Assembly: GCA_004764695.1 (NCBI GenBank)
Contig: SMSO01000037.1
Coordinates: forward strand, 2,549,837 to 2,613,836
Direction of reading: 5' to 3'
Length of the DNA stretch: 64,000 bases
Origin: Schizochytrium sp. TIO01
Taxonomy: Eukaryota; Sar; Bigyra; Thraustochytrida; Thraustochytriidae
Part shown: in pieces, positions 1-64,000 of the stretch
How positions within the stretch are numbered: the first letter of the stretch is position 1
How the letters are laid out: every line of letters begins with the position of its first letter
Position numbers and translations under genes: made by a program
The notes under the pieces: model-generated
The model's database searches: none
Told to the model about the DNA's origin: nothing
The model's input: the letters and a program-made list of their open reading frames with translations, nothing else

Positions 1-440
1 AAAGGCAGCACTGGCGAGACCAGTCCAACACTGCCATCGCTGTTGATTCCCCAGCGGTTTTTTAAAGACGGCCGCCTCTATATAGAACCGGTCCGCACCC
101 ATCTTCGCTGCCTATCTCAGCTCCTCCCGAGTAGGATCATGTGTTCTCAGCATAGCACTCGCACCGTCGTCTCCTGTCGCTCTTGTGCTGCGTTCCAAAG
201 GGCATTTCCTCTTTCTGCATCGCAATGCAATACAATAGTGCAATCCCATCTATCTTCATCACGTTGATTGGCGTGAACGCCACGGAATCTTCAAAACTGG
301 GAAGAAAGAAACCACTCACAAAAACTCCACGAGACCTTCCCAAATCCACATTTCCAAAACTGCTACTACTGCTAAACCACCCACTCAGTCGCTCGCTCGC
401 TTGCACATTAAGCCCAAGAAGCGAAGGACTAACCATCGAT

Positions 441-550
441 AAATGAATGAATGAATGAATGAATGAATGAATGAATGAATGAATGAATGAATGAATGAAT
501 GAATGAATGAATGAATAAATGAATGAATGAATAAATGAATATATGAATAT
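441..550. repeat. (GAAT)n microsatellite
   Basis: About 25 units of a GAAT/ATGA tetranucleotide, decaying at the right end into AATA and ATATGAAT variants. Confidence 0.95.
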
Positions 551-782
551 ATAGGTATGTATAAATAAGGCCAGCTAGTGACAAGCGAAGAATGCTTTGC
601 TTGTTAATTTATTCAATGACCAAGAAACGATCCGCCCGCCCCATCACTCGGTTTTTCTCCGATTAGAGTCCAAATTGGCCTCGCTCAAAGGAACAGCAAC
701 TGCTCCAACTTCTTCCACGCATCCATTCAACACCTCAGAAACCACCTACTTTCATCTAATCGGCGGTCACTTCATTTGCAGC

Positions 783-935
<153 letters not shown>

Positions 936-2352
936 TACTACAAAGCTCCCTTTTCCACTTTCCACGATGGTGCTGCTGTTGTATGGGACTTTAGCAGCCA
1001 AACCCTGGGGTTGATAGTACTGTATCAATCTCGCGCTTTGGGCGTGGTGGTGGTGGAGTGGCTGCTGCCGTTCCAAGGTTTGCGCAGAAGCGGTATCCTA
1101 AATACTGTACACCCATCTGCGAAGGAAGGTTCTCCGTGGCGAGTTCGAGGCCTCGCGATGGTTTTCTTGGGAGGTTTCCCCTTCGTTTTGGGTCTCGGTT
1201 CGTGAGTGGCGATTTGTTCTCCAAGAAGCTGCCGCTAGATTGAGTGAGCTCCATGAGTGGTGCTTTAAACCCTCTCGTTCTTTCTTTCCGCGCGTCTCCA
1301 TTGTTCTTCTGCATTTCCATTTGTTACCAATAATGGAGTTTTAGTTCTTAAAAAACAAAAACAAAAAAACATACCTATTTTGAATTAATCATATATGTAT
1401 TAGCTATAGTATGCTATATACACAAACTACCTACTGCGGCATTGCGGAGAGAAAGCGGAGGCTGGTCCACCTGGGCACTGCTACGGATTGCGGTATCTGC
1501 CCGCTAGCGGAGCAGGGTTTTCGAAAATTCGCTCGCGAGAACACTCGCGAGAACACTTTGGAAAAGGGAGAGGAGAGAGAGCCAATATGGAGGCGCGAAA
1601 AGAGCGACGGCCAAGACATTGAGCGTGGTGCCACGCCTCAGGGCCGCCCGGTTGTGCCTTCGATGTGCTTCGGACGGTAACGATCCCTTCGCTGCATCGG
1701 CCCGGCTTGGCCTTCTCCCCTTCGAAGGGGTTTCCAGGCGGACGGGTCCTGGCGCCTCGTTTTGCCTCAGTCGGTACTGCTGCTTCACTTCTGCAGGTTG
1801 AGTCAACGGAACAGGAATGCAATTTTTGCAGGAATTTCTGTAGGTCCCGCGGTACCTTCGCCACGGTACCAACTCTTTTATTTTTAGAACAGACGGATAA
1901 AACTTTCAGGAAGGAGGTGGTCATAGGAGGAATGAGGAATAAAAAAGCTGCTACTGTTTATACTTTCATAAAAGCCATCGTTGCCAATGCTCCCAAATAA
2001 ACAACCCCGGTCTCCGAGAAATGCTTTGCTTTTCTCACTACCTGCCTGTACCTCGGTCCAGGATCACTGGTATTGCCTTTTTAAATTAATAAAATTCATT
2101 TGAAGACCAAAAAATGTTCATTAATGTTTGTTTATTTATGTGTTGTACATTTTATTTTATTATAAAGAGAAAAGAAGGTGTTCTCTCGTAGCTGGGAGGC
2201 CCTCTTATTTTACCTCGCGTCGTTCCTTCTTTCTTTGGGAGTAGGCCATCACCCCTTCAAGGTGACAAAGGTGTGTGACGCCATCACAGCGATTACACTG
2301 CGATTCCCATGTTCCCTTACCTCTCGCCTTCTCTCTTTGGCCATAGATACCA

Positions 2353-2381
2353 TGGATAGATAGGCAGATAGATAGATAGAT
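2353..2381. repeat. (GATA)n microsatellite
   Basis: Interrupted GATA/GGCAGATA tetranucleotide tract. Confidence 0.85.
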
Positions 2382-2512
2382 ACGCAACCTATGGTCATGC
2401 ACATCTTCAAGATGGCTATAAGAATGAAGAAACCTACTCCAGGCATCGTCTATCTACCTCTAGAGTAGCGAGGAGGCCTGTTCCTGAAGAACTCCGCTCT
2501 CCATCCTTGAGA

Positions 2513-2534
2513 GTGACTGACTGACTGACTGACT
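2513..2534. repeat. (TGAC)n microsatellite
   Basis: About five uninterrupted TGAC units. Confidence 0.9.
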
Positions 2535-3045
2535 AAGAGACTGAGAGAGGTTGAGAGAGTGAGTGATCTGAGCAGAAACCCGGAACCCAGGAAAGAAATG
2601 GGATTTCTTCAAAGGTAGTCGCAGGTCGGTATGAATGTATGTATGTATGTAGATGAAAAGGGCGGCATTATGAGGCCGCGCTAGCGAACGCCTAGGAGCT
2701 CCTACCATGATGCCGGTCGAGTAATCCTGCTCTAAAAATAATTTTCCTGGCCGCTTTGCCCTGCTTATACATAGGCGCGGCCTCGTTCGTCTACGATTAA
2801 AAGGCGATTGATTGCCAGTGGGTACTCATGCATACATGCATAGGCACATACCTACCTATAGAATACCATGTGATATGTGCTACGATGATTGATTGTTTTC
2901 AAGTGAAATGCGCCCTCTTTAAACTAAGGCCATACATATTCTATCTAAGGACCCGTGTCACCGTTCTCGGGCGCCCTGCTATAACTTCAGCTTCTCGACT
3001 CGCGTGTGGTGAGTGGAGTTGGAGAGGATATGCAGCGAGAATGGC

Positions 3046-3110
3046 AGTCAATTAGTCAGTCAATCAGTCAGTCAGTCAGTCAGTCAGCCAGCAAGACAGA
3101 CAGTCAGTCT
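3046..3110. repeat. (AGTC)n imperfect microsatellite
   Basis: AGTC/AATC/AGCC tetranucleotides with point interruptions, continuing into CAGA units. Confidence 0.9.
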
Positions 3111-3691
3111 GGGAGGCTGACCGTGATGAGTTCCTCGAGCGTTAGTTCGTGAAGGCCTCCTCAACTGCCGCAACAACTCGTCCATTGGCATAGATAGATA
3201 GATAGATAGCCTCAACTGTATGTTAGCAATAGCTGTGGCTATTATGGCTTATTTATGGCAATGCTCATCGTGCTTGCAATGCAGGGTTCAGAAGCCAGAA
3301 TGCAGCGAGGGCTCAGCGAGGCTTGGGTTTTGCTGCTTGGCAAGCTGACTGATTAATTATTACGTATGACAAGCGTGCTTGCTTCCTTGGACACGCAGCT
3401 GAAAGCCTTGGCTACGTGTGGACAAGAGCTGGGGATTTTGGGGCATACGCAAGCAAGGCCTTGTCTTAAGCAAAGCAAAGCAAAGCAAGCGTGGAGGAGA
3501 GGTGCTCTGCTATTTGTATGTAGTCTATAGAAGATATAAGCAATCAATCAAAATCAATCAGTCAGACAAAAAGTTCACATTCATTATCGATGGTCGATGG
3601 GTTTCAAAGTCAGGGTTCTTGTTGTTGTTGCTGTTGTCCATCGCGGGAGGACTACTATGTACTAAGGGTGCCGGGGTCGGTGATGCCTGTG

Positions 3692-3723
3692 TATCTATCT
3701 ATCTATCTATCCATCCATCCATC
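3692..3723. repeat. (TATC)n-(CATC)n compound microsatellite
   Basis: About five TATC units run directly into CATC units. Confidence 0.9.
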
Positions 3724-4226
3724 TGCTGCTATATCAGCTGGGACGAATTCGCGGACCAGGAGGAAGAAGACTACTCTGGCAGAGTTCTTTCTTCTTAATG
3801 CGGGATAGATAGAGATAGGAGACACTAAGGCTGGTAGGTAGGTAGGTAAGAGGGGCTGTTTGTTCTCTCTTTTCTCGTTCTTGTTCCTTTCTTTTGCTTC
3901 TCTGTATGGAAGGACCGCCAATGGGAAGAAGAAGCAAGGAGGCGCCAGAGGACAGCGCTACTGCTGCGATTCCGGTGCCTTCCTCGGTTCCTGCAGCACT
4001 TGTTGATGCTTGCTTGAGAATACGGGTTTTGGGTTGTTAACAGAGATGGGGTCCGTGCGGGAGGAAGAAAGGAAGGAAGGTTGAAGAGTACACATGGCGA
4101 GATCATCTATGTATGGTCTCGAGGTGGTTTTGCTTTGGCTCTTGCTCGATGTTACAGGGAGAGGTTTGAGCTGGGTAAATGCAGGCAGGTTCTTGGCTTT
4201 CGAACTCTGATGTGCTAGAGGTAGGG

Positions 4227-4266
4227 GGTGTATGTATGTATGTATGTTTGCATGCGTGCATGCATG
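4227..4266. repeat. (TATG)n-(CATG)n compound microsatellite
   Basis: TATG units pass into TTTGCATGCGTGCATGCATG. The tract lies about 10 bases beyond the stop codon of the 4276-5418 gene and so probably falls in its 3' untranslated region. Confidence 0.85.
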
Positions 4267-4275
4267 GGTTTTGAT

Positions 4276-5418
4276 TTAGTGCGCCATGGTGGACAGTGCG
4301 CGGCCACTGCGAGAGCGGAAGAGCGAGAAGATGCGGGATCCCTTGTGCATGGAGGAGAGGTTGGAGCGCTGCGAAGCGAAGGAGTCGTGGGATCCGCGAG
4401 CACCACGGGCAGTGTGGAGAAGAGTTGTGGATGCTGCCTTCTTCTTGCTCGAGAGCGGGGCGTTCATGCCCGGCTCGACGACGAAGCAGCGACCCGGCAC
4501 AGTGTGGTCAGAGACGGCCACAAGGTCTTCGGATGATGCAAGCTTGACCTTGAAGAGCTCGAGGCGAGCCTTGGTGGTCGAGTGCTTGCAGTTAGAGATA
4601 ACCTGCACGCGGAGTTCCATGGGCTTGTTCAAGCAATCCTTGCTGCCAATCATAAAGTCAAAGTTAATCTCGGGTGTCATGGCATCGACGCTGTGCACGT
4701 GGCGCACGACACTGTGGCCGAGCTCCTTGTTCACAATCCAAAGCTTTACCACGAAGCCTGCGGAGCGGCCCATCCAGCTGTTGCGTGTGTTCATGTTGGT
4801 GAATGTGAATTTGTAGTGACCTCCCATGACGCCGAGGCTAAATACGCGGCTCTCTTCGCTCTTGAGCTTGCGGGTCACAGACCAAAGGCTGCGCTGGTCG
4901 TCGGGGAGGGCTCCGTTGAGTCCGAATTCGTATGACATATCCTTGCTCTCCATGTCAAAGTCGTTGAGGTCTACGGTATGAGCCTCGTCGAGGTCGCCAA
5001 AGTCAAGGCTGCCGTGGCCACGGTCACGGTTGCGCTTGCGGAGCATACGCGGCTTCCACATCTCGAGCTCCTCTGCGGTGGGTTCTGCGGTCTCATCATC
5101 TTCCTCTGCGATTGCTGGTGTTGATGATGGCACGAAGTCTGCGAGCTGCTGCTTGTCATCAATCTGAAGCTGCTGGAACTCATGTGCACCGAAGTCCTCG
5201 AGCTCGAGGTCATCGTGTTCAGAGTCCACATCGTGTTCAAGGTCGTCGTCCTGGGGAAGATCCTTCTTCAAAGACTGCATGCGCTTGAGGGTGCCATGGT
5301 TCTCGCTGCCAGCACTGCAGAGGTCGCCCGCCTGCGCCGCAGCGCCAAGGGCCAGAAGGTCCTCAAAGGAGTCCTGCGGCATCATAGGTATCGATCTCTC
5401 TAACTGAGTCTTGCTCAT
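4276..5418 (-). CDS. Hypothetical protein, acidic N-terminal half with a conserved-looking central domain
   Basis: An uninterrupted 380-codon frame starting at an ATG. I do not recognise the family. Residues 1-50 contain a short hydrophobic patch (LLALGAAAQA). Residues 55-120 are strongly acidic with Asp/Glu runs. Residues 121-135 are basic (RKRNRDR). Residues 175-320 look like a folded, strand-rich domain, with alternating hydrophobics in YKFTFTN, FVVKLWIVN, MELRVQVIS and ARLELFKVKL. The C-terminus, from about 325, is Ser/Arg/Lys-rich. There is no signal peptide or membrane segment, so a soluble cytosolic or nuclear protein is likely. The domain pattern loosely resembles a beta-sandwich such as a C2 or arrestin-like fold, but no defining motif is visible. 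It is the only supported gene in the first 31 kb. Codon third positions are richer in G/C than the flanks, which supports real coding. Confidence 0.85.
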   Translation of the reverse strand: MSKTQLERSIPMMPQDSFEDLLALGAAAQAGDLCSAGSENHGTLKRMQSLKKDLPQDDDLEHDVDSEHDDLELEDFGAHEFQQLQIDDKQQLADFVPSSTPAIAEEDDETAEPTAEELEMWKPRMLRKRNRDRGHGSLDFGDLDEAHTVDLNDFDMESKDMSYEFGLNGALPDDQRSLWSVTRKLKSEESRVFSLGVMGGHYKFTFTNMNTRNSWMGRSAGFVVKLWIVNKELGHSVVRHVHSVDAMTPEINFDFMIGSKDCLNKPMELRVQVISNCKHSTTKARLELFKVKLASSEDLVAVSDHTVPGRCFVVEPGMNAPLSSKKKAASTTLLHTARGARGSHDSFASQRSNLSSMHKGSRIFSLFRSRSGRALSTMAH

Positions 5419-7419
5419 GTGCGTTTGCTTGCAGACAGAGAGACACCGCCAGTCAGTACGGTTCTGCTGTGACTAGCGTTGATATGTAATTGCTTGCTTC
5501 TTCAAGAAGTGCTTGTTGCTCGAGCGATCTCGTCGAGTTAGTTTCGTGTTTGCTTGCCGCCCAACTCGCAAAAGCCGGGAAAGCAGGCCTCCATATTAAT
5601 ACTATGGCCTTTGCCATCATAAAGTATTTAGTCGCCGAGGCCTATAGGACTCCTACTGTTCCCTCTATCCGGCCTCGCACTGAAAGCGCAGAGAACGACC
5701 CCTTTCTTTCTCTGTCTCTGCCTTCCATCGTCAGTTGTTCAGTTCTCACTTCTTTATCGATGAAACATTTTTACTTTTTCTACTTTTTCGATTTATTATT
5801 TTGCCTACCGTGGAGGACTTTCCCCTCTCAATTCAAGCGCGTCAGACCGCTTGCTTCCAGAAAGGGGTCTTTTTAAATTCAAAGAAATCGCAGTCTTTTC
5901 CACGTTCTCTTCTCGTTCCAACTAGCTTCCCTTTTAACTTAATTTTATGCATAAAACTTTCTCTTTTAAAAAAAAATAATCATTTAAAATAAAATTAAAA
6001 ACATCAGACTGGAACTTTAAGCAGAAACCATTCTTCATCCACACAATAAAGATCAGTCTGTCTCGTTCACACAGACAAAGCCAGAGGGTCTGCACGTGGC
6101 AAAATACCTCGCTCGATCCCTCTCTCAGAGCCGCCTCTGCATTAATCGATCAATACTGCGCGCAGCACTCTTCGATCTCGTCTTTGGCCCACGAATAAGA
6201 TCCCGCCTCCGAGCGAGCGAGAGCACCTCAATTGAATCAACTTGGAGAGAGCCAACAAAGAAAGAATGCTCTTTTGGCCGCCACCTTTCTTTTATTAGAG
6301 CAAGCCGGAAAGCGAGTTCCTCTTCTTTTCAATTTCTCTTCTCCTCCTCGCTCACAGCCGGAACTTTTGAGTTTCAGCGGGAGACGCCGCGACCTAGTCC
6401 CCGTGCGTAAGCAGGAGCCGCCGCCCTGAGAGACTTTTAGTTTAACTTGCTTTGCGTTCTAACTCTGCCGTTCTTTTCTCTTCTCCGTCACTTTCTCCTT
6501 TCGTTTTATTTTATCTTTCCTGAGTTCGAAGTGTTCTTGATGCGTTCCTTTTTAATATATAAAAGTTGAAATAAAATGTAAGTAGCTGCTTTTATTTTGA
6601 TTTTATTTTTATCGGCGAAACTACAGAAGGAACGAGTGGAACACTCCATACAACTGCATGGAGATTCGGGTTTTCTACATTCATCCATCTGTATATTAAA
6701 TAAAAATATGTTTTTAAACTAAATAAATGATGTGTTCTACTCTTTTAGAACACAGTTTTATCGAGCACCTTTTATTTTTGTTTCAAGGTCCAAAATGGTG
6801 TTTTTAACTTTCTTTCAAAACGTGGTGCACAACAAGTTCAACAGAACGCGGCTTAGTCCTTACTATCCAACCCCTACGGATTGGCCGTTCTTTTTCTGCT
6901 GCGAACTGAAAATTCCATGCATGTATGCATGCATGTGCAATTTAAAAAATATATATATTTATATTAAAAACATGTTTTAATCACTCAAATACATATAAGT
7001 AGATATGAAGAATCCATGCATCAATACCCCGTTCTTTCCTCCGTACGATAGAAAGAACATCCATCACCTCTTCTTTCATTTTTCTTTCTCAAGGCCAAAA
7101 ACAAGAAGCCTCCTCACTCCATGAAGAGGCAGATGACGCAGCTCACCTGTCGCCCTCCCTAGGATTTACCCTAACAGAGCCCTAGACAAGCGCGAGCGCG
7201 GCTCTTAAGCGGACTTGACGCGTCGCTGCTCGGAGCGAGCTCGGGCGCTCCTCCTTCTTTCTGCCCGTCTTTCTTGGGTCTGTCCCGTTTGCTTTCTTTC
7301 TTTCGATGAGCGGGAGAGAAAGGCCCGGCTGCGAGGAGGGAGGGCGGCCTGAAGGCTCAGGCAGGCACGGTTTCTGCAACGCGGCCGACGCCTTTCCAGT
7401 GCAGCCGTTGGCCAGACAG

Positions 7420-7449
7420 AAAGAAGAAGAAGAAGAAGAAGAAGAAGAG
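7420..7449. repeat. (GAA)n microsatellite
   Basis: About nine GAA units. Confidence 0.9.
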
Positions 7450-7497
7450 TTATTTCCGCGTCACAGGCGAAAGCTCTAAAGAAGCAGAGGCGCCGTT

Positions 7498-7525
7498 CTA
7501 TCTATCTATCTATCTATCTGTCTGT
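7498..7525. repeat. (TATC)n microsatellite
   Basis: TATC units ending in TGTC variants. Confidence 0.9.
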
Positions 7526-7906
7526 GTACCTGCCTTTGTTTTTTTTGTTCTTGTTCTTGTTTAGAAGAACAAAGCATCTGCGCGTTGATTGACTGCTTTC
7601 ATTTCAATTGATCGTGTTCTATTACCTTGTTTCGAAGCCCGTTCCTTTTGGCTTTGAAAGAAGAAGGAATAACCGCTGTGGAAACTAAATGAATCAATGA
7701 AATGAAATGCAATGAAATGAAAAAATCTAAGAAGGGTTGCTGATTACAGGTAAATAAATGAACGTAAATATGATTGATTGAGTGGGAAAACTCTTTTTGG
7801 CTCACCGCTGCGAGACGGGGTTTAAGCGTAGGTCTTGGCGCGCTGGGTGGATGAAAGGGAGACCGTGGACGGCTTTCTTTGAGCTGGCGGCCAGCCACCC
7901 AGCCAG

Positions 7907-7921
7907 CGAATCAATCAATCG

Positions 7922-7953
<32 letters not shown>

Positions 7954-7975
7954 GCCAGCCACCCAGCCAGCCAGC
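7907..7975. repeat. (AATC)n-(AGCC)n compound microsatellite
   Basis: AATC units from about 7907 to 7953 pass into AGCC/ACCC units. AGCC units also precede the tract, so the AATC block appears nested in an AGCC repeat. Confidence 0.9.
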
Positions 7976-9231
7976 CCTCAGAGAGAAAGGAATCAATTAC
8001 CTGGCCAACCCTCTCGATACTAGCGATTTATGTACGATGTATGCCACGGTAACTGGAGACCACGAGCGAAAAAGAATCTTCTTCTTCTCCTTCTCCTTAC
8101 TTGCATGTTTCATCTCTGTGTTTCTGGCCGGCAATTGTCCCTTCGAGGTTGTTCAGTTCACCTGAAGAGTACGCACCACTAGGTTTGCTGCTACCTACTT
8201 CTAACGCTGTTTTAAAAAAATAAAAAAAAAAAACTCTTCAAAGTTTTGTTCTTATACTACTTTGAAACAACATGGAGGAAAAATAATTAAATCAAATAAT
8301 ACCATTGTGATTGATGTTGGCGGGCGTTCCTTTAGGGCGTGGCGTTCTTTTCGTCTTGGCGAGAAAGGAAAAGGAGAAAAAACTAAATTGTTTTGAACTT
8401 CGTTCTTCCGTCATCAACTGTGAATCGTGATTGGTCAGCCAACAGCAGAAGCCAAAAAGCTGTTGCTGCTTGTGAAGTACCCACCCCCTGGCGTTCTTTC
8501 TTTCCTTCTTTCTTTCTTTCCTGCCACGACGGCTGTTCAAAGCAAGCACGAAGAGAAAGAAAACGAAAAGCTCCGGCAAAGCGACGCGAGAAGAGCCACA
8601 GTGAAGGAATGAGAGGGTCTCCTGGTGCCTTATTGTGGACCGCCCTTCCTCTATGATAAGCCGCAGCGAGGTGGGTAGATAGGTACGCGCCAGCTACGGT
8701 TCCCGCTAGGGGCGCTTAGGCGGGGTGGCTGGCCTTTGGAGAACAGGAAACCCCGTTCCAAAGAAGGAAAACTAAAAAAAGAACGGAAAAGCAGAAGAAT
8801 CGCCCAATCTCGAGCTAAGATGGACCTTGTCCTGTTTGTTTGTCGAGTGAGTGAGATCTGGCGATCGCTCGCTGCTTTCGCCTCTGCGAGCGAAGGGTGC
8901 AGTAGCCCACTCACTTCGGCCCGTCCCTCGCTCACTCAAGCCGCTCAGCCGTGTTCAGGACCAAGCGCCCAGCTCTGGAGCACCCAGGAGGCAGCACGTG
9001 GTCGAGGCTGCTCGCTGTGCAGATTTATCTTCTTATTCTCCTCTGCTTTTGCCCTATTCGGCTTTCCAACGCGTGCTTCGCCGACTTTTTCTTTTCTTGT
9101 GAAGAGATAGAAGAGGTATGTACTTAAGACTATGGTTCATCAGGGATTTCTTTTTCCTGAGAGAATTTTTGGAGACGTAGTGGCAATATGGCTGTTCTCA
9201 TGAGAATGGAACACCTCTGGCAGAAGACTTT

Positions 9232-9232
9232 C

Positions 9233-9287
<55 letters not shown>

Positions 9288-9290
9288 TTT
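9232..9290. repeat. (CTTT)n microsatellite
   Basis: About 14 uninterrupted CTTT units; a pure pyrimidine tract on the plus strand. Confidence 0.95.
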
Positions 9291-9761
9291 CTTTTCGTTC
9301 ATACAAGGTACTGGGTGTTCTACCAGAGGTTATCTTTGAGGCGAAAGAGAACACATTAACGCTCATTTATGTACGACTGCCATCTCCACAATTCTTATCT
9401 CTAAAGCAAAAAATATTGCTATTACTTTTAATTTTAATTCCATACTTTTTACATTAAATAATAATAATAATAAATAAGTCATGCTTTCAAGCTGCTTTTG
9501 TACAATGAAAAGAAAAAACCTTCTTTAAATTGAAGAAACGCGCTTGAAAGTGTTCTTTGAGCGTGTGTTCCACTTTCCCTGACCTGTGGCAGGAATTAGT
9601 GACACAAGTTGGCTTCCCATCACTGTGCAGCACCGCATTTGACGTTCCCATAAGCAAGCAGCCGCCTACCTACTGGGGCCTGGTGCCGCGCACAGGCACG
9701 TCGAGGTCCAGAAACTAACGGCAAGCCGAGCCAATCCAGGCAAACCTGCGTTTCAAAGCGG

Positions 9762-9785
9762 ACTCGAGTCGAGTCGAGTCGAGTC
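9762..9785. repeat. (GAGTC)n short tandem repeat
   Basis: Pentanucleotide CGAGT units repeated about four to five times. Confidence 0.85.
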
Positions 9786-12700
9786 AATCAACAGCCAATC
9801 AATCTCAGTATTTACAAATCTCCTTCTTTTATTATATTTATCATTACCATGATATTTTCAATTAAAAATTAATAATAATAATTGAACAGGAAAAAAAGGA
9901 GAAAAGAACGAAAGAGAGAGCTTCCTGCTCTCGTGTTATATTCGGTTGATGATGTGATAAACTCTACTGAGGTGAGGTACTTGTGGTAGCAGTATATGTA
10001 TGTATGAGTAAGTAAGTATGTATGCCTGCTGACGTCTTGCTCCTGTCTCTTCACTTCTGCTGCTTTCTGTTGGATCCTCTTTCCTTCGACTCTGCACACG
10101 ATAAAGTTTAAGTCTATTCTAAATTACAAAATAGAATATAGTAGAGCATGAAATCCATCACCCCAATTACGACTAGGACTTGGTACGCAAGGTCTCTTTG
10201 CTTCTTCCCTTCGTCGAGGGTTTCTTCCTTTCGTTCTCCAACTTCAAGTCCATTCTCCAACCCGTCGATCTCAAACCTGCTCAGAAAAAGGCAGCCGCAA
10301 GAGCAATGAAACCAGCAAAACAAATGTACGCACTCACGGCTACAGCCTATTAGGAACCTCGCTATCGATCACTCTCAACGTCTCCTCTGCTTACTGTACC
10401 AAGGTCTGCATTGAACGAGGAGCTGTTCTCTCTTGGGCAGTCAAATGAAAACGAAACAGTCCAACTTTAGGCAGGCACAAAGAAAGCCCTCATATGGGCA
10501 CCGCACCGCGCAGAAGACCTTCAGACTGTTCGCTGCCAGACAGCGCAAATGGCTCACTGGGTGTCTGACTGACTAAGCGGCTGGCTGAGCGTCTGTCTCC
10601 AGGCCGCGTCTCGCACCCGCCGCGCAGGTCCAAACTGCGAGAGAAGAGCCCAACGCTTGGAACGCGACGAAACGAATGAGCGTGGCTAGAAACAGAACGA
10701 ACCAGCCTAGTAGTCCTCGCTAGGAAGACACACCCTAGGCTACCGTAGGGGTACTAGATTTGTACTACCAAGGTGGTAGTCCCCATGTCTTGAGCAAAGC
10801 ACACACCCACGCGCTCGCACCACTCACAGAGAGACAGAGACAGAGACTGGGCGTGCAATTTTGATCGATGGCTCAGTACGGTCTCGTGGCAAAGAAGCGC
10901 CACCTTTGATCAGTGTGAGAGAAGAGCAGCAGAGAGCTTGCTCGGCGAGGGACAGGAAAGAGAACTCTTGAGCCGCTTCGATTGAAACTGCGCCATGGTT
11001 TCCTTCCGTTTCCAGTTCGCTCTCGCAAGTGTCGTTGACCTGTGTGAACCCGATTCTCTCTCCTTTTCGCCAAAACCTTTAATACCACGACGCTATTTAT
11101 TATTGGTCTCTGTTTCTTCGTTCGTAAAGTTATAAAAGGCCCTCTTCTTTTTAGAACACTCTCCATGGACCATTTTATCTATTTGTTTGTTTGTTTGTTT
11201 GTTTGTTTAATTCTTTCTTTCACTTCTGTAAAATTAAAATATTAGAAATAAGGTTGTGGTATTCAAACGTCTCAACAACAGCCAAGAGCCTAGAGAGGGC
11301 ACCTGGGTGATCATGAGAAACAACAATATTTCTCGCTGCTCCCAGAGAAGACCCCTCGTATGCGTCTAGCTTGCACCCCGTGCCATTTTCGAGGCAGACA
11401 GTATTAAGTGATGGCTTTCACTTGAGTTTTCACCCAAATCAAAAGACTTTAACTCAGTGCCCGTGACTATTTAGTGAGAGGGCAGAAAGAAGAGACCGTT
11501 TTTATTCAACTTCGCGATGAAAGCACTTTCTTCTTTGGACACGCGGCATTAATGAACAGATCTTCGATTTCAATTCTTCTTCTTTTCTTTACTCATTACC
11601 TAATTCTACGTATATTATTCATCGAGCTTTCGAACTGTGTCTTCACCCTTTGGCTCGAAGTGTAGCCAACGTTTGGCTCGAAGCTGCAGCTTCTTTCACC
11701 TCCTTGTTCCGCAATTTCAATTCGAGCATTTCACCTGTCCCACTTTGGGACCAATTCGCTAAGATCAGGTAGCAGCGCCTACCTACCTACCTACCTGCCT
11801 TCTACCACCAAGTAGTACTGGCACAAAAGAAAAGCGCCTCAGCTTTTCTCCTGCGCGGAGGATTAGACTGGTCTGATCAGTGCCACGGGCAGACAAGTCG
11901 CATCTTTCTTCGCGATCACAACGACAGCCCAATCAATCTTTATTTATTTATTTATTCGCTTCGACGGCTTTGGCCCTCGCTATCTGCGATCTGTCAAGGT
12001 TTGGACTTGAAATCCGAGCTTAGAAACGAGCAACTTTGTACTTCTTCCTGCGCTCCCAAAAGTGCCTTTTCCTAGCGGACCGGACCGTGGTTACTTTCCT
12101 TACTAACACCAGCTAGCTAGTTTGATAGAATCCTCTTTCAATTATTTGAAAAAAAAAAGAAAAAAAAGAAAAAAAAAGAGGGGGGGAATATACCTAAACT
12201 TGTAATTCATTTTATTACTTTATCTTAAAATAAAAGTATATAATAATTCATAACAAACATAGTTTTGATTGAAAACGATTCTAGCTAGTACCTACCCACC
12301 TCTGTTCACGCACTTTCTTGTGAGAGAGCCGTCTTGATATCCTGCTCAGACTCACATGACGCGTTTTCTTCGGTTTAGCCGAGCTAAGCACCTTTCACAG
12401 CCTCGCCTGAACACAGACCGGCCGGTGCCACGAAGCGCCGCTTTGTCTTTTGGCCGCCTTCTTCTCTTCTCTTCTCTTCGCTTTGCTTAGACAGACAGAC
12501 AGACAGCCAGACAGACAGCTGATCGGTCGCTCACTTCGTTAGTTGTTACCTACCTCGGTTCTCCACCATTACAATGGCTGCAGGGGCCCTTACCGTCATG
12601 AGTTGGGTTTGAGTGTAAGATTTCGAGCTCATTACGCCAAACTTTCTTCGGTTGGCGAGAGATACTGAACAGCTCGAGCCTTACTTGAAGCAAGCGAAAC

Positions 12701-13383
12701 CTCGAGCTGTTTGCATATCTGTGTCTCCATGCTTCGATGTATGTGTCTACTACCTACGCGCTTGCGAGCATGCATGCATGCCTGTATGTATGTATATATA
12801 TACATACATTCGCATTTGTTTATGCATGTACCTGTAGGTGTGTGAACGTATGCATGAGCGTGGAAATGCGTGGCATTTCCACGTTTCGAACGAACTTGTG
12901 ACCTTTGCTGCCACCACAACGAATGTGCCTTTCACTGTGCCTCCAAGTATGTACGTGGGTGCCTCTCCCTTTGTCTTTGGCCCTTAGGCTCAGACTGACT
13001 TGAGGGTCCAAACCACTGCGAAGCGCCATCCATCGTCTTTTAGAAGTTACCTCGTTGAAGAACCTAAGTAACGACGAGCTCGTAGAAAGAAAGGGAAAAT
13101 GCGCGTACGTATGCGCCCTTATGGCCGGCCATCCTAGCGGCAGCTACGCCTCGCGGTAAGAGAAGAGAGCAGCTCCACGATTGAAATTCACCGGAAAGGC
13201 ATTTCACCCGCTGTCTCGAAATGGGATCGCAGCCAAACAAAGGAAGAAATTGACTCGAAAGCGGAAAGCAAGCAAAGTTGGCGTTTCGACCCGTTGCTCC
13301 CTGCTCCCAAGGCGCCCGGGAGGTCATTTTGGAGAGGTCATCGGTCGGAAACCCGAAAGGAGAGAACGGCAAGACGGCCAATC

Positions 13384-13413
13384 GAGTCCGAGTCCGAGTC
13401 CGAGTCTGAGTCG
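13384..13413. repeat. (GAGTCC)n hexanucleotide repeat
   Basis: Four GAGTCC units followed by degenerate copies. Confidence 0.85.
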
Positions 13414-14153
13414 CGCCCTGCTTCGTGCTCTCTCCTTTCTCCTCCCTTTGTCTGCCCATGTGTTTCTTCATCTCTTTCTTTATTTATTACTTCTTTAACA
13501 ACAACAACTTATTTACTCATTTAATTACTTACTTATTTATTTTCGCATTCATCATAAACCTCGCTTTCCCTAAGACCGCTGTGCGCTCCAGTTCAAAACA
13601 GAACGACGCGGGTTTTCGCTTATTCAGGCAACCAAGGCCCACTGAGGGGGTGCCTTTGGGAGGGAAAAGCCATCGACCGCTGTTGAATAGATGGAAGAAT
13701 CGAAGGAAAGCGGAAGTTTTTCACGAAGAAGTGGACAAGTAAGAGAAAGCAGATTGTGATGTTTGAGACAGCTCGTTGAAGGAACCCGAGCGAGCGCCTT
13801 TTGCGTCCGTTGAGCACAGCGACACCGGTTTCATGCATGTGTAATTAATAAATAAACTCGCCACGGTCCAGACGCGCTCCAGACTCCCTGCCGTTGGCCG
13901 CCCGTCCAGGCTCCTTCAGAGCTGGAGAGGCGCAAGGAGAGAGGACTGGCTGCCTGCCTGCCTGCCTGTCTTTGCATGCGGGCATCCACAGCTTCGAACA
14001 TGCCTGAGACTCGAAACCCGTACTTCGAAGGATCAGGAAAAGGCGCCCTTTTCCCTTCTTCCTGCTTTCCTTCTTTCTGTCTGATTTGGCACTAACAGCA
14101 CAATTGAAACAAGTCAACAAAACGATCAATTCTTTTTAGTCCTTTTAAATCTT

Positions 14154-14176
14154 AAGAGAGAGAGAGAGAGAGAGAG
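14154..14176. repeat. (AG)n microsatellite
   Basis: About eleven AG units. Confidence 0.9.
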
Positions 14177-14916
14177 TTGCTTCCTGGTAGTATCTACGGC
14201 ACATCCTAGCACCTGCTTACCATAAATGAATTAATAGTCCTACTCCCTCCTCCTTCTACCACTACACAATAGCAAGTCCCATAGGAGTGCCCTAAGAGAA
14301 AACCTAGCGACAATCTCGCCCTCTTTCGTTGCAGTAATTCAGTAGCCTTTAGTTTCGGCGAATCTTTTGCCTGGATGGATATGGTTCTTGGATCGTTCCA
14401 TGTTGATGACTGCTATCCTAAACCGTAATATGAGATAGGAGTAGGGGTGGCAGTTTGGGACATCGCCTCTGGGTGTGCACCCTGGAGCCGTGTGGCCTGT
14501 TTGCAAGTCTCAGCAGTTATTGGTAGGCGAGGGAAAGGCAGGCTACGGCGAGGAGTTTTCTCCACGCGTACGCTCCTAGTGTATGTAAGCTTGGAGGCTT
14601 CGTTCCCAGGCTCAGCTCATGATGGTTCGCCCCTTTGCGAAGGTACTTTGCTGCTCTGCTGCTCTGCTGCTCTGCTCCTCGTTCCCCCGTCGAAGATGGA
14701 AACTTCGAAGCGGATCCTGGACTATTTGTTGGTTGTTGTACAGCAAAAGCAGCGCGAGTTGTGGACTTCATTGCTCCTGCAGTAGGTAGGGCATCTGTCT
14801 ATTTGAAACACGCTCGAGGGAACAAAAAGAACGCCTGAGCCGCAGCAGCGAGTCCATTTCTGAACGGTGGTGTTCTTGCGGTTACACCCGTTCTCTCACA
14901 CCCGTTCTCTCGCACC

Positions 14917-14937
14917 CTCTCTCTCTCTCTCTCTCTC
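14917..14937. repeat. (CT)n microsatellite
   Basis: About ten CT units. Confidence 0.9.
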
Positions 14938-15386
14938 ACTTTCAAATCATAGCTAGGCGCTTCGCTACAGCTCCTCCTCGCTCGGTAGTTCTTCCAAGAC
15001 CTTCCAGGAGGTGCCACGTAGTACCAAGTTTAGAGTTCGTGCACTTGGCCGTGAATCGCAGTGGTTTCTGCGCTGCGAGGTGAGAGAACGGGAACGCGCG
15101 AGCAGTTTCCTCGCGTTCTCTCTGTTCCCTCCCTCCCGCCTTTGCAGTTGCTACAAGTTCTTCGAATTGGAACCTCTCTCTGCCTGCCTTCGCCTGCAGC
15201 AGAGAGAGGGAACTTGCTCGCACTTTCGAGTCTTAGCGTTTCGCGCGGCCGACCTCCTACCCAGAGCTCCAGTCAAAATGGAATCGCCGGGCGAGGGAAC
15301 GGCCTCCTCGAAGGATACCTCTAGCTAGATATCGCTAGAGCTAGCTAGATAGGCAGATAATAAGAACACAGAGATCAATAGACGCG

Positions 15387-15416
15387 CTCACTCACTCACT
15401 CACTCACTCACTCACT
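15387..15416. repeat. (CTCA)n microsatellite
   Basis: Seven to eight CTCA units. Confidence 0.9.
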
Positions 15417-15493
15417 CGAGGCCGCATCCAGACAGGAAGGTCGAGAAGAAGCAAGCAAGCGCCAGAGATTCGCAATGGCCAAAGACGCTGCTT

Positions 15494-15517
15494 ACTTGCT
15501 TGCTTGCTTGCTTGCTT
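15494..15517. repeat. (CTTG)n microsatellite
   Basis: About six CTTG units. Confidence 0.9.
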
Positions 15518-15619
15518 CTTGATTACTTGCACTGGTCTGCGTGACTTCCGCCCCGCAAATCTATCGACATGCCGCCCATTCTATGGCCCTATGGCGACCT
15601 ACCTCTCAGCCAACGCAGT

Positions 15620-15662
<43 letters not shown>

Positions 15663-15771
15663 CTCTTCTGTTCCGTTCTGCACCCATGTTGTCACCATTG
15701 CAATTGCTTCTTTGGCCAGAAAGTTGGACGTAAAGGAGTGAAGAAAGAAAGAAGGAAAGAAAGAAAGAAAC
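15620..15771. repeat. Facing (CTTT)n and (GAAA)n tracts
   Basis: A (CTTT)n tract at 15620-15660 faces a (GAAA)n tract at about 15741-15771, separated by roughly 80 bp. Together they form an imperfect inverted repeat of pyrimidine and purine runs. Confidence 0.85.
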
Positions 15772-16053
15772 CAGCATTTGCAATTTCCCAGAGCGGCGGA
15801 TGTGGTATCCTATTCCCTGCTTGGGCAACCCTGGCGGTCCAAAAGGTACGGGGACTTGAGCTTTCGCCTGCGTGCTTCTATGCATAGTCCAATTGGATCC
15901 CTGAGGCCTCCCTTTTGGAGGACTCCAGTGTATTGGAACAACCAGCAACATCCAAGTTTTTGCAATAACAGCAGCTATCGATAACTACTCCAATCATAAT
16001 TAATCATAATAGACAGAACACACACACACAGTCTCTTGAAAAAGACAGACAGA

Positions 16054-16084
16054 GGTGAGTGAGTGAGTGAGTGAGTGAGTGAGA
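16054..16084. repeat. (GTGA)n microsatellite
   Basis: About seven GTGA units. Confidence 0.9.
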
Positions 16085-16372
16085 TGGAGAGGATGTACCT
16101 GGTACATTTAACGCCAGCGCTGATGAATCCATCTTGGGCGCGTCTTTCTTTCTTTCTTTCTTGCTTCCTTGCTTGCTCTGCTATGGTTTGCGGTGGCTGC
16201 TGCCAGCTTATTAGCCACTTCCGGAGTGCTACAGAAGAGAAGAACACGGGAAATGAAATGAGGAATGAAGAATGCAAAGCGATCAGCCAACTTGAAACTT
16301 TGGGGTCACCACCGTTTGGGAGGGCTTGGAATGGCGACGAACGGACAGGAACAGGGGAAGGAGAGACCTCCT

Positions 16373-16373
16373 T

Positions 16374-16405
<32 letters not shown>
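16373..16405. repeat. (CT)n microsatellite
   Basis: CT units with a single TTT interruption. Confidence 0.9.
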
Positions 16406-17823
16406 AGCAGCAGGGAGAAGGAGAAATGCAGCGGCGGCGGACTTGAAACCTGCGAAGCTCGAGCGCCTCAACGCGAAGTTGGACTGGCCTGTCCGCCATG
16501 ATGACTAGTTATGATGGTGTGATCGCATCCACTTTCTCCACTCTTCTTGTTCTCTCTCTCTCTGCTTTCTTAATATTAATTAGGGAGGCACCTGCGAGTG
16601 GTAAATTGTTCTCTTGACGAAAGAAAAGAAAGAAAAAGGGAGAAGTTAACAAGAACACTCATTCATGATATTTTAATTTTAAAACAATTTTTAAACGTAG
16701 CTTTAACTAACTATTAGCATGTCTAAAAAATGTGTTTTAATAAATAAGTAAATAAATAAATAAATAAAATGAAAATGAATAGAGGATAAGAAAAAACCTT
16801 GATTCCCCGAAGAGAACACCAGTTTGGGTTGCGCCGCCTCCTCGGCGAGACGCTAATCCGCCGAGCTTCATGCGGGTGCCCGGATGGAGGGTGCCCGGGG
16901 ACATCTTAGGGCGCACACGGTTGCCGCAGACCTTGAAGCTTCTCTGCTGCAGCGCCAGTAAGTGAGTACTATCTAGATAGGTCTGCGATGACGCTTTTGC
17001 GAGCTCTGTGAGAACTGCGTGCTCGCGTGGTGTCCTCCATTTGCCCGAGCGAGCGAGCGAGAGTTCTCTCTCAATCTGATCGAGTCTCGCCGCTTCGAGC
17101 CAACCTCGTTTTGCCCTAACCCAGCAAGACTCCAGCCAGCCTCGAGCGCAGCTTATCCGCGCGGAAACCTGTGCTCGCTGCATCATGGTCTCGAGGAAGG
17201 CCAGGCAGTCTCGAGGTAGTACCGACGTTTAAAGTTCGATACAGTAACGTAACGTTCAGAGATCAATCCCTACCGCGGCTATAAGCACTCCTACCAGGAA
17301 CCCGAAGCGCCAAAGGGCGGCATTATAATCAGGGTCTCAGCGAGTTGGGGAGAGAGCTCATCGATAAGCTCATCTAAGCCAATCCAATCCAATCCAATCC
17401 AACCCCAGCGAGCCCTCTTTGCGGGTGACGTTGTCAGCGAGAGCCAGGGCTCTGGACACCCTGCGTGCGTGCAGGCTCCGCTGGCCTGCAGAGCTTTGCC
17501 GAGCCGAGCAGAGCTGAGCTGAGCTGAGCTAGATTCCTTCGGTCCTTTGTGTATGCATTCATTCATCACAGATGGCAAAGAACCCGAATATACTATATAC
17601 AGAAAGAGAGAGAGCACTCTCAAAAGCAAGCGAGACGATGGAGATACACGAGCTTTCTCTGCGGTCGCCAGCTTCGAGGCCTCGAGCGATCTCGAGCGGC
17701 ACAGCGCGATCGCGACGGTGCTCTGCCTGGCCACGAGCAGAGGGAGCAAAGGCAGGCCAGCGGCTGGTCCTGCGCCTGCCGCGCTCCGCTTCTTCGATCG
17801 ACCGCCGCCATCAGATCGATGTG

Positions 17824-17848
17824 CTCTCTCTCTCTCTCTCTCTCTCTC
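17824..17848. repeat. (CT)n microsatellite
   Basis: About twelve CT units. Confidence 0.9.
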
Positions 17849-20718
17849 GCTAAATAGCTAGCTAGCTGCGCTGGGACGAACTCGAGGCGCGCCGCGATCG
17901 TAGCAGCAGTGCGCAGAGGCGCTTGGGAGCGGAAAGACGCCTGGGCGGCACGAGAGAAAGGCGGCATGAAAGGCGGTGTTCCGAGCCTTTTGCGCGTGCT
18001 TGATTTGGCCGTGGCCCTGGTCCTTTCAGCGCGCCCGAAGGTCACTCGGGCAGCCATCTTGAACTTGGCAGGATTGATTCAGGGGGCCCCTGGCTAGGCG
18101 ATACAGTAGCACTCGCGAAGGGCGGCATACATTCATTCCATTTGCCAATCAGGCAATCGTTCTCTTCGTGTTCCTGCTCACCAGTCTTTTGGGCGTTCTC
18201 GTCTGTGTATATGACATATATGTATAAATGTATCTGTATATATATGTTTATTTTTCATTTTTGGTTTATATTTGTTGATACATGTATAAACAAACGTCTG
18301 TCTTCCTTCCTTCCTTGCAAACAAAAACCTGTGACGTTTATCTTATTAGCTCTTTTAGATTAAAGTTTATGAAATCAGAAATGAATGATGATGTTTTTTT
18401 TCAATTTGTAGATTTTTTCTTTTCGCTTTTTAAGGTTGCACAGAACGGTGTTCTGCTGTTTGTTTTTAAAATAGGTGTTTGTTTAATTGAAGGAGGATTG
18501 TTTTTATTTTACGGGGTGTTATGGTTCTGCTTGATTCTGGCGAAATAGCCCGAAAAGAACGCTATGATTAAAAATGTTTTGAAATTAAAAATAAATTAAA
18601 TAGTTTTTATTTTTATTTTTTATTTTTAATAAATAAATAAATTTGTGAAAAAGAACACATGTTCTCTTTAAAAAGAAAAGAAAAGAAAAATGAGCTAAAG
18701 AACAGATGGAAAAATGATAGTCATAATAGTCAACGAAGAGTCAGTGGAAGAAAGGAAAGGAATGACAAAGAATTCGGTGTTGGAACGAGAAGAGGCCATA
18801 GGCATAGATTCTCTCCAGTTCCGGCAGACGTCTCATTCCTCATATTTTAACAATAGATTTCATACAACTATAAGTATACAGCGCCTGATGGGCCTTCGCA
18901 AGAAACAAACAACTTGCATCCTTAGTTAGAAGTGCCTGAAGCCAAACGTCGCGCGTGAGAACGAAAGAACCCATGTTCCCGGCCTGCTCTTGGTGCTACT
19001 TTCGCTGCCTGCTGCCTTCTTCTTCTTGACTTAGTAAGTAAGTGAGTTAGTTACCTACTACTGCGCCAAGTATTCTCATCCTCCTCGCTTCCTCTCATCG
19101 AGTCCACGGCTAGCCTCTCCTCAGAAAGACGTGTGAAAGAAACAGCCATCGATTGATCGATACATAGTCACACAGAAACATAGATAGATTGAGAGAGAGG
19201 CCTTCAGAATTCTTGGCCACTCTACCAGAGGAGATTGGGAGATTCACTTTTCGGCAGGACTAGCGTATAGGCTATGTGCACGGTAGTGCGCTCCACCTGG
19301 GAGAATGGAGGAGATGAATGCAGGTGATAGGTAGTAGGCGCTGGACTATCTATCTGTGAGTGAGACAGACGTCTGCAGGAAAGAGGAACTGACTGACTGC
19401 GGCATCTTCGAGCTGACCAAGCTATCTATATATCTTGCCGCGTGCGCGGATGCGCCGAGGGTCAGCAGCTGATCTCTTTGCTTATTTATAGCTCCTCTTC
19501 TGCTCCAATCTTACTCGCGCTGGCCGGATGGCTGGATCAGCGCCGTCCACCCACATTCAGGATTCATGAGGCATGAGAAATCAGGATGAAAGTGCTACTT
19601 CTGCTCTAAAGTGCCTATCCATATAGAGATAGATGGAGCTGGAGAGAAGTAGATAGCCTTTCCCTCTCCTCGTTCTCGTGTGGTTTCAAAGTAAATAAAC
19701 TCACTCCTTCAATCACTCACGAACTCATTCACTCATTCACTCATTCACTCAATGAATCAATGAACCAATCGCTATGAAGTTCGCTCAGGTTTAAAGGGAG
19801 AGTGAGAGATCCCACGCACAGCGAATTCGCGATGCTCGTGATCTAGCACAGCAGGAGCACCTCCAAGTGCCAACTGGGCAGACAGTGGACACTGCGGCGG
19901 CGACTTTTCCCGTGGCTCTTTGTAGCAGAGAACGCTCAAGGACCAGCCAAAGCGTCGCGCAGATCGGACCTTCGCACGCCGGGAGTCGTTCCAGTGCGGG
20001 CACTGAGCAATGCAGAAGAAGATGCCAGGCATCGTCATCATCGCACTTTGAAAAATCACCGACATCCAAGAATCACTGCTACGGGTAGCCGTAAGAGGTC
20101 GCTAGCACCGCTGCTGGCCACAGAAGAAGCGGTCCCCGCGCATGTCCCAAGTTCGTTTCTGGCATCCACCCAAATAACCCGTTCTTGAGAAATACCCATT
20201 CAATCAACCGCTTTGGCACACAAACTTGCTCGCAGGCTAGCAAACATGCAGGCAGGCCCAAGGCCTCGGGTCGCTGATTTCAGGGTGAAGGCAAGTGCCA
20301 TTGGGCGCTGTCTTGAGCTTGAAGCAGATTAGACTTTGCATTCAGAACACCAAACTGAGGCAGCGGTTCGCAAAGACTTTCTTTCCTTCGTATCACTGGA
20401 ATATGGATCGCAGAAACTGCTGGCAGGCAGACCTCCTCAAGGCTGACAAACGAAACTTGGAGCGAGCTCGCAGTCGCAGGCGAGATGACGCGCAAATTCG
20501 CGACCCCGAACAGCCTCGTACCAGCGGCGCATTAGCATTGCGTGGAGCGCAAGGGCGTCGCACTTCAAGTTGTTCGTGAGTCAGGAATCACTAAAATTAT
20601 ACTACCTGTTGCCCTTAACAGTCATATATCTCAACGTTTAGTTTTTAATTGTTTTGATACCATATTCATATTCTCATAGATTGTATGAAAGAAAGAAGAA
20701 ACGAAATAAATAAATGAC

Positions 20719-20748
20719 TCATTCATTCATTCATTCATTCATTCATTC
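20719..20748. repeat. (ATTC)n microsatellite
   Basis: About seven ATTC units. Confidence 0.9.
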
Positions 20749-23053
20749 TAAAATGGAAATGAGAGGAGGTAAAAAGAAAAGAAACCAGCAACCGCTGCTA
20801 GTGCCCATAGATACATAAAACTATAGGGGTGGCGATCGTAACGTAAGACAATAGGAGGAAAGAAGAGGAGGAGGAGGCCATTGATAGACTAAGCGCAAGA
20901 CTTCCCGAGATGTCTGCGTCTGGCCTTTCCTGCCCGAGAAGCGAGAGCACAGGCCACAAGCAAGGCCCAGCTCGGTGGCGCAGGCTTGCAAATAACGCTG
21001 ACCGCCTGGCAGGTCGAGCAGCCACCCCGGGAAATCAAGAAGCTGCTCCAGCCGGCCTCTTGGCTTCGCTGTCGGCGAGGCGGCGTTGACGGCGGGTGAA
21101 TGAGAGAGCCGCGGCTCACCTTTTTGAGAGTGCTCAGTTGCCCAATCTTTGGCCGTGAAATTATCGCACATAGGTAGGTAGGTACCTATGGGATTCTTGC
21201 CAGAGAATGGATGAAAGTCTCGCGCAACTATGAAGGAGATAGCTTGCACAGGTATGAAAGGCCTGCCTCAAGTTGCTCGCTCTCGTTGCAGCAGAGACGT
21301 GCGCGCTCCTGCTGCAACTGCTTAAGCGGCAGTGCGAGATAGACGTCATCTGTGTGAAGGCGCCTTTGGCTGGAGTTCTCATGGAGCGAGAAGGATGCCG
21401 CGATAATAATATTGGCTTCAGAAATACACTCTCAGTTCCTGCGGAGGAAAAGCAAACATCGCAGTCTTTCTTCTCCCAGGTTGCGTGAACCTGCTGTCCA
21501 TGGGGTACGTACGAAGGCCTGAAGTTGCGCAGGTGCTTACTATACGTAGTGCCATCTTCGTTTCTCTCTTTCTCTGTCTTTGACTTTCCCTGTGTTTTTA
21601 GCTTGAAGAACTCTGAAATATGATCCATGGGTTTCTTGCAAGAACAAGTTAGAATCCTTCGCCCGAAATGAACTTCGTACTAACTAGGAATTGAATTGAA
21701 AGATCGAGAGGAGTGAATGAGGCACTCCCGCACGTGCGAGCGAGCCGAGTCGAGTCGAAGCGAGCCGAGCTTCGCTCGCGCGCCCAGCTCGCCTGAAGTC
21801 GTCGCGAAGCCGCGAGATGATGTTTTTCTCACACTGCACTCACTCGCACGGAGGGCGAAGCGAGCGCGGTATCTCTCCAATCTTTCAATCCACGGCGTTG
21901 AAAACGCGCACCCAAAGAGCCCGAGTTCTCTCGAACGAACCTCGTTCACTCCATCGCCTCCATGCATCGTCGTGCTTTGACTACGTTTCCTCCGCTATCT
22001 TCGTTCTCTGCACCCATAGTCTAGTCCAGTCTATCTAGCTAGCAGTGAGATCCATATTCCTCCGGGTCAGGTCCGAGTTCGCGGGTGGCCATCTTTGGCA
22101 TGTGTTTGCACCACCGCACTAACTAACTCCACAGAGGAAGGCGGTTCTCTTCAAAAGCAGCGGTTAGCGGTTCTCTGAAGTGCGTGTTGGTATAACACAT
22201 GATATTATGCAGATGTTGAGTGGATGTATGTGTTGTTTATGTCTGCGTATATCTCGTAGCGCTGCGTCAAGGCGAGTTATACTTGTGTATGTATGTATGA
22301 ATGTCTGTATGTATGTATCTGTGGATCTTCAAGCTGCTCGCGTCGCACTTCGATGCCAGAGCCTCCTAGCGCGCGCTAGCACGAACTGTAGGAGCGCAGA
22401 CGCACGTGAGATCGACGCGTCATTCGCGGGCCACCGTATATTTTTCTTTTCTTTTCTTTCTTTTCTTTCTTTTCTTTTTTCCTCCTCCTTGGTTTGCTTT
22501 CTTTTTCTTTCCTCTCGAAAGCATCCTTTTTCTACTCTAATTAACATTTTTTAAAACAATCTTAAATATAAAAGACTTTTAATTAACTCAAATGCTGCCA
22601 TGCCTTTCTATTCTTTCCTCTGTCTCTTCCGAGACCCTTTCATTGACGAAAGTGAACACAGTTGGAGGAAAAGGAAAGGGCCCATGTCCTTTGTCCCGTT
22701 CTTTTCTCTCAAAGCGGGCGGTAGAAGGTACCCAGCTACCTGCGTACTACCTGCTGTATACATATAGTCGTTGTGGACACCGTCCATCAGTCACATCACC
22801 TCGCAGCGGCAAGTTTTACATTTTCAAGGTTTCTTCAGAGTTCTATTTTCTTATTGGCATCTTGGAGCAGCACCCCTGTCTTGAAGTTGTCGTTGGCTTT
22901 TCTTTCTGGTTGCCGAAGCCTTTCTGTGAAGACTTTCTGCAAAGACTCTCTGTTGTGAAGACGTCGCCGCGAATGTGCTGCTCTCAGAAAAGGAGGAGCG
23001 CACAGCTACCAATGGAAAATAAGTCAATAAATAATTTATTAACTACAATAACA

Positions 23054-23085
23054 AAATAAATAAATAAATAAATAAATAAATAAAT
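23054..23085. repeat. (AAAT)n microsatellite
   Basis: About eight AAAT units in an AT-rich island. Confidence 0.9.
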
Positions 23086-23649
23086 GCGTGAATCATTGTA
23101 TGAATGAATGAGAATATATATTCCTCAGTATTTCCTGTGCCTTTGAGGCGCCTGCCTGATCTCCTTCCTTTCCAAAGCGAGAGAACACTGCTTTCAACTA
23201 ACAACCACTACTCACACATATATTTCATTTTGTTTAATTTTAAAAAGAAAGAAAAAAAAAACCAATTTAAAAAGAACGAACACTCGGAACTGGAGTTGTC
23301 GAGACTACGCTGCAGGCGACGCCGCCTAGTGTCTCCCTAGCAACTCCTAGATTGACGCGTCGCCGCCCTCACGTGGCCTTCCAGGAGGCCCTTGTTTGTT
23401 CCAAAGTGCCTTCTTTCGTTTGTGCATCCCGGTCATTATCCTCCTCGCACCTGGGCATTGGGCACCTTCTCGCCAAGCAAGCGCAGCGCGATTTAGTCAC
23501 TCGCTCGCGCAGCCTTGCGTGCCCATGAGCTGTCACGGAATCCTGCGAAATTGTAAACGACGGCGCACGAGGGTTGATGCGCTGTTTTGGATTCAAGATC
23601 GACGACTTAGCCTTGAAAGAACCCAGGTAAATCAAATAGGTGAATCAAA

Positions 23650-23696
23650 TGCATGCATGCATACATACAGAGATACATACATACATACATACATAC
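23650..23696. repeat. (CATG)n-(ATAC)n compound microsatellite
   Basis: GCAT units pass into ATAC units with one AGAG interruption. Confidence 0.9.
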
Positions 23697-24238
23697 GTAG
23701 ATTTCAAAGGAAAGCGTTGAACAGAAAAGCAGAGGCGGCGGAGAATCGTGAGCGAATTCAGAGTCTGAAAAGGTCTCGAGAAAACCTCACGCTGAGAAAG
23801 AAAACACACGTCTCAGCCTGGAAAAGCAGAGAATCGCGACAGATTGGCAGCGAATTAGGCGCATGATGAAGTCAATCAACTAGGTTCACCAGGGACTGCG
23901 ATGAGCGAGATATAAGGCCTCTCAAAATTCGCGAACCACGAGTCGCGAAGAGCTGCTTACTTTTAAGCAGCAACGTATGGAGGAGAATCGGCATATCGCC
24001 ACTTCACCCAAGGACAGACCAAGTCCTCTCTCCCTGGAGCAATCAATCCATGCATGCCAACACCAGAAGAACAGCCGATCGATCGGTCGATTGCTTCTTT
24101 AGTTGTTTAGTTCTTTAGTTGCTTCGTTGCTTCGTTGGAGGCAGTCAGACGATTCCAACCAAGCAAAGCCCAGGCTCCGCAGAGATCGCAAGCTGCCCTT
24201 TGCATTCATCCATACGCACACCCTCCTCGCGAGGGAGG

Positions 24239-24350
24239 CTTTCTTCTTCTTCTTCTTCTTCTTCTTCGTAGGCATGGGTGGCTGGCCGTTGTCGAGAGAT
24301 ATAGAAGAAGAAGAAGAAGAAAAAGAAGAAGAAGAAGGAGGAGGAGAAGA
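24239..24350. repeat. Facing (CTT)n and (GAA)n tracts
   Basis: (TTC)n at 24239-24267 and (GAA)n at 24302-24350 are separated by about 35 bp. They form a potential hairpin of about 27 bp per arm. Confidence 0.9.
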
Positions 24351-24821
24351 AGCGAAGGCCAGGACTGTTCTCGCTGTCTTCCGAGTTCTGCCCTCCTTCC
24401 GAAATGAACGAAAGGATCAATCGACTAGGCACTCTGAGTAGAAGCGAGCGACGATTCTTTCGCGGGTGCTGATGTCAGCTCTAGTTTTTTTCCCCTTTTT
24501 TCCCCTTTTCTTGATAAGGGATACTTATTTTATGATCTCCTCCGTTCTTTTGCTTAGAGTAGAAAGTAGTACTTTCTTTCACCTTTTTGTAAAAACAACT
24601 TTGAACTTGGAGATGAAATATAAAATAAAGTTTTGTTGCGTTTTTTTGTTTTATTTTAATAAATTATGAATAGATGGAGAGAGAGCTATGCATCACTCAC
24701 CCCTGCGTGTACAGGTAGAGATGCAAGTCACCTGTTTTTTTAGTATGGGCTGACGATTGAGAAAGACTCCGCAAGGAAACAAGAACGCTGCAAATGCCCC
24801 TCGGAAACTATTTCTCCGATC

Positions 24822-24891
24822 AAAAGAACACCTCTTTTATACTCTTTTTCTTTATTTTAACTTCTGAAAAGAGTCGAGGAGGTGTTCTTTT
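24822..24891. repeat. 13-bp inverted repeat around an AT-rich core
   Basis: AAAAGAACACCTC at 24822-24834 is the exact inverse complement of GAGGTGTTCTTTT at 24879-24891. The 44-bp spacer is mostly A/T and pyrimidine. It is the longest of several AGAAC/GTTCT dyads in the gene-poor block. Confidence 0.8.
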
Positions 24892-27800
24892 TGCGTGGTT
24901 TTGTTTTCGCTCGCACTCGCTCTCCCCAAGGCGTCGTGAATGACCCCGTTTTCCTCCCGACCTCTTCGATTTTATCCACCTTCCGCTGAGGCACTAGCAT
25001 AACTCTTACTAATCACTATGCTTATTCCGGTGGTGTTCTGTTTTGATTTTTAAAATGAAATATATGACTGAGGCTTTTATCTTTGATCTTCTTTTTTTAA
25101 ATTAAAAATTAAAGAGCAAGAACAATGTTTTAGAATACCTCAACCTTTTGATGACATGACGATTCTCTCTAATTCTTCAAACTGCACAGAGAACCACCAC
25201 TGTCACGAACCACGTTGAGACTCGCTGGCGTTGGGCTTCGCTCGTGTACCAAGTCAAACTCGAGAAGGAGCGCCAACAATCGCAGGTCAAGAAGCTAGAG
25301 TCGTGCAATCGCCGTGATCATCGTGCAACGGGCTCAGAGCAGGCCGTGCGCTTCACCCATCTTCAAGCTGATCGATCGATCATGTGGCCGACCATCGTAA
25401 TAGCTATAGTATCAGCGCCTCTCGAGCAGCTAGTTAGCAGTATTGATGTATGTCTTATTTATGCGACCCTTCCGAAGATAGAATAAAAGGCGATGGCGGT
25501 AACCAATGAATCGATCATTCGATACCCACCGTTCTTGCTGCGATAATTATCATGGCCACAGATTGATTCACATCATAAAGCCTCTAGAGGTGCCTTTGAA
25601 AGAAGAAGCAGAAAACAACAACCATTAATGACGAATCGCGCAAGAACCCCGTGCTCGTACTAGTACTGCGACGAGCTGGCATTGAGACTTCCAAAAAACG
25701 CAGGCTACCGAGAAAGACCCTCAAAAGACCGTTCAACAAGGTTGGCTGTTGTTCTCTACTGCTGCGAAAATGCGGCTAAATCTCTCGGATTTGTTGCCCG
25801 TCACGGCTCATGCGGACTTACAGGATGCATTAACTCGCTAGGTACAATTTACTCAAGCTCCTATGAGGCAAGCAATAGATCTGGATACATCGAACTGTTA
25901 CATTCAAGGGAGAGGAATGAGCCACCTTGCCTTGTGAGGAGATCTTTTGATTGGGCGCATTTAGATGCAGATTGATGCTAGAAGGGAAATCCAAATTAAT
26001 CTGCAGGCTTAGCGAGTAGCAAGGGGGAGACCGAGGCATCGTGATGCATGATCGTGGCGATTTTGTGGCATCTTGTCAGGGAAGAGAAGCAGTAGAAGCA
26101 CAAATTAAAGGGCAGTTTCCTGAGCGGGAAGTTGTGTCCTCTGCAGCAAATTCTCGAACCAAACACCTCATGTGAACAGCATAACTTAGTACAGGACTTT
26201 GCAGTTTCGTTCGTCTGGTTCCGGCTGATGCGGATCTATCGAAAAGACGAGGTTTGAAGTCAAGTTTAATTAAGCTGGGTCTGAACATGGCCCTTCTACG
26301 CGATTTAATTCGCAGGTAGTCCACAGATCAGAGCAGAATGGACAAGAGATACATGCAAAACATTTCCTGGAATGTCAGCTCACGGTATTTCCATGCGGGA
26401 CGGACTCATTGCTTGCGTTTTAATGCGGCAAGAAGAGCAACCCTTCCGCTCTTGGCTCGAGCACAACAAATGTGTGTCCATGAACCCATCACAAAACCTG
26501 TGCAGATGCAAGTTCGATTCGAGAAATAGCTCGATTCCAAGTCCCTTCTCTGCTGCAGAAGAAAGAAAGTATGTATCCCACCCACTCTAATTCTCGAGAT
26601 CCTCGCGCACGAATGATTGTTTTAGTGGTACTAAACTTGGATCTCCGCTTACGTTGCAGTTCCATTCCGGGCAGATAGATTTTACTTAGACGCACGGGTT
26701 CGACGCCACAACGAAATTCCTGGGTGATTTGGCTTCATGCACTCCATTCAATTACTCATAGTACCTACTTCCTCTGTCATTTCCGGAACCTTGATCACTG
26801 GCCCCCATGAAACGAACGCTATTCATCCCCTTTCAGAGCCACAGCGAACTCGAAGATTGGAGGTGTCTATGGTCTTGAGTTATCAATGCCGGAGCCCAGG
26901 CTGGTTCTGTGCCACAGGGTCTTGGACGCTGCTCGACTCGCGGTCGGCCTGGCCAGCTGACCAGACAGACAACCAGTCGGCCTGCTCGCGAGATGGGCCA
27001 AGCTCCGGAAGATGAACGAACTCCTGAAAATGTGGCTGACTGCTGACTTGAAATAAATGCGCGAATCGAACTCTTCGAAGTCGTCGAACTCCTTAAATTC
27101 CACACAGCAATATGCTACCAGGCGCCTAGTAGCTTGCTAGTCGACCCTACTTCAAACACTCGGAGTGGGACCGTGCGGACGGTACCGGAGGACCCAGCGA
27201 AAAGCGTTGGGAGGAAGAAGGAGGATAGAGTCCTGGATACGGAATACTATAGGGACGTCGTTTGGGGATCGTGGCCCATCTCGTGCACATGACCTCTGAG
27301 AAGGTGAGTAAAATCACATAACAGCCTCAGTAAGCAGATAAATGTACGACGAGGAGGCCTGCCTTAACGAAGACGAACGGGAACGCACGTCAAACGCAAC
27401 GATCGATCGAGCCGGAAAGGCCAAAAAGACTCGAACGCGGCCCCAAGCCAGAGGAGGGGCTCTGGGACAGATTCGCAGGAAAATGCAAAGGCTGGAGACA
27501 GAATCGGCAATCAATCACTCACTCACTCACAATGAGGTCTCTTTAGGACCAAGTGAGTCGTCTCTCCGTACCTGTACCTACCTACTCCTAGTTAGACAGG
27601 CGTGTTAATAATGCGGATAGCCATAACCCTAGGAAGGGTTCCCAGTCTCGGCAGACAGAAGACTTGAAAAGAACGCAACGAAGTCAAAGAAGTTTTGAGT
27701 CTTCTGAGTTCCAAACAATAGAAAGGTGTTCTTTTCTTCTTCGTTTTCTTCTCTTTTATTTTTTTTTCTTTCTTTTTTCTTTCTTTTTTCTTTCTTTTTA

Positions 27801-28900
27801 AATTTGGTTTTAAAAAGTTCCAAGTTTCTTTTTTTTTAATTACTTCAGTTTCGAGCTTGGAGAGGATAGAACACCGCTGATTTTTAATGTTCTTTTTTGC
27901 ATCATGGTATCTACCTTACCTACATAGGACTACCTACTTCACGAATGTTTTTACTTTACTTCTTCTTTTTTAATTCGAAGGTATAAGTAAGTATTATTAT
28001 TTTATAAGAAGAAGAACTCTGAATGAATAAAAATGCACGAAAAAGGCGCGGCGTGGATAACTAAGTCAGAGAAAGAACAGTGACGATGCTTAGCGCTAAC
28101 ACACGACGGATAAGGAGAGCGAAGAGTTGAAGAGAAAAGCGCAGCGTCATCGATGTTCGTTTGTGACTCGAACGAACCGGATCGCACTCTAACATTGAAT
28201 ACATCAGGGTAAACTTTAGAACCACCCACCAAACCGAACACTCTCTTTGATAGATTCATAGATTGATGAACGGGTGGCAGACAATGACGCAGACATGCTA
28301 TAACAAGGCGCCTCGATCGACGAGCATTGCAATTAAACGAGTTGAAAAGGAGCCAACGATGGAAACGAAGAACCAACCCAACCCATATAGAAATAGAATC
28401 GTTGACTGGGTCTAAGCCTACTCAGCTTAGAGTGAGTTTTCGTAAGATTGTAAACTGTGCGTCATCGAGTCCAAGTCTCTCATTGATTTACCTATTTGAT
28501 CGAGCTTTGCAACTGCTGGTACATTATCAGTTCTAGTGCACTTAGAAGGCCAATATTGCTTAATTTACTCAACAATCTTCCATTCAGAAGAGGAGGAGGA
28601 CCTTTTTAAGAATGTGAGCACATTTCTTGTGGGGCCTCAAATTGGCTTGGCCGTGACGCGGCCCTCATTACGCACATGAACCTGTGGATCGAAGGAGTAA
28701 GAGATCGCACAAGGTGCTGCGCAGCGTCTAAAAATGGTGAATTTTTTTGTTACCTTTGATGATGGAATCATTATCTCATAACTTGCACTCCGCGTTAAGT
28801 AAGTAAGTAAGCATACCAAAACTTTGCTGCTCCGGTTCCGGACCGGCAAATTGGCTTGAGAGAGGTTCCCCTGCCTCACTAAAGTGTTTTTACCAGTTTA

Positions 28901-31488
28901 AGAATTAATTATCAATCACGATTCTGTTCTTCTGACTTTCAAGGTAACTGATGCTGTGCTGTTGTCCGAAACTAAACCAGAGTTTGCTATTGGATTTTTC
29001 ATTCGGCCTTCAGAAGTCCTTATTTGCTTTCCTGCGACCCGCACAAATCTACGTTCACATTTGATGGGAATTCGCCGCTTTAACAACATCGTGATGAGGC
29101 TGTCTTGCTGTGAACAAGCTGACGTTACCAGTGCTATCCTTTCCGCTATGAGTTGAGCTAGTGGCATACGTGTCTCGTCGTCGTTGCCCTACGAATTAAC
29201 ATGAGAAATCACAACGGCCCGCGGCCTAAGCTCGACAATTTAATCAAAAGCGTACTTATTACCACTTCTTCAGAAATACTCAAGCAAACATCTTAATCGC
29301 CTGAGCGAGATTTTCTGTACGAAATCAACCAGATATAAGTCAACGGTATTTACTTCTACGGTGACTGCGCAGGCGCCAGAATAAAAGTAAAAGAAGTGTG
29401 AGGGTAGATGGCCAAACATGAAGTTTCACTTTACTTGTTCTGCTATCGAATTGCTGGTTGACTGTATTTTATAGTACTTTTGGTTTGCGAATTAAGCCCA
29501 ATGATTCGCCGTAGGTTAGATTATAGCAAGCTAATAGAGCGATTATCTCATTCCCTTGACTTCGGCGTCGCTCTGAAGCGTTTCGTGTTGTCTTACGGTG
29601 CTTTAACCCTACGCTTTCACACCCTTACCAACATGCGCTCCCTTGATTAGCCCCACTATCTTTCGTTCTCCATAACTTTATGAGAGTTGCAATTCTAAGG
29701 ACCGCTTATAAGAATGGCACAGTTCACTCTGCAAACTCCGTATCCAAACGAAACAATATCACATGCCAATTGACAACATACAGTTGCTCTGCGATGGTAA
29801 TTAGGTGTTATCATAATTAGACGCATCAACCGCCGCCATGATACCTACAGACTTAAGCGCGTCATCGTCGCTTGTCTTGAGCGGTAGACTGCAAAAGCTA
29901 CTTGAGGTAACAATAGATTCTATATGACTAAGGAAATGTGTTGCGCAAACAGACAAAAACGATGATTGGGAAAGATCCAGTTTGCTCAGTCAGTCTAAGA
30001 GTATATACGGCGCAACCAACTTACAAAGCATTCTGCACACCCGAACAAACTGAGTAAAGAGATTCTGCCGATCTTGTCAGTTCTGCTAGACGACCGGGTT
30101 TCTAAAACTTGAAGGGCAACATAGTTCTGAACCGTACACGCGAGGAACGTTCGTGGGCTTGGGTCTCTGAAGCAATAGACTTACCACATCTGCTATTGTA
30201 ACTAGAGGGAGTTTACAACAAAAAAAAAAAGATTTTTTGTACTTTAGGGGGTGGGGATCATCATTGCTTATCAAGGTTAAAAGAACAGTTCGTAAACCGA
30301 AAGGTCTCTAGCTTAGAACGGGGAATATATTTATTGCTTCATCATTTGCAAGAATAAAAAATGAACTAGCTACCGCCTACGATTTAGCAACAAAATAGCC
30401 TGCTAACAACAAAATACAGCAAAGCAGCACAAACTTCAAAACGATTCCCAAAAGAAAGAAGCAACCACTGTATATCATCTCGAAAATTCTAGATTACGAT
30501 TTTGGCTAGAGTTTTCAGAATTACTTGGAATAAAGTCAGGTATGCAGATCTGTTTTCTTCAGATATTTTTTACCTTACCGTAAATGTTTATTGGTTTCTG
30601 CTTAATGGCCTGTCAGTCAACGATCTCTCCAACCCTGGTCTTCCCTTCATTCTTGTAGAGCCTTAGTATAGGGTTATTTTTTATTGGCTATTCCTTTACT
30701 CATATGCTCGTTGACAAAATTTGTTAAACAAAAAACCATCGCAGAACTGCAATCTTATCCATTGCTCCACAAACACATCATTACAGATTAACTGAAGTGT
30801 AATATTTCTGAAAACGTATCCCTGAGCACCCAGTGATTGACTGGAAGATGAAGGCAAGGAATCCGGAAAGCATGATAAACTTTAAAAGGTATTGTATACT
30901 TAGGGAGAGAGCAATGTGCTGACCTTGGAAACAAAACTCCGAAGTAGGCGCAACCTTGTTTCCCTGGCCACTATGTGGTTGCCTGATCAAAACCTAAGCG
31001 GGGCGTAAACCCTATGGAATAAAATAGTTTATCGAGAACACTCGAGCAATATTGTAAACATCATACATAGTATACTCCGCAATTACCGAAGCAGCTCCTT
31101 ATATGAGCACCTGGTAGGCAACATTATATTAATTTAAAAAATCGTAATACGGTAGAGTCTCACAAACAAATTAAGTACTCCATCTGATGTGATATCACTC
31201 AAACTAACTTGGAATCCAATTTAAAATCCTACCTAACTAATCACCGAGCGCTCAGCATTATGAATAAACCTTGACATAAGTTAACTATACTAAGCACCCT
31301 CAAAGCCTACTTTCTATATATAATTCTCTAAGAACTGTATCAGAAAGTCTTCCCAGAGCCAAGCTACTCCAAGATAACAAAACATTTGAACTTTCTGATC
31401 AAATCGAATATTCAAAGTTGTTCACATCTCAATAGAAATATAAACAAATCAAACAAGATCCATTTATGCCAATTCAATATTGTTAACG
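28901..31488. other. Intergenic, AT-rich, microsatellite-poor
   Basis: Composition becomes more even and AT-rich, and the tetranucleotide repeats stop. No frame is convincing. The segment lies 3' of the minus-strand LRR-kinase gene and may hold its 3' untranslated region next to 31489. Confidence 0.6.
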
Positions 31489-34400
31489 TCATCTTAATCC
31501 ATCCAATCTAAATCTACGGCCAATAACATCAGGTGTCAGCAAAGGCAAAAGCTGTGCGCCTAGAATACTCGGAAGACTTTTATCTTGAATGTTTTCAGTC
31601 CAGTACTTACACAGACGCTCCCCGCGTAGCACCCTCCACGCCTTACGAACCTGTTCAAATGAATCAGGGTAAAATGGATCTTGCCCGAGTCTTCTTGAGC
31701 AATTTCTCACATGCTCATGGCAAGATTCACTATCCTCTGAACTATATTCCAGACACCAAGCACAAAAGTGGTGACCACATGCAGGATTACCACATTTCAC
31801 AGCACAACACCCTTCAAACTTATCAAAACAAGCGTTGCAGTTCGGACAGTATGCATTCAGGATTTTCTCCTGTATGTACCGTAGATGCATCTGTGCATCG
31901 CGGGTCAGGCCATCTGTTTGAATAACTTCAGCCATTCGCCTCTGAATTTCTTGCTCGGCTCGAACTGCTGCTTCACTTTCTACCTTCATCTGCGCAATTC
32001 GCAATAAATGATTTAAGGCATTCGGAGCAAGGCGAGTGATCTCTTGACCCGTGATTCTTCCATCACATCCAGGATTCATGCAGGCCATTGTACCGTCGGC
32101 ATCCACAGTAACGGAAGCATCTGGCTGCGCAGCAGCTTCTACTGACCTTGCGATACAATCTTGGCAAAGAAAGTGCCCCCTTTCACAGCTTGTGCTCTTG
32201 GAAAGTGGATTTGCCACCTGACACACAAGACACACCCCTGTTGGAGCTTCAGAGACTCCAAATGCTTCATGTTGAAGTGCTTCATGCGCACTCAAGCGCT
32301 GGTTAGGGTTTCTTGCTTTCAGGGTCTCAATGAGTTGCTGCATTGCACTAGTTAGCTCAGGATAAAGCTCCTCTAGCACTACACCCACAGAGTACATATC
32401 CATTGCTGTTTGGAACTTCTCCACAGGGCCATTTTTTAACTCAGGAGCAATGTACCGGGGTGTCGCCTGAAGAGACGTGAAAGTTGCAGTGTAGTTTGCA
32501 ACTTTGATGCCATCAAAATCACCAAGCAATGGCGTTCCATTACTTGTGAGAAAGATATTTTCTGGTTTGATATCACAATGCACGATTCCATGATCATGTA
32601 TATCTGCCACACCAATGAGCAGCCCTGTAGCAAGCCGATCACGAGCCGCCTTGCCTTCATTAGGGTGTTCCTGAATCCATTTGGCTAAGTCTCCTTGCTC
32701 GTAGAACGGCATGACAATACATCCACGTGGCAACCCATGAGAAGTGTCTATAAAAGCACCAGTTATACGAATTACGTGCTGAGACGTTACCTTTCCTAAA
32801 TTGGCAACTTGCTTGTAAAACGTCTTTGATTGGCTTATGTGACCAAGCTGGAACTGCTTAAGAACCAGTGTCTTACCATCATTGTCAAGAACCTTTTGTA
32901 CGGTCTTGCCCCCTCTGAAAGCGAGGGGGCGTCCAACAGGCTGAAAGTCCGAGATATTGACATTTGCCAACCAGAGGTCTGAGCAAGCCACTTCAAATAC
33001 ACCATCTGTGCTTACATGGAGCCTTTCCAACCAAACTTGGTCTTTCACGAGCTCTGGGTAGTGTTCTTGCGCATGTTGCAGAGTTTCAGCAAGCTTATGG
33101 CGATAAATCTTACTCAGTTCGACAGGAGTTCCTTTGGATAAAATACCTTCTTGCTCCGTAATCTCATCGCGATAAAACTCCCTTTTCTTCTCTGAACTAG
33201 CTTCGTTAAGACTCTCTTTGGCTCTTCTTAAACCTTCCATTGCCTTTCGCGAAGTTTCAAGCTTCTTTTGTAGCTGCTCCATATTGGAGACATTTGGTTC
33301 CGTTGAACCCAAACGCACATAGTCATATAGCTCAGCGAGAACGTCTGGTTCAAGCGTGTTTGTGTTTTCATTTAACTCAATACCCTCAGCAAGATTTTCC
33401 ACACGATGGAAAGCTGAACCGATGGTTCGCAGTACACTTTGCTCTTTTGCATGCAATGTATGCTCTTTAAGTAGTCCGAGCTCTTCTTGAAGAGCATTTT
33501 GGAGTTCGATCAGTTCAAGTTTTAGCTCTGACGCCTTCTCAGGTGATCTGAGGACGACGCAGAATGCATCACCAAGCCCCAATTCTGCTACCCGCTCTAT
33601 GACCCTTTCGACAGCCTGTTTGCTTCGTTGCTCAGCAGATCGGCCCTTTTGGTTCAACCTCAATCTGTAGTCTTCGACGCACTTGCCCGCCTGAGTAGCA
33701 AGTTCTTGATAGCTCTGAAAATCGTCAGTGCATGTATCTTGAGCGCCAAAATTTATGGCCAGATGATCTAACACACTTGTGAGTTTCACTTTAAATTTGT
33801 GGACGCCATCCTCGTCATTTTCAGGGAAGCTTTGCATGAACCCAGGTTTGAGTGTCTTCGACGAGTGATCGCAGGTGTTCTCGTTCCGCATTGCGCTGTT
33901 TAATGAGACTAAGCAAATCATCTTGGCAGCTTTCACGGGAAGCCTGGCTTTGGAGGTTCTCTAGACGCTCTTTGGCATTTTTGACATCACCAGAAGTTTT
34001 CCGCAGCTTTGTTGGACCTAAGTCGATACTTTGATCCTCAACGTAACGTGGCAATCCACTGTGGACGGTTTCACGAATTTGGGATTGGAGGGTTTCTAAA
34101 CGCTTTATAGAACTGAAGATGTCATTAGAAGCTTTTTGCATCTTAATTTGGCCAAAGTAGCCTTTAATTGCAGGAGCCAAAAATTCCTCGAGCAGCTCGA
34201 TCCCAATGTGTTGAGATTCTTCTCCAACTTTGCCAAGCCCCATGCGCAAATCCGAGACTTTTTCGGCAAGTTGAACCACATTCCCAAACTTCACACTGGT
34301 AATTTCCGGATTTTTTCTTAAGATGATGTAATCAAATGCAGTGAACGAGCAAGTCAGGATTTTATTAAAAGAAACTATGTCGCTCAACTACGAAGACAAT

Positions 34401-37400
34401 GAACTTACGCGGATTTATCTGGATCACGGAGGTCTTCAGGAACCTCAATATCTTCGTTGCTTTCTGATACTGCAGAAGTCCTAGGTGCCTCGTCTATTAT
34501 TATGACACTTGAATCGGGGTCTGAGGATTCGGTGTCTGAAGAACCAATGTCCTCAGCAGAGCTATATACCTCCTCAAACAAGTTCTCATGAGCTGCATTA
34601 GTTGAAAAAGGCTCTTTGTAACTGTTTTACATCAATTATACGCTCAGAGTGGCAGTTAGAAAAACAATCAGTGCAGTATATACGACCTCATAACTCCATC
34701 TATGAAAGGAGAAATGCAGAATAGGAGGTTTTGACCTAGCTCGAAGCAACGATAACAGAAGCCTGGAACTTACCGGATTCCCACAGAAGGAAATGCTTTG
34801 TGAAGAGACTTCAAAACACCAACGCTAATATGATTATCCCAGATACTGTAGGTTCGTTGTTTGTTCATCATCAAGAGTAGTCAGCCAAGCTCTGTTCATA
34901 TTAATTACCAATGCGGGATCCAGGATTATTATTTCTTCATTTTCTGTTGCCTGCCCATATTCAATGATAAGAAGCTGATCGTCTTGGCTTAGTATGCGCA
35001 GACTTGTTCTATTCTTTTTGTTTTGTTTTGGTCCATTCTTTTAGTCCCGCTCCTCTTTGCCTTTCTTTTACTTTCTACGACAAACAGTACATCAAATAAT
35101 CACCCATGTGCGTTTCTATGTAATGAACGTACTGTAATAATACCAATTCATTGCAATACTCCAGTGTATTGATGAGAGCCTTGGCACCTGCATCACCGAA
35201 ATTGTTAGAATGAAGACTGTGTACTCCATGACTCAATCATCGTCAAGGCATGTCAGTTAAATGCTATATGTACAGCCGCTTAGGTGTCACCATGGGACAC
35301 TCTCACACTCTCACTCTCTTCACAATTCACAATTCACAATTAACTATTTGTACATTCTCAGCATTTGAAAGAGAATCCTAATGATTTTTGCACGTCATGA
35401 GTTTTTGCATTTTATTTTTGCGTCTCTACGCGGTAACAAATATTGATATTTTTTCCATTTCCTATTTCCCTACTTTGTTTCCCCCAAGAGAATATATCGA
35501 GTATATTCTATGCAAATTCCCATCGATATAAACATACTCTAGTGTGACCAGACCCATGCAGCTATTCAATGCCTTGCTGACAGCCTCAATGCCTGCAGCA
35601 CCAATTCGGTTAGACCCAATACTGTGTGTACGTTGGATGGTAGATGCCAACAAAGTTAGTCAAATGCTCTACATATCATTGGTCGATCGCCGCAAAACCT
35701 ATGATTGAAAGTATACGCTTCTGTCGCTACACGATTTGTTTTCTTAGCGACTGAAGCGTGACCATTTTGATTTTTGCCCTGTTGTGTAGACTATTTGTAG
35801 TAGCCTAGTTTCCTGCATTTGAGCCTCCTCTTGTGGAAATCCGTCTTGTCCTTTCCTTCAAATAAACGTGAAACAAGGATCCATATACATTTTTTCCATG
35901 AGACGTACTTCAATTCGAACAGGTCCTCGCAGACCTCCAGCGCTTTAGCGAGAGCCCTGGCGCCTTCATCGCCAATATCATTATCCTCAAGACTGTGTTA
36001 ACGTCATTCAATCGTTGTCAAGAGAAGTCAGTTAGGTGCTACGTGTATCAATCGCCCATGTACCACTAAAGATGACCTTTCTACCTCTGCTTTTCACTGT
36101 TTTATGGGATATGAAAGCCGAGCTCAATGATATTTGATTTGGCAACATAAAAATTGGGTTGCTATCCTTGTTCTTCTTCACATTTCTGTTTCTTATCAAA
36201 ATATTGCAGATCAGCTTGTATAGTGCAGCGTTCTTCCGTAAAACGTACTTTAATTCGGTCAATTTGCTGCAGTTCTCCAGCGCCTTGGCCAGCGCCTTGG
36301 CACCTCCCATGCAAATCTTGTTATGTCGAAAACTGTATGTATGTCATAAGATGTATTCAAGCCAAGTTAGCCGAAGGTGCATTTAATACCCAAAAGTCAC
36401 TGGAAGACTGACGCCCCCAGGTTTTAATGCTGTGTTTGTATTCTCAGTCTTTTTAAGTTGGACCAAATTTCTCTGGGAGGTTTATGTTTTGGCGTCATCT
36501 ATTTGGGCTTCTAAGTAAAGAACCTCGTTGCTATCTTATCTTTGTCCTTCCTTCGCGTTTCTCTCTTCTTCTTTTTTTTTTTTTTTTCTTCTCGAACTAG
36601 TAAATTTAATCTAAGAAGTCATTCATCTATATAACGTACTTCAATCTGGTCAATTTCTTGCAGTTCTCCAGCGCCTTGGCCAGGGCCTTGGCACCTTGTA
36701 TACGAATGTTGTTGTACTGAAGACTGTATCATTAAGGCGTTGCCAAGGCAAGTTAGTCAACTGCTGCAGATTTGATTTGTCGAAGAACCACTACTTAACA
36801 CGGGCTCTTCGCCCATAGTTGGCTGATCTCTATTCTCAGTGGTCAACCAGAACAGAGGAACATCTTGCCTTTTGCAGTTAAGCGTCATCTCTATGAACCT
36901 TCTCATGGTAAGGGGGATCCTTGCTACTATATTCGTTATGTTGCCATTCTATCACCTTCTTCTTGATCTCTCCTCCTCTTCTATCCTCACCTCTCTGTCT
37001 CTGTGCTTGATTTACTACAAATATCGAATAGAATCCATGCAACCTACTACTCTCAAACTTACTTCAACATGGTCAGGTTTGTGCAGTCCTCCAGTGATTC
37101 TGCAAGAGATTTGGCGCCTAAGTTACCAATCGCGTTAAATCCAAGACTATGTGTTTGTGTGGATTCGTTGTCAAGGCAAGACATGACAAGACAAATTAGT
37201 CAAGTGCTATATATTTCAATCATTGTTGCGCCAAAGACCGCTGCTTCTCTTTACGGCGATGCTTAGTCTGGATTCTCAGCATTTGAAGTCGGTCGTTTTG
37301 CTTTTGCGTGTGTTCTTGCGCCATATTTCCTACTATAATAGCGACTTTTCAATTACTTTTTTCGTTGCTGGTTGGGTATTCCCATCTTGATTTCCACATT

Positions 37401-40400
37401 TCCTTCTCAGGTCAAATAAAACACTTGCATTTTTTCCCCGTAAAACTTACTCCAAAAAGATCAGATTTTTGCAACCCTGCAACACCTTTGCAAAGGCCTT
37501 GACTCCTCCATCACCAATTCCATTATTATGAAGACTTTCAATGGTTACAAATACAAAAGTCAGTCAAGTGCTGCATGTAGCAATCGTTTATGCGCTACCA
37601 CAGAACACAATCTCTTCACATTTTGGTGCCTCTTCTATATTCTCTGAACTCCAGTGACGACCATTCTGTTTGCTCATCCCGTGTTGGACTTGATTCATTT
37701 GAGTATTCTCTTGGTGAGAAACCGATCTAGTTTCTTTATAGGATTCGAATATCCTTTCATCTGTAAAACGTACTTTAATTTTGTTAGGTTCGTGCATCCC
37801 TCCAGTGCGTTAGCGAGAACCTTGGCAGCTTCAACGCCAATTTCGTTACCCATAAGGCTGTTTATATTCGCTCATCCAACGTCGAGACTAATTAGTCATA
37901 TGATGCCATCTCAGTTGCCTATGCATAGCCAAAGAGCGTCATTTCCCCATGCTTCGTTGCCTGTTCTATATCTTCAGCGTTATGAAATTGGCACCATTTA
38001 TCTTTCTTTTGGCGTCCTTCGTTTGGGCTTCTCGGTAATAAGAGACCAATGTGATATATATCCTCTCTCTTCCACTTCCTTCTTGTAACACATCATGCAT
38101 ATTCATGTAACCTTTCATTCACAAAACGTACCTCATCGTAGTCAGGGTGGTACAACCGCACAAGGCCTTGGCGAAGGCTTTGGCGCCTCCTTCGCCAATA
38201 TTATTAGCATCAAGACTGTGTGTATGCCGTTAGTTTGTCATCACAATAAGTTAGCCAAGTACTATCTATATCATGTGCCAACTTTCTACCCAAACGCGCT
38301 TTCTTCATGCCTGCGAGTCAAAGCTAATTGTTTTGGTTGGCTTAATGGTTTGGAGTTCTGCATGTGGATCTCCTTTGCCTTCGAGACCTTGTTACTTGCA
38401 TGTTTTTACTCGCTTGCCCTGATTCCATTCCCCATCGAGATTAGCGACTAACATTTACGCCGCCTTTCGTTCATAAAACGTACCTTAACGTGGTCAGGGT
38501 AGTACAGCCGTCCAGGGCCAAGCCAAATGCTTCAGCGCCTTTACAGCCAATATTGTTCTTATCAAGACTGGGTGTTGTTATCAAGACAAGTCAGTCAATT
38601 TCTATCTTTACCCCGGCACCTCCACTATTCCCTCCAAAAGTCAACAATGCAATCTGTGCAGCGTTTCGTTTACAAAACGTACCTTAATGTGGTCAGTGTA
38701 GTGCAGCCTTGCAGGGCCTTAGCGAAGGATTTGGCGCCCCCGTCGCCAATATTGTTAGCAGCAAGACTGTGTTTTTGGATTTAGTTTGTTGTCACCACGA
38801 ATTAGTCATCTTCTATCTATACCATATGTCAATAATGTAGCCACAATTTTCTTCACCCTGAGCTGCCTGTTAGTGATATAAAATCAATATGTTTGGCTTC
38901 TTTATTCAGGTATCCTCTCTCTTTAAGACCTTGTTATTTTGCTTTCCATGTTTCTCTTCTTTATCGGTTTCCTATCGGAAGTAGAAATTATGCTTCATAC
39001 AACCGTTCGTTCATAAAACGTACCTTAAAGTGGTTAGGGTAGTGCAGCCGTTCAGAGCCTTGGCGATAGCTTTTGCCCCTTCATCGCCAATATCGTTATT
39101 ATCAAGACTAAGATTGTCATATGTTCGTTGCAAGAATAAGTCAGTCAGATGTTACGATACCATTCCCCAATTTTCTTCCCTGGGATTTGTCTTCTTCAAG
39201 CTTCGCTGCCTGCTTTTAACTTTTAGCAGTTCAAAGCTAATCATTTTGTTCAGCTTTGAATTGACTATCTGTAGACGAGTCTCCTCTTATTGAAGCACGT
39301 TGTAGTGTTGACTTCGCTCTTTTGTAATGCTCTGCGTTTCTTTCCCATCGAAAATATTAAGTAAAATCGACGATTTTTTTCGTTCACGTGACGTACCCTA
39401 ATGTGATCAGGTTAGTACATCCTTCTAGGACCTTGGCAAAAGCCTTGGCACCTTCATCGCCAATTTTGTTGAACTGGAGTCTGTTTATCCCATTTTTTTC
39501 ATTTGTTGTTTAGTTGAGTAAGTCGAGAGCTGCCCACACCATATTCACTATGTCACCACAGAACACTTCATATAAACATACCTCAATTCTTGCAGCTCAT
39601 TGCAACCCTCTAGAGCATTGGCAAGGGCCTTGGCGCCTTCACCACGAATATTGGCGGCCTCCAAACTTTGTATATTTCATTCAGTGGTTGTCCAGACAGG
39701 TCAGCAAAATCCATTCTAATCACCCTTATGCAACAAAAGATGAAATCCTTCATATCTCCAAACTTTGCTGTGTTGTCCTCATGTCGGTGTTTGGAAGCCG
39801 AAATGTCTAACTTCGCAGCGTTTACACCTTTTGACATTTTCATTAAATTCAATTTCTCTTGGTAAAAGCCTGACAAATGGCTTCATTCTCTCTTTCCCAT
39901 CTCGTCTTAAATATGAAATGGAAATATCAAAGTTGAGTTGTAAAGCTTTCCTGTTCATGAAACGTACTGTAATCCTATCAAGCTGTGGCAGCCCTCCAGC
40001 GCCTTGGCGATCGCCTTAGCACCAGTTGCGCAGATGTTGTTGTATCGGAGACTAGGTGCATTTCATTATTAATTGTCATCAAAGGTTAGTTAAGCATTAT
40101 AAACGTTGATCACAAAATCGCCACCATACATTGCCACCTCATATTAGGCGGCTGGTGATTCAATTTCCTAAGGATCTAGTCCAATGACTAGTATTTTTAC
40201 TTTTGCACTATTATAACTTTGCATTGACCTTTTTGCAAACCCACTTGGGAGAGCAACACTTATTGGTGGCTTTCTCCCTTCTCCAGTGTCTCTCTTCTTT
40301 TTGCTAACTTCGATTTCAAATATCTGTTTGGCAATTAAACATACCTTAGCATAACCAAATTCTTACAGCCTCCGAAGCCCATGGCGAGGGTTTCGGCGCC

Positions 40401-43099
40401 TTTAGGACCAATGTTGTTGTTTTGAAGACTGTGCACTCGTACGTTGCCAATATTAGTCGATTGAATTTTGCTTACCCAAGCCATAGATCACCACTACTCC
40501 TGCGAACTTGCTACCTCGTCCATGATTTCATTCTAAATCTGATCTTTTAAGCTACTGGATCAATTGTGTCGTGGTCTTATTAATTCAGACCTCTTTTGCC
40601 AAGAAATCTTGTTGCAATCATTGAGTTTAACCCCATCCAACTTTCAGAATAGTAGTTCTTTCTTTTAGTAAACGTACTTTAGCGCGGTCAAGTTACGGCA
40701 ACCATCTAGAAGCTTGACGAGGGCCTTAGTGCCCAGAAAGCCAAAGTGGTTGTCTTCCAGACTGTCATTCGTTTTCAAGCATGTTAGTCAAGTTCTGCCC
40801 ACATGTCATACCTGTGAAGATGTTCCTGGGTGAAACGTACTTCAACCTTGTCAAGTTCTTCAAACCCTCCAGCGGCTTGGCGAGGGATATGATGCCTTCT
40901 GCACCAATGTCGTTACCTCCGAGACTGTAACAATGACACCCATTCGTTATTGAGACAGGTCAGTTTGGTGTTGTAATGTAGGTTGTATATGCGCCACAAT
41001 AGGGGACGCCTCTCTTCACTTCGTAGGTATTCTCATACTACTTAAATTTGAAAGCTGGTGATCTGAACTTTTGACCAACTTGAAATTCGACAGTGGTTGT
41101 TTAGGTCTTAAGAAAACTTGTAATTGATCTCTCTTTCTTTTTCTTTAAATTCTCTCCCAAGAAATCCAACATAAACAATCTAAGCAAACTTTTATGAACG
41201 AAACGTACCTCAATTCTTTTAGATTCGTGCAGCTCTCCAGGGCCTCGACAAGGTAAAATATACCTTCTGAACCAATGTTGTTACCCCCAATACTGTGTAT
41301 ATTCGTTCGCTCCACGTCAAGAAATGTTAGCCAAATACTACTCTCCATTTCAATTGCACTTATGAGCCAAATTAAACGGCTTCTTTTGATCGATTTGCTT
41401 CTCTACTCATTCACGATCACTAGGTTTGTCTCCGCTTTCGAGATTTGAACTCATCTCTATGAGACGCTTCGAGGTGGGTAACCTTATTGTGAGCTGTCTC
41501 TGTTTTATATCTCCTTTCGATTGTTATCAGACGGGAATAGCAACCTTCTTTCCTTAAATACAACTTTTCCTTCCGTGAGACTTACCCTAGCCTGGTTAGT
41601 TTCTTGCAGCTCTTCAATGCCTTGGCGAGGCTTTTAGTACCTTTAGCGCCGATGTTATTATTTCGAAGACTGTGTGTTTCTCTCCACATTCATAATTAAA
41701 ACGGGTCAGTCACATGCAATTCATCTCAATCGCCAGTGTGTCACTAAAAAGCAATTCTTTCTAGTTTTTGATGCTGTTATATTATGTTTTCGTATCTCTT
41801 TTCAGTTCCTTTCCCCATCAAACATACCCCAATACGGTCAGATTATTGCAGCTCCCCAACGCCTTGGCAAATGCTGTGACACCTTCAGCGCGAACATCGT
41901 TACCCCCGAGACTGTGTGTATTCATTCGTCCATTGTCAGTACAAATTAGTTAACGGCTAGCCATTCCAATTATCAATGTCAAACCAAATTACGCTGCATC
42001 TCTTCATTGCTTCAACCTAACACTACATTCTCATCAGCATTTCAAACGTGGTCGCTGGATTTTTATCACTCCTTTGCATTTTCCAAATATCTCTTTGTGT
42101 CTCTCCTTAATACGCAACCTGATTGCAAGCTGCATTCGTTCTCGTTTCCGACCTCTTTTGCTTTCTTCTCAGCGAATATTTGCAAATACAACCCACGCAG
42201 CTTTTTGTCATTGAAACTTACAAGACGTTAGTCAGATTGTTGGAGGCCTCCAGTACCTTCGCGAATGCTTTGGCACCTTCAGGGCCCATATTATTGTTTT
42301 GAAGACTATGCGCATATCCTCAGTTTGTGTATTGTAAGAAAGTTAGTCATATGCACCAACTTTTCATGTCTCACAAAAGGAGTCTGGCTCTCTAAACTTT
42401 ATCATTTTCTTTCTATATGTTCTCAGCACTTTAACTTTGACCACCCAGACTTTTCAACCGTTTGTGATACGCCAATATTTTTTGAGTCTCTCCTTGGTAA
42501 ACAATCCCTGAGAATCAATCTTCATTCTGCTTTCAATCTTACGTGTTGCCTTCCCAACAAGAATTACTAATACAAACCACACACCTTATTTCTCTTGAAA
42601 CTCACGATAATATAGTCAAGTTTTTGGAGCCCTCCAGAGCCTTGGCGACGGCCTTGGTACCATCAGGACCAAATTTGTTGTCATGGAGACTAAGTTTGCA
42701 TCATTTGATCGTATTTCCAGAATAAGTTAGTTGCCTTACATTTGAGACCTCCTCATGGTAAGAACCCATCTGGTTTTCTGCGTTCTCGCTGTCTGTATCG
42801 CTTCTTTCTTTTACAAGAAAAGTACAATACAACCTTCGATCCAATAAACCTACTTCAAGTGTACTAAGTTCTTGCAGCCCTCCAGCGCCGCGGCGAGGGC
42901 TCTAGCATCTTCGAGACTCAAGTTGTTGTTGCTAAGACTGCACATATCGAATGAACAAAGTAGGTCCAGTGAGTAACGATTCTTTCAAAAACATGAAGAC
43001 TTGGAATGCCCAACTTCGCCTTCTCTACGCCAAACTATGAACTTACTCCACCTTTGTGGTGTTGGTATTGATAGCTTCAATGCTCTCTGCGATAGTCAT
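31489..43099 (-). CDS. LRR - helical linker - protein kinase - RING/Rcat E3 ligase fusion (26 introns, one +1 frame change)
   Basis: My gene model, running from high to low coordinates: ATG exon 43099-43047; 24 LRR exons of 84 nt; a 72-nt cap exon 34845-34774; an acidic exon 34621-34409; and a last exon 34295-31489. All introns are GT-AG and interrupt the codon after its second base, so the frame holds throughout. The last exon reads to UGA at 33823-33821 (942 aa). A +1 shift there continues to the stop at 31489 (about 1719 aa). In full-length numbering: LRRs about 18-714, acidic linker to 785, charged helical region 785-1235, kinase 1240-1465, zinc region 1473-1650. Kinase: Lys1264, HCD with Asp1359 and a following KPEN, DFD in place of DFG at 1377-1379, and APE. 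Zinc region: a CxxC RING start, the CxRGHxxCxxC half, then an Rcat-like CPNC...EGCC...CGHHFCAWC with candidate catalytic Cys near 1614/1615. No signal peptide or membrane span is seen, so the protein is probably intracellular. Domains are clear; the exact frame-joining mechanism is uncertain. Confidence 0.85.
33821..33829 (-). other. Frame junction at CTT-CCC-UGA (+1 shift joins the LRR and kinase halves)
   Basis: The upstream frame runs ...HAKLP and stops at UGA (33823-33821). The downstream frame is open through the whole kinase and ligase and fits from the base after the T of that stop, giving KLP-ENDEDG. One extra C in the C3 run (33826-33824), or a +1 ribosomal slip on CCC before UGA, yields the same protein. 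No GT-AG intron I could find bridges the two frames. CCC or UCC before UGA is the kind of site used in +1 programmed shifting, as in antizyme genes, but a sequencing indel is equally possible. Confidence 0.7.
34774..42937 (-). repeat. Array of 24 one-repeat LRR exons (84 nt each) plus a 72-nt cap
   Basis: Exons (low-high): 42854-42937, 42606-42689, 42222-42305, 41828-41911, 41586-41669, 41209-41292, 40841-40924, 40678-40761, 40345-40428, 39968-40051, 39582-39665, 39397-39480, 39024-39107, 38683-38766, 38484-38567, 38132-38215, 37774-37857, 37451-37534, 37063-37146, 36640-36723, 36249-36332, 35909-35992, 35538-35621, 35133-35216, then the shorter 34774-34845. Each encodes LxxNxIGxxGAKALAxAL followed by ExCxxLTxL, the 28-residue ribonuclease-inhibitor type of LRR. 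Donors are mostly GTACGT, GTAAGT or GTATGT; acceptors are mostly CAG, with some TAG or AAG. A TGACTAAC-like branch site lies about 25-50 nt before most acceptors. Introns range from 79 nt (40762-40840) to a few hundred. Exon starts are commonly 340-400 bp apart. Confidence 0.9.
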
Positions 43100-45641
43100 C
43101 GTGTAGATAGTGCTGTTTCTCGTTACCGGCGCTCTCAAGATCAGAAACTGGGACCTGTGGCGGCTTCCAGGCAAATCTGCAAAGCAGGAGATTGTCCGTA
43201 CGCAGGATTGTAGCCTGGCGCTGAAGAGGTTTTGCTTTACCGAGCGTATCTACAGACCTTTGATAATATGTACAGGTTTCGATCGAGGGTTTGTAATACC
43301 CACCAGAGCATGTGAGGCTTTATTATGGTAGTACCTAAGTCAGAGGCTACCATGAACAATTCTTTCACTCAATAAATACTTGCTTTCAAGACCAACCACA
43401 AGGTATTTAAAATGCTAGTAGGTATATCTTCTCGCACTACTTGAGGGTAGGTAAAAAAAATGTACTGGTCTATAGGAATTGCAATTAATCCTGTTAAGTA
43501 GGTTTATATGTTATTCTGATCTGTATTTGGTAGTTCAACTTGATCATATTATTTCCTGGAATTTTGCAATTGTACAAGCTGAATGTATATCATACTGAAA
43601 ATACTTATCAATAGGCTGTTCACAGTTCCCCACTCCTTTTTATAAGTTCGACGATTTGTAAGTTCAATTACTCATGCACCATGTTTTTTAGTTTTAGTTT
43701 TTTTTTTTTTAATTAAATTAATTTTTTGAATTATGAATGTGATGGGAATTAGTGCATTTTCTTCGTCTATCCTAGGTATTTGAAATAGGCTTCTTGCTTC
43801 TTATTAATTAGCTTTTTTAATGTGCTACAGGATTATGAATATGAAAGAAGCATCTGCAATAATTTCCACCATATTCAAGTTATTTACCTTTCGCTCTCAA
43901 CATTCAATTAAAATTATTTGTGTTCAATTAAAAAGAAAAAATTACGCCGCTCTACAATGCACCTACTACCTACTCTAAAAGATAGATGATATTAGATAAC
44001 AATAATTAAAACCCTTTTAAAATCACATTTTATTTCAAAGTTTATGTTATGTACATATAGTCTCACTGATAAAGGTATCATAGCTTTGTCCTGCTTACCT
44101 ACTACATACTACAATAGACCTCATAAGCTTGCAACGAGATTGACGGGATTGCTAGAATAGTTGTATTATCAATTCACGATACCTCTCTTTTAATTTCATA
44201 TTTTTTCCGTGAACTTTCCAAGTTAGCCAAGCACTGAATAAGTTATTCTCTAGTCACAGCTGCCTGATATTGCGGAGTGCTAGATTATTCAATATCAGTT
44301 TTCTCAAGGACATCCTCTAAAATGGAAACTGACAGAGGTTTTTCGTTGAAACCAGTGCAGATTTTTGACTGCCAGGAGTGCTACAACTTGCTGCCTATAT
44401 AAACTCATACCCGCAAATGAAAGGTCTATTTGAACAAATCATGTATTGCATAGCACAGAGGTTTTGCTCAAGCAAATTTTAGGAGGTAGTAGTATATAAA
44501 AATTTGCTTCTATTGGGTTCTGTGTGTAGGACCGCCCAAATCAAAGTCTATACATTATCACTGTTCCACAGTTTACCAGACAGAGCTATGAAGAGTTCAA
44601 TTGATCATGGACTGGGTTGATCACGAGTTTCTTGACTGTTTGTCCTATTGAAGTTGCGTCGTATATGTTTTCTGAAATTTGCACATAAAAAACCAACCAC
44701 TAATTATTTCAGAAGTTGGCTTATTCTGAATTGTTGAGAAATGAATGGATGGATTGTAAGGCAAATCTTGTGTACCTTCAGTCACGTTCAATCAATCGTT
44801 TGGCCATGATCGTAATAATTACTATCAGCATCTGATTTTGTCATGTATACCTCGAATCGCGAAACGATTCCCTAGGTAGACACTGTTGGACGCTTACATT
44901 GTAAGAACAATGGATACTGGAATACGCATTCCAAAACTCCCAAACCTAACTGGAAAACCACTGCAAAGGAACTAAATGTTGACACTGTTACGAGTCCTGA
45001 CTCCAAGTCCTTTCTTCATCATGAAAAAGAAAAATGACGGAGCCAAACTCTCAGGTCCAAGTTTATAAACCCTTGTGTGAGTTCTCTCAAACCCTACAAA
45101 CATCTTCTTTTCATCCTACTGATCAGCATCTAGATTATTCAAATACAAGTAATAGCAGCGACATTAGCCTAGTTTTCGTTTTGTGAGAATGTATTGTGGG
45201 GTATCAAAACGATATGTATTTTATGATAAACGCTTACTGACGACCATAGGTAGGTTAGCGATATCACTGATAGGAATAAAGTAGTTCTACACTATCAAAA
45301 CAATAGATTCCCTCTTTTATTCGTACCAGGTTCCAGTTGAGAATACAACCTTTAAAAGCAGCGTACCTTATGTGGTTAAAATGTATAATGACGAAAATAT
45401 TATACCTGATACTTCAGAAGTAGTTAAAAAAAACTAATTCTTCACAGAATGCACGTTTCGGCTTGGTGCCATATGGAATAATAAAAGCAAAGGATGTATT
45501 GATTTTTGTATTTATGGCAAAATTATGGTTTCCTTGAATTAAGGTTCGACATAATGGTGATTCAGAAATGTTCAACGTTGCATCGTGAAAATAATGTCAA
45601 ATATTCTGAGCATGTCACATGGGGAAAGAGGCAAAGAAGTT
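43100..45641. other. Intergenic, AT-rich, no supported gene
   Basis: Contains the upstream region of the minus-strand LRR gene, whose ATG is at 43099, and the 3' flank of the membrane-protein gene. A poly-T run lies near 43700. No convincing reading frame, RNA gene or repeat array was seen. Confidence 0.6.
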
Positions 45642-48068
45642 CTAAACATGACCAGTGGACGCAGGATTAGAAGCTGAGTTTTCAGAGGTACGCGGTTTCA
45701 GGTTTACTCTTTCTTCTGTACTAATGGTTTTAGTTTCTGGAGTAATGCTTTCTACTGGTACATCCTTTAATGAACTTTTCTGTTGTCCTTCATCAACAAA
45801 ATTCTCCTCCTGATTGTCTTCACCTGTCCGAACGGAATTCTGAACAGAGAGAGGGGGTGTTAACTCCGAGCTATCCCGGGGTATATTCTCATTTCCTGTT
45901 TGATTCTCAGTTGTTCTGTCAGGTGCAGGTGATAGGTCAAGTTCTATCGAATTACGCAAATCTGAAGTATGATCAGTCATACCTTCACTTGATGATTGCT
46001 CTGTAACGAAAGGGGTCGGTATTGGGGTAGGGTTGTTTGTTGGATTCATTGTTGGATTCATTGTTGGTTTCAGTGTGGGTTTGCTGGTTGGTTTGCGCGT
46101 CGGTTTGCTGGTTGGTTTGCGAGTGGGTCTCGTAGTTGGTTTCAATGTTGGTTTCAATGTTGGTTTATTCGTTGGACGGGCTGTCGGTTCCTCTGTCGGC
46201 GAGGGCATACTTTTTAAAACAACGAACGCTTGTCGCAACCTAAGAACGTGGACCTTTTTCATTCCAATGTCATATAATTCTGAAACTTCCTGGTCGACGA
46301 GGAGTTGAAGATCTTCCACAGATTCCACTCCTATTTCAAACAAATTGTCCTCATACTTGGACAAGCGGACCTTCTTAAGAAACGCTGCAAGCTCAGGGTC
46401 CACGTGGCCTTGTTGATCCTCATCTTGACCAGAGTCATCCTGCTGGTTCTGTGACTGATTTACTTGTTCAATATCAATTTTGTTTTGATGCTCGTGACCT
46501 TCTCCTGTTACTAAAAGTGGATAGTCATGTTCGGCATGGTTTATGTTATCCTGAGTCCACGTCGATTGGTCTTCTTGCTTGGACTCGTCTAACTGATCTT
46601 GTCTGTTTGGAGTTTCAGCATTGAAGTTGCTGTCGCTTCCCACAGGTTGATCAGTTGTTGGCATGGACAATGTTGGCTCCTTGCCTGTTGTCGCAGGATT
46701 GTAGACATGTGGCATTGCAAACGCGGGCGATTCTTCGTGTTTTCCTGTCTCATTTATACTGCCAGTTTCGCTTACTGGTTGATGATCAGCATCTGCGACA
46801 GAATCAGTCTTGGGCAATGAAAGCCCAGTGCCTGTTTTTGCAGGTGGTGGAGCGTCATGTATGTGTGGCATTGGGAAACTTGGAGGCTGTGTCGGTGTCT
46901 TTGTTACAGCAATTGGTGGGTGTTTTGCTGGTGCAGGCTTTCTTAAAGACAAAGTTGGTGACTTACTAGGTGCAGAGGTAGGCTCTGTCAACGGGTATTC
47001 AGACTGATGGGCTTTGGCTAGAGTGCCTTGCTCTGGCGTTGAAATAGGAGTATCTACACTAAAAGCGTCAATGTTTTCAGTTCCCTTTTCAGAGTTGTCT
47101 ACCTGAGTAACATCAATGGTGTTATCTGTGAAGAGTGGCACCGCAGTGAGTGCCCCAATATACATGAAATACATCACAGTTGAGATCCCCACGGCCATAA
47201 ACAGCACATACACAAGTCGCATTCCTCGCGCTCCCTCCAGACACTTGCACACGCTTCTTTTCGAAGCCATCTCTACTAAAAAGGGTGCATAGGTTCGTTT
47301 TTGAGATTGGCCTCGTTTGTGTCTTTCAACAAAAGTCTGGGATCTCGTCGTCTTGATCGGGGGCCAGCTCTCTTCATCCTCGTCTTCCAGCCCCATATCA
47401 ATCTCAAAAATATTCTCCATGCCTTCTGCTGCCTTTGCACCCCTTTTCCATGTGTCATGTGCATCAGGATTTTCATTCATGTTTGACTTTGCACTTCCGC
47501 TCCCAGGCTCGCTGCCAGACCTTGCCGTCCATCTGTCCAAGAGTTCGCGTTCCACCTCCGCGTCGCTCTTGGGAACTTCGAGGTCCCGAAAGGCCTCTGA
47601 GATCCTGTCCTTCTCTATAGAACTATCTCTTCCTGTGTGCGCTCTCAATTTTGCTTCTGCATGGGCCCCGGCAGCCCTTGTGGACCCCGAAATCGATGAA
47701 TCTGCTGTTGTCGCGAAAGCTGCTGAAGTCCCAATGCCGGAGGGCACTAAAGAAGTGCCGCAAGAGGCGCCGGAGGACGGCGACAAGGGTGTGGAGCTAG
47801 GTACTTGCTCGCGGGCGCGAAGTTCAGGAGGAACACTTAAAGGGCTGTCTCCTAGGTCCAGCGGCGTCCGCAGAGCGGTGTCGTGGTGCCCGTGGCGGCC
47901 TTGGGCCTGGAGCGACGGCCCCTGTCCATGGCGGGGCTCATGAAGCGAAGAATGAGACGTCTGACGGGAGGGAGCGGCAAAACTACTGGTAATCTCACGG
48001 GAGGTGCCATCTTCTGATCGGAGACGTAGTGTAAAGGGCCGCCGGCTACCGGAGGCCCGCCGGTCCAT
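45642..48068 (-). CDS. Type II membrane protein with a SAM domain and PT-repeat tract
   Basis: Uninterrupted 808 codons starting at an ATG. Residues 1-280 are hydrophilic and Ser-rich, with an acidic stretch near 226-236 and basic residues ([15 protein letters not shown]) just before a single membrane segment at about 284-306. There is no N-terminal signal peptide. By the positive-inside rule the N-terminus is cytosolic and the long C-terminal part faces outside or the lumen. That part has Pro/Thr/Ser-rich sequence (320-550), a SAM-like domain (556-618; [20 protein letters not shown], then DLQLL and the [10 protein letters not shown] end helix), a PT tract (about 622-686) of x-x-P-T units, and an acidic tail. 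PT tracts are frequent in stramenopile secreted and wall proteins and may carry O-glycans. Function is unknown. The SAM assignment is from pattern; the topology is inference. Confidence 0.85.
46012..46200 (-). repeat. 12-bp-period coding minisatellite (PT repeats)
   Basis: A GGTT-rich dodecamer on the plus strand encodes the KPT, NPT and RPT units of the 45642-48068 protein. Several units are near-identical, which suggests recent expansion. Confidence 0.85.
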
Positions 48069-48596
48069 GGTGCCTCATCAAGGTTTGCGGAGAAGCCGGT
48101 TTTTCGGAAATGCAGCCATCGACTCACGATAAACCCGCAAGGCAGCCTGGAATCCCGCAACTACAGGTGTGTTCTGGAGTCATGACCGAGCTCAAGGTTG
48201 CCTTCTTCAACGCATGGTGTCGTCGAGAATTTCAAGTTTAGCGTCCAGCATAGGATCCCAGATGACTTTCGATTCTCCCACCAATTTGAAATTCTAGGAC
48301 TTCATTGTTTCCTAAAAATCCCAGATATTAGCAAAAAGAGCGCCTGCCGGCTTCGTCCACTCCCATTCTCCGCCCATGCCCAGTCGCCATTGCAGCGCGA
48401 TAAACAAATGGTGAGCCTATCTCCATCGCTTCTCTGCGCTCTTCCCCTTCCAGCCAATGCTCCTTTATTTCTGCTTTATCTTCGCCATTTGAAATCCCCA
48501 ATCAGCGTCAGCGTCGAGAGCATTTCAAATTTTCAAATCTCGATCTATCTTTCTCAATTCCATGACGACTATCATCATATACCCACCCCCTACTGT

Positions 48597-48597
<1 letters not shown>

Positions 48598-48664
<67 letters not shown>

Positions 48665-48700
48665 TTACTACTACTATTACTACTATTACTACTACTACTA
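48598..48700. repeat. (CTA)n microsatellite
   Basis: About 34 trinucleotide units, pure CTA for the first two thirds and interrupted by ATT variants after that. Confidence 0.95.
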
Positions 48701-48718
48701 CGGGCGCATAACTACCCC

Positions 48719-48746
48719 TAGGTGCCTACCTACCTCTAGGCACCTA
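48719..48746. repeat. Short inverted repeat (TAGGTGCCTA / TAGGCACCTA)
   Basis: Perfect 10-bp arms at 48719-48728 and 48737-48746 with an 8-nt loop. It lies just right of the CTA tract. Confidence 0.75.
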
Positions 48747-48905
48747 CTAGGCGGGCCATCGAGTCGAAACAATTTTAATTTCAAAACAAGCCTTCGTTCC
48801 TGTTATTTCGCATTCATTTCCTGAGACCTGTTTAGACGCTCGATTCCTCATCTCCTGCGGAGTCAATCGCCCTTCGTTACTGCTGTTGCCACTGCTACCG
48901 ACCAG

Positions 48906-48906
<1 letters not shown>

Positions 48907-48944
<38 letters not shown>
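48907..48944. repeat. (CTG)n microsatellite
   Basis: About twelve CTG units. Confidence 0.95.
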
Positions 48945-51139
48945 ACCTTGGAGGTCTGATCGTTTCATTTCTCCGTTTGGATACGGTTGTTTCGTTTTGG
49001 CATCTTCCTTCTCTCAGGCCCTTCCTGGCTTCGCGAGAGCTTGGGAGTGAGTGAGTGCTTCCTTGCGAGTGCTGGCGCCAGGGCCATCTTGAGCTTGGAG
49101 GGCCTGCTCCTGACCGCCCCCGGTCGCGCGATAGTTTTCGCACTCGCAGCAGTAGCAGCAGTATTCGTTTTGGAGGTCATTCATTTTCTTCGTCTTCATT
49201 TTTGGAAATGACTTAACTCATGATATCCGCAGATGACGTCCACCCACGTCCATCCTTATGGAAACAACGCACAGGCAACGGTCAACACAAGCTCAGAATT
49301 GTCAAAGCTGGTGCTCGTGTGCGCTTTGGTCCAAGCTCATGTCATCCCCAGCGTCCTTTCCACAGTGCCCAAACTCCGCGCAAATGAACCAAATCAATCA
49401 GTCCATGAACGGTCATCCCACCTTCGTCCCAAAATAACGTACCAATCGGGTACCATTGCATGGCCCTTCAAGGTACCGCATGGGACCCATCGTCTGTGGT
49501 AAAAACCCAGTGACTCTTCGAAGAGCCGTGAACCTGCGGGTCGCGCGGGGGGCTGGCGTACGTCACGGCAGCCAGGCGAGGCCAGGGAGGGCCCCTCGAG
49601 GTCCCTTGATCGAGCCTGGGGGCTCCTGGGCCAGCCTCGGGCCTTGGTGTCGCACGACGTCCCTTCGCGAGCCTACTCTACTTTTTGGAGCTGGTGGCGT
49701 GAGAAGTGGGCTTTCTTTCCCTGCCTAGCAATTATGAATCGGCGTACCTTCTTAGAGTTCTCATGGATCATTCATTGCATTTCATCATTTTCATCATTTG
49801 CAAACTACATAGATCGTAGTAGGCACTGCTAGCTACACGCCTAACTACTCTGTCTATCTGTGCGTACAAAGGGGAAAAAGAAAGCTAAGCTTTTGAAGGC
49901 CTTCTCCTCCATGTCACTTTAGCTAGCTATTACTAAGCAAGCCTAACCACTCGATATGGGGAAAACGACGCGGCTTTTAGTCATAAAAAACAGAAGATGA
50001 TGATGGAAAAATGAAAAATATCATGTACAATAAGAATCAGTGAAAACCCCAACTCCTGTCCCCGCACTCTAGGACTTTAGGGTAGTTCTCGCTAGGAGTC
50101 CTGAGGACACCCAAGTGAGAGATGGATAAAAGAAATGGGGGTCGAAATGTAGGAACCATAATCAGAAGAACTTGAAGTATGAGATGAAAATCGAAACGGA
50201 GCTCTGGCCACGCGTTTCTTTTGCAAACATTGTGCTGCTTAAGGAAGACGCGAAGCGCTCCACGACAGGCGTCCAGCTGCCGCTACGCCCGCTCTGGACA
50301 TGCACGGCTTCTTTATTTATAAATAAAGTACCTACGACTTCACTGAGAACCCGCATGGCCTATCGGTACACTGGCCTTTTCATTTATTACTACAGAAAAA
50401 TGAGTGTTTTTTGTATATATATATATATTTTATTTTTTTTCCCCCGTACTATTTAAAAATAAAATAAAAGCAGTAGTACCATTGACTTTTTGCATTGCAT
50501 GTAAAGGGGAGAAGAAAAGAGAACATCAAAAGAGAACATCAAAAGAGAACACCAGACAGAACACGAAGAAACAATTTCTTTCGGTTTTCTTTCTCGTTTC
50601 CTGGCTTGTAGAATTCTTCGCCTTCGAACCCCCCGGATCCGAGCCGCCAGCCTCGAGACCTTGACGCCTTCGAGCCTCCAAGCAAGCTGTCTTGCCTCGG
50701 CCCCCTCAACCTGTTTGCCTGTTAGCCTGTTTGCTCGCTGGCCTGAAGGCGTGTTTGTCTGGTGTTTTCCTCTCAGTCAATCTCAGAGCCCTCCGGGTTC
50801 ACTGTATGGGCGCCAAAACTGAGATTCGGAAACCCAGAACCTCTAAGCGTACGATGTCATTCGTTCATTCATTCATCCAGCCAGCCAGCCAGCCATTTAT
50901 CCACGGGCGGCTGCGGCTGCGGCTGCTGCTGCCAAGGCTCCCGCCGCCGCTCGCCGCCTCCGCAAAGGCAGCCTAGCAAGCAAGGCGCAAGCGAGCCGGT
51001 GGACCAGCACGAGGTGGAGTGCAGCGCATTTCGGCCCTCTCTCTCTTTGCGCTTTGGTCGATGAGTGAGTGAGAGATATTTGAATTTGGCCCTTCGATTC
51101 CCTTCTTTCTCCTCCCTTACTTGCCGTCTCAGTTTCAAA

Positions 51140-51140
<1 letters not shown>

Positions 51141-51171
<31 letters not shown>

Positions 51172-51194
51172 ATTTATTTATTTATTTATTTATT
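51141..51194. repeat. (AAAT)n/(ATTT)n palindrome
   Basis: (AAAT)n meets (ATTT)n head to head. The 44 bp at 51151-51194 form a perfect palindrome with no spacer (22-bp arms), a potential cruciform. Confidence 0.9.
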
Positions 51195-51725
51195 ATTTAA
51201 AAGTTTAGTTCAAATTTGAAATTCGCAAACTTCGAACGGTTCGAATGAATTTTTGAATTTCTCGCAGCGCTTTTTCAAATTCGCTCACGACAACTTCGAT
51301 TTGAACTCGGTTGAGCTTGCAAATGCAGAACCGTCTGCGCGTTTGGTTACGCGCGGCGCTCGCTCGCTCACTCAGGTACCCATTGCCCACGAAATGCTCC
51401 TCTGGCTGGGAAGGAGGAAGGGCCTTCTCGTTCTAGCACTAACCTCTGCTGCCGAGACGACGACGACGAAGCGGCATTTAACAGATACGCAATCGCTCTC
51501 ATACGACGGTCGTGATCGCCGTCGATGAGCGTAGGCTGGCTTCGGGAGGATTTGGAGCGTGGCGATCCCGTCGCTGGCCACGGGATCTGTCGCTCTGGCG
51601 CACACGGACTTGGCCAAGGCGACCAAGTTCATGGATGTCTTTGTTTGATTGATTGTCTGCAGATAGTCAGATAATAGATAGTCAGGAAAAGAGTGTATAA
51701 ATTGTTCAGAGTTTGTGATAAATTC

Positions 51726-51786
51726 TTTGTTTGTTTGTTTGTTTAATTGTTTGTTTGTTTGTTTGTTTGTTTGTTTGTTTGTTTGT
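51726..51786. repeat. (TTTG)n microsatellite
   Basis: About 14 TTTG units with one TTTAATTG interruption. Confidence 0.95.
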
Positions 51787-52857
51787 CTATTTCTCTCTCT
51801 CCTGGAGCCGCAGAAACTCGCCGGCGAGGGCTCAGTTTCCCTCGAGGCTGGTCCCAGAACCTGGCCAAGCTTGAGAGCGAGCATCCCCTGCGGTGGTGCG
51901 TAGGGCGGGAAGAGGCGGAGCACCTTGCCTTTGCCGCTGCCTGAAACCTGCATCCGCGCCGGCGCTGAGCTTTTCCACTATCATTAGAATCCAATGTTCT
52001 TTCTTTGTTTCGTTTGGCGTTCCTTTCAGGACCTAGCCGGCAGTAGCTATGTCCTATGCGCCTAGGCGTCTATCCACTACTATGGGGTTTGAGAGAAAGC
52101 ATGTCAATGTTCTTTCACTGAGGGAATGAATGAATGAATGAGTGAACGAGTGAGTGAGGGAGTGAGGGAGGAGGGAGTGCACGGCGTGGAGTTAAGCGTA
52201 AAGTCCACTTGCCGTTCGGTTTCTCGATTGTAGATGCTCGGGCTCCACAGTAGGCAAAGCCGCCCGCAAGTCGGTTATTATGGCCCTTCGTGCCCAGCGA
52301 TGTTCGTTCCTTTGCAAATCAATGCCCTCGAAATTCGAATAGCTTACCCCCCTTGATTACTTTCCTTCTTCTTTGAGTGAGTACTGCATTTCCCTTAGTT
52401 AAGTAGTTCTGTGCGATGACCATGAACTTTTTAGTTTTGTTTGAATCTTTAAAAGAAATGTAGGTGTAGGTGGGCAGTAGGAGCTGCTATGGGGTCAGAG
52501 TACTACAACAAATGCAAACTCAAAACTTTCAAGTTTTATTCTCTTGAGCTAGTTAAAAGATGGAGGTAACAGGGACCAAAGCAGAGCACCGGAGAATCAA
52601 AGAGGAAGAAAGAAGCAGAAGAGGCCAGAAAATAGGCAGCAGTAGACCGGGAAGCACGCGGCGTCCTCAGCAGCTGGGACGCGAAGATTTGGCGGAGCAA
52701 GCAGAGGCCGCGGAGGGCTGTTGTGTGCGAATAACCTCCTTCCGAGGCATAAAGTCTCCCCGCCCCCTCCCCTTCTCCCCCTCCTTCTCTGGGTTTTGAG
52801 AGTTGGGTTTTGACTTTGGGTTTTGAATTTGCAAGTTTGGACGGAATTCGAGGCGCC

Positions 52858-53124
52858 ATGAGCACTTCAAAGTCGCTGAGCTGGGGCCTCGTGACCTTCA
52901 CAGCCGCAGGAGTACTGGGCTCGTACGTGGGGTACAAGCACTGGAAGTCAGGCGCCGAGGACCGCGAGGAGCAGGCAGCAGCTCTCAAGGCGCGCCATCA
53001 GAAGAAAATCGATCAGATGAACGCTCGCCGAAGAGAGCTCTTGAATCGCCATCAGAGCAATAAATACCTCGAAGACGCCGGGTCCGGAGGAAACGCTATT
53101 TCAGACGCGCCCACCATGCCTTAG
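52858..53124 (+). CDS. Small single-pass membrane protein, possibly PET117-like
   Basis: 88 codons from the ATG at 52858. An in-frame upstream extension exists, but the ATG at 52858 directly precedes the natural-looking N-terminus MSTSKSLSWG. Residues 5-25 form one hydrophobic segment (WGLVTFTAAGVLGSYVGY). The remainder is a charged, Lys/Arg/Gln/Glu-rich helix (EEQAAALKARHQKKIDQMNA) with a flexible tail. Length, N-terminal membrane anchor and trailing charged helix fit small mitochondrial inner-membrane assembly factors such as PET117 (cytochrome c oxidase assembly), which starts with a similar S-x-S-K-x-x-L pattern. The resemblance is weak and based on layout, so the symbol is left blank. 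The frame is G+C-richer than its surroundings, and no intron is needed. Confidence 0.7.
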   Translation: MSTSKSLSWGLVTFTAAGVLGSYVGYKHWKSGAEDREEQAAALKARHQKKIDQMNARRRELLNRHQSNKYLEDAGSGGNAISDAPTMP

Positions 53125-54733
53125 GCGGCTCCAGGGACCTCAACTGGGATCTAAATTGAACAAATATGACTCTCCCAGACACATACATGCCTCTATCTTT
53201 CCATCCATATATCTATCTGATCTATCTGATTCGTTCCTTCAACGTTTCTATCCAGATCATTGCGTCGCTGTTCATTGCCTTCTTCGTCTGTATGTCTGAG
53301 ATCTTGTCCACTTTCAAGACACTTTGGAGATCTTGATAGCTCGCAAGAAGGAGCAGAAGCAGAAAAGCCTTATAAAAGACCTCTTTGCTGTAGACGCCGG
53401 AGTCTTTGTCTGCACACACATACACAAAGAACCAATGAGCCACGCTCATCTACACAAACCCAAACCCTATTTTGCCAGCCTACATGTTTGACTCTACATC
53501 TTTTTCCTGGCATTGACGGCAAGCAGAGGGGACTCAACTCTACGTTCCAGCCCCCGCCGTACCTACCGTCCAGTTGCCCGAAGAGGGCGCGTAGTATCGA
53601 TGCGCTCCATTTATTTTTTTCAGCCTTTGACTGCTATCGTTTCACCTGCGCGCACATTTCACATGAAGCCAGTCGCGCTGTTTAGCGCATGTAGTCAAAT
53701 TGAAGGTATGTATTTAATACAGATATTACATCGCTTGCGACGCCCCGGAGGTGTCAAGTGCCCGTCCTTCTGCAAAGAGAAATTGCCTCGGGGCAGGGCT
53801 CTCTTGTCCTGTTACTATCTCCTAGTGCCCTTTGAAGCCACCCACCACGAGATGGGCGGGGAAGCACTAGACAATACCACCCTCAAAAACACATCAGACC
53901 TGCTTAGTTCCGCGTGCGAGACGTCGCCTTCGTACGGCGGTTTATGTCCTTTTACATTTTACAAAAGTTACATACCAGTTATGTAATTGCGTTCCGTTCC
54001 GTCTTACTTGTGTCCTGCAATCGGCATCCTTCACAGATAAGGATAGACGCCGCAAAGCAGGTATCGCAAGACATAATTCTATCTTAACTTCACATTTCAC
54101 AGAACACATGAAACCACAATTTTTTACCTGACTTTTGATTTCCTCTTTTCTAACAGACAATCCTTAAGGAAACTCCAGACGATTTCATATATTTGATTAG
54201 GTACCATGAACAAAAACCTCTCAAAGCAAAACAACTTCCATGGAAATGACGCAACACATATTGAGATTAAGCACTCATGTGTCTTAGTATTGGCTCCGCT
54301 AAGTTGTCTTCAACAATAGTATAGGCCAGGTCGTTCGAACCGCCTTGATGATCACAATTGAGATTAAGCACTCATGTAACTTAGTATTGGCTCCGCTAAG
54401 TTGTCTTCAACAATAGTATAGGTCAGGTCGTTCGAACCGCCTTGATGATCACAAGCTCTTCAACGTTTAGTAATTTATTAATTCTGAATGAAGCCAGAGC
54501 TACAAAAGAAATCAAATCAAATTGAAAGTAGAAGAAAGTTTATATGATTACGATGTGTCCCGCAAACCACCTGAATAATGAAAGGCCTTTCGTAGGAAAT
54601 TGAATGGTGAACGTTTGTGTGCTCAAGTGAGAACAGCCTTGGGTGGTCGCATACATAGATAAATGAAGAGATTCACAAAATGCGACTCCGATTTGTCAAA
54701 ACGGAGGAAGAAAGCTCGATTGTAAGCAATCGC
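53125..54733. other. Intergenic, with one tandem duplication and no supported gene
   Basis: A 157-codon plus-strand frame at 53513-53986 has no recognisable domain, begins at a non-ATG start and is not supported. The segment lies between the 3' ends of the convergent genes at 52858-53124 (plus) and 54734-55897 (minus). Confidence 0.5.
54261..54454. repeat. Two-copy 97-bp tandem duplication
   Basis: Copy 1 spans 54261-54357 and copy 2 54358-54454. They differ at three positions by eye. Each contains a TTCGAA palindrome within GGTCGTTCGAACCGCC. It does not fold as a tRNA T-arm with pairing stems. It lies just beyond the 3' end of the hydratase gene. Confidence 0.95.
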
Positions 54734-55897
54734 TTAGAGCTTAGACTCAGGGTTGAGCAGAACATAGGCGTTGTTGATGCAAATATCACCGGTGGTTTTG
54801 TTCTTTGTCTGGACAATGACCTTGTCGCCCTCCTTCCACATTTCGACCACCAGGGTGTCTCCAGGAAGAACAGGCTTGGCAAAGCGAGCCTTGATGGCAC
54901 GGAACTTCTCCGGCTTGCCGTCGCAAAATGCAGCAACAACAGCGCGGGTAGTGATACCCAAGGAGCAAAGACCGTGGAGAATGGGCTTCTTGAAGCCAGA
55001 CATTTGGGCAAAGTTAGGTTCAATGTGCAGCGGGTTGTAATCGCCACTGAGACGGTAGATTTGGGCCTGAGCCTCGCTGGTTGGCATGTCCATAGTCACG
55101 TCAGGCTTACGGTTCGGTACATCAACCTTCTCAGAGTTGGTTGCACCAGAGTCCTTGAAGTTCTTGGCACCGACAAGGAAGGAGCCAGAGACAATACGAT
55201 ACAAAGTCTTGCCGTTGGCATCCTGTATCAGATCCTCACGCTCCACAGAAGCACCAGATCCGCGCTTGTGTACACCAATAAGGCGAGCCTTGACGGTGAG
55301 CTCTCCTCCCTCAGGGTCAAGGGGCGCAAGCTTCTCGATGAAACGTTCACCATCAAGACCGACCTTGATCCCAGGCAAAGGAGGCATCGGAGGGCCCTCG
55401 CCCATAGCCTCAGAAGGGAAGTCTACAACATCCTGATCTGTGCCCTTGAAGGTCAGTACAATGGGGTAAGTTGGGAAAGCCGCAAAGTCATCATCATGTT
55501 CATACGTAAAGTTCAGGTCCTGGCTGCCAATGCCAACAGCATACAGCAACAAATCACGCTTGTTGTAACTGTCACATGAAAAGCAAAAAGTCAATTCCTT
55601 CCCCAAAAGAATGTATGGTCAACATCGACACAAATAACGACAAGATGAATCAATCAGACAGACAACACATAGAGCAGAATCATGGTAGGAATTCAAGCAA
55701 TCCCGCGTTAGTAAAAAGTTCAGTGGTTTAAGAACAAGAGCAGCCAAGCTAGGCCTTACGCTCTGAGAGCCAAATCATGCACACGAATGCACAGAGATGG
55801 TTTCGTATATTGCGAACATATGAACTTACGCAACCTTCTGCTCAGTCCACTTGTTGAGGAATGGCTCCGTCTCCACAATCTCGTTGTCACCTCCCAT
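54734..55897 (-). CDS. Peroxisomal enoyl-CoA hydratase 2 (MaoC-like, R-specific) with PTS1
   Basis: Two exons: 55897-55830, then 55568-54734. The 261-nt intron starts GTAAGT and ends CAG and splits an Ala codon. The product is 300 aa starting MGGDNEIVETEP. It has the double hot-dog layout of hydratase 2, the domain that in animals and fungi is part of the multifunctional enzyme MFE-2. The N-terminal half has YNKRDLLLYAVGIG. The C-terminal half has the catalytic signature SGDYNPLHIEP followed by GFKKPILHGLCSLG, with Asp199 and His204 as the likely catalytic pair. The last three residues are SKL, a canonical PTS1, so the protein should enter peroxisomes and hydrate trans-2-enoyl-CoA to (3R)-hydroxyacyl-CoA in beta-oxidation. 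It is free-standing: no dehydrogenase or SCP2 domain is fused. The gene is convergent with the small membrane-protein gene. Confidence 0.93.
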
Positions 55898-57380
55898 CTT
55901 GCTTCAGCTGTTTAACTCTTCGCAAACGTTGATAGTCGCACCGTAAGTTGCAAAATCCTCAAGATCTCGTGAGTGTTAGAGGTCTGCTTCGTGCGCTTCC
56001 CTCGAGCTTGTTTGGCGTGTCCAGGTCGTCGCTGTCTTAGGTCTGCTAGATTTCAATCCTTCCCAAGCATGGTAAGGAGATACTAGGTACCTACCTAGGT
56101 ACTTTCCGTTCACTATAACCTACTTATTCATGGGCTATAACCTACTTACAAAGGGTTTGCTATACTGTTTATATTCAAACTACTATCAAGTATAGTGCAC
56201 TTGAGGTCCTGTCCGATCGACTTGTGTAATCGCTTTCCCTCACATTGCAAGTTAGTCCACCACCATCGCAAAAACCAAACTGTTCAAGTGTCTGGCGTTC
56301 GGGGAACATCAAGATGTTAGGCTCACAGCTGACTTTGTTGATGCAAAGTATAGAAAGCTACTTCCTCGCCAGCCTCAAGCAGCTTCACGATGCCCCTCGA
56401 ACTCCTTTCTCGCTCAAAACATGTGTCAATGAAATCAACTCGAAACTTGAAAGAAATCTTTCACCCGAAACTTATTACACTTTTTAGTCCCAGCCGAAAA
56501 GAGTGTAACCTCTTTCGTTTCATGTAACGAAAACATAACTTAAATTCCCCAAATTAAAGGCGGCATGTCAAAGTTGAAAACTGTTGATTAAAAATAGTTA
56601 ATTTTCAGGATGCCGACCAGCTGACCAGCCGATGAAAGTTTTCTTATAAGATACAGTCTTTCCATATAGAATTAATGAAGATGGCCATCTTGCCAATTTA
56701 GTCCTTTACAACATAAGTTATAAAATGAAGGCTCTAGATTACCCAAGTTTGCACGCCGGTGCGGGGAAGATAAATCTTTGACGCAAACTTTGTGAGAACG
56801 CGAGCTCGTGCTATATTATAGATTCAGTTCCGCAGTAACAAACGAGCTAGCATTTTGGCTAGACTTGACTTCGGAGTAGATTTCCTTTCTTAAGCGAATG
56901 ACGGCTTAGTACGCGCTAAACTTTGTTGCTACAAATCATGTTACTAAGAGGATAGCGGGGCGAATTATCTGTTCGGTTTTATTCGAACCATGAAAAGCAA
57001 GGTAGCTTTGTTTTCAAACTACTAGGCGCTCTCGCTCTTTTTTGTTCACAGCACATATCGTTGGGCTAGGTATATCTTCTGCTTCATTCCATGTTCTGTT
57101 CTATTTTTTTTTTAAAAAAATATCCGTTACACCACAGGTATGGGAGTCTTAGTGGAAGTACATTTTAAAAATAGGAACAACAATGCTTTGTTGCACACCT
57201 GCGAATTCAATGCTTATGTACAAATTTAGAATAAAGTGAAAACAGCTTGCATGCGCGGATTCCCGAAAATCCTCACCCATGAAGATATATTTTCACAAGG
57301 GTTCTCCAAGAAGTTTGGAATTGTAAACGATGAACAAACTGTGCTCACTGGTATGAGCAAGGGGAGAGACCTGCACGAGA
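55898..57380. other. Intergenic between divergent genes
   Basis: Should hold the promoters of the hydratase (minus) and ankyrin (plus) genes. A repeated CTAGGTAC/TACCTAC cluster sits at 56083-56105. No supported coding frame was seen. Confidence 0.6.
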
Positions 57381-58184
57381 ATGGAGGATTTGATCTATCA
57401 TGCCGTCGCGACTGGAAATCTTCCCCAAGTCCTTGATTTAGTTTCGGATCAGGCCAAGTGGAGCTGGTCAACCAAATCAGGACATGAGCAAGAAATAGAG
57501 GCCAAGGAAGACGGCCGTGTCCTTAGACTCCAGCAGCAAAGGGCCAAGGATATTGTTGACTTGGCGCAGGGCTACGGGCCAAATTTAACAACTCTACTGC
57601 ATGTCTGTAGTGCCAAAGGCCATGTTCGCACAGCTAAAGTATTGCTCAGCCTTTTGTACGAAAACACAAATGAAAGTGACCGTCGTAGAATCATTAATAA
57701 GCGCGAAGACAGTAAAGTCGGAGGCTTCACACCATTGCACTTGGCGTGTATTAGTAAATCTAATGCTGCTCCAGATATTGTTGAGCTATTGCTTGCTTAT
57801 GGGGCAGACCCTGACCTTCCAGACCAGAATAGTGGTTTCACTGCTCTTCATCTAGCTGTGCGATCCAATGCAATGGATATTGTTCATCTGCTAGTTTGTG
57901 CTGGTGCCGACTTGTTGGCTAGAGACCAGTTTGGTAACAACCCCGCGTTTTGGCTAAAAGAGCTTCAGTTCGGCAATGCTCAAACCCAGGAGCTTTTAGG
58001 GCCTCCTAAGTGTGCGTCAATCGAAGAAAAGTTTTTTGCATTCCACCGCAATCGAACCCTTAAGGGTTTGCCAACGAATGCATTACCAGATGCTCACCCT
58101 ATCAAAGCACCTCGTTATAAAGCATACATGAAGACCAAGGCGGGTGGAAAGAAGAAAAAGGGAGGCAAGAAGAAAAAGAAGTAA
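57381..58184 (+). CDS. Ankyrin-repeat protein with a poly-lysine C-terminus
   Basis: 267 codons starting at ATG (MEDLIYHAVATGNL), with no intron. Ankyrin-type helices begin at residue 4 (IYHAVATGNLPQVLDLV), broken by a 35-residue charged insert (about 27-62). Repeats resume at 70-93 (TLLHVCSAKGHVRTAKVLL), 115-147 (GGFTPLHLACISK...VELLLAYGADP) and 151-182 (SGFTALHLAVRSN...LLVCAGADL), with a partial repeat to about 195. The final 18 residues are mostly Lys and Gly. Ankyrin stacks bind other proteins; the partner is unknown. No signal peptide or membrane segment is present, so a soluble protein is likely. The basic tail could bind nucleic acid, tubulin or acidic lipid. Such tails are common in flagellate cell-biology proteins, but that is only suggestive. 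Confidence 0.9.
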   Translation: MEDLIYHAVATGNLPQVLDLVSDQAKWSWSTKSGHEQEIEAKEDGRVLRLQQQRAKDIVDLAQGYGPNLTTLLHVCSAKGHVRTAKVLLSLLYENTNESDRRRIINKREDSKVGGFTPLHLACISKSNAAPDIVELLLAYGADPDLPDQNSGFTALHLAVRSNAMDIVHLLVCAGADLLARDQFGNNPAFWLKELQFGNAQTQELLGPPKCASIEEKFFAFHRNRTLKGLPTNALPDAHPIKAPRYKAYMKTKAGGKKKKGGKKKKK

Positions 58185-59013
58185 TTAACAATAGAAAGCG
58201 AAGGCAGTCGTCAAACTTTATTTGAAACATGACGCATTGTGAGTTTTATTAGGTATATTTGCGATTGTAAACACCTGTTTTGTATTGTTTTGTTTTTAGT
58301 TATAAAGCTGATCCTGTAGCTACAAGCCTTACCTTGTAAGAACTGTATGGTGCAGTGAGCCGAAAACAGTAAGCAAGGAAAGCAGGTGTGTGTTTACATC
58401 AAGATTCGCCAAGTATAACATGGATATTTTCTTAATCTTCCGATATTTTCGTTTTCAAATGAGATCTTTCTTGGTTGCAAAAGAGGTTTAACTATTTGAG
58501 TAGTAGTAAGGTTAATTGCCGAGTGTGAGGTGCGTGGTGCCCCTGATCGGTGACTGCCTACGTTGGGCAGGAATTTAGATTTGCTCCTATATATTGTATT
58601 TTTGTTTGCATATGTTGTCCGGATTTATGAACCGCCTTCTTGTGAAATTGAAAAAGAAAAGATGCTACAGGACCACGTCAATAATTTGTTGCTGGGAGCA
58701 CAACACCAGGTGTAATCCTGTTCAACATAAATTGGTCCACTAGAGTAAGTTGGAAACACTTTGCCATAAGAAATCAGCAGAAGATTAGGTCGTCAGCCTC
58801 AGCAGCATTCATGAACACGTGCATACCTTTGATATAAAGAAACACAAATTGCACTGAGGAAAGGAAACATGATCAGAAAGAGACATGAAAAGAGTTTAGG
58901 CAGCTTCTTGGCTTCCAGAACGGAATACTCAAAAGAAACATTGCCATCATTTTCATTACTGCTGCAGCCACGGCACCTTTGCTCTTGGCCATGCAGCAGT
59001 GTTAAAGTCATTT
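58185..59013. other. Convergent intergenic region (3' flanks)
   Basis: Lies between the stop of the ankyrin gene and the stop of the uniporter gene and probably holds both 3' untranslated regions. A minus-strand frame at 58799-59011 has a hydrophobic run but a non-ATG start and is not supported as a gene. Confidence 0.6.
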
Positions 59014-60303
59014 CTAGTTGTTCTTGCTGTTGTTAACATTATTGCTCGCGTCATTATGCAAAGCCTCAGCGTGAAGGCCTGGATTGCTCGTGGCCGTGGA
59101 AGGGTCGCTACCATCCGTGGACGAAGACTGTTGTGCCGCATTCATATCTTCGTTGAGGATTGCCAAGATGCGATCGTTTTCTGCAAGTGCCGATGGAGGC
59201 CACAAAGAGCGAGGGGGCTGCAACACAAGAAGCTGACGCTCGTATTTGAGTGCAAGCGATTGCAGCTCTGTATACCGCGAGAAATCAAACCCGTTGCGCT
59301 CATACAATTTGTTTGCGCGGCGCTGGGTGAGTAGTGCAGCCAGGGCAGGATATGAATACTCAATTTTGTGATACTGAAAGAAAACGAGACCCATAATTGC
59401 CGTGCCAAAGGTGATAAAGTATGTAATAGGTTCCATGACGTCCCATCCAAAGCGAGAAAAGAATGTTAATTTTGCGATCACTGCCGCCTGGGAAAGTAGA
59501 TACATTAGACAGACGGTTAGCACTCGCCTCGTGTGCCGGGCTGCCTGGGAATCGAGGGGCCTTTTTTCTTTTTCCATGGAGGCGAGTTCCACCAAAGTAT
59601 CGTGTAGACGCTCCTGCTTGTGCTCAATGACATCGGCGGTACGACCCTCTGGCTGCAGTGAGAGGCGATATCGCATGCCATTCACGGACACGTGGAGACC
59701 CTCGTTTTCGTCCGCCATCCTTGTAAACTGCTGAATGGACATCGGGATCTCAATGCTTAGTGCACTTGGCTCCTTGAATGAGAGCCCTGCCTCGACGAGG
59801 GCCTTTTTTCGAAGGAACTCCTCCCATTCCGCATTACTAACTCTGCCGTCTCCATCAAGATCTGCCAGCAGGAATTCCTGATAGTCCAACTGAGATCTGT
59901 TCTTGAACTGCGCGAATCTCTTAGCGAAAAGGTCGTGCTCATCCTTGTCCGTCTTCTCAATCGTCTCCAAAAGCCTCATCACCCGAAGCTTGGAGTCCAA
60001 ACTCAGCGTCTTTGGTCTCCCGTGAGCGTCTTTGCCTCGCATATACCCGCCCTGAATTGTTTCGTGCACAGGCATCGCACGGTCGTACCGGGACCTTTGC
60101 GAATCCAAAGGAAGAAATGTGCCCTTTGCAGAACCATTCTTGCTGCCGTCTTTGGCGAGGTTTTGGTCCGCTCCGTCGCCGTTTTTGGCGCTTGCGAGGC
60201 CGCGCACGAAGGCACTCTTTGGACCCTCACGCAGGGCAGCCGCCGCTCGAAGCGGTTTGCAGCCGACGCCAGGGCCCAGGAGGCGGGACCACGCCGCTAG
60301 CAT
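59014..60303 (-). CDS. MCU: Mitochondrial calcium uniporter pore subunit (MCU) with an internal EF-hand
   Basis: 429 codons starting at ATG, no intron. The N-terminus (1-35: WSRLLG, KPLRAAAALREG, SAFVRGLA) is Arg/Ala/Leu-rich without acidic residues, as expected of a mitochondrial presequence. Residues 105-165 contain a helix-loop-helix with a canonical EF-hand loop at 148-159 (DLDGDGRVSNAE; Asp1, Asp3, Asp5, Gly6, Glu12), preceded by a degenerate partner. Residues 180-260 match the MCU linker and coiled coil. TM1 is about 262-280. The pore signature WDVMEP is at 287-292 (WDIMEP in animals), with Asp288 and Glu291 as the filter acids. TM2 is about 293-311. A coiled coil with YERNGFDFSRY and a low-complexity tail ends the protein. 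It should form the inner-membrane Ca2+ channel. The EF-hand is unusual: in animals Ca2+ sensing is supplied by separate MICU proteins. Confidence 0.93.
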   Translation of the reverse strand: MLAAWSRLLGPGVGCKPLRAAAALREGPKSAFVRGLASAKNGDGADQNLAKDGSKNGSAKGTFLPLDSQRSRYDRAMPVHETIQGGYMRGKDAHGRPKTLSLDSKLRVMRLLETIEKTDKDEHDLFAKRFAQFKNRSQLDYQEFLLADLDGDGRVSNAEWEEFLRKKALVEAGLSFKEPSALSIEIPMSIQQFTRMADENEGLHVSVNGMRYRLSLQPEGRTADVIEHKQERLHDTLVELASMEKEKRPLDSQAARHTRRVLTVCLMYLLSQAAVIAKLTFFSRFGWDVMEPITYFITFGTAIMGLVFFQYHKIEYSYPALAALLTQRRANKLYERNGFDFSRYTELQSLALKYERQLLVLQPPRSLWPPSALAENDRILAILNEDMNAAQQSSSTDGSDPSTATSNPGLHAEALHNDASNNVNNSKNN

Positions 60304-61204
60304 CTTCGCAGAATCACCAGACGCTCGCGATATGGTTACCGCCGGTTTCGATCGGCGATGGTTTTGGTTTCTGCTTGTACGCTTGTTTGTTTGTCTATTC
60401 TGTCTTGACTTCCTCTTCAGTTTCTTTATTTCCTTATTTCTTTCCCTCTTTCTCTTTGCTTTGTCTGTTGCTGCTTCTTTAGTATTATCTAGTGTTGCTG
60501 TCGCATGTAAAAAGGAGGTGCATTCTTAACACATAATACAACGCTGCTGCGACGGAAATTCATGGGAAAGGCAAGACCATAATACCATACTTCTCGCTAG
60601 CTTGTCTTAATTTAAAGTGCATGCGGATTGCTTTGAGTCCGTGAGTCTGTGAACCCTGCTGTTCACAGCAGTTTCTAATTTTTATTCTTTTCTGATTTGA
60701 GCATGGAGCAGCCAGAGGTTGGTATCCTGCCAATGGAGCTATTATAATGTAGTTGTGCTGCCATTTGCTCTACTGTGGAGACGCTTTGACCTACTTATAC
60801 ATTGAGGGATACTATATAGATTAAGCGTGCTTCTGAAGGATTAGTTTTTAAAATAAACAAAGGTTACACAGAGAGATCGGCTTGAGAAAGTTGAAAACTA
60901 TGATACGAAAGTACAGAAGGACATGTGGAAACCGTGGACCGTGGAGAAGACCGGGGCACGCCTTAGCAAGAGCGCTCACTTCATCTATCCTCTAGATTTA
61001 TTCTGCCACACATCAACATAACATTAAATTGATCACTTTTTTTTGCTGGTAAAGTAAAGTAATTTAGCGAAGGAGGCCTCTGAGTCCTAAGGTAAAAGCT
61101 ACAACTAAGGCGCTTCGCTTTCTTGGAGCTCGGAGAAATCAGGGCACAGAAGAGCAGCTTCGTCGAGCGAATTAGTCCCAACGTGCACACATCACATTTC
61201 TAAA

Positions 61205-61694
61205 CTAAGAGGACTCCGCGTAATATATTCGTAGTTCGCGGGCCCGAAAGGCATGTTCGATGCGAGTTGCAATGGCGACGTCATGAATAATCGATGTGTA
61301 TCTTAGTGCGTATGTGTAAAAGGTCCTAAGCACCCCTATTGGTATCCGTAGATCCCCAGTTGATGACGAACATTTGCTCAGCAAACTAGGTAGGTCATTC
61401 ACTTAGCAGGTAGTTAGCTGCTTGTGTTCACTGGACTCCTCCATGAGAAGTACAACTTTTCTAAGATGAGCCACGCTGCTGCCTGCTTCATTGGAGAAAT
61501 TAAGGGTTTTAGCACAGAACAAAGCAATAATGCGCATGCCTAGCGTCGGCATTTTCGAGATCCTGAAAAACAAGTAACTGGAGCGCAGGAAAATAGATGA
61601 TTTCAGAGTTGTGGTTATAGTGAATATAAAGGATAGCTTCGTAGAGCGCCTCTCCCTGCATAAGACAAAACCTCACAGACATGAGACAACACAT
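61205..61694 (-). other. Possible exon fragments of an unrecognised minus-strand gene
   Basis: The frame ending at 61509 follows a plausible acceptor (CTTATGCAG, then GGAGAGGCG) and encodes GEALYEAILYIHYNHN... The frame ending at 61205 follows a GCTAAC branch-like site and a CTACCTAG acceptor and encodes LLSKCSSSTGDLRIPIGVLR... I found no good donor joining them, no ATG exon and no domain. This could be decayed coding sequence or chance. Confidence 0.2.
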
Positions 61695-61780
61695 CCCATT
61701 GCACGCTAAATCTATTGTGGTGCAATTTATGCATGCTATGGGATTTGCCTGTCATTGCCCCCCATGAAAGTTAATCCATG

Positions 61781-62067
61781 TGCAAGAATATTATTTCTAT
61801 AGCAAATAATTAGCAACTTAATTCGCCTTTTTGGAAACAAATGTCCTTGCGGTATTCGCAAATGTATTTGCATTGCAGGCTGGAAAGTAGAAGCCAGCAA
61901 ATTCGACATCATTATGTACGCCTACCCCTTGTCAAGAACATGATTTCTATAGTAAACAGTTGTGCAACTCGTTGGGTGTTTTTGAAACAACGCGTTCCCT
62001 CGAAATTCTCAATTGTATTCACATTGCGGACCGGAGTGTAGAATCAAGCAAAGACGGCATCATTATC
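61781..62067. repeat. Diverged direct duplication, about 136 bp per copy
   Basis: Copy 1 (about 61781-61916) and copy 2 (about 61931-62067) align over their length with roughly two-thirds identity by eye and one single-base indel. Shared landmarks are ATTTCTATAG, AATTGTATT/AATGTATTT and CATCATTAT. Copy 2 remains open to 62163 in one frame. Confidence 0.65.
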
Positions 62068-62313
62068 GAAAGGTGCCGATTGAATGTATGGGTGCCTTAC
62101 GACAAAGGAATTCATCAAAGAGAAAATCTTGAAAATAGAAGGCGGATTTTAAATTACTTATAGATTTCTTTCTTCTGGGTTACGATGATTATGTTTTCGA
62201 AGATACCTTTCCCATATTGGAATTATCCAAATGCGGAGAGAAGTAAGCGACCCGCTTGGAACGAACACATACATAATTACGTTATTAAGTAACGTCAAGG
62301 CTCAATTGTTTGT

Positions 62314-62913
62314 TTACTCAGCCCGCTTCCGTGCGCCCTCCTCGTCACCAAGATACTGAATCTTGACGTTGAGAAGAGAGAGCTCCTCAATAATAAGCAT
62401 CATGACCACCGGAACTGTGGGTTTTCCAGTGACAAGAACAGTGCCAAGAATGAGTCCCCAAAGAATAAACATGACCTTGAGTCGCATGTTAAGCTTGGGC
62501 AAGAGCGTGAACGCGAGAAGCGCTGCACAGATAACAGCACCAAATTCGTAGGCCTCTGCAAGTCCGCTATCCTGCAAGAAAATGACAGCCAAAGTGCTTC
62601 CCAGTGCCGTGGTTGTGAGGCCGAGCTCTGCAAAGACAATTTCATTGCGTGTCCAAAGAGATAGCGCGTAAAGGAATTGCTGCGGCAAGAAGACCAAAAG
62701 CAAGTGCATCTGGTCCTGGGGGCCAGCCTCAGGATGGAAACCCATGGCAGCAGCCACAGAGGCGAGAGCAGTCCATCCAGAAGCGATTCCGATGCTCAAC
62801 TGGTGTGGCATCAAAAGGTGCGCTTTGCCAGCTTTGCGAAGACGCACAAAGCTTACCATGGTCAAAGCGACCAAGATGGCGCCAAACGGGATCGATTCCA
62901 TCGTGTCGAACAT
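62314..62913 (-). CDS. Hypothetical multi-pass membrane protein
   Basis: 199 codons from an ATG (MFDTMESIPFGAILVAL). About six hydrophobic segments: 9-25, 39-59, 68-87, 91-113, 122-139 and 145-162, with a further hydrophobic stretch near 167-181. Loops are short; RLRKAGK follows the first segment and the C-terminus is charged (DEEGARKRAE). I do not recognise the family. Acidic Glu residues in or next to membrane segments (NEIVFAELG, IIEELS) might suggest transport, but no defining motif is seen. There is no cleavable signal peptide separate from TM1. It is a single exon; an upstream noncoding exon is possible because TTAG lies just before the ATG. The gene shows no linkage to its neighbours. 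Confidence 0.8.
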   Translation of the reverse strand: MFDTMESIPFGAILVALTMVSFVRLRKAGKAHLLMPHQLSIGIASGWTALASVAAAMGFHPEAGPQDQMHLLLVFLPQQFLYALSLWTRNEIVFAELGLTTTALGSTLAVIFLQDSGLAEAYEFGAVICAALLAFTLLPKLNMRLKVMFILWGLILGTVLVTGKPTVPVVMMLIIEELSLLNVKIQYLGDEEGARKRAE

Positions 62914-64000
62914 CCTCTAAGCCAGATATACGCGGCACAGGCACCACCGAGGTTGTTGTCAAATGTAGACTGCGTTAGGTGGGAATCGTCCCTTCCGTGA
63001 GTTTGCGAAGCAGGGGCAAGCTTGTGCCGGTTTTTGTTTGGGAAATGGGAAATGAAACATCACTCGCTAATCCTATTTAGATATTTTTTTTTTACACCGT
63101 GCCTACCTACTACTATCAATAATAGGTAGATACAAAATAACAAGGCGACCCCTGTACAGGTCGCAATGATTGTTAGTATGAAGAATATGCAGCAGCTTTA
63201 TGCGCGTCTATCTATCACTGCTCCTGGGGAGTACTCTTAATAACAGTATCTTAAAAGGCAATAATCAAAGCTTAGACAGGCAAATTATAAAAACAATAAC
63301 CTATAAAGTGAATCGTTTGGAGGCACAATTTTGGAAATACATCTAAATTCACCGTCTAGAAAACTAGCAAATGGGTTTAAGATCTTGCAGTGTGATTAAT
63401 TGATTGAGATACAGCAACACGCTAGAATCTAAAATCTAAAATGCAAATGATCTAATTTTACTGGAAAACTTTTGCTTATCTAACTTTTTAACAGATACTT
63501 AGTCAATTCTCGCACATTTCAAATTTTGCTCGGTAAGATTCCTTTTCCAGGCATCTTTGGGATTCCGGGTCTGTTCGGAGCTCCTAAAAGTCGCAAATTT
63601 GACACACATTCAAAGACCTCTGTGAGGCGAATTTCATCGGGAAGATTGTGAGAAAATTGGTTCCGAGCAGAATTCATTGTTGTAAGTCATTCCTGAAATT
63701 AGCGAATGGTCAAAATAAACTCGAGAATGCGAATTTGGTCTGCGTAGGTGAAGTGTCTTTTCCTTCGTAATCTTTATTCAATCTCGAACCCATCTGCACC
63801 CTTTTAGGCGCGCAAAAGTATTTTACTAGGCATGCGACAGACACATTCGACAGTATTCTTTTAGAAACCTTGTTGTTTGAAGTAAATACCCGCTCTAAAA
63901 CTATTATCTTCATCAGTGCATACAACTATCAAGTCTCAAATTAAACTTCTCAAGAGTTTCCCCTGTCGTTCAAACCATCAGGTGAGATTTCTCCAAGAGA
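62914..64000. other. Intergenic at window edge
   Basis: Upstream region of the 62314-62913 gene. AT-rich, with a poly-T run near 63083 and TACCTAC at about 63103. No supported frame. Confidence 0.6.

Follow-up and report, generated by a model that had tools for sequence, protein, structure and literature searches.

Among the closest described systems are the LRR-ROCO genes of brown algae, on which Zambounis et al. reportedly worked in 2012. These candidate immune receptors have one repeat per exon, with 72-nt LRR exons in phase 2, exon shuffling and a ROC-COR GTPase, and positive selection was found at LRR sites 14, 16, 18 and 19 on the concave side (PMC11378527). Tetrahymena has nearly 50,000 LRR exons of an equal length of 90 bp, >96% of them separated by phase 2 introns, and ectopic recombination was proposed for them (excerpt of PMC6564038). 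For fungal NLRs, highly alike repeats, length polymorphism and positive selection are described and concerted evolution is suggested (excerpt of PMC4986451).

LRR genes built from exon cassettes have been described before in brown algae and Tetrahymena; the new part of the family described here is its output module. We know of no comparable kinase-ligase output in fungal NLRs. The coupling of a kinase to an RBR-type ligase is familiar from PINK1 and parkin; these are two proteins working in trans and without LRRs, whereas the present family has both domains on one chain, together with LRRs. Among the matches listed from searches of the open literature, no account of thraustochytrid LRR receptors came up, and LRR does not occur in the main text of two thraustochytrid papers; the matches listed for the LRR-kinase-RING1-Rcat order or for an IBR-less RBR (RING1-Rcat) likewise contained no such account. 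The preliminary description of this DNA knew of no family with this domain order; the listed matches agree with it in that respect, while the exon-per-LRR design has the brown-algal and Tetrahymena precedents.

The gene lies on the minus strand of the window (G000:C36:2549837-2613836, the whole stretch of 64,000 nt that was analysed, in a searched genome of 64 Mb and 37 contigs) and occupies positions 31489-43099, where the preliminary description had correctly placed it. In the splice model, exon 1 (43047-43099) carries the start codon and the N-terminus and ends in phase 2 with the donor GTAAGT. It is followed by 24 exons of 84 nt (35133-42937), each encoding one LRR of 28 residues and all of them (24/24) in phase 2 with AG/GT borders. 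The first twelve have their 5′ ends at 42937, 42689, 42305, 41911, 41669, 41292, 40924, 40761, 40428, 40051, 39665 and 39480, the other twelve at 39107, 38766, 38567, 38215, 37857, 37534, 37146, 36723, 36332, 35992, 35621 and 35216. The spliced N-terminal part matches Pfam LRR_6 with an E-value of 1.6e-92. The 24 exons bear out the earlier count of about 24 LRRs. A scan for 84-nt LRR-type exons, which overlooks one of the 24, recovered 23 within the gene region, gave a single further hit on the minus strand and had no plus-strand hit; in 200 Markov surrogates made from the gene region the mean was 0.09 such exons and the maximum two, so the pattern is far above chance level.

Downstream of the array are a degenerate 25th LRR exon of 72 nt, the cap (34774-34845), and an exon of 213 nt encoding a linker of ∼71 aa (34409-34621) that is acidic, as had been proposed (20 D/E versus 4 K/R in 71 aa). 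In paralogs the cap exon is 84 nt long and has a similar terminus, e.g. SLHKACPSVRI. The next exon (33821-34316, frame A) encodes the charged helical region anticipated earlier; the exon is present, and its helical character is judged by composition only. Open frame B (31489-33960, 823 codons plus stop) then encodes the kinase, RING1 and Rcat-like domains.

The window gene shares with other exon-cassette repeat receptors an exon of equal length and phase for each repeat (24/24, the cap having 72 nt). The likeness to brown-algal LRR-ROCO genes covers the exon per repeat, phase 2, exon shuffling and, if the host is a thraustochytrid, the stramenopile lineage; the difference is that those have 72-nt exons and ROC-COR, whereas the window family joins 84-nt (28-residue) LRRs to a kinase and RING1-Rcat (PMC11378527). 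With Tetrahymena it has in common LRR exons of equal length and phase 2 introns, at 90 bp there versus 84 here, and the excerpt of that source notes no common kinase or ligase module (PMC6564038). Fungal NLRs are alike in their closely similar repeats, length polymorphism and positive selection and differ in their repeats, which are WD, ANK and TPR, with no LRR found in the excerpt of that source (PMC4986451). LRR receptor-like kinases have a signal peptide and a transmembrane segment; in the window protein neither was found, by eye at the N-terminus in exon 1 and by hydropathy, respectively (highest 19-residue Kyte-Doolittle mean 1.09 in the N-terminal part and 1.25 in frame B). Pfam searches of the spliced N-terminal part and frame B gave no match to NACHT, NB-ARC, Roc or COR domains.

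The kinase domain spans frame-B residues 352-533 (32362-32907) and matches PF00069 with an E-value of 2.4e-31. The catalytic Lys (VLK), the HxD Asp (HCD), the Asp at the DFG position (GDFDG) and APE are all present, in agreement with the preliminary description; the DFG glycine is replaced by Asp, giving DFD. From its HCD motif this is a predicted non-RD kinase, a class that does not require phosphorylation of the activation loop (PMC9403797). Among viral contigs, none of 38 pattern matches was confirmed; a phage collection gave 39 records, and the 10 listed all match within or beside the kinase part.

The ligase had been described as an RBR ligase with RING1 and Rcat. RING1 (32065-32232) has the eight-ligand pattern C-x2-C..C-x3-H-x2-C-x2-C..C-x4-C; its seven Cys ligands are unchanged in all 13 aligned members, and the remaining ligand, a His in the window, is replaced by Asp in 7/12 members. 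CMNPGC, earlier taken for a pair standing between RING1 and Rcat, belongs to RING1 and supplies its seventh and eighth ligands. Pfam RING models match weakly, below the cut-off (0.42 and 0.0044 in two scans). In the Rcat-like domain (31699-31848), frame-B residue 718 (31807-31809) is the predicted catalytic Cys, unchanged in 13/13 members, whereas the zinc-ligand Cys 139 and 159 are conserved in at least 90% of the 13 and not in all.

A profile of 13 members has HHARI Rcat as its best PDB match (E-value 2.2e-4, gapless), and chain 2m9y, with Ser at the place of the catalytic Cys, likewise matches it. The narrower profile of 12 members puts the RNF4 RING first (8.6e-5), with HHARI Rcat (0.006) and parkin Rcat (0.026) lower; given this ranking, the basis of the Rcat assignment is the ligand spacing together with the wider, 13-member profile. 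Alignment by hhalign with two RBR proteins of the same genome gave 95.5% (E-value 1.5e-8). The window family resembles RBR ligases such as HHARI/ARIH1 and parkin in RING1-type ligand spacing and an Rcat with catalytic Cys, and differs from them in that IBR/BRcat is missing and the ligase shares its chain with a kinase and LRRs (excerpt of PMC3940038). Where an IBR would sit there is a stretch of helical appearance (31849-32064). The genome search for IBR (PF01485) gave four matches, at two other places and none at the window locus, and in the 13-member alignment the residues from RING1 to Rcat contain no set of IBR ligands; weak matches to IBR_1 occurred in 1/12 members and to IBR_2 in 2/12 (best E-values 0.024 and 0.0096). 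The HMM search proposed in the preliminary description returned the LRR and kinase domains, RING below the cut-off and no IBR at the locus, and of the RBR claim the RING1 ligands and the Rcat-like domain with its invariant Cys stand while the IBR is absent. By its sequence the predicted ligase is composed of RING1 and an Rcat-like domain, joined by the helical-looking stretch and without IBR. Single-sequence structure prediction of the ligase gave a pLDDT of 38 and no reliable structure. Two other frames contain RING1-helix-Rcat: a long one that looks like a coiled coil (L051, G000:C24:3164300-3168600) and a short one (L053, G000:C14:51200-52900). Neither matches the kinase part.

Beyond what had been noted before, the window gene belongs to a dispersed family with dozens of copies. 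When the genome was searched with frame B, 56 match rows were obtained, which fall into 46 places; the 56 are a lower bound, as scoring covered 55 of the 294 initial candidates. The 29 best paralogs have 59-71% identity over the matched parts, and several paralogs are fragments or contain stops. LRR exons on the sense strand lie within 1.5 kb upstream in 19 of the 29; the opposite strand, taken over the full 5 kb, has them in four. In ten longer, hand-chosen upstream stretches (L035-L044, not a random sample) sense LRR exons were present in 10/10, from 2 to 15 in each; three of these stretches belong to paralogs that were blank within 1.5 kb, so LRR exons are upstream in at least 22/29 and the LRR-kinase-ligase order is real. 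Cap-LRR and linker exons in phase 2 that resemble those of the window were found in four of five paralogs, the fifth being partly scanned. A member with 36% identity (L036/L047) has 13 diverged LRR exons upstream, and since the order is the same there, it predates the recent expansion. LRR exon number changes between related copies: equal 7.5 kb stretches upstream of the closely related kinase genes L027 and L028 contain 15 and 4 LRR exons (L039 and L040, on G000:C35 and C32).

Change within the LRRs was followed in 139 exons with full flanks (22 of them from the window) compared in 748 pairs; exons without the 80/120 nt flank or failing a stricter motif were excluded. Change at the concave face was judged from difference rates rather than from a codon model. 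In the 18 pairs with zero mismatch in 200 nt of flanking intron, codons 2, 3, 5, 8, 26 and the split codon had 0.43, 0.17, 0.15, 0.22, 0.35 and 0.36 differences per base, codons 4, 12 and 27 had 0.06, 0.06 and 0.17, and the remaining 19 codons had zero. With introns ≤1% different (78 pairs, not independent, since 16 compare L042 with L043, 11 lie inside L035 and 10 inside L042), the same six rates were 0.55, 0.39, 0.28, 0.47, 0.49 and 0.51, followed by codons 27 (0.15), 25 (0.11) and 4 (0.08). The x-L-x-L-x-x strand is made up of positions 26, 28, 2 and 3, which by our own mapping correspond to the brown-algal sites 14, 16, 18 and 19 (PMC11378527). Diversifying change at concave positions, another trait of exon-cassette repeat receptors, is thereby found in the paralog arrays.

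Single arrays give the same picture. L035 has nine tandem exon units with identical downstream introns and differences at codons 2-3 and 26-28; L039 and L040 have five-exon super-repeats, again with conserved introns versus changing codons. The last full LRR exon of L027/L028 is changed at codons 2, 8, 26 and 28 only, beside 11 intron mismatches in 339 nt. Codon 2 is represented by 26 codons encoding 13 amino acids across 65 exons. That the introns are alike because of function and not recency was considered and rejected, as for most different arrays the introns are 0.44-0.56 alike (median); L042 and L043 (0.99) depart from this, as do the head-to-head arrays L037, L038 and L044 (mutually 0.87-0.96), which have common unit types. 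A four-gamete test for reassortment of 5′ and 3′ variable blocks found no quartet in six arrays. Diversifying selection combined with exon duplication fits the recently amplified paralog arrays, as it does the brown-algal LRR-ROCO genes, and with identical introns beside fast-changing codons these paralog arrays offer a clean natural experiment in how repeats evolve. The introns of the window array are ∼0.55 alike, so it is an old, non-homogenised array; its eight highest-entropy positions (26, 8, 2, 3, 9, 22, 5 and 28) include all six hypervariable positions, and its variability only echoes the paralog pattern, the change there being old.

We propose, at a probability of about one half, that genes with an LRR array, acidic linker, helical region, non-RD kinase, RING1, helix and Rcat encode a family of intracellular recognition receptors in which ligand binding would be coupled to a kinase and a transthiolating ubiquitin-ligase output, the window holding one diverged member. 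The earlier suggestion, made from the window alone, that this is an intracellular LRR receptor lacking both NACHT and NB-ARC is supported by the paralog family and the concave-face change in relatives. The concave face would bind a foreign or non-self ligand, and binding would set the kinase and the ligase free. Going by the conserved Cys and the known RBR mechanism, RING1 would load E2~ubiquitin and the Rcat Cys would accept ubiquitin as a thioester and hand it to the ligand or to a signalling partner. A role of the kinase may be to switch the ligase in cis, comparable to the action of PINK1 on parkin in trans. Immunity appears the likeliest use, judging by the pattern; self-recognition would give the same pattern.

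A broader proposal, which we advance tentatively and hold to be distinctly less probable, is that of a lineage-specific receptor repertoire with recombining LRR cassettes, a diversified binding face and possibly in-frame exon skipping, wired in cis to the kinase and the IBR-less RING1-helix-Rcat, such that a sensor, a PINK1-like switch and a parkin-like effector would be united on a single polypeptide. Because the module occurs in the genome apart from LRRs and kinase, the ligase without IBR would count as an E3 class of its own. If the receptor reading is right, a further protist lineage has exon-cassette recognition genes, with direct ubiquitin transfer, possibly kinase-controlled in cis, as the new output. 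It would raise the questions of whether single-celled eukaryotes use sensor-ligase repertoires in defence, with large DNA viruses as one possible target, and whether transthiolation by a RING1-Rcat ligase can do without IBR. Mirusviruses, which are such large DNA viruses, are reported from Aurantiochytrium.

The window copy itself has a frame break. Its helical exon stops at TGA 33821-33823, and frame B runs on one base out of register; the offset (33821-33835) has no counterpart in the single-frame paralogs. A bridging intron from the helical frame into frame B was tried and ruled out: 680 bare GT..AG pairs are frame-compatible, and none of them (0/680) has a donor hexamer of the types this gene uses. 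As assembled, the window copy would not yield a single polypeptide. With dN/dS of 0.07-0.13 for the kinase and 0.10-0.26 for RING-Rcat, the window domains are under purifying selection, on ratios that are rough (five of six paralogs compared, the sixth saturated; dS 0.9-2.4 throughout). Given this selection on the kinase, the break is either a recent disruption or an assembly indel.

That the window copy is a dying pseudogene with no present function, as the frame offset and the several paralogs that are fragmentary or have stops might indicate, is a reading we consider doubtful. Frame B is open for 823 codons with the low kinase dN/dS just given, and 24/24 LRR exons retain their frame and splice sites; under the pseudogene reading the break would therefore have to be very recent.

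It is also conceivable, and in our view unlikely, that the proteins are housekeeping ligase-kinases rather than receptors, with LRRs that bind a few host substrates, and that no arms race lies behind the growth of the family, which would come from duplications close to chromosome ends. In its favour, 11 of 44 places lie <50 kb from a contig end against 2.1% expected; the 44 are those on contigs of known length, with fragments and ligase-only places included, contig ends may not be telomeres and adjoining copies are not independent. Two duplicate pairs, moreover, keep their LRR codons, so that change at the concave codons is not constant: in L037/L038, 0/18 hypervariable codons are altered at 7 mismatches over 816 aligned nt of intron, gaps not counted, and in L015/L034 none is altered with 0/343 intron mismatches. 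The position-specific change of concave codons amid near-identical introns argues against this account and for recognition receptors.

Still less probable is that two adjoining genes have been joined on paper, one for an LRR-helix protein that stops at 33821 and the other, starting downstream, for the kinase/ligase, with the offset as the true boundary. The offset with its TGA at 33821-33823, the Met (residue 42) that frame B has at the junction and the lack of any intron with a usual donor between the frames would suit such a boundary. It is opposed by the paralogs: helix, kinase and ligase form one open frame of 875-973 aa with no inner stop in 24/29 of them (L006-L034, the exceptions being L025, L030, L032, L033 and L034), LRR exons are kept upstream in at least 22/29, and the alignment of the helical region with paralogs extends across the window junction. 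The earlier view that all domains belong to one gene thus holds for the order in the paralogs and fails for the continuous frame of the window copy, which the one-base offset breaks.

Selection on amplified exon units fits better than targeted hypermutation, a diversity-generating mechanism that would write the LRR codons and that we hold to be very improbable, for, although codon 2 reaches 0.55 differences per base in pairs with ≤1% intron difference and differs by two or three bases in 46/78 of them, its third base is changed in only 1/17 pairs in which both triplets are fourfold-degenerate (versus 7/610 at conserved fourfold codons), the hypervariable codons of L037/L038 and L015/L034 are unchanged, the former despite its intron mismatches, and the last full exon of L027/L028 is altered at its four codons alone.

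Some further observations were made along the way. Codon 27, which adjoins the variable split codon, has a synonymous third-base change in 28/78 recent pairs, unlike most conserved codons. In six of the ten longer stretches (L037, L038, L041, L042, L043 and L044) a second LRR array lies head-to-head on the opposite strand, of the ENRSLTSL type in four and of another type in two, L037 and L038 being mutual duplicates; the window has no LRR exon on its plus strand by the exon scan. The 3′ side of the head-to-head array, read in two cases, continues into a short helical-looking tail, and the one tail scanned had no Pfam match. A paired receptor is a possible interpretation of this arrangement. 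In the window, the next large frame upstream of the LRR-kinase-ligase gene is an open frame of 810 residues on the minus strand (45642-48074). Its PT-rich repeat and SAM-like stretch score under the Pfam cut-off, and one hydrophobic stretch was seen by eye.
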